Positions 1 to 64,000 of a stretch of 64,000 nt of DNA are shown in pieces. Location: NCBI GenBank assembly GCA_946699065.1, contig CAMPDV010000381.1:62001-126000 (forward strand), written 5' to 3'. The notes below the pieces were generated by a model that ran no database searches, was not told where the DNA came from, and saw only the letters and a program-made list of their open reading frames with translations. Both the position numbers and the translations under genes were made by a program. The stretch is from Loxodes magnus (taxonomy: Eukaryota > Ciliophora > Karyorelictea > Loxodida > Loxodidae). Position 1 is the stretch's first letter. Each line of letters opens with the position of its first letter.

Positions 1-434
1 AATTTTTTCATATTTTATCTATCTTTGTCTTTTTTCATATATTTCTATTTTATTTTGATTCTCTTTTTATCTTATTTTCTTTTTATTAGATAAAGTTTTT
101 TGGCGTGTTCTTTACTTTACTTTCAGATTTTTTATATTTATCTATTTTTTTCTATTTATTTTAAAAAAAAATTTATTTTTTTTATTTTTTTTGAAAAATG
201 TTAATTTTAGTTCTTTATAATTTACTTTTATAAAAGATTTTTATCTTAATAATTTAAAGTTTTGCATAAATTAATCTTTTAAATGTTTTTTTTAGTTATA
301 GTGTGTAGTATTTCTTTGATAAATTAAAGGAATTTTAGATTTTTATAACCAAAATTTTAATTTTATATTTCAGATTATCTGTATTTAAATTTTACCCTCA
401 ATTTTTTTTGCTTATAATTTTTTTAATTTTTGGA

Positions 435-1031
435 TCAAAGTTGCAATTTTTTTCTTTTCGTATTTCCTTTTAATATTTTTTAAATTTTTTATGCTTTTTT
501 AATTTGCTCTTAATCAAAACATGATATATTTTTTTCTGTTTATCTATATCTTTTTTGCTTTTTATAATAATTTTTGATAAAATAATTTCTGATATAAATT
601 TTTTTATTTTAATAATATTCAACTATTATTTATTACTAAATATTATTTTTTAAATGACTTGAGGTTAAGTAAATTATCGTTTTTTATATATTATAAGTAT
701 ACGAAAATTTACCTATATTTTTTAACTCTAAAATATTTTTTTAATATAAATAATAACAAAAAATAAATAATAATGGCACTATGCTTCTAAGGTTTACCTC
801 TTTAAATTCACTTGTATTTACTCTTATAAAATTTCTGCTACCTCCTGCGAAGTCGTTCGTAGATTTCTTGATCTTCTTTTTATCTTCGGTTCAATTTTCA
901 TCTTGAAAATAATTTCTTTTTTCCTCTTCTAGTTCTATATATTCTATAGCTCCTTTAAATATTTTCCTCATTATTTTATTGTTCGTTTCCATTATTGATT
1001 CATTAATTCCAATCCTTGATAGCTTTATCAT
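435..1031 (-). CDS. hypothetical basic protein
   Basis: Unrecognised. Read with TAA/TAG as Gln and one internal TGA as Trp, the minus strand is open from an ATG at 1031 to a TGA at 435-437, about 198 residues. The first half has protein-like texture (acidic stretch EYIELEEEKRNYF, then a Lys/Asn-rich part with FAGGSRNFIRV). The second half is a Lys/Tyr/Ile/Gln-rich tail that could equally be untranslated AT-rich DNA. Immediately upstream, in a different frame that ends in a TGA overlapping this ATG by four bases, another protein-like stretch (DPMDIEKNLKINKLF, then YYDDDSARKK) runs back to about 1270. The two may be one gene with a frame change or an intron, or two neighbouring ORFs. Confidence 0.4.
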
Positions 1032-1299
1032 AAAAAAGTTTAATCATCTTGCGTATAATATTTTAACTCAGTTTTCTTCAAATTTTTTTACTTATAGTAT
1101 TTACTTAATTTTAAACTATTAACATATCCTTATTAGATATTCTTTTTTCTTGCAGAATCATCGTCATAATATTCTTATCTGCTAAATAATTTATTTATTT
1201 TTAGATTTTTCTCAATATCCATAGGATCTGCATTACTTTAATTTTTCTAGATTATTAGATGTTAATATAATTTAATTATTGATTCTATCTTCTATTTAC

Positions 1300-3255
1300 T
1301 TTAGTTGGAAGTTTACCTTTTGCATTTCCGATTTTTAGTTGATTTACTTTTTTAATTGCTTATTTTCTTACTTTATCTTCACAACGATTTATAAAAATGT
1401 TATTATTTTTTCGTTTAAATCCGAAACTTAAAATTTTAGGGTTTGATTTTTGTTATTTTTGATATAAATATCTTTTTCGTAATTGATAGTTAAAATAGTT
1501 AGTCTTTTGCTTGATAAGAGGTTTATTGGATAATATAAATAATTTTTAGGTTGATAATAAGTTTTTGATCTATGACTGACTAGTTGAGTTTGAAAAATAA
1601 GATTTTGATTAATTGAATAGTAATATAAAATTGAGTCTATTAGATAGAATGTTTTTGAGTGATAATGTTGTTAGGATATATTAAGGAAATGATAGTGTTT
1701 TGAATTGAATTAAGGATATGTTTTGTTATTATATTTATAAAGGCTTAGCTAGAACAGATTATTAGTTATTTATATTGTATATAATGTTTACTTTTATATT
1801 ATGCTATATTATACTTTTAAAATCAAAATACCATTTTAGAGTTTTCCTTATCAATTACACTTGTTGGTAACTGATTTGATTGATGTCTAGAGAGTAATAA
1901 TTTTGTATATAATATAATTTTAGAGTGTACTTAAGATTTGAAATGATAATAGAAATAAATAACTCTGATTATAGATATAAATTAGAAGTTAATCATAAAT
2001 ATGTAGATAAAGTAGTTTAAGAGTACACTACATCTTAATAGTATTAAACTAGAGAAATCTTACTAATAATATTAGTAGATTAAATAAAATAGAAGATATA
2101 GATAGAGGATATTAATAAATAGGTAAAAATAAGTAGTTAATATATTAATTAGAATATAAAATAGGGTTATAAAGTATAGACTGTGTGTTATAATATTAGT
2201 AATTCAAATTAATCATATTCAAGTAGTAGTTTATAATAACAATCATTATATAAGCTAAATTCTTACATCTGCTTTAATCATATTATTACATAGATTATAA
2301 ATTAAATACTTATCTATTCCAAATTTTTAAAATACCAGCAACAATATCTCAGTAACACTTTAACACTTTATTACACAACCATAACTAAATCAAACTAACT
2401 AACTACATCCTTATTTACTGTTATTTAAACTAACTATTTTATAATTCATAAGCACACATTTTGTAGAGACTATATTAGATCATTACATATTATCTTTAAA
2501 AATTACTAAACCTATTTTAAACATTAATAGAAAGGATATCAAATTAACACCTAGACATTATTTCAAAATCAAACAACTACTATCAACAAATCTAATACAT
2601 CAGCTAAAATCTATACCTATTATCAAAATATTATCTTAATTACTAATTCCAACATCTCCTTAATAGGAATCAATTTTTCATTAATAAAGTGAAAAAAGCA
2701 AGAAAGTTAGCAAAGATCTTAAAATATAAGGTTAATATGTTTAATAACTTTAAAATAACTAAAGTATCTAAATTAGAAAATAATTAATAATTAAGCATTA
2801 ATTTAAGATAAATATTTAAAGTTGTTAAATGTTTTTTCCATCTCTGCTTATATCAAAAATTACCCTCTATAATCAAAAACTTACTTATCATTAAATTATT
2901 TACATCCTAAAATAGAAAAATAACTACCTAGTATAAATAATCTAATATTAATCATTACTATAACATTCTTTAATCAATTATATTAGGCATTACTTTCTTT
3001 TCAAATCAATCATTACCCCCTATAAATATTAATCATATTACATTCTATATTATTTTATTACTAACTTAGGTTAAATAATACAAGCTCATATAAGCAAATA
3101 CTAGCTTCAATAAAATCAAAACCATCTTATAATTATTTCTTACAATCAAAAATTAAAATGGTACCTGAAGTAGATTCTTACCGCCTGAGGTAATTTAATA
3201 CCCTCTTATAATAATAAAAAATACTAGCTATAATAGTTTTTAAATACAAACTGTC
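1300..3255. other. AT-rich spacer
   Basis: No supported gene. The right part, from about 2200, is strongly strand-asymmetric (C over G on the plus strand) and carries short scattered motifs like those of the adjoining 27-bp array, so it may be a decayed extension of it. Confidence 0.5.
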
Positions 3256-4455
3256 AATAAAAAATATATTACATTCTATAAATATTTAAAATATCTTACG
3301 AACTATAAATATTTAAATGATCTTACGAACTATAAAATATTTAAAATGTCTTACAATCTATAAACACTTAAAATATCTTACTCACTATATATATTTAAAA
3401 TATCTTACGAACTATAAATATTTAAATGATCTTACGAACTATAAAATATTTAAAATGTCTTACAATCTATAAACACTTAAAATATCTTACTCACTATAAA
3501 TATTTAAAATATCTTACGAATCTATAAATATTTAAATGATCTTACGAACTATAAAATATTTAAAATACAATCTTACTTAAAATATCTTCTATAAATCTTA
3601 CTATTAAAATGATCTTCTTACTTACAATCTATAAATATTTAAAATATCTTACAATCTATAAATACCCTCTATTAAAATATCTTATCTTACCATCTATAAA
3701 TATTTAAAATGTCTTATCTTGCCATCTATAAATATTTAAAAATATCTTACTTACCATCTATAAGTATTTGGAGAATCTTACTCCCTATAAATATTTAAAA
3801 TATCTTACAATCTATAAATATTTAAAATATCTTACCATCTATAAGTATTTGGAATATCTTACAATCTATAAATATTTAAATGATCTTACCCCCTATAAAT
3901 ATTTAAAATATTTTACAATCTATAAATATTTAAAATATCTTACTCCCTATAAATATTTAAAATATTTTACTCTCTATAAATATTTAAAATATCTTACCAT
4001 CTATAAATATTTAAAATAACTTACTCACTATAAATATTTAAAATATCTTACTCTCTATAAATATTTAAAATATCTTACAATCTATAAATATTTAAATTAT
4101 CTCACATTCTATAAATATTTAAAATATCTTACATTCTATAAATATTTAAAATATCTTGCCATCTATAAATATTTAAAATATCTTACCCTCTAAAATATTT
4201 AAAATATCTTACATTCTATAAATATTTAAAATACTTACCATCTATAAATATTTAAAATGTCTCACATTCTATAAATATTTAAAATATCTTACATTCTATA
4301 AATATTTAAAATACTTACCATCTATAAATATTTAAAATATCTCGCATTCTATAAATATTTAAAATATCTTACATTCTATAAATATTTAGAATATCTTGCC
4401 ATCTATAAATATTAAATCTTACCATCTATAAATATTTAAAACATCTTACATTCTA
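3256..4455. repeat. 27-bp AT-rich tandem array (minisatellite)
   Basis: About 40 or more units built around TATAAATATTTAAAATATCT followed by TTAC and a variable three- to four-base joint. From about 3770 the period is a strict 27 bp. Leftwards, units of 26-29 bp and partial units appear, so the left edge is more degenerate. Because 27 is divisible by 3, the plus strand reads as a nine-residue repeat (YKYLKYLTI). This follows from the period and is not by itself evidence of coding. The neighbouring RING gene ends at 4704, before the array. Confidence 0.9.
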
Positions 4456-4703
4456 TTTTAAATAGAAATACCATCTTATTTTAATTTTTACCTCCTTTAT
4501 TTGTTTTTTTTACTTGCTATATATTAAATAATTTACTTTCTGGATTTGTTAAATTACCAACTTAACATAATTATTTTACAATCTTTTTTATTTTTTACAT
4601 TCTATATTTAATTATTACTCCCTTTCTTAGTATTCTTACAATCTTATTTATTTTATTACATTCTTAAATTTTATTTATTACTTTCTAGTTTTTAAAGTAT
4701 TAC

Positions 4704-5501
4704 TCACTTTTGTTAAATATATTACACACTTTTTTAAAATTTACCTCCTATATATTTATTTCTAACTTTTTTCAAAGTCATTTTAGCCTTTTTTAAATTT
4801 TCTTACTTTCTCCTATTTTTGATTATTTAATGCTTTCTAATTTTTATTATTATTTACATTCTATTATTATATTATTTACCATATTATTTTCTCATTATCT
4901 CGAAAACTAATTTTTTATTAATTACTTTCTATCTTTATTTTTTACCTCCTAAATCTTATTTTCTCACCTCCTTAAATTTATATTAATTACAAGCCTTCAA
5001 TTTTAATTCTAGCTAAACTTCATCTTTATTCTCCATTTTATTTATTTTATGCTAACTATCTAATTTTTCTTATCCTCTATAAAGTTCATAAAAATCAGCG
5101 TCAATTCCTTCTAGTCTTTCTATTTTTTATTTCAGTTATTCAATTGTTTCTCCTTCCTCTACTGTTAAGTTTATTTCTTCTTCACTTAGTGTTAAAATCT
5201 TGACTTTTATTAGTTTCGGTTTTTGCTAATAAGATAGTTCAATTTTAGTTTCTTCAAGATGAAGTTATTTATATTCTTATTTACTTTCACTTGATAAGCC
5301 CTTTTAGTTTATTAAACTTTTTGGATCATTAAATGAAACTTTTCTACAATTTCTTTTTGGGCACTGATTAGAACCCTCTTTTAAGTATTCTTTAAGAATA
5401 CAAACTTGGCATACTTGATGTCCACAAGGAAGGGTTACGGGAATTCGTATTTAAGAGTCGAAATGAACTAAGCATGAGCTGCACCTGTTAGATTCAGCCA
5501 T
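4704..5501 (-). CDS. RING finger protein with internal ubiquitin-like domain
   Basis: Probable E3 ubiquitin ligase of 265 residues. Start is the ATG at 5501 (MAESNRCSSC). Stop is the first in-frame TGA, at 4704-4706. Residues 7-52 form a RING: C-x2-C, then a PCGHQVCQVC core (C-x-H-x2-C-x2-C), then a CPKRNC pair. Residues about 95-165 resemble ubiquitin: a VKILTLSEEEINLTVEEG strand pair, TIEQLKQKIERLEGI helix, ELYRGQEKL turn and a final VQLELKL strand. The tail, about 100 residues, is Lys/Arg/Gln-rich. The RING would recruit an E2 and the UBL could dock to proteasome or UBA partners (inference). Gln codons are mostly TAA/TAG. No internal TGA is needed. An E2 gene lies further along the window. 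Confidence 0.85.
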
Positions 5502-5941
5502 ATTGATTATAATGAAAGTGAATTAAATAGTTGAAATCTATTTATGTTTAATTCTAAAGCTTAAGAAAATAATAAGTTATTAATAATTAGATAGTTACTA
5601 TACTAGTCTAAAGCTAAGAAGCTTTTCTAAATTAAGAATTCATATATTAACTAAACATTTAGCTATTAGTTAATTCATTTTAATCCATATCATATTAACA
5701 CTATCTATCTATACTCATGTAGTCTATCATTTAGAACTTTAATGCAATCAATATTGCTACTATCATAGCTTTTGTATACTAATAATAGTTATCTATTTAT
5801 AAAGCTTTTACTTATAATAGGAAGGATATACTTTTAGTATAATTAGTAGCTTTCTAAAGGATTATTTTTATTTTATTATTTAAGCTTTTCTACTAAGCTA
5901 GCCTTTTTAATTTCTTTTTCTATTTAGAACATTTATATATA

Positions 5942-8900
5942 ATGTCGAAACCTATACCTCAGAGATGAGAGACCAAATGAAAAGATAAGATAATTTAAAG
6001 TTAATAGATTAAAGAGAGAGGTTGATTTATTTAGAAGCTGATATAAAAAGTTAGCTCATTATTCTAACTAGAAGAAAGACTTTTAGGAATAATAAATGGC
6101 ACATCTTATATCTTAAGATAATAAATAGTAGATAATTTAAGCAGAAGCAAGTGTAGAATCTATTTTATATTTTTTAATTATTTATTTCTTTATAATAAAA
6201 GGCATTATGCAATCAATCTGGAAACAACCATGCAAGGTAATGTCGAAACTTCACCTATTAGCATACAAAGCATCGTTTTTCTTCTTGCAATTCGAAGCTT
6301 GCATCTCTTTAGTTTGTCAATTCTTATTATCAAGCGTGAAGCAGATCTTTTTGCTTTATTTTTGCTACCTCAGCTTTGTATTATACCTCAAAGCCTTGTG
6401 GAAATTGAAGCCTTCCTAATTAAGCAAAAATTTTGCTGAAGGAAAAAATTATCGAATAATCTATTCTAAAGCCAGTATATTAGCTGAAGCTTCCGAAGGT
6501 AGGAATCTTTCCAAAAATATTTTGGAAGGATTTGCTTCTTCCTACTACTACAGGAGGAAAAGGAAGAGATTGCTTTTGCTTTTTATTTACGCTACTACTA
6601 TCTAGCACTTGATGAAAATTGAGTTATGCTAGTCTTTATCCTTAATGCTATTATCGCTAACTTCCATGCTTCTCACCAAATTTTCTAATTCTCTCGACTT
6701 TACCTCTTCAATAATTTCAGATCCACATTAACATATCTAAACTGATCTCATATTTTAAATGATATCAAACTTCAAAGACATTACAAAAATATATCTCAGA
6801 GGCAAGATTAGTAGACTTTAATGACACTGGTATTTCTATTAAGGATCTACTTAAAAGCTTTAGAAAAACAGAATATTACTAACTAATAGAATCTCTAACT
6901 CATCAAAAAGACATTAAGTAAAATAGTTTTAGACTTAAAGATTCAAATTAAGATACTTAGATAGCATTATGAAGGTCTAATTTGTAATTTTCTTATTTTA
7001 AATTTCTGGTAAAATTAAAATTTTAATCTTCTTATACTTTAGTTTAACTAAGATGATGAAGGTTTATATCTCTGGTAATGAGTATAGAGAGATTATTTTG
7101 TAGGATAACTGCACATTGTTTAAAATAGTGATTGATATTCCGAGTGAAGAATTAAGATTTGAATGAAATTGTTAAGCTATAGACTAAAAATAGACTTCAT
7201 ATAATGAGGCAATCAAAAAAGAAGTAGAAGATAAGTGTAATTTTTTTACATCTTCCATTACACTTTAAGGATAGTAATTTCTAGTATGAGCATTCTTAGA
7301 ACTTGATGTACGTATCTATTTCAACAAACAAAAATAAATCTCTGATAAAGTGTACTTAAATATAACCAATAATAAGGTATCTCCAGTGGCTATAATGATA
7401 CAGAATAATGAATATAGCAAAATAAATCCAGCTAATTTTTTATAATGTATAGAGTTGCTTCTAATTCAAGTGTAGATATAAAGACAGTTTCTTGATACCA
7501 AAGTTCTGGTAGATTTTGATAATCTACTACCTTCTTTGTCACTAAATTGTTTATATAAATTAAGGCATAAGAGCTTGAGTAAGGAAATTACCATACATTT
7601 ATTTTTGAAGTATAAGGAGTGATCAAGTGTACTAGCCAAAAATAATCTATGTTTACAGAGCTCCTCAAGCTGAATATTTTATAGTGAGCTCTCAAAAAGG
7701 AAAAGCATGAGATACCTAATTTAGTCTAAAGTGTGATGATGCTACTGATTTAGATGAAGATTATCCCTTAAGATACCAGTTCTTTTGCATGGGATCATTC
7801 TATAAAGAATTTCCTTTAAATTAGATGAAGAATATTAACACTAAAAGCTTTAAGTTATTTAAATACTCTTAGTTTTCTCCTCTAGATATGAAACAGTTCT
7901 TATGATATCTATCCTAAAATAGAGAAGCAAGAATAGATGGCAATAGCAGTTTCAAGTTACTAAGAAGTAAAACTAAACGTAGCACCTGAAAGCCTGCAGA
8001 GTTATATAAACAATATCTACCAATGTCTTAACTAGCAAACAAAGTACCAGATATCCTTAAATTAGACGTCTTTGCTTACGTAGATAATTAAACAGTTCTA
8101 ATATATAAAATTTAACATTGAACAAGAAGTATAACCTAGTCTAATAACTAGGTGAAGTACCTTTAACTATATAAATAATCATACTTTTACATATAAAACT
8201 TCTAAAATCTAAATTTGATAAATCTTGTAAATAATTCTTCTATTCTATGAAAGGAGAAAGAAATTCCTACTAAAGAAAAGAGTTACGAGACTAGAGTCTT
8301 TTCTTTTTTATGATCTGAACCATTGGAACTATAAAGGAGAAATAATGATAGTAAAGGGAATTTCTCTGCCTAATTCCTAAGCTATTCAGTGATATTAAAG
8401 GATGCTTTGTTGTAATCTTTTAATTTGAAGAAACAATTAATGTGAAATGGATGATTTTAGTTATATCCATTATTTAAATCTTCTGATTACTAAATATCTG
8501 AAATGATAGATTCTATATAAGAAGGATAATTTGAAGAAATTTAAAATCTAAGTCGAATATGTTCTAAGCTATAACCAAACTTAAACACTTTCAAATTTAG
8601 TGTGTCAATCGTGAGATATCAACGAAAAAAAATGAGAAAATGGAACTTCATGCTAAATAGAAAAAATCCAACTAGCTAACTATTATAGGTGTAAATTGTA
8701 GTTAGTCAGGACTTATTATACTCACTTCAGTTTTATAAGAGGTAGAAGAATAAGAAAATGAGGATAAAATGAAGAAAAGCAAGAATAAGAGTATCAAATT
8801 TAGGAATAGAGAAACGAAGAAATGTAAAATTATGAAGAATCAAACTTAGGACTGGACTTAAATGAAAAAAGAGAGGATAATGGAAATTAGTCAAGTTATA

Positions 8901-11650
8901 AGCATCCAATTCCTGCTTAATCATTAGTAATCTTATGTTTAATATTTTTCAATTTATATATTTATAACTCTGCATGTAATGTCAAAGAAAAAGGAAAATT
9001 TAGATAGAGCTTTATATTTTAGTTCTTTAAATCTGCCAAAATTATCCCAATGAACAATTAATGTTTTCATGACAGTTCCTTGATTAAAGATTCAATCCTA
9101 AGCTCTAAAAAAAATTTCATTTTGTATATAGATTTTGCTATTGCTTCGTGATGCTTTCTGGTAAACCTTATAATTGCTACTTAATAGAAAAGTTTAGGCT
9201 AAGATTTTGGATTTACGGTTTTAGTAGGTTTAGGAATGCCTATAAGGAAGTATTTTGCATAAAGATCCTAATATAGTTTAAGAAAATCTATTAGGTCATT
9301 ATTTTAACTTCTGCATTTTATTCTTAAATTTCATTTCATACATTTTCACGTTTTTTAGCACTGAAGAAACTATTCTTGACTATCTTGTCTCTTTATCAGC
9401 TACATTTCTATTATCTCTATTTGATCCATTATAGTCTTTTATTGCAATATAATGCTCAAAAAGATGCTTAGACTGCAAATGAATAAAACTATATCCTAAA
9501 TATCATAAGCAGTTCATCCTCCTTAAGATGGTAATTAGATGAAGGAAGGTTAAAATGAGAAAGGAATTGACTTAGCTAACCTAAAAGTAACTTCTAGATC
9601 TATGTTATGGTTGAAGATAGCCCAACTTACTTTAATAAAGATACTTTATAGCATAAATAATAAATAACGTGATGTTTATGAATCTTATATGCTTCAGAAA
9701 ACTAAAAACCAATATATGAGTAATGACTATATATCTCTTACCTTTTATTTATTAACTAATCAGACTCTTTCAAATAATCAAATCAAGCCATACTTTGAAA
9801 TAAGGCAGATTAAGAGAACTTCTACTCTCTTTGATTAAGAGATAAAAAGACTTTAGAACTTAAACCTTCTAATAAAGCTTCAAAGCTTAGTTTTTTATAT
9901 AAGTCTAAAGATCTTAAAGTAATTAAAATCTCGAAGCATGAACAGCAGTTCTCCACCCTTCATTGGCAGTAAAAGTACTAAATATCTCATTTAATGGTTT
10001 GAAATTGATCTTCATAGATCTCTATAGAAACACTAAACATCTACATTACTTTAAATAGTCAAAGGTAATCTGGATTTCAGTTAATGATAGTAATATAGAG
10101 AAGATCAAGAAGGTTAGGCATAAGTTGTAATTTAAGCATGAAAGTGAAAGAATGAAAAGAGGCTGAAAGAAGATTTAGCCTTAGTTTGTACTTAAAAAAG
10201 GAAATATACTGAAAAAGTAATTTAAGCCAAACAATATTACACTGATTAAGCCTTAAAGCGCTAAACTTCACTAATAGAACTGCAAAATCTAAATGCAGGA
10301 AGGTATAAAAATGCACTCAGCTGATACTTAAAGAAATGAGTAAAGCGCTAAGGATCAAGCAAAGATGATAAACCTCTTTGAAGATAGAACTATAAGCTTG
10401 AAGTACCCAAGTGAAGCAAAATATTCTAGACTTGCATCAAAAACACTAAAGAAGGTAAGTTTTATCTTTACCCAAGACTAAGGTAGATAAAATAAATTTG
10501 TATAAGGATATTAATTTACTAACTAAGCTAAACTTCAAATATTTTAAGGAATGAAGAAAAAGTTGTCTCTTTTAAGGCAAATAATCATTTAGAGTCTAAC
10601 TTCAGTCCTAGAATAAATAGGATAAAGCAAACTCTTCAGCTAGTATATAAGACAAGCTAATTTTAGATAAAGCTTGCCAGTCACAGATAAAAGCTTATCT
10701 ACTGAAATGCTATAAGATGAACTACTTATCTACAGTAAAATTTTAAAATTAAGAGTTGTTTTTTGATTGAAATCAAATAAGGATAACCCGTGGGTTTACA
10801 AGGCTCAATTTCACTTTTCTAAGAAGTTTTGACTCACTAAACTTCAAACTATCAGTTCTTCATTACTCAGTCAAATGGATTTAAGATTCACTTGATCTAA
10901 TATCGTCAGAAAATTAATTGAAATATGGAAATACAAACATAAGGTTGATAATTAAAAAGGAGCAAACCCAATTAAATGTAGCTTATCTATTAAGTTAATT
11001 TAGCTTAAGCAGAAAACTTCAAATATCTTTTTCTCTTTTGGCTAAAATCTAGAGCACATTAATAAATAGTTAAAGCAAGCCAAAGCTAAAAATCTTGATT
11101 ATTCTTTCTTGCCAAGTAACTAAATGAAAAGCTAAAAGAGTAACTTGTGTGTGATTAAAATAGTAGAAATACTTGAAGCTAAGAAAGTGAGTGAGTATGA
11201 TAGAGGAATAGAAAATGAGATTGGAAGTGATAATCAAGAAGATCAAGCAGTTAGAATAAGATGTCAGTAGATCAACATTATTACTTTAATTAAAGGGTGC
11301 AAAGAAAGGATTGGGCATTTAATTAGACATACTTAAAGTTTAGATATTTAGTTACAAGTTATCAAATAGCTTTAGACAAGAGTTTAGATATGTCCAAGAG
11401 TAATTAATCAAGAAAAAAAATCTTAAGATACCTCCATACCTATTTTATTAGATTGAGAGAGCAAAGAAACCTTTTTCAAATGCTATCATATTTAGTTTCA
11501 GTGATATTCATCATTAAGTATCATTAAGAAGTTTTAAATATCTTCTTGTTATTTGCTAAAATTTATGCCAATGCTATATTAAGCTTTAGATATAAATAGT
11601 AATCCTATGAATATAGTATCCATTCAAAGGGCTAGTCTTATGATAAACGA
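5942..11650 (+). CDS. large coding region with REJ-like domain, probable membrane protein (frame changes)
   Basis: Protein-like sequence continues for about 5.7 kb on this strand but changes frame several times, so exon structure is unresolved. At 7053 MMKVYISGNEYREIIL opens a segment running to about 7600. After one frame change, 7620-8310 contains FSLKCDDATDLDEDYPLRY followed by QFFCM. The pattern of Cys, Asp-x-Asp and PLxY is typical of REJ (receptor for egg jelly) domains of polycystin-like proteins, a family abundant in ciliates. From about 9715 to 11650 one frame stays open and ends in hydrophobic segments near 11480-11600. Several positions read as Trp are TGA. A candidate short intron with GTAAAA start and CTTTAG end lies at about 7010-7043. 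Family assignment rests on the REJ-like stretch only; boundaries are approximate. Confidence 0.5.
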
Positions 11651-12239
11651 TTATAGAACAAAAATGATTTAATATATTAAAAAATTTCACTTTTATTTGG
11701 CTGTTCGTGTAAAGAAATTAGAAAAATGGAAGTTCTGGAATTTGCTCAGTAGATTATAAGAAGAATTTAAACGAAACTTATTTATAAAATACATTACAGA
11801 CTTTCTCTTAGAGTAAGATTACATATCTCTCACTATATAAAAGCGAGTAAATTCATAATTCTGATATTTTAGTTTAAACTATTACTTATGCAGCTTTTGC
11901 TGGATCATTATTAACCGCGCTTTTTTAATTTACTTCTGTTAGTTTTATTCTGGTGGCTAAGCTCACATCCTTCTATTATTCTTACTAAAAATTTCATTTT
12001 ATTCAAGGCTTTTGCAAAAGTTAAAACAAGAGAAAAAATGGTTAAATTATATGAACTTTTGAAATAAATTTGTATTAAATTAGAAAAAAATACTATTAGT
12101 ATACTAATTAAACTTAATAGTTTACAAAATTGTTTAAGTGGAATAAATGATAAGAATATCAAAATTAAGATAAAAAAATTAATAGAAAATAAGTATAAAA
12201 TAATTATTAATTAATTATATAAAAAAATTGATATAACAG
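11651..12239. other. AT-rich spacer
   Basis: No supported gene. The plus strand reads A/T-rich DNA without motifs. Open frames here are expected under this code and were not called. Confidence 0.4.
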
Positions 12240-12383
12240 ATGGAAATTGAATGTGGACCCCGTTGTTCGCAATTGTGTAAGCAGAGATACGTAGTTAATA
12301 CTGAACATCAACACTGTTTGGAAGCTTTCAGCTTTAAGGGCGAAATATTACATTCCGATCTCATCCTTACTTGCCTTTTTTGA
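12240..12383 (+). CDS. small Cys/His-rich ORF
   Basis: A GC-richer island in AT-rich surroundings. The ATG at 12240 opens MEIECGPRCSQLCKQRY, then a stretch with H-x-H-C (EHQHCLEAF) and SDLILTCLF before TGA at 12381-12383, 47 residues in all. The spaced Cys and His suggest metal binding. The TGA sits where a zinc knuckle would place its second Cys (CLF-TGA-GK), so this may be a decayed finger, a Trp codon or a true stop. Just after it lies a 15-base GTAAGT...TTTAG string that looks like a minimal intron and would keep frame, so the protein may continue to about 12470. Function unknown. Confidence 0.4.
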   Translation: MEIECGPRCSQLCKQRYVVNTEHQHCLEAFSFKGEILHSDLILTCLF

Positions 12384-12926
12384 GGAAAAGTAAGTATTAT
12401 TTAGGTGGTATCGTAGAGAGAAACAAGAAATTAAACCATTTTGTAGATCTAATAAAGCAGAAAGGAGAATCTAATTCAATTTAAATTAAGTTAATTTAAA
12501 ACTTTACTAAAAAAATAAATTATAAGTTTAAAAAGAAGCAAAAATATAAAAGGTTCAAACTTAAAAAAAAATTTAAATAATTAAATTTATTAATTTATAT
12601 TAAATACTAAGAAATTAAAAAATCTTGTAGATGTTATAAAAAATATTAAGTTTAAATTATTAATATCTCTTAAGTTAATTTTAATAATAGAAGTAAGGGA
12701 GTGAAACATGCTAGATCATTATACAATTTTGATATTTAATGATAAATTAAAATTTCTAAATTTAAATATTCTTTTTTATAATCTTTATGAAATGATGATT
12801 ATTTTATGATTAAAAAATATTTAATTATACTAATTATATTAGCATAATAATATATTCTAATTTAAAATTTTTTTGTTAGCATTTGAACATAAATTTATCA
12901 ACTTACATTTTTTAATTTTGTTTAAA

Positions 12927-13859
12927 TCACCATAAAGATCCAAATCGTAAGAAAAAGCAAAGATAGTCAAAATTTTGTATGCAATATTAATAAAATGAAT
13001 ATTGTATAAAATTTTAGTTCTTAAGGAGGTAATTTCTTAAATCACTAATATAAAAAATAATTTATTTATTTGCAAAAATAAATTCTGAGACTTTCTCTGG
13101 TTACATATAAATATAAGGACTTATTTAAGATAATTAGTTTTACACGTTAGATTTGTATTTTTTTAATAATAATTTAATCTAAAAAAACTAACTTTAATAG
13201 AATAATTTAGTATAATATCATAATGTTATAATTAAATATTGCAAAAATGGGGAATGGTACAAGCAGTTAAAGTCAAATAATTATTTTGGTTAATTGTAAC
13301 CTTTAATTGGTGCATGAGGTGGTGTGCTTTCTTAACTATTTTGGGAATATGAGATTTAGATAAGGAGGATTGGAGTCTAATATTCCGCAATGTTTAAAAT
13401 GGATTGCAGATTCGATGATGACTTGGCATTATCTACAAATTAGGCGTAGAAGATCAATTCTCAAACATAGATTCTAGTGAGGTTATTATGCGTTGTATTT
13501 AATGCTTTCTTGATTCCGAAATTGGACTCTTAAGCAAAATTAAAATTTTTATATTAATTTTAATATAAAATCTATAAAAATTATATTAAATTTAAATAAA
13601 AATTTTATTAAAATTATTAATGCTTCAAGGGTAATTTCATTAATTAAATCCACTTCAAAACCGAAAACCTTTCATAAGCATTCCCTCCAAGATCTTTGAT
13701 CCTACTAACGACCTTTCTTAGATTGGAAATAAAATCAGATAATTCAAAATCTTACTCTCGCTGTTCTTTAATCGTACAAAAATATTATATTTTAGTAATT
13801 ATATAATCAACTTTAGATTTTGATTAAATTTTTTGTTTTTTCTTAACTTTAATAGACAT
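12927..13859 (-). CDS. hypothetical protein, 310 aa
   Basis: Unrecognised, but convincingly coding. ATG at 13859 gives a basic start (MSIKVKKKQKI). A hydrophilic helical block follows (DFISNLRKVVSRIKDLGG, then YERFSVLKWIQLMKLPL). Next comes a Gln/Asn/Tyr-rich low-complexity insert encoded by very AT-rich DNA. A second block follows (FGIKKALNTTHNNLTRIYV, then WELIFYAQFVDNA), then a Ser/Pro/His-rich stretch and a final block (EKVSEFIFANKQIIFYISDL) closing at LRFGSLW and TGA (12927-12929). Frame is kept throughout. Two internal TGA codons fall at positions read as Trp. The first helical block faintly recalls all-helical transcription-elongation N-terminal domains, but this is not firm. It stands alone between a small plus-strand ORF and the repeat cluster. 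Confidence 0.6.
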
Positions 13860-14250
13860 TTTATTCAATAAATATTAAGCTAGAATGCTGGATTTCAGAT
13901 TTTTTTTATTGACTAAAAACAAAAAATATTTATAATTTTTATTTAAGTAACATGAAATATAATCTTTTTGCTTTTAACAAAAATAATAAAATTATAAAAA
14001 AGCTATCATTTTTGCTCCTTTCAATTATAAACAGTTTAGTTTTATTATTTTCCAGTTCGCCATTCGTAATTTTTTAGCATATTTTGCTTATTTTTACTTC
14101 AGTTAAAGCAGTTATTTCATTTATGACTACATAAAAAGTTTAGCAATCTTTCTTTCAGATTTCAAAATTTAGCATAACTACCATACCAAAAAAATTAAAA
14201 ATAAGAAAGAAAGCTTAAGAGAATTATTTAATTATATAATATAATTTAAA

Positions 14251-14520
14251 AGATGGTGGGAGCTGTGATTGACCTTCTTGACTAAACTTTTCTTGCTTGG
14301 AAAAAGTTCCTACCCTGTCGCTGAGAAAGTCCCTGTTCAGAATCATTTTCTCAAGGGAACTCTGTCTTCTAGATTATCCGCTCTTGGTATGGCCTTTAAG
14401 CCTTGCTGCTCATAGCGATGGAATTTCCTGGTAGCTGTTTCTGGACACAATAGGATATCCCCAGTATTCCTAAAAAAAGAGCATCGGGTCGTATAACTGG
14501 AAAGGAGTTTCAGTTCCAAA
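14251..14520 (+). repeat. dispersed repeat family C, copy 1
   Basis: A GC-richer unit of about 270 bp beginning AGATGGTGGGAGCTGTGATT. It matches an inverted copy at 62726-63006 and a diverged copy at 22671-22905. Shared blocks include CGCTGAGAAAGTCCCTG, CAAGGGAAC, TTATCC(A/G)CTC and CAGGATATCCCC-like. It ends in a short hairpin (AACTG...CAGTT). There is no ORF common to the copies. It could be a SINE or another short non-autonomous element. Confidence 0.8.
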
Positions 14521-14559
14521 AATTCTTTTAGTTAAAATTATTAATTTAATTATATAGTA

Positions 14560-15090
14560 TAAAGTTTATCAAAACACTTCAGAGTTTTCCGTTAGATGAT
14601 CAATATATCTCAAGCATATTATACAAAAACTTTTTCCTATTTACGCTTTTTTTTAGAGAAATTCAAAGCTTTATCTTGCCATATGCCCTTTACATTTGCA
14701 GTATCAACACCTCATTATTTTTTACTAAAATTTTAAAATTTCGGTGAAAAGATATTGATCAATTATATTGGATTATTTTCTTCACTTAGTTAGGTTTAAT
14801 ATAATTCAAAATATCTTTAAATTTGCATCATCTTTAAGCTATTTTAAATTGCATTAATTTACAGCAATATTTATTAAGATAGAGTAATCCAGTTTATTTA
14901 TTGTCTTATAATTTTATTTTCATTTATAAATAGATTAATGGATGTCATCAATTTCTCAGTTTATTGGCTTAGATCACTTACTGTTTTTTGTGAGTTTTTT
15001 GTTCTCTAACTACAAAAAGTATAGTTTATCTGTAGTATCTAGCTAAGATATTCTGGACTTTATGGAAGAAATCTAATTCTTAGGTGCCAT
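14560..15090 (-). pseudogene. zinc-knuckle ORF related at its N-terminus to the dioxygenase gene
   Basis: The ATG at 15090 starts MAPKNQISSIKSRISQL and FLQLENKKLTK. This resembles the start of the dioxygenase-like gene at 62682 (MAPKKQQNSPIKSNNQ, then LLQLDNMKLAK). Further on, RCWYCKCKGHMARQS resembles a CCHC zinc knuckle of retroelement nucleic-acid-binding proteins, with the last Cys apparently missing. Several TGA codons occur in the frame, so it is either a heavily Trp-reading gene or a decayed one. It runs up to the family C repeat. The element class is not determinable. Confidence 0.35.
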
Positions 15091-15099
15091 TCTTAAATT

Positions 15100-15602
15100 A
15101 TCATAAATAAATAAATTTGATTATAGAGCGCGTAGCACTCTCATTGGTGCGCAGCTCTTTAAAAAAAAATGTTTCATACTGACAAGAATGTTTGCTACTG
15201 ATAAAATTATCAGATACTGGTAGACCTTGTTCAATACTGGTATAATTATTCAGTACTGATAAAAATGTTCAATACTGATATAATTTAAGAATACTCGTAA
15301 TCTTATCTACTTGTTGGAGGTCCAAGGACATGGCAGGATTGTGTATAATGCATCACCAAAGCAGAGGACGACATGTGTCAATTATAGGTACTTAAATTCC
15401 CCACCTCTGATGAAGCTCACAATATTATTTCTTTTTCGTTCCAAAATTATATTAAATTTAAATTATGCCAGTGCCGAAGGTCTAAGAATCTTATGTCTCG
15501 ATGCCAAACCAAAGCAGAGGAAGACATAAAGTTGATTATGGGTACTTAACTTCCCCAACCTCTGATGAAGATGACCTTGTTGTTCACCTTCGAACAACTA
15601 TA
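15100..15602 (-). repeat. short retroposon-like family A, copy 1
   Basis: About 500 bp, close to 95% alike by eye to 49985-50512. Read on the minus strand it begins with a perfect hairpin (GTTGTTC...GAACAAC) and then carries two tandem units of about 60-120 bp, each bounded by CAGAGG and CCTCTG (base-pairing arms). An AT-rich part follows with three or four imperfect repeats containing CAGTATTGA/CAGTACTGA. It ends in the hairpin AGAGCTGCGCACC...GGTGCTACGCGCTCT type and a TTTATTTATTT tail. The 3' hairpin and repeat tail look like a SINE terminus mobilised by a LINE (inference). Confidence 0.8.
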
Positions 15603-15894
15603 TAATATTTGTTTATTTAATAAAAATATTATTTTTAACGTTAATTGTTGTTTTGTAAAATTATATCGTGGTTAAAGTCCTAAAGCTATTAAACATAAAA
15701 TTAATACTTTTATAGCTCTAATCTAAGACTCTTAATTAAAGATTATTACTCACTCCATTTAGAGAATTTAACGAGATTTGATCGAAAAAATTTGCAAAGA
15801 AGAAGAAAATTAGAAATTTAATTGATTGATAAAAGATTTGGATTCTCATAAATTGACGTAGATATAATCATTAATTTTAATTATTATATATAAA

Positions 15895-16446
15895 ATGGCT
15901 TCTAAGAAATAACAGAACTTTGAACAAAACATTTAAACAGGAAAATTCTCTAAAAAATAAAAAAACGAAATAATTACAATGAGTGAAAGTGAGAAATATA
16001 TTGATGACGAACATTAACCACTTGGAAATCCAGAACTAAAAAAACTTCCGACACAAACTCAAATAGAAATATTATCTAAGTCATTAAAAGAGTTTATGTT
16101 TTAAAATAGATACCTCACTGATAAAGTAGAAAAATTAGAAAAACTAATAACGTCTTTACTTGAGAAACAATATTAATAATCATAAGAAATAGAAGACAAA
16201 CTGGAACAAAAAATTCTTTAAATTTAATAATAAATTCAGGTTACGCCATTTTCGTTTTAACAGAATTAATCAGATCCTATGGAAATAGAAAATGAAGCCT
16301 ACCTACATATATTGCATAGAGGAGCCATTTAATCTTCACATTTTTAAATTTTTCTTGGATTTTATTTTAGAAGACTGGTTTATTTACAACAAGATTCGAG
16401 AATAATATCATAAAAAAATAAATAAACTCAATTATATTTAAAAAAA
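15895..16446 (+). CDS. coiled-coil ORF, hypothetical
   Basis: ATG at 15895 opens MASKKQQNFEQNIQTGKF and continues through a clear heptad-like helix (KSLKEFMFQNRYLTDKVEKL, EKLITSLLEKQ, QQSQEIEDKLEQKIL) to a DPMEIENEAY motif near 16280. There is no TGA in the frame, so it runs in phase into the zinc-knuckle ORF starting at 16447. The two are listed separately because the homologue at 51.6 kb starts at the position equivalent to 16447, and because 16345-16410 looks like a fragment of repeat family B. The DPMxIE motif recurs near 1.2 kb. Role unknown; it may be a retroelement ORF1-type protein or a host gene. Confidence 0.4.
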
Positions 16447-17271
16447 ATGGTTGAAGGTTTCAAGTCAGGCTTCTTTACCATCTCTTCCTAAGCCAAAAAG
16501 GAAGGGAGGAAGCAAGAAACCAAGTCTTAATAATCTTAACAATCTTCTCTATCACAACCTTAACAAACACTGAACTAGCAACTTGGAATCTAACAAAACG
16601 AACGAAAGCCAACCTTGAAGAATATACACACGGAAACTCCAACCTCAAGAGAGAAACCGAGAAAACAGATGAAGTCTGTTCTCCACCAGGAGGTACCAGA
16701 GTTCAACCCTTCTGGCCAGATGATCATGGAGTAGCGCATCAAAGTGGTACGGAACCTCCAGGAAGAGATCAAGAGATTGAAGAAGGACAATGATATGCTG
16801 ATGGCAAAGCTAGACCTAGCAGAAGGAATTGAGTCAAGACTTATGTCCTAGGAAAGAGATCTTAACGCCTTTTGGAATATCTCACAAAGTCAGACTAACG
16901 AATCCTAAAATTAGCTTTAGAAACAGACTGAACTGGATAACAGACTCGGAAAAGTAGAAGAGAAATTGTAAACTTTTAAGAAAAAGTAAAGCGAAACTGG
17001 AGCTATACAAATGGAAATCGAAGCCTAGAAAGAGCAAACAAATCAAGGAAAATAATTCAAAATAAAAAAGAAATGCTTCTGCTGTGGAAGCGTATGACAT
17101 TTTTATCGGAAGTGTTAGAAATTCTAATAGAAATAAAGAAACTATTGGATAAAAGAACAACAAAAATAGAAAAAAGAAGAAGCAAGAGAGAAAAGAATGT
17201 ATTGCAACCTTGATGGTTCAATATACAAGATTAAGATGGAATCAAGGCAAGTTAAAGGAGGGAAAACCTGA
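16447..17271 (+). CDS. ORF1-like coiled-coil zinc-knuckle protein
   Basis: A protein of 274 residues, ATG 16447 to TGA 17269-17271. The Ser/Gln-rich N-terminus (MVEGFKSGFFTISSQAKK) is followed by a coiled coil (VVRNLQEEIKRLKKDNDMLM, then ESRLMSQERDLNAFWNIS). Residues 210-223 form a CCHC knuckle (CFCCGSVWHFYRKC: C-x2-C-x4-H-x4-C). The Trp in the knuckle is TGA. This is the layout of LINE ORF1-type nucleic-acid chaperones; a gag-type origin cannot be excluded. It is clearly paralogous to the minus-strand ORF at 50.7-51.6 kb (shared IESRLMSQERDLNAF). Base composition is visibly richer in GC than the surroundings. No endonuclease or reverse transcriptase follows it. Confidence 0.65.
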
Positions 17272-17406
17272 AAAAATCTGAGTTCCCAATCTCGCTAAAA
17301 TTGGGCGACCCGAACTTTTATACTTAACAGCAGGGAGCATGAACTGCTGTCTTCCTGACGGGGTTGGAAATCCCTAAAACGGAAAACTTAAAATTAATAT
17401 TATTAT

Positions 17407-17470
17407 TATTATTATAAACTCAATTATAGAGCACGTAGCAATCTCGATGGTGCGCAGCTCTTTAAATTAA
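17407..17470 (-). repeat. isolated 3'-hairpin terminus of a short retroposon
   Basis: On the minus strand this is the hairpin AGAGCTGCGCACC...TGCTACGTGCTCT, followed at lower coordinates by a (TAA)n tail (17380-17406). It matches the 3' ends of families A and B, but only a short body remains: a second such terminus lies directly upstream at 17506-17545. Confidence 0.75.
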
Positions 17471-17505
17471 TTTTATTTAAAGTTAAATAAATAAATAAAT
17501 AAAAA

Positions 17506-18225
17506 TGATTATAGAACGCGTAGCACCTCATTGGCGCGCAGCTCTTCCAATATTAATATTTAATATTAAGAAAAATGTTCTCATGTTTCTTGTTAAAATT
17601 CTAGAGATCCGATGACTCATGTCAGCTTTTCCAAATGGGAAATCTTCTTATTAAAAATTATTCTAAAATCTTGAGTCAAATGCTTCAGCCTGCTTGAATA
17701 AGGTCCAAATAAGAGATAGTTATTAAGTCGGTAATTAGAAGACCCATCAGTCAAACTTTCATACTGCTAGAGAGAACCCTCGGGGTAAGTTAGGTATGTC
17801 TCAACGGAGCTTATTCACCATATCCCGTGATGGCATCTAGTGCGAGATTACTCGCAATGCAGTATACACTGCACCATATTACCTACTAGTTTGGCTGACG
17901 CGGTCGACATCCATTTTATATGAAAATTTAATAAAATTTATCCTTGTAAGTTTCCTCCAGTGATTCACTCCTTTGAAAATTCTGTCTTCTAATAATGCAT
18001 GGTTAGAGTGATGCCCCAAGAGACCTAATCATCTGGCATTTTTAATCGACTGTTACTCAAAGCTTCAGTTCTTTCGTCTTGGCTCCTGCCAAGATTCTTG
18101 CTCAGTTTGTTGCTCCTGAAATACTTCCTGGTACTATGAGATAAGTTAATCTTAGTTGGAGGATTGTTCCTCCCTATTTCAAATATATTATATATAATAA
18201 GAAGATTACCCATTTTGAGAATCTT
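17506..18225 (-). repeat. short retroposon-like family B, long copy 1
   Basis: Read on the minus strand: part A (18225 to about 17935) contains CAAGAATCTTGGCAGGAGCC. Part B (17925 to 17506) begins ATGGATGTCGACCGCGTC, carries two adjacent hairpins (one GCGAG-TAAT-CTCGC) and ends in the common 3' hairpin followed by a (TTTA)n tail. It matches 24598-25300 over both parts and 43143-43555 over part B. No conserved ORF is seen. Confidence 0.8.
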
Positions 18226-18611
18226 ATTTTTTCTTTTTGAAAGCCAAACGAGACGATATGGTTAAAGAGAATACTTAAATTTACATTTAATATACCTTAA
18301 GACAAACCTATTAATGGTGATGCCATTTTAATTAATTTATCTAAATGAAAATATAATATAGACATAATAATTATATTAATTTATTATGCAATAAATTAAA
18401 TTTTTTTAATTTAATTATCAATTCTTAGTTGTTTAGTTTTTACTTAATTTTAATATTTATTTATTCTGCTTTTTTTAATTTTATCTGACTATAATTATAT
18501 TTAGCACTATTTTAAAATTATAGAAGCTTTAATGTTAAAATATCTTACACCTTTCTAAATCTTCCTACTTTCCTCTCTCATTTTTATACTTCTACTTGTC
18601 GTTATCATTTT

Positions 18612-20996
18612 TCACTTTCTACTTTATAATTTCACTCATAATTGCATTGTTTAAACTACAATTCACAAACTTTATGCCATAATCGAAATATAGCAGATTC
18701 CAATCTATCTACTTTATTTTTATATAAGTTAAATTTAGCTTACCTTATGTTTTTGATTTAACTATTCACCATTTTACAATCTTTACACATTCCACCTCCT
18801 AACTTATCCTAATCCCCCTCCTGATATTATCCACCTGTTATCAGATGTTATTTTCATACTTGATACAGAAATTTTATGACCTTTTAATGTTACCATGCAT
18901 TAACCAGTCATCAAGTTCCATATCTTGATGGTGCCATCATTGCTTCCTGATACTATTAATCTATTATCACTTGATATTGTTACTGAATTTATATAATTTG
19001 TATGACCAGTTAATGTATTCATTAATTAACTTTTTTGAATATCCCATACCATTATCGATCTGTCATAACTTCCTGATACTATTCAATTAAAATCGTTTGA
19101 TACTGCTACAGATTCTACAGATTAAGTATGACCCTAAAAAGTGCTTATTAACTAGTTAGAAGTTAGATCCCAAATCTTTATCGTAGTATCATAACTTCCT
19201 GATATTATTCACTTATTGTCTCTCGATAATGCTAAACTAAGAACAGTAGAAGTATGACTCTATAAAGTACTCCTTAATAAGTTAGAAGTTAAATCCCAAA
19301 TCTTTATTGTATTATCAGCACTTCCTGATACTATTCATTTATTGTCACTTGAAATAACCACAGAATAAATGGGAAGTGTATGACCCTACAAAGTACCCTT
19401 TAAATAGTTAGAAGTTAGATCCCAAATTTTTATCGAAGAGTCATCACTTCCTGATACTATTCACTTACTATCACTTGATATTGCTACAGTTCTTACATCA
19501 CTTGTGTGTCCCTATAAGGTACTTTTTATCTCACCAGTCATAAATTCCCATATCTTTATCGTCTTATCTCTGCTTCCAGATATTATTCACTTATTATCAT
19601 TTGAAATTTCTACTGAATTTACAAAGCCAGTATGATCTTATAGAATATGGGGATGCTCAGTTAATATATTGGAAAGGTTTATTTTATCTAGGTTGCAATT
19701 TAAGAATTTGGTGTTTCTCAAATTGCAATTCGTGAAGTCAGAATTTTATAAATTGCATTAAGTGAAAAAACAGTCAGACATATCAGCGTTTTTTATCTTT
19801 ACTCCCTAAAAATTTACCTCATTGAAGTCATAACCCATGTAATTTAATATAGTCGCTGCATTGGAAGATGCTTATATAACTAAATCAGATTACTTTGATA
19901 CTTAAATTATCTCTATCAGCTTTTATTATATTTATTAATCCTATAATGACAGTAATTGAAATAGCACTTCATAATTATCGTTAATACTAGATTTGTTCAA
20001 GGGATTATTAATCATGCTCTAAACAGTTATACTCTTATTCTTGAGTTCATTTAATAGATCAAGTATATCTTAAAAACTTCCAGCATTTATACTTTATATC
20101 TATTTTATGGATTTTTATTCAATCTATTACCCTTAAATTTACTAAAGCTATTCTTACTAATTGCTTACAACAACTTTCTAGATAGGAAGATCTTGACTTA
20201 CTACTCTTTAAATTTAAGGATGATTTTACTAAAACAGATTATGGAAAGCTTATTAGATCTTTTACTATTAGACATATTATTGAATTAGCATTGCACTATT
20301 CTTAAAACTGATTTGCTTTTAATTAGCTTTATCCTTTAAGTAAGTAAATAAATCACAAACTTATTACATCATTATTTCATTTAACTCACTAGTATTAAAC
20401 TATATTTGTTTTTCCTGCTCATACTCTTAAATCTCATTTAATAGCTAAGTATATTGCTTCTTTACTTCATTTATAGTAGCTTATATTTCCTTCTTTTACT
20501 ATTTAGTCTTCTCTTATAAACTCGCTATCTAAGCTAATTGTATTTAAACATTATTTAACCTGCTGATTAAATACTCAGCTCTTTGTAATTTTTCTTTCTA
20601 AACTGAAGTTAAAAGCTTCAATTATATTTGAATCAACTAGTTTGATACTGTTTTGATAAATCGCTATATTTGGCTTATACTTTGAACTATCAGTTAATGC
20701 TATTTAGACTATTCAAAATAATGAGCCTTTAAGTTCTAAAATATCCTATTGGATGCTATTTCTTACTGAATTTACCTTATTTCTTATTGTTCATTTTCAA
20801 ATAGAGCATAATTTTTAAGATCTACAGGATTATCAAAGAAAAGCTACTAGTGTTTCCAGCATTTTACAGATTTATTACTATTGTATATAGCATTAAGACA
20901 CTCAAGGCATTAAAGACATCCACATGGTAGCTGTTTTGCTAATCTATCACTACAATTATAATAAATTTAGCACATAGGACACTAATTTAAATCCAT
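18612..20996 (-). CDS. RING-like, coiled-coil, pentapeptide and WD40 protein (paralogue 1)
   Basis: About 794 residues from ATG 20996. Residues 5-50 are a RING-like finger (CPMCQIYY, then PCGCLQCLECLNAIY, ending CWKH). Residues about 60-370 are Gln-rich coiled coil. About 375-440 are pentapeptide repeats of the A(D/N)Lxx type (IKNADMSDCFF, CNLQNSDFTNCNLRNTKF). About 450-740 hold seven WD40 repeats (SDNKWIVSGSADNTIKIWDL is typical). Five repeats use TGA for the Trp before IVSGS or IISGS. A ligase scaffold reading substrates through the propeller is a reasonable inference. The end is uncertain: 18612-18614 is the last in-frame TGA before a long TGA-free run, but it aligns with a TGG Trp in the paralogue at 25.45 kb. 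The two genes are head-to-head, 4.4 kb apart. Confidence 0.88.
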
Positions 20997-21429
20997 ATAT
21001 TATAAAACTAGTATCTAATTAAAATAGTTATACTATAACTAAAGTTAAAAATGCTTAAAATAGATTAAGAAACTAATAACTTTATATCATAAACAGGATA
21101 ATTTAAAGTATAAACTATCGCTTAGTAATAGTTAAGTAAGCAAAATATTTAAAACTACAAACTTAAAAAAGATAACATTAATATATACAAAAAGGTAAAT
21201 AGTCATACTAAAAGATCTATATTGTTTAGTACAAAGGGGATTAAGAAAATGTTTGAAATCATAATTATTAATTTAATATTTTTAGTATATTAATTAATAA
21301 ATACTATTAAATTAGTTAAGATTGAGAAATATTAAATATAGAAACTAAAAGTTACAAAATACAAAGCTAAAAATAAATTAACTGCCTATAAAAAGTTAAC
21401 TAATTAATTAATTAATTAATTATAAACTA

Positions 21430-22156
21430 AATGTAAAAAAGAGTTTAGCATTCTCTGGGATTTCAACCAGGTACTTGCTGCCATTTTCTTAACGAGGATG
21501 GATACCACGACCTTCTTAATTAAGTGATAGGTAACCATTTTTGATTCTCAGTCTATCCAGCAAATATTTTTCTCTTATAAATTCCATTTGATGTAATTCA
21601 AAGTTTATTAATTTAAGTTCATGTTCTTTTTTGTTCTGTTTTGTTCAGTTTTTTTCAGGTTATGCATTTCCTTAATAAATGAAATCTTGATTTGCAGTAT
21701 CAACATTGTTTAAGTTCTTATCTTGATTAATTTTTTATAAATATCTTGTTTTATATCTTTTCTAATCTTTTTATTATATTCTGATCTTAAATTTAGATTT
21801 ATGAGATTTCTTCTTTTTTTATTTAAGTTGGAGTTTTTTCTAATTCCATTATTTGATTATTGGGTAAGTTTGATTAAGATTATCTTCATTATTAATTTTT
21901 CTGTTATTAATTGATTTTATATTAGTTATTTTCTTAAGATTGTTAATTCATTATCCTGAAAATCAAAATTACTCATAAATTCTCTTATTTATATGCTTTG
22001 GTTATATATGGTTTCTTCATATCGGGAAATTAATTTTTTCATTTGTTCGACTTAATTTTAGAGTTTTTAATATGGGTCATTTTTTTATTCTTCTACTTTT
22101 TACATTCCAATCATCACTTTACCTTTGGAAGAAGAACTAGATTCTGAATTTGTCAT
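21430..22156 (-). CDS. coiled-coil ORF related to the zinc-knuckle ORFs
   Basis: ATG at 22156 gives MTNSESSSSSKGKVMIGM followed by a coiled coil (QNQVEQMKKLISRYEET, NELTILRKQLIQNQ). Near the end come MEFIREKYLLDRLRIKNGY and ENGSKYLVEIPENAKLF. The last resembles the ending of the ORF at 50.7 kb (EKEVEIPQESQTLNF), and a similar LEIPKT stretch occurs just after the ORF at 16.4-17.3 kb. The frame appears to change about once in the middle, so it is either interrupted or spliced. No zinc knuckle was found. Probably a member of the same accessory ORF family; function unknown. Confidence 0.45.
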
Positions 22157-22670
22157 CTACTTTTATTTTTCTTTGCCCACCTTTCTTTTGGCTTTTCTAT
22201 TTTAGTTTCTAGAAAGGCGAATCGACTATTCCGTTTTACCGCGCAATTTTCCATTTTTTAATAATAATATAAAAAGTAAACTAAAATAGTTATATAAAGC
22301 AGGAATAATAAAAAGTTAATAAACAAAAATAAAATAAATTATTTTATAAAATGTTAGATGAGAAAGAATGCTGAAACTAGCAGTTGAAAAAGGGAATTAA
22401 AATTCGTTAAGAATAGCATAGACAAAAATAGAAAACTAATAGTAAAATTTTAAATATTTCGAATAAAAATGTAAGCTAAATATTTCTAGAAAAATAGATA
22501 TATTTTTACAAGTTTAAAAATATTAAAAAAAATGAAAATAATAAAAATTTATGATATTTAAGACTTAATAATTTAGAATCACAAAATATAAAAAAATAAT
22601 ATAAATCTAAGGCAGCTAAGTTGATATAAAATAAATATAATAAATTAATAAAAATAAACATTATTAAAAA

Positions 22671-22905
22671 TATGGCAGGATTCGCTGAGAAGTTCCCTGG
22701 TTTGAGTCGATCTCATTAAGGGAACAAAATCTTTCTTGTTATCCACTCTTGATAGCGATTTGAAGTCTATCGGTCCATTTTTATGGAACTCTCTGGTTGA
22801 AACTTATTTAATTAAGTAACAGAATATCCGAGTTATGAGCATCAAGAAAATGTCCTGGGGAGTTTAGCATGAAAGGAATTTTCAGTCCCCTCGAAGAGAA
22901 AACAT
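22671..22905 (+). repeat. dispersed repeat family C, diverged copy
   Basis: Shares ordered blocks with 14251-14520 (CGCTGAGAA, AAGGGAAC, TTATCCACTCTTG, GAATATCC) but is shorter and more diverged. The terminal AACTG/CAGTT arms are only partly kept. Confidence 0.6.
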
Positions 22906-22909
22906 ATAT

Positions 22910-24590
22910 GTTTATAATTAATTAATTAAAAATATTAATAATTAGTCAAAAATAGAAATATATCTTATAAATATTGTAAAAGTAGAAAAAAATAGCTAAT
23001 GACATAAAACATATAAAATTAACAAAAATAAATTAAATAATAAAATATAATTAGAAAAGTATTATTTAAAATTAAAGTATTTTACAAACAAAGCCAATCT
23101 TATTTATATTTTGGAAAATATATTTTGAACATTTTTTACTAAGTAACATTTTATAGCTAATTAAAAATAAAACTAAGCTCTAAATGAATGAAATGAAAGT
23201 TAAAAAGCGAAATTTATAGTAAAATATACTTATTTTTATATTTAAATTTACTAAAAACGTCTATACTAAATTATTTATAGTAATAAAATAGTTTGAATTT
23301 TGGAGCTCTCTCAACTTTACTTATTTTTATATTAAATCATAAAAATATTAAATATTTATAAATTAAATATTTTAGAAATAAAATGCATTTCCATATATTT
23401 ATTATAAAAATAATAAAGAAAAATTTCAAATTGTTAGAATGATTAAGACATTTTACGATGAATAATTTGTTGTATCATTTCAAAATTTCTAATTATTTAA
23501 TAAGTTTATTTAAAAATTTAAAAAAGTTTTAAGGAATATATATTGCTTTTTTTATGAATTTTATTTTTCCTTTTCGTTTAAAATATTTAAAATTCTTTTT
23601 TTTTGTTTATTTTAAATTCTATTATCTTTTAAGATTAAAGCTTGCTTTTCATTTTAAATTTATATGAATTCTTATTTTGCTTTAATACTATTATCATTTA
23701 ATTTTTGGTGTATTATTTCCTTTTTATTCCTATTTAAACTAAATTCATAATAAAAGATTAAAGTGAAAGGATTTTACTATTAATTTTCTTTTTTTATTTT
23801 CTACACTATAGAGCAAATTTATTGTTGTATATAAACAAACTAAATTCATTAAATTATTGAAATCATTTTAGTATATTTTAAATTAAAATAATTTTCAATT
23901 AAATAATACTTGATTATTTAAAATTATGTCTTAAATCTGAATTTCATTGATAATGTTTGTTAGTTCTTCGATTAATTTAATTTCTCATATTTTTAATCTC
24001 ATTTTACTTTCTCATTTTATATTCCTTTACTATTAAAGTCTATAAAGAGAGTTTCTTTCCTTATATTTTTCCTTTAAAATTAAAGTATTTAAATTTAAAT
24101 GCTTATTTATTAAAAGTTAATAATTTAAGATTTACAGAAGTATTTATTTAAATTTAATCATCTTCTATATAAATTAATCAGCTATTTCCCAACGAATTTT
24201 CACTAGAAAAATGTTTGTATCGTTTTAGTATTAAAGCATTATTTATCTTCTTTCTTTGATTTTATTTATTTTCAATTAACTTAAAGTTTAAATCCCACAC
24301 TTTTTTTATAAATAGCTTTTAAATAATAAACAACTAGCTAATTTATCTTACTTATTATCAAAACATTTTACTTTTAGCATTTCTAACTTTTGTATATTTA
24401 GTGTAGTTTGCATTTAATTTAATGATATGATTTATTAAAATTTATTGCTTTTATAGTGTTTAAAGTTTATACTCTTAATATTTTTAAACTTGTAGAAGAT
24501 TTAAATTAATAAAATGCTTTTTAATTAAGATTTTTATATTTGTTATTTAAATTATTCTATCCTTATTATATATTTTTTATTTTAAATAGC
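22910..24590. other. AT-rich spacer
   Basis: About 1.7 kb of A/T homopolymer-rich DNA upstream of the second family B copy. No motif-bearing ORF or RNA gene was recognised. Confidence 0.5.
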
Positions 24591-24597
24591 AAGAAAA

Positions 24598-25300
24598 ATA
24601 CTTACACTGTCATTGATAGAAACTACTAGGAAGTAATCCGTGTGAAGACCTGAACAAGAATCTTGGCAGGAGCCAAGGATGTTAAGACTGAAGCAATAAG
24701 TAATGATATGTTGAACGATACCTGAGATTAAGGTCTCTTTAGGGAAGCACTCCGACACGGGCTCTATAGGAGACAAGATTTTTCAAGGGATGCTAGCGTA
24801 GGGAAGAATGTAATGTAATACTTTTTTAAACTTTAAAGAACTTTTTCAGAGTTGCACAATATCGTAGTGCTACGCCCTCTATAATCTTAGATTTTTTTAA
24901 TAATAAAATGGATATCGGCTACGGTCAGGAGAATCAATAGACAATCTGGTGTATTGTATATTACATTGTGAGTAATCTCACACTAGATGTCAACACGGGG
25001 GAATAATGGACAAATTCGGAAGAAACAATCCTAACTTCCCCGAGGGTTCTCGTTAGCATTATGAACGTTTGAATGATGGGCCTTCTAACTAATGACTTAA
25101 TAACTAATTCTTATTTAGATCTTATTCATGAAGACTGGAACACTTGGTTCAAGATTCAAGAATAAATATTTATGAACAGATTCCCTATTTGGAGAAGCGA
25201 CATGACTCAAAGGCGGCTAGAACGAAAAGAAGAAGCATGAGAACACTATATTAATATTGAAAGAGCTGCGTACCAAGAAGTTACTAAGCGGTTTTTAATA
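24598..25300 (+). repeat. short retroposon-like family B, long copy 2
   Basis: Part A (24598 to about 24890) has the CAAGAATCTTGGCAGGAGCC block. Unlike copy 1, it ends in its own hairpin terminus (GTAGTGCTACGCCCTCTATA) and a short T-rich tail. Part B (about 24905-25300) starts ATGGATATCGGCTACGG, contains GTGAG-TAAT-CTCAC and ends in a degenerate 3' hairpin. The arrangement suggests that two units (A and B) joined as a dimer. It lies in the 5' region of the WD40 gene at 25452. Confidence 0.75.
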
Positions 25301-25451
25301 ATCTTTAAATATTTATAATTATAATTAACTTATTTATATTAAAAAAGTTAATAAGCTAAGATTTATTATTTTGGAATGTCTCAGTCTTATTTAAATTTAA
25401 ATTTTTCAATGAAAAAAGTAAATTTAATTTTAACTATTTTTTTCACTATAA

Positions 25452-27950
25452 ATGGATACAAAATAGTGTCCTAATTGTTAGAATCCTTATGATGAAAAAG
25501 AAAGAGCAGCAAAAGAATTACAATGTGGCTGCTTAGCTTGCTTTTAGTGTCTTAATGCAGGATATCAATTATTTCAGTCGATAATATGTAAAAACCATAA
25601 ACAAATATTCAGTTGTAAGCCAGAAGATCTAAAGCCTTTCTAAGGAATTGCATGTATAGATGATTAGTTAATCTAACTCAAGCAAGATATTTAATAAAAC
25701 TAGCATATCAAAGGAATAGTAAATAGTTACAGCATTCAATAAAGCTAATTTTAGTAAGCAAGAAAATCAATATTAGAGATATAAAATCTATTTTAGGGAT
25801 TAACTAAGTAATTCTGGTAGTAATAGATATAAAATTTCTACATCCTTTCTTTGGATATAATATCAAGCAAATATTAAGAAAAGATTTAGTAAATATAATA
25901 AATAGTAGATAGAATAGAAAAATTATTGGAAATTAAACCATAAAACGTATAGCAAAAAGATGAAAAGTAGAATGCTATTAAAGTACTGCAATAGTAATAT
26001 GATTAGATTCAAAGAGAAATTTAGGGGTAAGATGAAAGGATTAAGATTGATATAGAAGAGTTGGAGAAGTACTTAGTAGAGAGTTATTACAATATGATAA
26101 GATTAACATAGCAAAGTGAGTAGAAGTTGAAAAAAAGTAATATCAGAAAATTAATAGAAAAGTTTTTATAGAATTAAAGTGAAGAATTAAAATAAAGCAA
26201 AGCATTTAAAAGAGATAACTTAAATTAGAAAGATTAATAGCAACTATAGAATGATTAACGTGAAGATAAAAAACTAGAATAATAAACTATGGAAGAATAT
26301 AAGGAAGTAGTATAGGATAAGGAATAAAGTTTTGAAAATATAAAGTTTGAATATTTAGAGGAGCTTTTGAATTAATTTAAGGTTCAAGAGATAGACATTA
26401 AGTAATTACAGATGAATTATTTAAATAAATCAAGCATAGTAAATTACGAAGAAGTTTTGTTAAAGTTATCTTAAAATAAAGATGAGTAACTGTAGTAGAA
26501 GTTATTACAAGTTATAGAGCTGTCTAAGAATTCTTAGGAAATAGAGTAAGTAGCATCTAATGCTATAACAATATTAAATTACATGAATTATAGCTTTAAA
26601 TAATAGAATTTATAAGGAATAAAAGTTTAAAATGCGGATTTATCAGACATGATATTTGATAACTGTGATCTGTCAAATTCTAATTTATAGTCTTGTAATC
26701 TTCGAAATACTAAATTTATTGATTGTAAATTGGATAATGCTAATTTATCCAAAGTAATGATAGGATTACCACATGTTATAGAAGGTCATACATCATATGT
26801 TACATCAGTAGCTATTTCTAGTGATAATAAATGAATAGTATCGGGAAGTAAAAGACCTGAAAACGCAATAAAGATATGAGATTTCTAAAATAATTAATTA
26901 AGAAGTACTTTAATGGGTCATAAGAGTCCTGCATCTTCTTTAGCAATATCAAGTGACAATAAGTGATTAGTATCAGGAAGCAAAGATACAACAATAAAGA
27001 TTTGGAATATTTAAAATAATGAGCTAAAGAGTACTCTAAACATTCATACAGGAAATGTATATTCAGTAGCAATATCAAGGGACAATAAATGAATAGTATC
27101 GGGTAGCTATGATAAAACAATAATGATATGGGATTTTTAAAATAATGAGTTAAAAAATATCTTGAAAATTCATACAGATCCTGTAAATTCAGTAGCAATA
27201 ACAAGTGATAATAGATGAATAGTTTCAGGAAGTGATGACAAAACGATAAAGATATGGGATTTCTAAAATAATGAATTAAAAAGTACTTTGTAGGGTCACA
27301 CACACTATGTATTATCTGTATAAATATCAAATGAAAATAAATTTATATTATCAGGAAGTATAGATAGTACAATAAAGATATGGGATATCATAGATGGCTC
27401 TTGCAAATTTACATTAGAAGGACACTAAGCTTCCGTATTTTCGGTTAAAATAAGTATGAATAACAAGTGAATAATATCAGGAAGCAAAGATAAAACAATA
27501 AAAATATGAAATTTTTAAGATGGAAAGTGTTTATGTACTCTATATGGTCACAAAGATGCTATAGGTAGCTTAGATATTTCAAAAGACAATAAGTGGTTAG
27601 TATCAGGAAATGGCCAAGGATGGTCAGAATGTAAAAGTGAGGAGTACGTGATAAGAAGATGGAACATACAAAAATTATTAATTGATTAAGACAACAAAGA
27701 ATAAGAAAAAGTAAGTATATTTAGTAAAAAATAAATTAGAGAAATTGGAATTACTTATATAAGGAATACGGGTTAAAGTTTGAGAGATGTAGCTTTAAAA
27801 ATATAGTAGTAGAGGAGATTGTCAAGTAGAAGATGGAAAGTTAGCAAGTAAGTTTAGAGTAAAAGATACAAATTTACTAAACTATTTAAAATTAACCGTT
27901 TATTAAGTTTTAAGTATATAAGAGATAATATGATTTTTTTAATTGTATGA
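25452..27950 (+). CDS. RING-like, coiled-coil, pentapeptide and WD40 protein (paralogue 2)
   Basis: ATG 25452 to TGA 27948-27950 in one frame, 832 residues. The order matches the gene at 20996. First is a RING-like finger (CPNCQNPYDEKERAAKELQC, then GCLACFQC and CKNH). Long Gln/Lys/Glu coiled coil runs to about 370. Pentapeptide repeats occupy 376-436 (VQNADLSDMIFDNCDLSNSN, LRNTKFIDCKLDNANL). WD40 blades cover 443-736 (SDNKWLVSGSKDTTIKIWNI is typical). A basic tail follows. At least seven Trp codons are TGA; others are TGG in equivalent positions of neighbouring blades, which is direct evidence that TGA means Trp here. Likely a ubiquitin-ligase-like scaffold (inference from RING plus propeller). 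The final TGA is preceded by a long stretch of about 80 codons free of in-frame TGA. Confidence 0.92.
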
Positions 27951-28303
27951 AAGTATCATCTAAATGAAAAAGATAAATAGAATTCTTTTAAAGTTAAAAA
28001 ATCTAAATTAATGATCAATTAATTTTTTTTTCATCTATAAAAATTTTAAAAAAATTAAATCAGCCTATCATTATAAATAAGGTCCTTTTAAATACAGTGC
28101 TTTAAAATATTTTTGCTTCATATAAAATTTGAATGTCAAAATATAAAGCATAAACTTGTAATTATAACTATAATAATTAAAGTTTTAATAGAATTATGCT
28201 ATTAAATATACATTGAAAGGACTAAGAAAATAAAATAAATACTTGTTGATTATTAAATTTTTATATTATCAATTTATGTTTAATTCTTTAATTTTAGACT
28301 AAT

Positions 28304-30490
28304 ATGGATAAAAGTTTAAGATATTAAAAGAGTCAAATTCTTTCTGTTGAGAACTAATACAAGTAAAAAGACTTGAAAAATAGTGGTCAACTAAGAAAAA
28401 TAATGTAAAGACTTACACTAAAATTTGAAATGCCTAATTAATCAACTGAAAGATGTTTAATAACAATTGAAAATAACTTAAAACAAATTTTAGAATAAAT
28501 AAGAAAATTTTATTTCAATTGCTATTTAAAAATTCCATTCAAAATAATAGCTAAGTATAGTCAGAGAATTGAACAATTATTGTCAGACTCATGAAAATTA
28601 AATACAAACCTTAAGAGGACTAAAATTACCGGTAAATTTTAAAGATACTACTTTTATCTAAAAAAAAGGTTAAGATACCAAAGATTTTTTAGATTTAAAA
28701 GATAATAAAAATATTAAAGAATATAGTAATATTTCATTAGAATTGAATAAGAAAATGGAAATTAAGAAAATATTTATTAATGAGCATCAAATTTTAATGC
28801 AAACTAACTACAACTTAGCAATTTGGTTGAGCATTAGACTGATCAACTAAACTCATAATACTCTAGCAATCAGAGGACCGAGTCTTTAGTTGATTGCAAA
28901 GCGACTTCAAATTAATAAAAAGATTTAGCTCTATGTGATTTTAAATTAGAACTAAAACTAAAATTTGAGTAAGAGTTAGAGATAAAAAGAAAAATAGAAA
29001 TAAAAAACGAAATAGAAATTAGCTAGGAAAATTAAACTGAAACCCTTAATAACCATAAATAAACAATTAAATTGAAATTAAAATTATTAATAAACTTAGA
29101 CAAATTTGAAATTTAATGAAATTTTTACTCAATAAGAATTGGAGTTTCTATAAAATTAAATAAAGCTTATATAAACCAAAAAATCTATTATAAATAAAAC
29201 AATTCTAAACAAAATTTAAACAATTTTCTTAATGAGAATTAATCAATAAAAGATAATTAGAGGAATTATTTAATTAAGTTGGACAAGAGCAATATTAAAA
29301 TAAGCAACTTACTAATTAAATTTAAATTTAATCTATTTAAATTTTGATTTTGAAACAAGAATTAGAAAATTAAAATATTCTAAATTCTGAGACTATTAAG
29401 ATATTAAAAATCTAAATACAAGAAAATGATTAAAATTTACAGTAAATTGAGATTAACAATTTAATAAACTTTTACACAGGGGAAATACATACTTATTAAA
29501 AAGTCAGATCGAAATGTAACTTAGAAAGAAGTAGTTTAATTAAACTTAATTCAAGCTTAAGCAAATATTGGAATACTAACTTAAAAAATTAAAAATTAAA
29601 AAAAATAAATCAAAAGCACTTTGCATAAACAAATTTTAATTAGGTTAAGACTTAAGAAATTTAAATTGAATAAAGTGATTCAATATCTCAGGCAACTGCT
29701 AAAACCTTTGAATCTTCCACAAATACTGAGTTAATAATCTTGGATTAATCAATTTAATGTAACCTCGCTGATTAAAAATATAAAAAATTGTAGATTTTAT
29801 ATGATCAAATTAATAAACGATTTATCAACTAAGTAAAAGAATATGAAGTTGTACTTAAAGAAAATATTGAAACAGAAAATAATCTAAGAAAAATTTAAGC
29901 TTTATATGAGTAAATATCTCTAACTTAATAGATTTATCAGAAAAATATTATAAATAATCATTTTAAATTATCAACAATTTTCATCCATAAACCTTAAACT
30001 AAGAAATACAAACAGATAATAAAAATGAAGAATAAATTAACAGTACGAAAAGAAAATGCTCAGACCCATGATATCCAATTCCTAAATAAAGTTTTGACAA
30101 ATCAAAAAAAAATTAAAATATAATTAAAAGTCACAATGTAAAATCACAACTATTAAGGAAATTTATCATATCTAACATTTGGAGAAGAGTAAATTACTAG
30201 ACTGTAGTTTCAAATCGATATGTTGTGCTAGATTTAGATCAAGTAAGAGGATAGATTGATAGTTAGATAACTAAAATTAATATAGATTAGGAACTCTTGA
30301 AACTATATAGCAAGTAATTTCTATATATTTTAATACAATTTTCGATTAGTACCCAGAACATCATAAGAATTATATCCACGTAGAAATAAGAGAGTAAAAA
30401 AGAGTAATTGTCATTTTTGAATCTGGCCTTAAAGAAGGATCATAAAAAATTAAATAAGCTAAATATAAAGCATGATTCAAATAATAACTA
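28304..30490 (+). CDS. LINE ORF1 (coiled-coil, conserved C-terminal domain), decayed
   Basis: Starts at ATG 28304 and is extremely Lys/Gln/Asn-rich with coiled-coil texture, changing frame more than once. The last 130 residues, in the frame that leads into ORF2, align with ORF1 of the copy at 55 kb: a basic stretch (STKRKCSDPWYPIPK) followed by LLRKFIISNIWRRVNYQTVV and then NRYVVLDLDQV. In the other copy these are KRKHEEEDKIIPP, LQKFIKSETWRHPQYEMQN and GRYVTVTQDLEQG. The aligned Trp is TGG here and TGA there. The basic stretch could be a nuclear localisation signal. Presumed RNA-binding chaperone of the element. Confidence 0.55.
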
Positions 30491-30506
30491 AATATAAAAG
30501 ATTAAG

Positions 30507-33500
30507 ATTGGACATATAAATATCAATGGGATTGGAATTAAACAAACGAATGTGGAAGAATTTATTAAGGAAAATTAAATAGACATACTCTCAATAAATG
30601 AGACTTGATAAAAACATGAATTTCTACATATATTAATTAATGGTTATAGAACGTATTTTAAGAATTCTGGCAAAGGAGGTGGAATGCGTTTAATTGTGGA
30701 AGATTAACTTAACAGTACAGAGGTATCCAGAGTAATTGATGCAGCATAGGATAGATTCATAACAATCAAATTAGATGATGTTTATATTAAATCTTGTTAC
30801 ATGCCAGATAACAGTAAAAGTGAAAAGGTTAAAGATGAAGCATATGAATATTTAAATACATTTTTAAATTAATTTCCAGACAATCCACATATATTGCTAG
30901 GAGATTTCAATGCTTTACTTGCTAATTACGGAAATAATCCAGGTAATAATTATGATAACACAACTAGATTTCAAGAATTTTTGATATAAAATGATCTAGA
31001 AATATTAAACGATAAGAGCGCTAATACATGTATACACAAAGGTACTGGATTTAATTACTGCAATGATTATATTATTATAAATAATCATTTAAACAGTAAT
31101 TAATCTGCTAACCTTCAGGTACATAATGATAGTTTATTTACTGATCATATTCCTATCACAATTGATTTCATTTCTAATATACCCATTTATATGAAAAAGT
31201 AAATATAATAAAAATGCAAAAAAGTAGATTTTAAGCTCCAATTGATAGGAAGAAATATCAAGATTCTTTCCTTTGGTCTTATATTGAATTCTTTCAATTT
31301 GATAGTAATAATTTAGAAGGATAATATTTATGCATAAAAAGCAATATAGAAGATAACGCAAACCTAATTTTAGGATCATTTATTCTGGATGCAAAATATA
31401 ATAAACTTACTAAAGATTTAGCAAACAAATATATTTAGGCAAAAAGAGCAAATCTTCAAACTTCACTTATGAAGATTTAGAAAAAGCAAGGCAAAAAAAT
31501 TTCTAATTCTTAATGAAAATGCAAAAGATATGCTTTCCTAAGCCAAGAAAATTCTTAATCCTAGAATAAAAAACTAAATGAATTTTAACTAATAAAAATA
31601 AGATTAATTCGTTAACAATGGGAGAAATTTGTATTTAATAAGCATGAAAAACTCACTTAATAGAAACTTGATATAAGTAACAAGAGAATTTATCAAATTT
31701 ACGAAAATATTGAAGAGATATAAAAGAAATAACCTTCACATTGCTAAGGATTTGATTCCTTTACTATTGAGAAAATTAAAGAAGTTATAAAAGAAATTTC
31801 AAATCGAAAAGCTGCAGGTCCAGATGAAATTAAAGGAGAATTGTTGAAATATGGAAGTGATTATTTAACTTTAATACTTCATTCCTTTTTGAATAATATG
31901 CTTAAACTTGGAAAAATTACTGATGAGCTCAACAAAACAATAATCATCCCGATTTTAAAAAATGGAAACAAAGATGATTGAAAGAATTGACGACCAATCT
32001 CTCTTAATAACACTATACTGAAATTGTATGATAGAACACTCTTAAAAAGATTATATTAGTTAATATACTAAAGGAACTTAATCCATCAGAGTTAAATGGG
32101 ATTTTTAAAATAGAAATAGACTACTCAGTAGATTTAAGTAATACAATAAATAATAGATTTATTTCGAAAGTAAGCAAGCCAAAGGAAAAATAAATCTAAT
32201 AGCAACTTTGATTGATGTGGAAAACATGTTCGACTCAATAGAAAGAAGGTTGCTTTTTCATCACCTGAAACAAGTCAAGCTACCTTTAGGATTGATATTA
32301 GCTTTTGAATCTTTCTACAAAAATCTAAGTTCTTAATTCCTTATAGATGGAAACTTTTCTAAAAATCTTAAATATAGTAATGGAGTAATGTAAGGAAGTT
32401 CGCATGAACCAGTGCTAGCGTTATTGTATTATGATATTGCTATTAGATATATAGAAAGTAAAGGAAATAGTATTGGATTCAAATGTAACAGCTTCAATAA
32501 TAGTTTTGCTTGCAGAGGATGGGCTAATGACTTAATACTCCTTTCAAAATCTAAAAAGAAAATGTAAAAATTAATAGATGAAACAAATAGAGTTTTTAAT
32601 TGAACTTAGCTAAAATAAATGCCTCTAAATGTGAATCAATCCAGTTTCTAAAAATCATAAAAGAAAAGAGAAAAATTTAAACTTGAAGGTTTGAAATCAG
32701 GTTACCGCTAAAAAATAGCAATTTTCATATTTAGGGGTAACTCACCATTAGAAAAAGGACTTAATTAATCACTGCAAATAGGTCTCAATTAAATATCTGT
32801 CTGCTATGAAGAAGGCAGTATTTACTTTATCAAGGTATAAAAATGTGACACCTTTTAAGACTTCGTGTAGAATGTTCACGCTGCCTAAAGAAGGATATGG
32901 AGGATAATTAGTACCTTGGCCTATTTAAAATGGAATTACTGCAACATTAAATAAAATTGATAAAAGCATGAGACTGATAGCAAGAAAAACCTTTTGAGCA
33001 CCCGAAAATACTTTTAATGAGTCTTGTTAAATAGATCTTAACTGAATGCCATTTAAGCATATTATGGCTCTGAGGTTTTTTAAATTTTTTTACAAAATAC
33101 GATAAGAAAATATTAATCATCCTTTATCAGCAATAGGATCTCTTTTTAAGAATAACTGATAAGAAGGTTATTAATATAGAGACTAAATAGCAAAACTATC
33201 TGAATATTATGAAATAGATATTAATAATTAGGAACACAATAGCAGCATTAATACTTTTAAGAAATATGTTAAAAGTAAGATTCAACATTAATTTATAAAG
33301 TAACCACTTAAAAACTAAAAAGGTGCCCACTGCAAAGTTATTTATAGAATAATTCTAGTAATAGTAATTCTTGGAAATTACCTATCCGAAATTAAATAAA
33401 TAATATCAAAGAGAAATTATTAGTATATACAAACTCATAACATAAAGCTACAACTTTCGAAAAAACCTTCAATATAGACATTATTCTATCGAGAATCCCC

Positions 33501-33860
33501 ACTGCATATGTGGAGAATTTGGTAAGTTTGAGTATATTCTGGATTGCAATTGTAATATAGACATGCGGGAATGGATATCAGCAATGATTGGATAATGCGA
33601 TATTAGAAGACTAATAATATATGACCAAAACTATATCAGATAATTTCAAAAAAACAAATTAGAATACATTGATCTACAAATAAAAATTTTCATAAGATGT
33701 TAATTAAAAGGAGATTAGAATTATTTTAACTGGAAAAAGAATATTGATTAGAAAATTCTGCAAATAAGGGAAATACTTTTAAATAACATTATAACATCTT
33801 GATTCGAAGGAAGCAATTCCAACAATGAAAAGATATCACAAGACTATTTTAGTTAAATTT
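30507..33860 (+). CDS. LINE ORF2: endonuclease and reverse transcriptase, inactive
   Basis: The position of the sister copy's ATG is ATT here (30507). The endonuclease domain (about 30507-31190) shows HILLGDFNALL and LFTDHIPITIDF, the Asp-Asn and Asp-His motifs of AP-type nucleases. The RT domain (about 31760-32640) shows NRKAAGPDEIKGELLKY, RPISLNNTILKLYDRTL, LIDVENMFDSIERR and RGWANDLILLS. In the last, the usual ADD is AND, so a catalytic Asp is missing. A C-terminal CxC...E...H...C motif (PHCICGEFGKFEYILDC type) lies near 33500. At least two frame changes occur. By motif set it belongs to the L1-like non-LTR group, but the clade was not tested. Confidence 0.8.
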
Positions 33861-33889
33861 AAATTTTAATATTTTAGTATGCTATGAGC

Positions 33890-34401
33890 AATAGAATTAA
33901 TTTTCTAGGACTTCTTAAATTTTTAAATAATTTAATACTTTTTGCTATATTTCTTAAGGGCTTTTTTATATCTCTTTTATAAAGAATAATATTTGAGAAA
34001 GTCTTCTAAAATTTAGAAATGCATGAAATCGGTAAGAAATTTAGCCTTTTTTGATTGATCTTTTTGAATTTGTCTGGTACCTTCATCTTGCTTCGTTTTT
34101 GAAATTTATTTTTTATAGATTCATAATAATTTATGTAGCTCCTATATTTAGTTATTAGATTTCTTATGCTTTTTTTGCTAATTATGAAGTATTAAATTTA
34201 CTTTTATAAGCTAAGATCTGATATTTCCAGATTTTAAATCATTTAGACTTTTTCTTTGACTTTTAAATAGAAATCTATATGAATAATTCAGTACTTAAAT
34301 AGCTCATTATTAAATAAGGTAGTCACTATTTAAATAGCAACTTTTAATTAAACTTACAAATAATATGATAAAAATTGAAAGGAAATAATCTAATGAGCCA
34401 T
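33890..34401 (-). CDS. possible coding stretch, hypothetical
   Basis: ATG at 34401 opens MAHQIISFQFLSYYLQVQ, and the frame stays open with Lys/Ile-rich, helix-like texture (SIRNLITKYRSYINYYESIK, then KVPDKFKKINQKRLNFL) until it meets the end of the LINE on the other strand. An adjacent frame reads equally protein-like in the middle (LTDFMHFQILEDFLKYYSL), so the true frame is undecided. It may be the remnant of a gene displaced by the LINE insertion. Confidence 0.25.
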
Positions 34402-34544
34402 CTAATTTACCTTTATATTTAATTAAATAAATTATGGAAAATTATAGAAGCAAGTAAGAATATAAAAGTAACTACAGATATACAGTAGAAATAATCATAG
34501 TTAACATTAATAAATAATAATTTAGTTTTTTATTTAACTAAAGA

Positions 34545-35060
34545 GCTTTGTAACATTTTTTCATTGTTGAAATTGCTCCCTCCAATTAAAGAAGTTATAA
34601 TGAAATTTAAAAGTTTTTTCAACTCAAACTCTTTCATCTTCATTCTCTTCTTCAACTAGATTATCATTGTCATCAGTTTATTCCTTCTAATCTTTCCACT
34701 TGCCCATCTTGTTCTTCCAGTTCTTCTTTTTCTTCCTCATTTTCATCATTTTCTTCATCCTTTTCTTGTTCTTTCACTTCTTCAACCTTAGTCTCCTAAC
34801 ATTCTTATTAAAGGTCTTTTTTCTATTCGAACAATTCTAATCTCTTTTAAGCAACATCCTATGAAAATTTTTAATTCATAGATCAATAAATTCTAATTTG
34901 CTTTTTGGAAATTATTGATATGATTTTGGTCATAGATTATTAATCTTCTAATGTCGTATTATCCAATCTTTGCTTTTATTCACTCTCGCATATCTTTATA
35001 ACAATCGCAAACCAGAATATGTCAGCTTACTTATTTTCTGCCTGTAAGCTAGCTTTTCAG
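34545..35060 (-). mobile_element. 5'-truncated LINE alpha fragment (3' end)
   Basis: Minus-strand sequence matches the 3' end of the LINE at 33.5-33.85 kb: a shared block reads RRLIIYDQN in both, then continues through KIFI and ends in the common terminus around GGGAGCAATTTCAACAATG. It carries an acidic Glu-rich insert not seen in copy 1. It lies tail-to-tail with copy 1 and at the 3' edge of the broken TPR-kinase gene. Confidence 0.75.
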
Positions 35061-36946
35061 CCATCAATTTCCGCTTCAGTTGCTTTCCCCAATCTAAGTA
35101 GTTTTAAAATAATTTTATGTATTTAATTATTATTGGATACAGTTTTTAGCTAAGATCTTAATAAATTCAAGATTTACTTGAGCTTATTCAACTGTAACCC
35201 CTCCAATTTACATTAGAGAGGATTTTCGCACCTTCCTTTGCAACATTTATACAATTTACAGCTTCTTTATTTTTCAATAAAGAAGAGTAGATGAGGATTT
35301 TAATTAACGAATTTTTACTTCATCATTTTTTTTCTTTGTGATGCGCTTATTAGTCTAATATAAGCTTTTTTAGAGAGTTATAGACAAGTAGTAGAATATT
35401 CTGTGATTTTATGTCTCTATGGATTTATTTTATAGAATGGAATGCCTACAATTCTTCATCAGTTAAGATTAACAGTTTACCTTACTTTGTAAAATTATTT
35501 ATAATCCTAATTAGAACTCTTAAAATATTGCTAAAGCTAAATTATTTTATTCAACCAATTTTTAGAAATTAATTCAGTTAGAAGGCAAAAGTAATTTTTA
35601 TTTTCTTCACTTTAAATAATGCCAAATTTAATACTCTTTGATGATTTACTGATAGCAAAGCTTTGCATTAAAAATAATAGTCACTTATCATGGTTCTTAA
35701 GAATTCCTTTTTAGCTCATTTTCTTGAGAGCAAAATAATTCCTTCTTTGTCCATTAGATAGACTGTACTTAATCTATCTCCATCTAAGACTTATAAACTT
35801 TTCAAAAACTGTTAACAAGAAATTATATCTCTGATTTTCTTTATTAGTATCTCTGATCTGTTTTCATATCCTACATACTTAGACTTTAAAAAATTGCAAT
35901 ATATCTTTGACTATCATTCTTTTTTTAGAAACTACTAATTTTATTCGCGATATACAGTTTATTTCATGGATCCAAGTATCTACCCTTACCCCTAGAATAT
36001 TAGACCCTCTCAATAAAAAGCATCAGTATATTCAGGTATAACTAATAGCTGTGTTAAGATTATCAATAGCTTCAATGCTATTCACTAATTTATAGAGTGC
36101 ATAATTTTAGTTTTTAGGGAAATTCGATATTTAGAATTAACTAAAAGATTTGATCATTGCTTTTTATAACTTTTTTACACATTCTAAATTATTAATGCAA
36201 CTGCTTTGCTGCAATTAATAGTAGTATCCTTAGGATTTATTTAAATATATTATTAAAGGTTTCAAATGTTTCCCCATTTTCCCCTAAATCATCAGAAAAA
36301 ACTTTTACTGATTAAAAGCCTCAAATTATAAGGATTGAGATTGATTGCTTTGTTGTATTTATTAAGTTCCTCTTTCTATTTCCTCATTCAGTTAAAGTAA
36401 AGCCTTTATAAAAATAAGCACGAGCTATATCAGGATTTAACTTTGTAGCTTTATCAAAGTTTTTTATTACTTCTTTATACATTTTTACTTTAAATCAAAA
36501 TATTATCTTTAAGATGATAAGCTTCAATAGATCGAGGATCTAATTCTATAGCATTGTTTATTTTATCTATAACCATAATATTTTGCTCATAAAGGCAATT
36601 GCTTTTTCTTTTGAAATAATAAGTATTTGCTGTTTAATGGTTTATTTCTATTCATTTTTTAATTTATCGATATATTCGTTTCATCTTTTAAACCTATAGA
36701 GCTATTCCTTGCTTAAAGTATGCAGTTCAGTTATAAGGTTGATCTCAATTCTTTGCTGAAACTTCCAATAACTTCTTCTTGTTTTCTTATCTAAGTAAAA
36801 GTTTCCTCTTTTTCAGTTTAGCAAAATAAAAATAAAGTTTTTGATGCTCTATTATCCCTATCCTCTATCTTGTTGTCTGGAGTGAGTATACTAGAACCAA
36901 AAATATAATGTCTATAATTTTCATTGTTGTTGCTGCTTACTTTCAT
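35061..36946 (-). pseudogene. broken TPR-protein kinase gene
   Basis: Paralogue in layout of the gene at 38139-40889, but with repeated frame changes. From an ATG at 36946 an N-terminal stretch leads to TPR units spread over different frames (NNAIELDPRSIEAYHLKDN, then NFDKATKLNPDIARAYFYKG, then ELNKYNKAINLNPYN). Next come kinase pieces: STVYLMDKEGII with FALKKM (beta-3 Lys), a hinge NYFCLLTELI, and a catalytic loop IHRDIKSQNILL with the HRD Asp intact. The sequence after the loop has no recognisable DFG or APE motif. At least four frame changes are needed to follow the family pattern, so it is most likely decayed. It ends against a LINE fragment. Unrecognised introns are an alternative for some of the changes. 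Confidence 0.6.
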
Positions 36947-37132
36947 TAGATTTGATTATTTAAGTTTCTCTTCTTGTAACCTAGAAATGAAGTATGAAGC
37001 TTCCAAGTTGAAATTTGATTTTTTATTTTTGTAGCAGAATTTTAAAATTTCTTGATCATTCCTTTTATTTTTTACTATATCTCTCATGAGTCGTTGAGCC
37101 GTATATTATATTTCCAGAGGCAGCTATTATCA

Positions 37133-37981
37133 ATGAAAAAGACTGATATTGAAACTAAAAGGATTTAGACAAGTTAATAGAAGAAAAGATGAATCATTAT
37201 TAGTTGAATAAGAAAACTAAGTCTGAAGAAGTTACTCTATCAAATCCCTATAGATAAAAAAGTTTACTCAGGAAAAGTAAAAACCACAGGAAGGATATAT
37301 CAAAAAAACGAAAGAGGAAGATTAAAAAGTAGCAATAGATAATTTACCCAATGCAATTGCAAAAAAACCATTGATAATCGAATTTTCTCACAGTTTGGTT
37401 ATAAAAATTACAGTCACATGCATTATGAAGTTTTATACTAATACAAATAAGATAAACATATTCATCACTATAAGTACCAAAAGGTTGAATTTAATTGTAT
37501 TGAAATTATTCAATTCATGATCTATCTAAGCAGGAATATTCATCAAATAAAGGATTAATCTCAGAAGATTTTAATAATTTTATTATTCATGCATTTCCTA
37601 TTTTCTAATTAAGAGCTTTTTCGACTATATTTTCTGAATTAATTATTCTAAATCAATGAATTCTCCATTTAATATAACTGCTATATGTTTGAGTTTGAAT
37701 AGATTTATCGAAAAATTATTTTAAATACTTTAGTATAATTTGATTTTTGTACTAAAAATTGTTCTCTAAAACGCTAGAAAATTAGATAATGATAGACATT
37801 AATAGCTAATAAATATATTCTTGATAATGTAGATTATCTTTGCTTTCATCTAAACGACTCATCAGAACTCTATTTAGAAAAAATGATGCTTAGACAAACT
37901 CTTAAATAAGTATCACAAAGAAACTAGAAATTGAATAACATTTAAAATCCTGGCATCATACATAATTCTAGGTTATACTGA
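37133..37981 (+). CDS. hypothetical protein, 282 aa
   Basis: One frame from ATG 37133 to TGA 37979-37981. Unrecognised. The basic N-terminus contains two TGA codons within the first 30 codons (read as Trp), so a later start is possible. The middle is rich in aromatic and His residues (DNRIFSQFGYKNYSHMHYEV, then YKQDKHIHHYKYQKVEF). The second half is hydrophobic helical (QKILIILLLMHFLFSNQELF), then KYILDNVDYLCFHLNDSSEL. Gln codons are mainly TAA/TAG as in neighbours. It sits between two TPR-kinase loci transcribed on the other strand. No signal peptide is obvious; one or two membrane-associated helices are conceivable. Confidence 0.5.
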
Positions 37982-38138
37982 ACATGGTAGTCAGTTTTAC
38001 TGATCTAACCTAAGTATTAAGGTTTAATATAACCGTAGACTGATTGATATAAAGTAAGTTGTAATACTGGAATAAATAAATTGTATATAAGGCTTTATAT
38101 TAAGATTTTAAGATTAAAATAGTTTTAGTCTTTAGCTT

Positions 38139-40889
38139 TCACTTTTTTTAAAATTCTGATGAACTCTTCTTGATGTTATCAGCTTAGCTCATAGGTTAGT
38201 GACTTATGTCTCCATATGATTTTCACTTTTATTTTATTTGCTCTAACAAGCTTATAAAAGTATCAATATCTGGTCTTATATTCTCGTCAAAAGCTAAGCA
38301 TCTGTAGAATAAATCAACTAATAAAGGTTCTTGCTATATTTCGGCTGAAAATGTAGGTATCAATTTATCGATATATACTATTTACATTAACTGCGAATCT
38401 TGAACTTAATAAAGAATTCCTTCGTTGAATATTTCTATTCCTATACAACCTAAAGATCAGATATCACTTTTTTTATTCACTTTCTTTTCAAATTATTCAG
38501 GAGCCATTCATTGATGTGCGCCTTTTTTCTCTATTACTCTTAATCAATTATCTTAATCGAATAATCCAAGAGTTAGTATTTTAGGAGAATGCTCAGTATC
38601 CAATAGAATATTAAGAGATTTTATTTATTTATGAATGAGGTTTCTAGTGTGAATAGCCTACAAACCTTCTGCTATTTAACTAAGTAAATTAAGTTTCTTC
38701 TAATATCTAGATTGAGTGTCTTTGAATAACTACTTTGTCTAAATTATTTAGAATAAACTTCCTTTACACTAAAAATCAGTTAAAATAGCTAACTCTTAAG
38801 TATCAAGTGCAAACCCTATAAGTCTTTGAACTCTTAAGCTTTTTATTAGTATAAGTTCTTTACATTCAAATCAGAACTAATCTATTAGTTTATCACTCTC
38901 TTAGTTAAATACTTTAAGCCCATACATGCTTTCTTAGATACTAATCAGATAAGTTGTTCCGAATTAATCACAAGCTAACTTCTACAATTTCTCTAGAAAT
39001 TCCTTATCAGGAACTAAATCTCCATACTTCCATATTCTTATCTCACTATCTCTGTCGACTTGCTATAAGAATTTCCTTATCTTTTCTTCTGTTATTCCGT
39101 TCTTTAATTAACTTGCTTCACTTTTAACTGTTAGTTATGGATTTTCTAATTCTGGATTAAGTTAGCGTGCTTTACAGAAACTTTCGAACGCTTCTTCATT
39201 ATTATTTAAAGTTTCGAGATAAAGACTTTTATCGTAATAAGCTTCTGAGTAATCAAGATCAAGTTAGATAGCTGTGTTGAGGCATTAGATAGCTTCGTTG
39301 GTTCTTCCTAATTTGAAGAGAGAAAAACATTTGCTTTTGAAGTAATTTGATTAAGTAGATTTTAGTTCGATAGCTGCATTAAAACTTATAATGGCTTCAT
39401 TGTATTTTTATAAATAATTCAATACAATTCCTTTATTGTAATAAGTAGACGCATCGTTAGGATCTAAATTCAGAGCTAAATCGTAGCTCTAGATTGCTTC
39501 GATGTGCCTATTTAATTTAATCAGGGCATCTCCTTTACTACTATGAGCAGCTGCTAAGTAAGGATTTAATTTTAGAGCTATATCATAGCTCTTGATTGCT
39601 TCGATGTGATTACCTAAATTATGAAGGGCATTTCCTTTATTACAGTGAGTAGTTGTATCATTAGGATTTAATTTTAGTGCTATGTCATAGCTCTAGATTG
39701 CTTCAGTGTGTTTACCTAAACTATAAAGTGCACTTCCTTTATTTAAAAAAGTATCTGCATCATTAGGATCTATTTTTAGAGCTAAATCGTAGCTCTTGAT
39801 TGCTTCGATATGATTTCCTAAACGTTGAAGGGTATTTCCTTTACTGCAATGAACAATTACTAATTTAGGATTTAATTTTAGAGCTATATCGTAACTCTTG
39901 ATTGCTTCGATGTATTTCTCTAATTTATCATATGCATTTCCTTTATTGTAATGAGTAGTTGTATCATTAGGATTTAGTTTTAAAGCTAAATCATAGCTCT
40001 TGATTGCTTCAATGTGTTTACCTAAGCTATGAAGTGAATTTCCTTTGCTACCATGAGCAATTGCTAAGTTAGGATTTAATTTTAGAGCTATATCATAGTT
40101 TTAGATCGCTTCGATGTATTTTCCTTATTTATCCAATGAAATTCCTTTATTTTAAAATGCGTCAGCATCGTTAGGATCTAAATTCAGAGCTAAATCGTAG
40201 CTCTAGATTGCTTCGATGTGCCTATTTAATTTAGTCAGTGCATCTCCTTTACTACCATGAGCAGCTGCTAATTAAGGATCTAGTTTTAGAGCTATATCGT
40301 AGCTCTAGATTGCTTCGATGTGATTACCTAAATAGTCAAGTGCATTTCCTTTTTATAAGTGAGCTTCTGCTAAATAAGGATCTACTTTTAGAGCTAAATC
40401 GTAGCTCTTTATTGCTTCGATGTGTTTACCTAAACTTTAGAGAACATTTCCTTTATTACCGTGAGCAGTTGCTAAATAAGGATCAAGCTTTAGAGCTAAA
40501 TCGTAATTCTAGATTGCTTCAATGTGTTTACCTAAACTATGAAGGGCATTTCCTTTACTAAAAAAAACATCTGCATCATTAGGGTCTAATTTTAGAGCTA
40601 AGTCGTAGCTCTAAATTGCTTCGATATGTTTACCTAAATCATTTAAAGTAATTCCTTTATTTAAATGAGCTGCTACTAATTAAGGATCTATTTTTAGAGC
40701 TAAATCATAACTCTTGATTGCTTCGATGTGTTAGCCTAAACTTTAAAGCGCATTTCCTTTACAGCCATGAGCATTAGCGTCATTAGGATCTATTATAATA
40801 GCCATATCAAAATACTCGATAGCCTCCCTATAATTATTTTCGTTTAAAAGTTATAATGCTTATTAAATATAGTAATCAGCTTCAGACAT
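38139..40889 (-). CDS. TPR-repeat pseudokinase
   Basis: About 916 residues from ATG 40889 (MSEADYYIQQALQLLNENNY) to TGA 38139-38141. An earlier TGA at 38223 is an alternative end. Residues 1 to about 580 are some 17 consecutive TPRs of exactly 34 residues (HIEAIKSYDLALKIDPQ type). Residues about 600-890 form a protein-kinase fold: GLKVFN (beta-3 Lys), ELAILTDF (hinge), HQWMAPEQFEKK (APE region, its Trp encoded by TGA), KSDIWSLGCIGIEIF and RPDIDTFISLL. The catalytic loop reads HKQIKSLNILLD (Gln, codon TAA, in place of the HRD Asp), and the DFG position reads TLG. Both catalytic Asps are therefore lost while the scaffold is kept, which indicates a pseudokinase acting as a TPR-linked scaffold or allosteric module (inference). 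Confidence 0.85.
39165..40830 (-). repeat. 102-bp tandem repeat encoding the TPR array
   Basis: Inside the pseudokinase gene, blocks such as GCTAAATCGTAGCTCT recur every 102 bp (near 39471, 39573, 39675 and so on to 40695). The DNA identity between units is much higher than the protein fold requires. About 12-14 central units are near-uniform; outer units diverge. This is consistent with recent expansion or gene conversion within the array. Confidence 0.85.
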
Positions 40890-40989
40890 TTTATAAATGG
40901 AATAATTTCTTAAGTTATCAATTAGATATTTCTATAGTAATTAAATATAGATTTAGTTTTTAGTTTATATGAAGCTTATTATTAAGTTT

Positions 40990-43025
40990 TAAACTAAAAA
41001 AGCTTTTTTATGTCTATAACTGTAAGAATTACTTCCTTCAATTATAGTCGTTAGTAAATGCTTTAATGTCTTTTAAAAATATCCTTATCTCATCAATTTT
41101 TTATCACTCTTGTTATAATCTCATCTTTTGTTTCTTCATCTTTGGCTTTTTTATTTCTAATAATTCTAGTCTTTTTATCATAAATTTCTAGTGAAGTATT
41201 TTTATCTATGAATCTAGATATTCTAAATAAGACTATGGAAAGGAGTTTATAAGTTATCTTAATCATATAATATAAGACATATTAAGTCATAAGTGCTTCT
41301 ATTGCAATAGTCAATCCCTTATTTAAGAAAAGAATATACATTTAAAAATGTACTCAAATTTGCCATATGCTCCATATAAAATAGGGATTATCAATAGGAT
41401 AACGAAGATCTTAAAAATATTATTTAAATTATAGGATTTGTTTTTAGTTTATATATACTGATAATTTCTCCTCTAAATTGCTTGCTCAACTTAGTGTAAG
41501 TAATTTGTGGAAATTGGCTAAGACTAATAAACTGCTCAGTATATATTTGGCTGCTTTCATTCTCTTAAATTTTGAGATGCTGTATTATAGAAATAATGCT
41601 GCATTATTTATCTTATATATAGTAAAGGTTTTTAATTTGTACTAATCTAGCAATTCTACATGTCAATACTATAGAGGGGGATAATTGTCAAGCTTGATCA
41701 TCGTAATGAAATCCTTTTTCCGGTTGGTGATGAAAAGAGAGCCTGTTGTCGATATTGGAAAGTAAATACTTTTTTATTTAATTTTATAATATAATTTAAC
41801 AAACTTTATTACCATAATTTGCTTGAAAGGTAGTTAGTTTAAAGATTATAAAATATGACTCGTTAAACGTTGAAATTGCTGCTTAAAACGCTTTTATGAA
41901 ATCATTCTCATGCTTGATTCAATTATATTTAAAACTCCAGATATTCCATTCAGAATTTATTTTAAATTTCTTATATGGCAAAAAGATAAAATCCTTATTA
42001 ATATGAGAGTGTATAATCTTTAATTTCTTAAATACTATCCTATATTTTATCTATTATTTAATTACTAAGATTTATTTATTATTGAGCTAGATTAAAATAC
42101 TTGATAAAATTGCAGATCTCCCATGAATCAATAAATTTATTTTGATTTCTTAATTAAAGTTCTTATTTATTTCTCTTCAAAGACTTAGAATTTTCTTAGC
42201 TTGTGAAAACATTTCCTTAGCATATCCATTAGCAAGTATTAATTAATTTTAACTTTATTTTTATATTTTTCAGATTATACTTTTAGTCTTTCCAAAATCG
42301 ATTTTCTGTCTCATGAAGATTTTTAAATTATTAGTTTATTCTTCCAAATTTAATATAAGTCTCTTTATATATTGAATTAGCCCTTTAGCCTCTATATATT
42401 TTTTAGTTAGATCTTGAGGAAGTTTGTTATAATTTGAGTCTGGAATAAACGATTCTAATATTCAATCTGCTTTATCCTGAATGTTTGTTTTAATGCATTC
42501 TTATTAATCTTCAAGATTATCTTAATCTATCTAAAAGAATTCTAGATAAGTTTGCAGGAAAGATTCTTAATATTTTTGCCTATTTATTGCATCTTATAGT
42601 CTATTTATTTTATATTTGTTTTGTTATATTTCCCAAGAGATTATATAATTATAAATAAAATAGACAGTGATTGGAATATAATCAGAAAATAAACTATAAT
42701 ATGAACAGTGAAGTTCTCAAATTAATTAATATTCAAATGGTTTTTTAGAATTATTTAACCATTACAATTCATTCATCCCGTTACTTTGTATATACATATA
42801 GTAGCGTTACTGTCATTCACTATTTCAAGATAATTTTGAAATAGAAGTTCTTATAATCTATATGTATTCATAAGTATTTTTATGATTGTCTCCCAAACCT
42901 TATAAAAAAGCATTGAAATCTCCCATCAGTATATGTGGATTCTCATTAAATTTATTTAACAGTATGTTAGGATGTCCATAAGCTTAATCTTTGATATCTT
43001 AATTTTTCCCATTTTCTAGCATGTT
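40990..43025 (-). mobile_element. LINE alpha copy, 5'-truncated and internally deleted
   Basis: The minus strand starts within the endonuclease (NPHILMGDFNAFLQG near 42930) and runs parallel to the copy at 57.3-58.3 kb. It then jumps, after a TTTTGCCATATAAGAAATTT block, to sequence equivalent to about 59.5 kb (ATTGAATCAAGCATGAGAAT). The reverse-transcriptase core is thus deleted, about 1.2 kb. It ends in the shared family terminus near 40996, about 100 bp upstream of the pseudokinase start. Confidence 0.75.
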
Positions 43026-43142
43026 ACAAATATCTAGAATAATGTGAATTTACTATAAAAGCATACTAATTTATTCTAATATAGCTTTTTAATTTTAATT
43101 AATCATCTTTAGGAATATAAGATTTTATTATTATAAACAAAT

Positions 43143-43555
43143 TTGGATTTGGCCGCGGTTAGGAGAACTAGTAGGTAATCTGTGCAATGTATACTACATT
43201 GTGAGCAATCTCGTACTAGATGCCACCACGGGAAAGGTGGACAAGCTAGAAGAGACAAGCCTAACTTGCCCAAGAGTTCTCACTTGCAATATGAACTTTA
43301 GACTGACGAGCCTACTAATGATTTAGCAACTATTCTTATTTGGATCTTATTCAAGAAGACTGGAGCATTTGGTTCAAGACTTAAGAATAATTTTTAATAA
43401 GTATTTTCCCCATTTGAAGAAGCTAACTTGATTCATTGAATACTAGAATGACGACAAGAAGTATGATAATACTATTTTTAAAATTAAATATTAATATTGA
43501 AAGAGCTGCGCACCAAAGAGGTGCTACATGCTCTATAATAATCTTTATTTATAAA
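43143..43555 (+). repeat. short retroposon-like family B, part-B-only copy
   Basis: About 410 bp beginning GGATTTGGCCGCGGTTAGGA. Two hairpins follow (CAATGTA-TAC-TACATTG, then GTGAG-CAAT-CTCGT with wobble pairs). It ends in the cleanest example of the 3' hairpin (GCACC-AAAGA-GGTGC inside AGAGC...GCTCT) and a TAATAATCTTTATTTA tail. Part A is absent, showing that B is mobile on its own. Confidence 0.85.
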
Positions 43556-43974
43556 ATTTAACTATATTTTACTTAAATTAGAATGCTTATATTTATCTTA
43601 AAATATGATTACAAATAATACTTAATAATAGTTTTAAAAAGCAAATCTTTCTCACTAAAAATAAAATATTTTTGGTAGAATGTTGCTATAATCATTTCCT
43701 TTTTAGATGAGAATAGAAAATTAGTAAAACCCTATAGTGATCTTTATTAAATAACTTAAGTTTTGCTAAAATTATATATAAAAATATGGATACTTAAGTT
43801 CTAAACAAATATAGCAGTCCCACTTCCTACATGCTGCCACACCTGGAACGGGATTGCAGGCAAGGAACTCTAAAGGTATGTAAGAGCTTACCAAAGAGTG
43901 AAAATTTGCATAAATTTCTTAGCTAAAAACACTTTTAGAAAGATAAAGCAAGCTTCTTGGAGGAATGATGAGAG

Positions 43975-45150
43975 AAGACAAACTCCAGAACGAAAACATC
44001 TATCAGAAAAAACAAATGTTACAAGCCATTATCCCCATAAATGAATAAGAGCAAATTCTCTCAGTAGTTGGAAATCAAAACGAACAAATGGCACAAAGGT
44101 TTTTGAAAATGCGCAAACAAACATAGCGAAGTGAGTATGAGTAGCCTACTTTAATAATTACTTAGAAAAACGATATCAAGGATAAAAACTTAACCCAGCC
44201 GTAATCAAATAAGAGGAATAATTTTAGCATTTTTTAATTATCTAAAGAGGAACTTTGGAGAAAACATACCGAGAGTTTAAATCTTACCAGCAGGTATAAT
44301 ATTTATAGGTTTCAAAAATAAAGTAAGCCCACAAAAAATTTGGAATCAATTAAGTATGGAAATATAAAAATCTTATAGTACCAATTGAGAAGCGAAATAT
44401 AGAAGATTACTACAACATAAAAAACTACCCAATACAGTAAACATTAGATATAAATGCGAACTTGAACAAAGTAGAAACCTAACTACAGAAATACAGCAGA
44501 ATCACACATTCAAAAGTGGAAATAATATAGGGAGAAGCATGAGTAAATGAAAGAATGACAACTTACCTAGAGCTGAAAGACCTTAAAGAGGCTGAATAGA
44601 TCCCTGAGTACATTGACATGGGAGGAATAAAAACATGACTGAGCCACCCGGCAATATGAAAGCGTAAAGAATGTAATAAAAACGGACATAGTACATAACA
44701 GTATCTGAGAAAGAACGCCATAATGGAAACTGTCAAAAGAGCGGAAGAAGCCTAAATAAACATGATGATGCTAGAAATTAGGAGCAACATGTCTAGCTAA
44801 GAAAAAATAGAATTAGAAGAGGAAGCTAAAGAAGAAAACAGGGATATGCATAACCATTAACTTTAAACATACTCTGAATTTAAAATTAAAAAACAAAAAT
44901 AAAATAAAATTGAGATTTTTTCAAATGTAGATCGTATATATAAAAGGCCAATAGCAGAAAAACTTAACAAGAAATGAAATAAATTGACTAATACTGATTT
45001 AAAATAGGAAATATGACAAAATAGATGTGAAATAGCGAGGAAGTAATGAGAAAAGAATAGCCAGCACAATAAAACTATCCTAAAAAATAGAAATTAAAAT
45101 TGCTTCGCAGAAAAATGCAAGCATGAAAAATTAGTACATCTAGGCTTAAA
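43975..45150 (+). CDS. LINE beta ORF1, nucleic-acid-binding type, decayed
   Basis: ATG 43975 opens MMREDKLQNENIYQKKQML. A basic, Gln-rich body follows. Near 44640 a stretch reads GGIKTWLSHPAIWKRKECNK then NGHSTQQYL, resembling the Cys/Gly-His part of a zinc knuckle with some cysteines lost. An acidic helix (KIELEEEAKEENRDMHNH) follows. The frame changes at least once before the knuckle-like part, so the reading is approximate. Confidence 0.45.
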
Positions 45151-45269
45151 AATACCTGCATTCACTAGAAAAATATGGATTCTAATCAACCAAAGAAAAC
45201 AAAGAGGTAAAAAGAGAGGAAAAGAAAGAAAACTAAGATAAACCAGAATAAGAAGACAATAACATCATT

Positions 45270-48200
45270 TGAAAAGAAATAAATATAGGTACGGCAAACA
45301 TCAGGGGATAAAATCAAACAAACAAGAACTTAGTAGATATAAGCAATAAAAAAAGATAGACATAATGGCCATACAAGAAATATTTGTGGATTAAGTCAAT
45401 GAAATGCCATATATTTTTGGATATAGAGCCATCATAAAACCAGGTACAAAGCACAGCTAAGGAGTATCTTCTTATTTGAAAGAGAGGATTTTAAATAGTA
45501 CCAAGGAAATGGTTGTACCAGGCATTGATCAAAATGTACTGTTCTAGGAAGGGAGACAAATAGGACTGACAATAGATAAAATAATAGCAATAATAAATGT
45601 ATATGCGCCAACAACCTCAGATTTGAATCAATTAGATTCATTTTACGAGTGCTTAAAATAATTTATTTTGACAGTAAACAGTTAAGGAATGTAAGTTATG
45701 ATAGTAGGAGATTTTAATGCACACATTCCTCAATTTCTGCCTGGTGAACTGAATAATGCAGGTAAAAATTTGTTAAACCTAATGAGAGAGCACTAATTAG
45801 AGTGTAGAGATCCACCATGTGATCCAACTTACATCTTTGCAAAGGGATAAGCAAAATTTAAGATAGCTACTTTCTAACAGACTAATACACTACACCAAAT
45901 ATTATTAGCACAAAATTTTATTAAAAGTGATCAATAGGAGACCACTAACCAGGTAAAATTTCAATAAAGATTGGAGATTAATGTAGAGAAGACTCTCAAG
46001 CAAAAAACTATTTCTTTAAAAGCTAAAATAAGAATAAAATTAAGAAAAATTAAGGAAATTAATAGATAAAATAGATTTTTAGGAACTGAAAAAATTGAAT
46101 AATGACGCATATTATGATAAATGATAAGAGTATATCAATGAGGGAGTTCAAGAAATCTGTGGCTATATAGCCAATTAAAGAAGAGTATATTAATACACGG
46201 AGGAACAAAAATAATAAAGAAAGAATTTCAAAAACAGGCAAAAAGGTTAAAACATTAATCAGATAAGGACACTAATAGCTTAGTCACGAAATTAAACTGA
46301 GGTATGAAGATAAAAGAAATTCACAAGGTAAGTAAAAAAAGATATACGAAACTAATTTAATATATATTTAAATAAAATCAACTAAGGGAATGTAAATGAA
46401 ACATGAAAATGTATACAAAGATGATTAAAATAAAGAAACAATATACCATGAACTTTAATAGATAAATAGGATATGGAAAACTCAAAGAAGTTGATAAGAA
46501 CTTTACAATAATGGAAACAATAGATTGCCGGAAGTATTTAAAAATAAAAATAAGATATAAGTGAAGGAAGAAGATTTAGTAAGATATATAGAAAAACTAC
46601 CTTAACGAAAGACGGCAGGAGCAAATAGAATCTAAATAGGAACGATAAAAGAAGAAGGGAAGAAATTAGTAAAATAACAGCGACACTAATCTAAAGAATA
46701 ATATAGGCTGGAGTTATACCTAGAAAAATAAAAGAAAGATATATCACACTTATTCATAAAAAAGGAAAAATAGAAGAGCCTATGAATTATAGGCCTATAT
46801 CATTATTGAATCATACATTAAAAATAATAGATATATGATTATTTGAACAAATAAACCCATAACTAATAAGATGTGACGATGAATTATAATATGGGTTCAA
46901 ATAAGGCAAGTCTTGTTTGTAATAGATATTTAATCTGAGAACTGCATAAGAGTGACTTCGTTTGAATAATCAAGAAACTATAGTAATATTCGTTGACATC
47001 AAAAAAGCCTTTGATTCTGTAATTAGAACAGATATATGAAAAGTGCTAAATGATGTTGGAGTACCGGAACAGCTAATCAAACTCATGGCTGATATTTACA
47101 GAGAAGAAGACGTAAAATTAAAAATAAATGACTTACTACCATAGAGATTTACAACTGAAAAAGGAGTTAAATAAGGAAGCTCTTGCTCTCCAAGATTGCT
47201 TAACATTATAATAAACATATCTATATGTGAACTAAGACAAAAGAGAGTAAAAATATTCGTAAATATGGAAAACAATTCTTGAAATGATGAAAGATATATA
47301 GGAACGTTAGCATAAGCAGACGATATAGTAATGATAGTCAGCACAGACTAGCTATAAGAAATGAATGAAATCCTATAGTAATGATCTGAATAAAATAAAA
47401 TGTAAATCGCAGATAAAACGAAATGAATGTTATGAAATGGAAGATAAATGTAGAATCAATAAATAATAGGAATAACTGGAATGTCAATAGAGAGAGTAAA
47501 AGAATATAAATATCTAGGACATTGAATATAGGAGAATATATTACATCAAATACACCTAGAATTAAGGTTGATGGAATGCTAAAAATCTCAAGCCTGAATC
47601 CTAAATAAGCTGACGCTAAAAAGGAATCACGCCCTATAACGCATCGGTAGTACAAAAAGCATTTGTAAACTAAATATTTGGCTATGAAAGTGAATGTATT
47701 CCTTTTATAGAAGAAATAATAGGATATAAAGTACTAAATAAATTAGAAATCGTTCAGCGCATAACATTAAGAGCTTTAGTAGACGCACCGTTTTGTGTAT
47801 AGAATAAAATATTAGAGTATTAATTATAGTATACAAAGTAATAATATTACCTCTGGAAGCGTATGTTATTATTCAGGACAAAATTGCTACTAAACTAAAA
47901 CAATACTTTAGATGGATGGATGTGTCAATTAGCTAAAAAGAACAACTTCATATTTGAAATATATTCAAGAAAAGTAATGGAAATTATATAACTAAGTGAT
48001 TAAATCATCGCATAATAAAGTTGAGGAGGCAAAAAGATGGAAATTATTATTCAAGAATAAATAAGATTCCATAAATGAGTATAACCATTAGAAAGAATGA
48101 ATAATATGAGTATTTGCTTCAGCTACTGTAATAAATGAATGGAAAGCAATATCTGAGTATCACCGAATTATCTCAAATATAATAAGGATAGAAAATAAGA

Positions 48201-48800
48201 AGTTGTTACCTATTCAGAATACGTACAAAATGTGATAGGGTAGCTAAAACACTTAAGGAAAGACATTTTATTGAAAATGGCATATGCAGATACTGCTAAA
48301 CGGAGGAAGAAAACGAAATCCATATAATAGAGAAATGCGGACAAACAAGAAGCTTATTTTAGGAACAAATGAATCAGCTATATGTAGAAAACAGATAAGA
48401 TCTATAATACCTTCCATAATTCTAGTTAAGTGAAATAATCAGAGAAAATTATAAATTTGAACAATAAATACGTTCTGTAAAAGAAAGTTTTATGAAACAA
48501 ATAGACGCAAGAACAAAAGAATTTATAAAAGAAATACTGGTAAAGAGGAGAAAAGGACATTTAGAAAAAAATTCTTCCACAATAAAAAATAATAGGAAAA
48601 TATTAAAGAGCTGGCTCAAATGAGCATACATGAATATATAATGAATTAACAAGAGTGATAAAACAAAAGATAAGTCAAGAAACGCTAATATAATTCTAAA
48701 ATAACATAGAAGCAAACCTAAGATGCGCCAAGAGAAAACTTACAGATAGCATAGAACGAGAAAGATAGTAGAGAAAGACAATAAGAAAATAATCTTAGTA
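45270..48800 (+). CDS. LINE beta ORF2: endonuclease and reverse transcriptase
   Basis: The endonuclease begins INIGTANIRG and has QIMAIQEIFVDQ, INVYAPTTSDL and MIVGDFNAHIPQ (45270-45960). The RT shows ITLIHKKGKIEEPMNYRPIS, VDIKKAFDSVIR (motif A Asp), GVKQGSSCSPRLLN and LAQADDIVMIVS. In the last, the residue before ADD, normally aromatic, is Gln from a TAA codon, one base from Tyr TAT. A C-terminal motif C-x2-C...H...C lies near 48290-48340 (ICRYCQTEEENEIHIIEKC). The endonuclease SDH-type segment reads IKSDQQETTNQ, without a clear DH. Several frame changes occur. Target-primed retrotransposition is the family's known mechanism. Confidence 0.75.
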
Positions 48801-49194
48801 AAGAATAATATTGCTTTAGGAGGATTTGATAATGGAAATATCATAAAAGATTGCAGCAATATCCTATAAAACTTGTTAATTGATTTTTTGAGTTGTTTAA
48901 ATATTGTCTATATGCTTAGAAGTTAACTAATGTATAAAAGTTTATATAAAGTTTCTTCAAATTTGTTTATACAAAAACAAATCTTTAACTTTGTTGCTTA
49001 TATCTATATTAGCTTCTTCCTATTATTACTAGTATGTGATATATTAGAAATGATATCTCCATTTTGACATATCTTAAAATATATTGACGATAATCAGAAT
49101 TCATAAGTATTTATATTTTGGATCAATTTAAAATCCTCATGTTCAACTCAACTTATAATTAAGAACGTCAAGTCAATAGCAAGTGCTACGTATT

Positions 49195-49726
49195 ATGCTA
49201 GACTTGAAAGAGATTCAGGACAATCCAACACTCGGATGTACACTTATTGCTTTAAACGAATCTGATCCCTTTATACTACATGTTAATATAAAAATATTAG
49301 AGGGCACTTATAAGGGTTTAACCTTCCATTTGGAAATAAAACTTCCTGATACATTTCCCCTACATACTCCATGGGGAAGAATGGCTCCAGGATTTCCTTA
49401 AATAAAACATGAACATGTATTTGAGGAAAATGGAATATGTACTGACTTCTTAGCAAACTTTGAAGGCTTTTTTTAATAATAGACAGCTGCAGGATGGACT
49501 TCAAGTATTACCTTAAAATAACTGTTAATTGTACTATAATCATTTTAGCTGATCACGAAGTAACGGTTTCTTAAAGCTTCGTAGAGAATTTAAAGTCATA
49601 AATAGATAGATATTAATGTCGAAAATGTGGACATAAAGCAGGGAATCCATATCCTGCAATTCCTACACTAAGTGAAAAAAGTTAATACGTATCAGATCCA
49701 AATCTTGACATATATAAATTTTAATT
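49195..49726 (+). CDS. E2 ubiquitin-conjugating enzyme with C-terminal CxxC tail
   Basis: From ATG 49195: MLDLKEIQDNPTLGCTLIAL, a beta sheet (GTYKGLTFHLEIKLPDTFP), GFPQIKHEHVFEENG, and the active-site region GICTDFLANFEG with the expected Cys. Then come GWTSSITLKQLLIVLQSF and, after a single frame change at a TTTT run (about 49543-49546), LADHEVTVSQSFVENLKSQI and YQCRKCGHKAGNPYPAIP. The second part continues the E2 pattern so well that a missing T, an assembly indel or a -1 slip is likelier than an unrelated ORF. The CxxC...NPxP tail suggests a small metal-binding extension. Upstream codons (TSSQQVLRI) also look E2-like without an ATG, so the start may be further 5' or spliced. No in-frame TGA was found soon after the tail, so the 3' end is open. 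Confidence 0.75.
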
Positions 49727-49984
49727 ATTATATTTTTTAATCAATTTAAGTCAAAAAATAACCACTTTTAATTTTTAACTTATTTTTTATATTATATTTC
49801 AAAAAAATTTAATTTAATTATAATTATATTTTAAATTATTATTAAAAATAAGACTTAAAAAATTAAAGTTAATGTTTTCATATCTAAATAATATTTTTAA
49901 TTAAATTAGTAATAAGTAATCATTTTCATATTATATCAAGATTTAAGAATGACTTTGCATTTACAACTATTTTTTTGTTACATT

Positions 49985-50512
49985 AAAATGCTGCAAACAT
50001 TTTTATTAATTTTAAATAAATAAATAAATTTGATTATAGAGCGCGTAGCACTCTCGTTGGTGCGCAGCTCTTTAAAAAATGTTTCATACTGACAAGAATG
50101 TTTGTTACTGATAAAATTATCAGATACTGATAAACCTTGTTCAATAATGGTATAATTATTCAGTACTGATAAAAATGTTCAATACTGATATAATTTAAGA
50201 ATACTCGTAATCTTTAATACTTGCTGGAGATTCAAGGACATGGCAGGATTGTGTCTCATTGCATCACCAAAGCAGAGGACGACATGTATCAATTATGGGT
50301 ACTTAAATTCCCCACCTCTGATGACTCGCAAAATTATTTCGTTTTTGTTCCAGAATGCAATCCAAATTAAGCCAGTGTCGAAGGTCTAAGAATCTTATGT
50401 CTCGATGCCAAACCAAAGCAGAGGAAGACATAAAGTTGATTATGGGTACTTAACTTCCCCAACCTCTGATGAAGATGACCTTGTTGTTCACCTTCGAACA
50501 ACTATGGCGGTT
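49985..50512 (-). repeat. short retroposon-like family A, copy 2
   Basis: Nearly collinear with 15100-15602. It has the same starting hairpin, the same pair of CAGAGG/CCTCTG units, the same CAGTACTGA-type repeats and the same 3' hairpin and (TTTA)n tail at the low-coordinate end. Small indels distinguish the copies, mainly in the AT-rich middle. High similarity suggests recent spread. Confidence 0.85.
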
Positions 50513-50689
50513 TTAAAAAATAATATATATAATAAAAATAGGTATGAATGCTTTATTTTATTTCTTATTTTATAAGTGACTATTAAAATTTTAATTTTGC
50601 ACTCTAAAAATTTACTTTATCCATTTATTTAAAAAAGATAAAAATGATTATCATTTATCTAAAATTTGAACAATTATTTCATGGTTAAA

Positions 50690-51606
50690 AATAAATTTCA
50701 ATAACAAATACAAAATTAAGTGTTTGGCTTTCTTGGGGTATTTCAACCTCTTTCTCGCCAGCCTCTAGGTTGCTCTAGAGACTTAATATAAAAGGCTGAA
50801 ATCTCTACAAATCTTCTCCTTGCCATATATTTTGTCCTTTAATTCTTCTTTTACCTAGATGCTAGATGTCTTGTTTTTGCAAATTTCCCCAAATTTGTTA
50901 CAGTATAATCTTTCTTTTTCTCTTGATAACTTTATTTATTATTATTTCTTCCTTTTGTTCTCCAACTACTTCTAATAGTTTCAATATTCTTACTTGAAAT
51001 TCAGAAATTTCTAGCATCTTTTGCACAGATTTTTTTGAAAATTGCAGTAATAACATCTTTTTACTTGTAGTTTAGATTTAAATCTTGAGTTATTTTCACC
51101 TTCGATTATAATTGGATCATTCCTTTATTCTTTCAATTCCATTTAAAGCTGCAATTTATACTGATTTTCTACTATTTTTTCTTATTTGCTGATTAGTTCT
51201 TTGTGCTTCTATTGTAAGTTTTGAGATTAACTACTCTAGTCTTGTGAAATATTTTAAAATGCGTTAAGGTCTCTTTCTTAGGACATGAGCCTCGATTCTA
51301 TTTCCTCTGCAAGTTCAAGTTTTTTCATTAACTTCTTATTGTCTTTCTTCAACTTTTTGACCTCTTCTTGGAAGTATAGCACCACTTTAATCAGTTTATC
51401 ATAGTTTATTTATTATTATGTGGTGAGATCTGAGACATCCGAGTGCATAATATTCTTAGTTTATTTCTTAGGCTTTTCTTCAGAGGTGGGAGATTTATCC
51501 TGATAAGTGTTTTTTTGTTAGTCTTTCCCTGGTCCTAGCCATTCTAGGATGTCGTTAACTCCTACTTTTTAGGAGCCGCGAAGAATTCTGGTTTGAATCC
51601 TGACAT
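50690..51606 (-). pseudogene. ORF1-like coiled-coil zinc-knuckle ORF, paralogue of the one at 16.4 kb
   Basis: Starts at ATG 51606 (MSGFKPEFFAAPKKQEL). Coiled-coil core VVLYFQEEVKKLKKDNKKLM and IESRLMSQERDLNAFQNIS match the ORF at 16447-17271 nearly residue for residue. The knuckle region reads CYYCNFQKNLCKRC, where the spacing of the fold is disturbed. Near the end is GEKEVEIPQESQTLNF, a tail also seen at 21.4 kb. The reading frame appears interrupted about once or twice. It is directly followed on the same strand by a family A short element. Retroelement class undetermined. Confidence 0.55.
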
Positions 51607-51609
51607 TTT

Positions 51610-53440
51610 TTTTTAAATTTAAAAGATAATAATTTATAAAGATAAAATGTAAGATAAACTTTAGAATTTATAATAAATAAAATTAAAAATTTCATTCAAT
51701 TAACAGATAATCCTGATTTTTTTTAATTTAGATCCTCTTAAAATAAAATAGATAAAAAGATATTTTAATTAATGTTATAATCTAAAAATATTAGAAGTAA
51801 AAAATGAGTTAAATCTTAAAGGATTCTTTAGTAATAATATTTCTAGATAATCATTAGTAAAAAGAAAGAAAGTCCCTAATTTATAAGATTTTTTATTAAA
51901 TTTATGAAGAAAAAATTAATAATAAAACTCAGTCCTAAAATGAATTACAATTTAAACATATTTAACTACAAATTTCTATAAATTTTATATCTTATTAAAA
52001 AGCTAAAGTTTTATATAAATTAAAGAACTATTTCTAAAATTAAATAAATATTTTTATTATATATTTAAGAATTTAAAAATTTATAAAATGTGTAAGACTA
52101 TTACAAATAAACCTTTCTTTAAAAAAATTTAGAGTTTAGAAAATTATAAATAAATATACAATTACTAAAATATTTAAACTAAAAAGTACATAAATATTCT
52201 TATTTAAGCAGTCTTTAGTTTTAAATTCTAAAATTAAAAAGTTATCTTAATTTAATAAATAGAGCGATAAAGATATCTAAAATTTAATAAATTCTAACAT
52301 AAAAAGGTTGAAATTAAAAGAGATAATATTTATAGGATATTAATGAATCTATTAAGTAAAAAAGAATTTCTAAAGTTTTATTATTATTATTATTAAATAA
52401 TTAATTCTTATGCTACAAAGTTTAATTATTTTATTTAGTTTAAACTTGCTAAAATATCATAAACTGTAGCTAATAAAAATATAATATAAAATTAGTTCTT
52501 TAAGTTTAATAAATAAAATAGATTTAAAAATACTTTGATTAATATATAGTTAAATATTCTAAAACTTTTTAGGATTCCTTGATTATGAAAGCTTTAAATT
52601 AATTTAGCTTTTTAATAAATTTAATATGATTTAGTGATAATTTTTGATGATTTAAAGTGGGAAATAAATGTAAATTAGCATTATTTAATAAATTATAAAT
52701 AATTGAATTTGATTAAAAAGGATAAAATGATTTGTTAGTATTTTGACTTAAAGTAGTTAATGAATAATAGACTAATGATTTAATGATTATATTGATTTTT
52801 AATGATTAATAATGTTTATAGTTTTACAATATTACTAGCATAATCCTTTATTTTATACTCCTTTTATATTTTTGATGACTAATTTAAATTAATCTTTTTT
52901 GATAAGATAATAATTTAATTAATTAATTTTATTATTTTTAAATTAAATATACTAATTATTTATTTATCAATTCATAGTAATTTAACATTATTTAAATAAC
53001 ATTTAACTATATAGACAGTAAGTCAACATCAAAACTACTATTACTACTATCAAATTAGCATACTCAATATTTACATACTTTTACTAACAAACCTAAATAA
53101 CTAATTTCAAATTACTTCTTATTCCTTAATTCTTTAATAACTTATGCCATATAATATCTATTTATTCAATATTTAACTTATATACAAATATTACATTCTA
53201 TAGTTTAATTTAAACCAATTCAAACAAATCAATAACCAATTATAACCAATTTTACTTCTACTAAATCCAAAGATATAGTAAATTATTAGATAATTAAAAG
53301 CAGAAACTAAATTATTACTATTTACTTAATTCCTATTAATATCAAACCTGTACTAAAATTGCCTTTTATTTCTATTTCTGAAATAAGAAAAAGAAAGGCA
53401 GCAATAGTTTAAAGGGTACTTCTTAAATTAAAATTTAGAG
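51610..53440. other. AT-rich spacer
   Basis: A/T homopolymer-rich, no motif, no RNA gene recognised. Weak strand asymmetry changes near 53000 where C-rich short words appear, as in the 2.2-3.2 kb spacer. Confidence 0.5.
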
Positions 53441-53447
53441 ATTTAAA

Positions 53448-54750
53448 ATGTTTGATTCAAAGTTTCCTCCTTAATAAACCGTTACTTGAATTATTTGCTT
53501 TACTATAGTGAAACATACTATTATTTCCTAAAATAGTATTTTAGCATAGAAACAACATGTGTAAGAGAAAGCTTTAGGTTGGCTATCTATAAGTCATTAT
53601 ATTGCACAAGTGTTGGGAATACTAATTGATTTTTACCTTTCATTATAATATCAGCAATGCTAGCTCCAATTTAGCAAAAAAAATTCTACTTAGTAAATAG
53701 ATAAAAATTACACCATTTAATCTTTATTCTCAAAATCAGAGCAAAGAAATTAATCTGAAGTATGATAACTATTTTTTAAAATTAAGAGTTGTTAAGATAA
53801 TCAAAACCTTGCTTACTTATGAATATTTGCAAATAGATATTATAATTGATGATTTCAAAGAGTTTAATAAGCATAGCAATATTTAAATTACAAAATATTT
53901 ATTCTAACAATACCTTTAAAGAAAAGAATGCATATCAACAGTAAAAATATTAGTTGATTTAAAAAGAGATATATAAAACGTTTTCTCTTTAATAATATAC
54001 GCTAAATACAATAGACATCTAATTTAAGAAACTATTTCAATCTAAAAACTAATTAATTATACTTATAATTTTTAATATTAACTGAATCATCGATATATCA
54101 AAACTCAATTCAATAAATTTTGCTTAAGTAGATAGGAATTTGATACATTTTAGCACATCTTCAAACGTAATCATTTTACAGATATATAAACTTAAAATAA
54201 TTAATGAAAAATAGTGTAAAAGACTTGTTTTATATGGCTAAAACTATATTAATCAATAGTTTACAAAAGATAAGATAATTAAATTAGATTAGTACAATAA
54301 AATATTTCATCAATAATATTTAGAAGAGCATTAAAGATTTTTAAGAACTAGAGTGAAGAGAAAATAGATTATATTAAAAACCATAAGCAGATTTAATGAG
54401 CTAAAAAATTATTTATCAAGATGAGAGTGAAAGAGAACTATGAATGAAAGATACAAACTTTTAAATTTATCGTAATTACATGGTTAAATGCCAATAATTA
54501 TGCAATTATGTCTCAATAATTAAAATATTTCACCTCTTATAGTATATTATTATAACTTATTATTTAAACTTTTAAATTGTGATTAAGATTTTTATTTATT
54601 AATTTTAAAAAATTAAAATAAATTTCTTTAATAATTATCATTTATTTTATTATTTTTAAGCTAAAATATGGGAATTTTCAAATATAATTAAATAGCTTGA
54701 TATATATATAAAAGTTAAAAATGATAGATAAATAAAAGTTAATCTTTTAG
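53448..54750 (+). CDS. possible hypothetical protein with hydrophobic N-terminal segment
   Basis: ATG 53448 gives MFDSKFPPQQTVTWIICFTI, then a hydrophobic stretch (LGWLSISHYIAQVLGILIDF) that could span a membrane. After a frame change near 53750 the sequence again looks protein-like (YDNYFLKLRVVKIIKTLLTY, DIIIDDFKEFNKHSNIQI, KECISTVKILVDLKRDIQNV) and stays open to about 54750 as Lys/Ile-rich text. No family recognised. Under this code an open frame in AT-rich DNA is weak evidence, so only the aromatic and charged texture supports it. Confidence 0.3.
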
Positions 54751-55075
54751 CACTTATAACATAAAGGATAGTTTTAGTTAAAATATGTTTTTAATTAAAA
54801 GAAATAAAGTAATTTAATTATAGCTAAATATTTTATTTAAGTATAGTTTTCTTATTATTAGCTAATTAATAATAATTGCTTATATTTAAATTTCTTTAAC
54901 TGACAATGATAAAATAATTAATTTTACATAATTATAATTTTTATAGTTTAATTAAATTTTGATGTATAAATTAATAATCTATACTTAACTTTAAAATCTA
55001 ATAGTTAAATTCATACGCGTTCCATTAAAACTACTTAAGAACTCTCTTCAACGTGGATATTAATTGTAGCGTATT

Positions 55076-57013
55076 ATGAAAGTGAAATCAACCTATAAAT
55101 AGATGAACAGATTAACCGCCTAAAATAATACCGCGAAAGATACGAAACGATTACCTAAGAAATCTTTCCAAAAATAAGATATTATCTTAGATAGTTAGAA
55201 TTCAAAAGATATACCTTCAAATCCTAATTAATATTCAAATAAAGATATCTTTTTATGGTAGTCAAAAATAACATAAACTTAAGATTCATTTTTGAATAAT
55301 GCTAATTAGTAATTCTATTAAATTTCAAATAACGAGACTAGTCAGAAATAAAATAATATTACTAATCCTGATAATTCAAATAATCATTATTTACCTGATC
55401 TTCAGAGCAAACAACCTTAAAATTAAACTGCTGATTTAAGAAATGTAATATAAAATCAAATAATTAATTAGTCTAATGAAAACTTATTAACTTTAGAAAT
55501 AAAAGAACTTAAACATAATATATAAAGACTAATAGATAAGAACCAATAATTAAATGAAATGCTAATTAATATAAAAGCAAAATATGAACGAGATATTGAA
55601 ACATTGATAAGTAACTAAGAAATATCCAAAATATATTATAAAACTTATATAAATAAAATTTATTAGAAATATAAACTATTTTAGAACTATTTTTAGTCAA
55701 TCAAATCTGATATATAGCAATATCACAAAAAAATGCTATCAAAATAACTAGTTCATAAAATTACTTAAACAAACTTTTCCACTTATTACAGTAACTAAAT
55801 AGTTTAAACAGATGAAATAATTATTATAGTTCAAGAAATTTAGATATAATAGAAAAACTATGAGAATTAAGTCAATTCAATAGATGAAATATAATCTAAT
55901 TAAGAGATTCAAATTGAAGCCAATGCTAATTAAAGCTTTACTTAAGATTAAATGATAGGAGCAAATAATTCACTATGTCAAAACTTTAATAAAATTAGAA
56001 ATTTTACTTAAATTGAAATAGATAACTTTATAAATAAAACTTAGCAAGGATATCAATAGACTATATTAGAATAGAACTAATACTTACTTCAACAAATTAC
56101 CTAATAAAAAATAATAACCGAAATTTAACTCCAAAAGATATATTCTTAATATTAAAAATTATAAAACTAATATAAGTAATTTATAGATTAAGAATATAAA
56201 GATTAAATGGAAATTTTAACTTTTAAAATCGAATTAGATAAATAAAGATAATAAAACTATGAAATAAATATAGCTTTTCAGATGTATAAAGAACTATTTT
56301 AGAATTAAATCTAACATACAAAAGAATTTAGTAATTAATAGTAATTTTAGAAGAAGTAATTTGTAGATGCATAAACTTAAAAACTTAATTAAAATTTGAA
56401 AACAGATATATTTAATTATTCTACTAAAAGATTAAAAAAATATTAATAAAACTAAACAGATTCGATCGATGCTATTTATCAGAATTAAACCTTATCTTCC
56501 AATATTAATCTTAATATTCTTAAAAGGAAACATGAAGAAGAAGATAAAATAATTCCACCAGCAAAGCGTATGAGTAAACATAATAATAAAAAAGAGTGCG
56601 ATTAAATAATATGTTATTTCAATCTGACTAGTCTATAACTTTAAAAGTTTATTAAATCAGAAACTTGAAGACATCCATAGTACGAAATGTAAAACATATA
56701 GGGTAGATATGTCACAGTTACTTAAGATCTAGAATAAGGTACATGTGATAGTGTGAAAAGTAAAATTGATATAGATTAAAAAATATACGACGTAAGTAAT
56801 ATATATTTGAATACAATATTTTCATTAACATCCTGAGTATGGAAAAAGATTAGTACATATTTAGATTAACCAATAAGGATAGAAAAGCATTTGGATTTAC
56901 GAAAGTTGTCTACCTGCAGGATCGGAAAAAATTAGAAAGGACTAATAAATTTAAAAAATAAAGATGGGACATATAAATATTAATGGAATAGCGAGCAAGT
57001 GCTTGAATATTGA
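55076..57013 (+). CDS. LINE alpha ORF1, intact length
   Basis: One frame from ATG 55076 to TGA 57011-57013, 645 residues. The N-terminal third is Ser/Asn/Gln-rich. A long coiled coil occupies the middle (LTLEIKELKHNIQRLIDKNQ, LNEMLINIKAKYERDIETL). A putative nuclear localisation cluster (LKRKHEEEDKIIPPAKRMSK) precedes a globular C-terminal domain (FIKSETWRHPQYEMQN, GRYVTVTQDLEQGTCDSV) that is conserved in the copy at 30.2 kb. Two internal TGA codons occur in this domain; one aligns with TGG in the other copy. The end overlaps ORF2 in a different frame, so ORF2 translation probably depends on reinitiation or frameshifting (inference). Confidence 0.75.
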
Positions 57014-60000
57014 AGAATTTATCAGAGATAATAGTATAGATATCTTATCAATAAACAAAACCTGATAAAAAGATGACTTTCCTCCAATATTGATAAATGG
57101 ATTTAAAACATATTTTAAGAACTCAGGAAAAGGAGGAGGCGTATGCTTAATTGTAGAAGAAGAATTTAATAGTACAGAAATACATATATAAGTTGAAAAA
57201 GAAATAATCGATTCATAACAATTAAACTGGATAATATTTTAATCACGTCTTGTTACATGCCTGATAGTGGAAAAAGTTAAGATGTTAAAGATTTAGCTTA
57301 TGAACAACTAAATACATTGCTGAATTTATATAATGATAATCCACATATACTAATGGGAGATTTCAATGCTCTTTTATAAGGTTTCGATGATAATCCTGAA
57401 AATGCTTATGATAATACTATTAGGCTATAAGAATTTTTACTATAAAACGATCTTGAGATAGTGAATGATAGCAACATTAATACATGTATTCACAAAGGAA
57501 CAGGAAAAACCTATTGTAATGATTATATCATTATAAGCAACCATTTGAACGTTAATTAGTTTGCAAATTTCACTGCTCATAATAATAGTTTATTTTCTGA
57601 TCATATTCCAATCACTGTCGACTTTATCAATAATTCTATAGTCTATTGGGAGAAGATAACTCAGAGAAAATATAAAATAAATAGGTTATAAGATGCAATA
57701 GATAGGCAAATATATTTAGGATCTTTCCTGCAACTTATCTAGAATTCTTTTAAATAGATTAAGATAATCTTGAAGATTAATATGAATGCATCAAAAGTAG
57801 TATTTAAGACAATGCTGATTAAACATTAGGTTCGTTTATTCCAGACTCAAATTATAACAAACTTCCTTGAGCTCTCACAAAGAAATATATAGAGATAAAA
57901 AGAGCTAACTCAGAATATAAGGACACTCACATAAAATTTGGAAGAATAAACTAACAAGTAACTAATCTTCATGAGACAGCAAAACGACTTTGGAAAGACT
58001 TCAAGTATAATCTATGAAAATTAAAAAAAAACAAAGCAAAAAAGAAATTTCTACTTCTTAAGGGAGATTCTAAGGAAATGTTTTCACAAGCTAAGAAAAT
58101 TCTAAATCCTATGAAGAGAAATACTATGAACTTTAATTAAGAAATCAAAAATAAATCCATTGAATCATGGGAAAATTGTGTTTTAACAAACATTCTAATC
58201 TAACTCAATAATAGATAAATCTTAGTAATTAAAAAATAGATAAAATATAAGATAGTATCTAAGAAATTAAAGATTATCCACTCTCATATTTATAAGGATT
58301 TTATCTTTTTACCATACAAGAAATATAAGAAATTATAAAAGAAATTCCGAATGAAAAAGCATCTGGTCCAGAAGGAATAAAAGGTGAACTTCTGAAATAT
58401 GGTGGATAATATTTGTTAATAATTCTTCACTCTTTTCTGAATAATATGTTAAGATTTGGAAGAATCCCTTTGGAATTAAATACATTGGCGATAATTCCAA
58501 TATTTAAAAAGGAAATAAAGATGATTGGAAAAACTGACTACCTATTTCTCTTATTAATACTATTCTAAAACTATATGATAAAGCTTTAGCAAAAAGACTA
58601 TACAATCTGCATTAGAGAAATTTGAATCATCCTTCATAAATGGGATTTATGAAAATTAGATAAAAAACTTAATAAATTTGAATAATATAGCAAATAATCG
58701 ATAACTATCGGAAATGTGCTAAAGGTAAGACTAAATTGATAGTAACACTGATAAATGTTGAAAAAATGTTTGACTCAATAGAAAGAAGACTTTCATTTGA
58801 TTAATTTAAGAGAGTTAAACTACCACTTGGAATAATAATAGACTTAGAATCGTTTTACAAAAGCCTAAATTCTTCATTTATCATAGATGGAAAGAATACC
58901 AGAACATTAAAATACAACAATGGAGTTATGTAAGGAAAGTAGCATGGACCAGTTTTAGCATTGTTGTATTATGACATAGTAATTAGGTATTTGGAAAGTA
59001 AAAGTACCTAATTGGGATTCAAATACCAGGGTTATAGTATTAGCTTCGCTTGTAGAGGATGAGCAGATGATCTTATGCTTCTTTCTAAAACTGCAAAGTA
59101 GATGCAGAAGTTAATAAATGAAACAAATCAAGTTTTTGCATGAACACGTTTAAAGATCAATGCTACCAAATCTGAATGCATCTAATTTCTAAAGAAGAAT
59201 CAGAAATAATAAATTTTAAATTTATGGTTAGGAAATTAACCAATTACTTAAAAAGAACAAGTAACATATTTAGGAGTTATTCTACATCAGAAGAATAATT
59301 TGAATCCTCATTGCAAAGAAGTTGTATTCAAATATATAGCTGCAATGAAGAAAGCTGTTTTTTAACTGATGAGATATAAGAACGTAACTCCTTGACATTT
59401 TAAAACTTTATGTAGACTTTTTACTCTACCTAAAGCAGAATATGGAGGAGACTTAGTACCATGAAGTATTCAAAAAGGAGTAACTGGAGTTCTGAACAGA
59501 ATAGAATCAAGCATGAGATTAATTTCAAGAATAGCTTTTTAAGTAGCAACTTCAACATTTAATGAATCATGTTATATAGACCTGAATTGATTACCCTTTA
59601 AGCACATTATGGCTATAAAATTCTTCAGATTCTACCATAAAATTAAATAAGAAAGTATTGATTTTCCAAGATCAACAATAGGCTCTCTTTTCATTAATAT
59701 ATGGAAAAAAATATTTCAATAATAAGATTAAGTGTAGCAATTATCAGACCTTTATAATATCGATCTGCAGAATTAATAGAATAATACCAATCTTAAAACT
59801 TTTACTAACCATATAAGAGAAAAAATACAGCAATATTTCTACAAAGTAGCTACTAAAAAATTTATGAGAATGAAAACAGCTAAAGTATATACTGAATAAT
59901 TTGGTAATCTTTAACAATTTCCACAAATTAATTATACTAAATTAAACAAATAGTATAGACGAGAAAAGTAAATATAGACTTAGAACCTAAACTTATAATT

Positions 60001-60430
60001 TTCGTAAGGATCTTTAAGATCGTCATTACCCCATTGATAATTCCTATTGTATGTGTGGAGAGTATGAAACTTTCGAGCATATCTTTAAATGTGTGTACTA
60101 TTCTAATATAATGAATTGATTATCGGAAATTATGACTTAAGGCGCCTTATACTATATGATCAAGAATATCTAAACTCATTTTCAAGGTCTAAATTGGAGT
60201 ATTTAGACTTATAGATCAAAATATTTCACAAGAAGCTAATGATAAGGAGACTTGAGATTCTAGAAACGGAGAAAGCAAAAAAGGAAGAAGCTAAAGATGA
60301 ATAGAAAGAAGAACTAATTAAAGAAAAATGATGAGATGTAAACAAGATTAAAAAACAATTTAAAAACATTTACTAATGTCAATAATTGAAAGAAGCAATT
60401 CTTGCAATTAAAGACGTCAAAAAACTCTTT
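56964..60430 (+). CDS. LINE alpha ORF2: endonuclease and reverse transcriptase
   Basis: ATG 56964 (MGHINING). The endonuclease has FKTYFKNSGKGGGVCLIVEE, NPHILMGDFNALL and LFSDHIPITVDF. The RT has NEKASGPEGIKGELLKYGG, LPISLINTILKLYDKALAKR, LINVEKMFDSIERR, GVMQGKQHGPVLALLYYD and RGWADDLMLLS, with ADD intact and the Trp encoded by TGA at 59060-59062. Motif A has Asn where copy 1 has Asp (LINVEKMFDS against LIDVENMFDS), so activity is doubtful despite the intact ADD. A CMCGEYETFEHIFKC motif lies near 60050. Two or three frame changes interrupt it. About 1,150 codons in total. Confidence 0.82.
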
Positions 60431-60499
60431 TAGTTTAAATTTATTTATTTTATTAACTTTTATTCCAAAAATACTATTTCACTGGTTTTACGATTAAAA

Positions 60500-61400
60500 T
60501 TTCATAAAATAAATTTATAATGTCTTAACACTGCTAATTCATTTCTTCTCTTCTTCTAGAATCGCTTCCATAATCTAACTGCTTTTTCTTTTTCTTTTTC
60601 TTTTTATTTTAATTTCTATTTTTATAATTTTTCAAAAGCACAATCACACACTTCGCTCTAAAATATACTTATTAAAAATTATAATTTATCTTCTAGTTTA
60701 ATCTAACTAGGCATTTATTTCATCCAGTATATCTTTTAATTATTCCAACGAGCTTTTATAAGAAATAGTAAAGATAATCTTCATTTTTTGAGGAGAATCA
60801 CTTAAAGTAAATTAATGCTGATTTAAAAATTTACTGGGAATTTAAAGTACCTAAATATCTCTTAGAACCATCTAGTCCCAATTTCTCCTCTATATTCTTC
60901 AGCTTTAGATTGGATCTCCTACTGAAACTATTGATATTACTAATTTTAAAAGTAAAAGCCTTTCTTCAAGGTTATGAGATCATATCTAATTTTCAAAGAA
61001 ATCGAATGTACCTTATCAATTTTATTATGCTTGAAATATGATTATCTGATCATACTAATATGATTAAAGTTTTTCCCTTTAATATTTCATTTTGTATCAT
61101 TATGAAAAATTATAGTAACGGATATTAGAAAGTAAAACTATCCAGCATAAAATGAAATCTATTCGACTATTAAGAAAATCTATCGTTATCGTTTTTTGTT
61201 CTTTTTTCCTTTAGAAATTTTCAATATTACTTTAGCAGTCTATTTCGTCTTTCAAATCTTTAAATATACAATCAGCTTGTAATTTTTCCTAGATTAGTCT
61301 AGATTCTTTCATTTCTTATTTACCTCTTTTAATCATCATAAAATTTTTCTTTCTTAGTCAAAATTAAGGTTTCTTTATATTTCTACATGACAATCAAAAT
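60500..61400 (-). CDS. possible hypothetical protein
   Basis: Minus-strand text looks protein-like in two different frames: MMIKRGKQEMKESRLIQEKL with CIFKDLKDEIDCQSNIENF (from about 61340), then, after a frame change, LKLKNIEEKLGLDGSKRYLG with IYFKWFSSKNEDYLYYFL, ending in a Lys-rich run before YGSDSRRREEMN near 60540. No family recognised. It could be a host gene with an intron or a decayed gene beside the LINE end. Confidence 0.3.
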
Positions 61401-62060
61401 ATGTTTGTTTCTCGTAGAATAATCAATACATATTAAATCTGAGATATACTCTTAATTAGTACACACTAAAGTGAAATAGCTTTATATAAGTAATGCTTAG
61501 TACTCCCGCTTTACATTTCCTTCTTAATTAAGAATCCTGCTATATCTTATTTAATTTCAGTCCTCCTATGCTTTACCTTATATATTTATTATTATTAACC
61601 CGAGTTTTACTCTTTATTTTTACAATTAACGGCATAAAATGAACAAAATCAGAAATTAAAATCAATTTTGATTAACAATTTAAATAGCTCTTGATTAAGA
61701 AGTCTTTTAAGAGTAGGTAAAGTAACTGAATTATTTTATGAAAAAGGAGCAAATATTTGACTGCTTGAATCCATAAACTCAATGTTGCACAAATCTTCCC
61801 ACCTACTTTTCGAAGATAATAAGAGGTACACAGTAAAGATATCCTCTCTCCCTCAATTATTATCTTGAGATAACTTATTTTATAGTTTATTTAATTGATA
61901 AGTTCTATATGCTTGCTCTTTTAGATATTTTCTATATTGCATTTAAGTAGAAGAAATTAGATTTTAGGTTTTTAATGCTTTTTAATGTTTTTATTTACTT
62001 TTCCAATTAAAAGTTGTAGATAGACTTATTTATAAACTTAATTATAAAATATGAAATATT
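61400..62060. other. AT-rich spacer
   Basis: Nothing recognised. Contains a slightly GC-richer patch near 61780-61850 without motif. Confidence 0.4.
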
Positions 62061-62067
62061 TAATAAT

Positions 62068-62682
62068 TCAGTTTTAGGATTTTCGAAGGAAAAAAAGGCC
62101 ATATCTTATGCCTTTTCGTAAAAGGGTAACTCCGTGAACAATATTATTCTCATGTATGGTCACTGTTCCTTAAGGTCTTGAGGGGGCTACTAGTTTGCCT
62201 CCATCACAAATGAATAGAAGTTTACCTCCTTCATATTCCTCGTCTCCATTAATAGCTACCTGCATTGTTCTTAAAGAAACGTCTAAATGGAAATTTATGA
62301 ATTTTCCATGAGCTTAGCATCTTCTAATTACAATTTCATCATATTTTTGACCAAATTTACTCTCAAGTTCTTCTACTGTCTTAATATCGATGAGATTCGC
62401 GAGTTCTTCTTTTGTCAAATTTTATCTAAATTCCATTCGATTTGACCAATCTACCTTTCTATCTATCTCTAAGAAAATAGTCTATTATTTAATTTCTTAT
62501 TTAGAGTTCTATTAATTAACCAATTAGTTAATTGTTTGCATGATTGATTAAATTATTTATTTAAATTCTTAAAATTATTTTGCTAGCTTCATATTATCCA
62601 ATTGAAGCAAATAGAAATCGTTAGCAAAATCTGGTTAATTATTAGATTTTATCGGAGAATTCTATTATTTCTTAGGTGCCAT
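62068..62682 (-). CDS. 2-oxoglutarate/Fe(II) dioxygenase-like protein (prolyl-hydroxylase type)
   Basis: 204 residues, ATG 62682 to TGA 62068-62070, no frame change and no internal TGA. The N-terminal 80 residues are Gln-rich coiled coil (YLLQLDNMKLAKQFQEF). The C-terminal 110 residues carry double-stranded beta-helix hallmarks: FHLDVS (His-x-Asp iron ligands), MQVAINGDEEYEGGKLLF, NNIVHGV (distal His, about 53 residues after the first) and KGIRYGLFF (Arg expected to bind 2-oxoglutarate). This matches the prolyl 4-hydroxylase-like branch, but the substrate is unknown and the domain is shorter than usual. Its first 40 residues resemble the ORF at 15090. A family C repeat ends 44 bp upstream of the ATG, so the promoter or 5' leader may derive from it. 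Confidence 0.75.
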
Positions 62683-62725
62683 TTTATATTATATTGTATT
62701 ATATTTAATTTAATTTTAAACTTAA

Positions 62726-63006
62726 AGAGTTTTTGACTGCAACTTCTTGCAGTTTAACGACCCCAACACTCCCTTCATGGGATAACGGGGATATCCTGTT
62801 GCTTTCGAAAAGCAGCTGCCAGGGAGCTCCATCTCTATGGGCAGCCGGGCTTCAAGACCCTACCAGGAGTGGATAATCAAAAGGAAGGCGTTCCCTTGCA
62901 AAGGTTGACTTTGACCAGGGACTTTCTCAGCGACAGGAAAGGAACTTGTTCCTAGCCATAAAACCAGAAAGTATGATTCAGAAGGTCAATCTCAGCTCCC
63001 ACCATC
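62726..63006 (-). repeat. dispersed repeat family C, copy with intact ends
   Basis: Inverted relative to 14251-14520. On the minus strand it begins AGATGGTGGGAGCTGAGATT, contains CTGTCGCTGAGAAAGTCCCT and AACAGGATATCCCC, and ends in the hairpin AACTGCAAGAAGTTGCAGT. Ends agree with the copy at 14.25 kb, giving a unit of about 275 bp. It lies immediately 5' of the dioxygenase-like gene. Confidence 0.85.
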
Positions 63007-63083
63007 TTTTTAATTATTATATTGTATTATATTATATACTATTTTATTGTTATTTTTTAATCAAGTAAAAACCAAATCATCCA

Positions 63084-63520
63084 AGATTAGTCCATCCTAA
63101 AATTCTTCTATAGTGTAAATCTCCAAAAAATGCTCTACACTTTTCCTTTTTTTTTTTATTATTTTTTTTGGTTTCTTTTACTTATTTTAGTTAGTTATCT
63201 CTTTTCATCATTATTTATCCTTATATTCAAATTATTTTACTTCGCTAAATAGTTTATAAGATAATTCTTCTTTAACTTTATTTTTCTTATCGATAAGTCT
63301 AAAATAATTAAATTTATTAATATTTTAATCTTTTTATTATATCAGAACTTACTCTATTCTAATTTTTTTATTATTTTTTCATCCTTCATCATTCTATTAT
63401 TTTTTTATTTAATATACTTACGTTTTACCCTTTTTCCTTAATTTTTCAAAACTTTTCAGTCCAATCCAAAAACTTTTAGTCCATCCCAAAAATCTCTTGT
63501 AGTGTAAAACGTGAGCAAAA
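63084..63520. repeat. pair of short direct repeats
   Basis: TTAGTCCATCCTAAAATTCT at about 63089 and TTAGTCCATCCCAAAAATCT at about 63477, both followed within ten bases by TAGTGTAAA. The second is preceded by another partial unit (CAGTCCAATCCAAAAACTT). Same orientation, about 390 bp apart; spacer AT-rich. Could be element ends or a duplicated regulatory site. Confidence 0.5.
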
Positions 63521-63559
63521 AGGTTTTTTTATTTTCACAATTTTTCACCACTCTCTCTT

Positions 63560-64000
63560 AACACTTCGTTGTGCCTTTTATCTTCCTCTATATTTTTCTT
63601 CCTTTAATTCCCTTTACTTTTCTCTGAACTCTTAAGTTCAAATTTTTTTTCCTTTTTCTTCTAGTCTTCTTTTTTCTTTTCTTTCATTTTTTATTCTTTT
63701 ATTTTTTCCCGTTTTTAACTTTTCTATTCTTCTTAACTTTAATTTTTTTCCTTCTAACTTTAATTTTTTTCTCTTTAAAAACAATTTTATTTTTTTTTTT
63801 CTTTCTCTTTTATTCTTATTATTTTTCTTTCTTTCTTTCTTTTTCCTTTTTTATTTTTTTATCTTTATTCTTTTCTTTTTTTCTCTTTCTTTCTTTCTTT
63901 TTTTTTTTTACTTTCCTTTTTTTTTACTTCTTTCTTTTTTTCTTTGTTTCCTTTTTTATTCTTCTTTTTCCATTCTTTTAATTTTTTTATTCTTTTTTCT
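63560..64000. repeat. low-complexity polypyrimidine tract
   Basis: T/C-only runs with TTTC and TTTTTC microsatellite stretches up to the window end. No gene supported. Confidence 0.85.

Follow-up and report, generated by a model that had tools for sequence, protein, structure and literature searches.

The DNA analysed here is very probably part of a Loxodes magnus macronuclear contig translated with NCBI table 27, in which UGA would be read as Trp, as stop and, in a few mRNAs, as Sec, according to competition between tRNAs and eRF1. Table 27 is already known and catalogued as the code of L. magnus, where UGA is described as the sole stop codon and as Trp at a long distance 5' of the poly(A) tail (PMC11441545). 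The same arrangement, UAA and UAG as Gln with UGA as Trp within genes and as stop at their ends, is reported for the karyorelict Parduczia (PMC4967479). An earlier note on this DNA had named the ambiguous karyorelict code from the letters alone, and the published code bears it out. Since that code is published for L. magnus, the observation made in a WD40 gene is a correct rediscovery and not a new code. What our analysis adds is that UGA also looks to be a selenocysteine codon in L. magnus, judging from gene anatomy. This reading may have been published before; a text search of the main text of the L. magnus paper (PMC11441545) did not find the string "seleno".

The assembly (GCA_946699065.1) totals 705,730,643 bp, and the published macronuclear assembly of L. 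magnus is given as 706 Mbp (PMC11441545). A CCA-repeat pattern had no match in the whole assembly. We infer the readings of UGA, termination included, from codon placement, tRNA genes, eRF1 residues and the anatomy of selenoprotein genes.

In-frame TGA codons of the WD40 gene

The window (the whole stretch of 64,000 nt) contains a gene whose frame of 833 codons holds 46 TAA, 32 TAG, 14 CAA, 2 CAG, 9 TGG and 8 TGA (Table 1). If TAA and TAG are read as Gln they account for 78 of its 94 Gln codons, in line with the earlier proposal that they fill Gln positions. Under table 27 the frame reads through as a WD40 propeller; with TGA written as W in the query, the product matches Pfam WD40 (PF00400, E 1.1e-72) and WD40 chains in the PDB. 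Ahead of the propeller, a Cys-rich start and coiled-coil-like and pentapeptide-like stretches can be recognised by eye.

One of the eight TGA codons is terminal. The seven internal ones all fall on conserved Trp columns, five at the Trp of NK/NR-W and two at that of KI-W, as had been claimed for at least seven places. The further claim that neighbouring blades use TGG also holds, as codons 518, 560, 602, 644, 715 and 737 are TGG at the same two Trp positions. Were the seven TGA placed at random, the chance that all fall within the 14 Trp columns would be 6e-14, a figure that ignores the blades being tandem copies. Because the blades are such copies, the TGA sites are not independent events and represent fewer than seven.

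Table 1. Window features discussed in the text, with positions counted from the first letter of the window.
Feature	Positions	Strand	Basis or remark
WD40 protein gene, 832 aa under table 27	25452..27950	+	translation, codon counts, Pfam, PDB, gene model
TGA codon 461, NKWIVSGS Trp	26832..26834	+	
TGA codon 476, KIWDF Trp	26877..26879	+	
TGA codon 505, NKWLVSGS Trp	26964..26966	+	
TGA codon 547, NKWIVSGS Trp	27090..27092	+	
TGA codon 589, NRWIVSGS Trp	27216..27218	+	
TGA codon 673, NKWIISGS Trp	27468..27470	+	
TGA codon 686, KIWNF Trp	27507..27509	+	
Paralogue of the WD40 gene, 777 aa with table 27	18663..20996	-	modelled stop TGA 18663-18665 uncertain
TPR + protein kinase gene	38139..40889	-	gene model, domain and structure matches
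LINE-like reverse transcriptase frame	58640..60331	+	RVT_1 match

Introns of L. magnus are tiny, with a mode of 17 bp (PMC11441545), and the TGA sites might in principle lie within very short introns and be spliced out. We regard this as scarcely conceivable for the WD40 gene, because the blade spacing of 42 codons is kept across the TGA sites and removal of about 17 bp would both delete some six residues from a blade and shift the frame. The splicing that the earlier note had weighed against its own reading is thus contradicted by the spacing of the blades.

UGA, UAA and UAG in conserved genes of the genome

The placement of TGA in conserved genes outside the window likewise indicates that UGA encodes Trp inside coding regions. 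When TGA was masked as X and the products aligned to solved chains, the seven TGA (five in TrxR, two in SepSecS, counted over its first three alignment blocks; eRF1 has none) lay opposite W five times, F once and C once. The single F belongs to mitochondrial TrxR2, at a place where TrxR1 has W, and the single C marks the Sec site. Both TGA of SepSecS are on Trp. A GPx paralogue (L106) has TGA at NFW, FKW and WNFGK, where two other copies (L104, L107) have TGG.

In the TrxR gene on contig C332, TGA fills four Trp positions and one Sec position and also stands as the stop, and no TGG precedes the Sec codon. The four upstream TGA all face Trp in TrxR1; in TrxR2 three face Trp and the fourth Phe. 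Its stop is placed by homology, as the gene ends where chain 1zdl ends. The TrxR gene on C202 uses two TGA and four TGG, with a further TGA upstream of the start Met left uncounted.

UAA and UAG appear to encode Gln. Across the eRF1, TrxR and SepSecS alignments, 60 TAA/TAG codons lie opposite Q 18 times, E 8 times and K 7 times, a count that is not blind since the queries already read these codons as Q.

Under the standard ciliate code, in which UAA and UAG are Gln and UGA is only a stop, the WD40 frame would break at 26834 and at each later TGA, and the gene would be a pseudogene or a series of short genes in a genome that has many repeats (PMC11441545). This account is highly improbable. Both of its parts, the standard code and the pseudogene, are contradicted by TGA at the conserved Trp columns of the WD40 gene (seven of seven), at Trp in SepSecS (two of two) and in the C332 TrxR, where TrxR1 has Trp opposite every TGA before the Sec codon, TrxR2 has it opposite three of these four, and TGG is missing.

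Candidate decoding tRNAs and eRF1

UAA and UAG would be read as Gln by dedicated tRNAs with UUA and CUA anticodons. A pattern for these anticodons matched 333 places in the genome (117 in the control), and all four copies fetched, two of each kind, fold as a complete cloverleaf. These are presumably the suppressor Gln tRNAs that the earlier note had suggested looking for, with a body that we take to be Gln-like; ARAGORN labels them stop and Pyl. A first, stricter pattern for Gln tRNA had no match (reverse control, 1).

A tRNA-Trp(CCA) pattern matched 128 places (control, 0), and 33 copies were read. Positions 27-43 carry A/C in 28 of 28 copies on C67 and T/C in 3 of 3 on C148, leaving an anticodon stem of 4 bp; the pair is therefore broken in 31 of the 33 copies read among the 128 places. 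This 4-bp-stem tRNA-Trp(CCA) is a known UGA reader that has already been reported for Loxodes (PMC13092985). The two copies on C110 (L111, L112) keep a T-A pair and a 5-bp stem, which means that some tRNA-Trp genes lack the UGA-reading form; these two are perhaps readers of UGG only.

A candidate for the UGA-decoding Trp tRNA anticipated in the earlier note is thus present in the CCA form. A tRNA-Trp(UCA) was not found: the UCA anticodon pattern matched 72 places (control, 66), of which approximately 33 were typed by running ARAGORN on 23 of 30 excised loci and on 15 short stretches with pattern matches, and tRNA-Sec was the sole intact tRNA with a UCA anticodon among them. The CCA form with the shortened stem, by comparison, is plentiful among the copies read, and UGA inside coding regions would be read as Trp by this tRNA-Trp(CCA), which lacks the top pair of its anticodon stem.

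It is improbable that the main reader of UGA is instead a tRNA-Trp(UCA) that was missed. The survey did proceed by pattern, covered less than half of the UCA places and scored the 63 best of 42,786 candidates from a tRNA-family search. Moreover, a tandem repeat of about 850 bp (L070-L072, on C454 and C140) contains what looks like a degenerate tRNA-Trp whose anticodon would be TCA. Yet the anticodon stem of that repeat is unpaired by eye and ARAGORN finds no tRNA in it, the CCA form of a similar pattern does recover tRNA-Trp, the typed UCA places yield tRNA-Sec alone as an intact gene, and the 4-bp-stem form is the one reported for Loxodes.

Among the 63 best matches of the tRNA-family search (L001-L030 and further places), dozens have equal scores; they are spread over many contigs, and some form arrays of constant spacing. 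The 14 of these matches that were typed were all tRNA-Lys(TTT).

Two close copies of eRF1 lie about 35 kb apart on C196 (L062, L063). Aligned with the human-type protein, L062 shows Ser70Ala, Glu55Ala, TAS replaced by RAQ, and Tyr125Phe, and it keeps GTS, NIKS, Cys127 and Phe131; by reading, L063 has the same altered stop-recognition residues. The residue numbers are in part those that we take to apply to these positions. The list of eRF1 motifs is that of PMC12153298. With its stop-recognition motifs altered, at Ser70 and elsewhere, eRF1 would be a poor competitor at internal UGA, so that sense would be the default, and it would win near the 3' end of the mRNA, where UGA would terminate translation. 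This model of default sense reading and termination at the mRNA end, with its dependence on the 3' end, is that published for the group (PMC4967479, PMC11441545).

Selenocysteine machinery and candidate selenoprotein genes

L. magnus has three intact tRNA-Sec(UCA) loci, two on C6 and one on C30, which score 63.5-73.9 bits against RF01852 (gathering score 47). A genome profile search recovered SepSecS (E 1.9e-104) and two SelD/SPS2 loci (E 1.2e-54 and 6.8e-53). Each SPS2 gene has one internal TGA, in both cases at GMKG-TGA-GCKVP; the residue opposite is Thr in solved SPS1 and Cys in another selenophosphate synthetase. All Trp codons of these genes are TGG (six of six, three per gene).

A TGR-family profile matched 10 places, five of which extend to the end of the profile and were read. 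These five TrxR genes (L121, L122, L123, L126, L127) all end in TGC-TGA-GGT-TGA, that is Cys-UGA-Gly-UGA; those on C202 and C1558 are near-identical at the 3' end, so the five contain four distinct genes. In all five, the near-identical two included, the frame meets another TGA three codons past the stop TGA, and this one looks like a kept backup stop. A sixth TGR-family place (G000:C46:859337-860707; 459 bits), with five TGA inside, stops short of the profile end and may matter.

The 3' flanks of the five TrxR and two SPS2 genes all fold as long hairpins, with z values between -2.2 and -6.0. By eye, each of the seven has a UGA...GA core, its UGA in the 5' arm and its GA in the 3' arm. A MAFFT alignment of six hairpins has a mean column identity of 55%, which we report as similarity and not as covariation. 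In the five 3' flanks searched, no Rfam SECIS model gave a match at E 10 or better. Two home-made SECIS scanners proved unreliable: the first matched four of seven targets against 2 matches in 271 kb of other loci and 9 in the window, and the second one of seven against 7 and 10, respectively.

GPx was considered as a further selenoprotein and rejected, as the residue at the site is Cys in all four copies; the TGA counted in L106 lies elsewhere. Two partial Rdx (SelT/W/H) matches without TGA were uninformative.

The alternative that UGA in TrxR and SPS2 means Trp or stop and never Sec, the genes being relics, draws on the failure of the Rfam models in the flanks, the poor return of our scanners, the Cys-type GPx and the TGA-free Rdx matches. 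We nonetheless consider it unlikely. All five TrxR genes and both SPS2 genes have UGA precisely at the Sec position, tRNA-Sec is intact and scores above its gathering score, SepSecS is conserved, and every one of the seven flanks folds as a hairpin with a core that can be recognised by eye.

A model for three readings of one codon

On the anatomy of these genes, UGA probably has three meanings in L. magnus, sometimes within one mRNA. In the C332 TrxR the presumed Sec codon and the stop are one codon apart. In all five TrxR genes the further TGA, three codons past the stop, would serve as a backup. We propose that a small number of mRNAs carry, 3' of the stop, a SECIS-like hairpin that directs tRNA-Sec(UCA) to insert Sec at one UGA, where the SECIS-bound tRNA-Sec would have to beat both tRNA-Trp and eRF1. 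As Sec is penultimate in TrxR, any UGA read as Trp necessarily lies upstream of the Sec codon.

If this is correct, the hairpins would extend the 3' UTR past its usual length in L. magnus (mean 53 bp, median 41 bp; PMC11441545), and an uncommonly long stretch would separate the true stop from the poly(A) tail. Were UGA to serve as Trp, Sec and stop in the same mRNA, the last two one codon apart and ahead of a structured 3' flank, this would strain the published model of a stop near the poly(A) tail. The selenoprotein genes would offer a test case for SECIS-directed tRNA-Sec set against an abundant UGA-reading tRNA-Trp.

Relation to other reassigned codes

Precedents in Condylostoma, Parduczia, Amoebophrya and Blastocrithidia, where UGA is known or indicated to be both Trp and Sec, would make Loxodes a further case of a known kind. 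Condylostoma magnum, as described in PMC4967479, shares codons that are read both as sense and as stop, the presence of tRNA-Sec and a tRNA set in which tRNA-Trp(UCA) was not found. It differs in using all three codons as stops, whereas the published stop of Loxodes is UGA only (and our gene model permitted only TGA). In Condylostoma and Parduczia, too, TrxR is reported with its Sec codon just upstream of the SECIS (PMC4967479).

Blastocrithidia resembles Loxodes in its 4-bp-stem tRNA-Trp(CCA), in having kept tRNA-Sec and in a substituted Ser70 of eRF1, which is Gly there and Ala in Loxodes (PMC12153298). Its one reported selenoprotein, SelTryp, uses UGA as both Trp and Sec (PMC12153298). As UAA and UAG are Glu and UAA is the stop in Blastocrithidia, UGA has two readings there and not three.

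In Amoebophrya sp. ex Karlodinium veneficum, as among the UCA places typed in Loxodes, tRNA-Sec is the sole UGA-reading tRNA reported as found, and UGA is Trp as well as Sec in a few genes (PMC6394959). This organism differs in being a syndinean dinoflagellate, and its reported genes are selT, selM and selO and not TrxR or SPS2 (PMC6394959).

TrxR of Euplotes crassus offers another parallel, as several UGA in one mRNA encode one amino acid and the last encodes Sec; the choice between Cys and Sec depends on the SECIS element together with where the UGA lies (PMC3737529). In Euplotes, however, UGA is Cys and not a stop, whereas in Loxodes it would also be the stop, one codon past the Sec codon.

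Gene ends in the window

The reading of UGA as stop is indicated by the homology-placed end of TrxR; the ends in the window are not placed by homology. TGA does stand at each of the five natural ends that the earlier note had listed, 27948 (+), 62068 (-), 4704 (-), 12927 (-) and 37979 (+). An ab initio gene model, which yielded 30 gene models in the window, ends genes at the first three and not at 12927 or 37979. Because it worked from the DNA alone, permitted only TGA as an end and had the WD40 gene among the 12 gene stretches of its training set, it supports the modelled ends weakly.

With ends that are unproven, sense TGA occurs in the last 20 codons of two of the 30 models and sense UGA in none of six chosen window models, four of which have TAA two to three codons upstream of the modelled stop. 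Sense UGA and UAA are published as depleted over about 20 codons upstream of the stop in the table 27 group, and these TAA run contrary to the UAA part of that depletion. The 60 bases 3' of the six modelled stops have a GC content of 0.12-0.22.

The terminal TGA of the WD40 gene (27948-27950) is likely its stop but unproven, and the comparison with its paralogue in the window gave no homologue that fixes this end. The modelled stop of the paralogue aligns with an AGA (~27785) of the first gene, which continues for some 55 codons past it. When the tails of the two genes were compared, 321 of 1000 protein shuffles and 85 of 500 DNA shuffles were as good, which is not significant, and we make no claim as to which TGA ends either gene.

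Other window genes with in-frame TGA

In five blades of the paralogue, TGA occupies the NKW-type Trp (codons 470, 512, 554, 596 and 638). With TGA read as W, the two WD40 genes are identical at 326 of 752 aligned positions. Twelve alignment cells contain TGA: eight pair TGA with TGA and are uninformative, two face TGG, one F and one L.

In the kinase gene, two TGA stand at W/Y positions, one ahead of a motif that we take to be MAPE and one within a motif that we take to be SDxWSxG, and Trp is opposite them in only part of the homologues. Just before MAPE (38508-38510), the five printed chains have W three times and Y twice; at the second site (38457-38459), they have W once and Y four times. 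Two further TGA within the printed alignments have residues other than Trp opposite.

The reverse transcriptase frame of Table 1 has TGA at the site CRG-W-A[ND]DL, where a related frame (32028-33624) has TGG by eye. LINE-like retroelement frames in the window (30684-33624, 43786-48891 and 56570-60331) are rich in TGA, and one LINE-like gene model (46473-48891) holds 16 TGA against 5 TGG.
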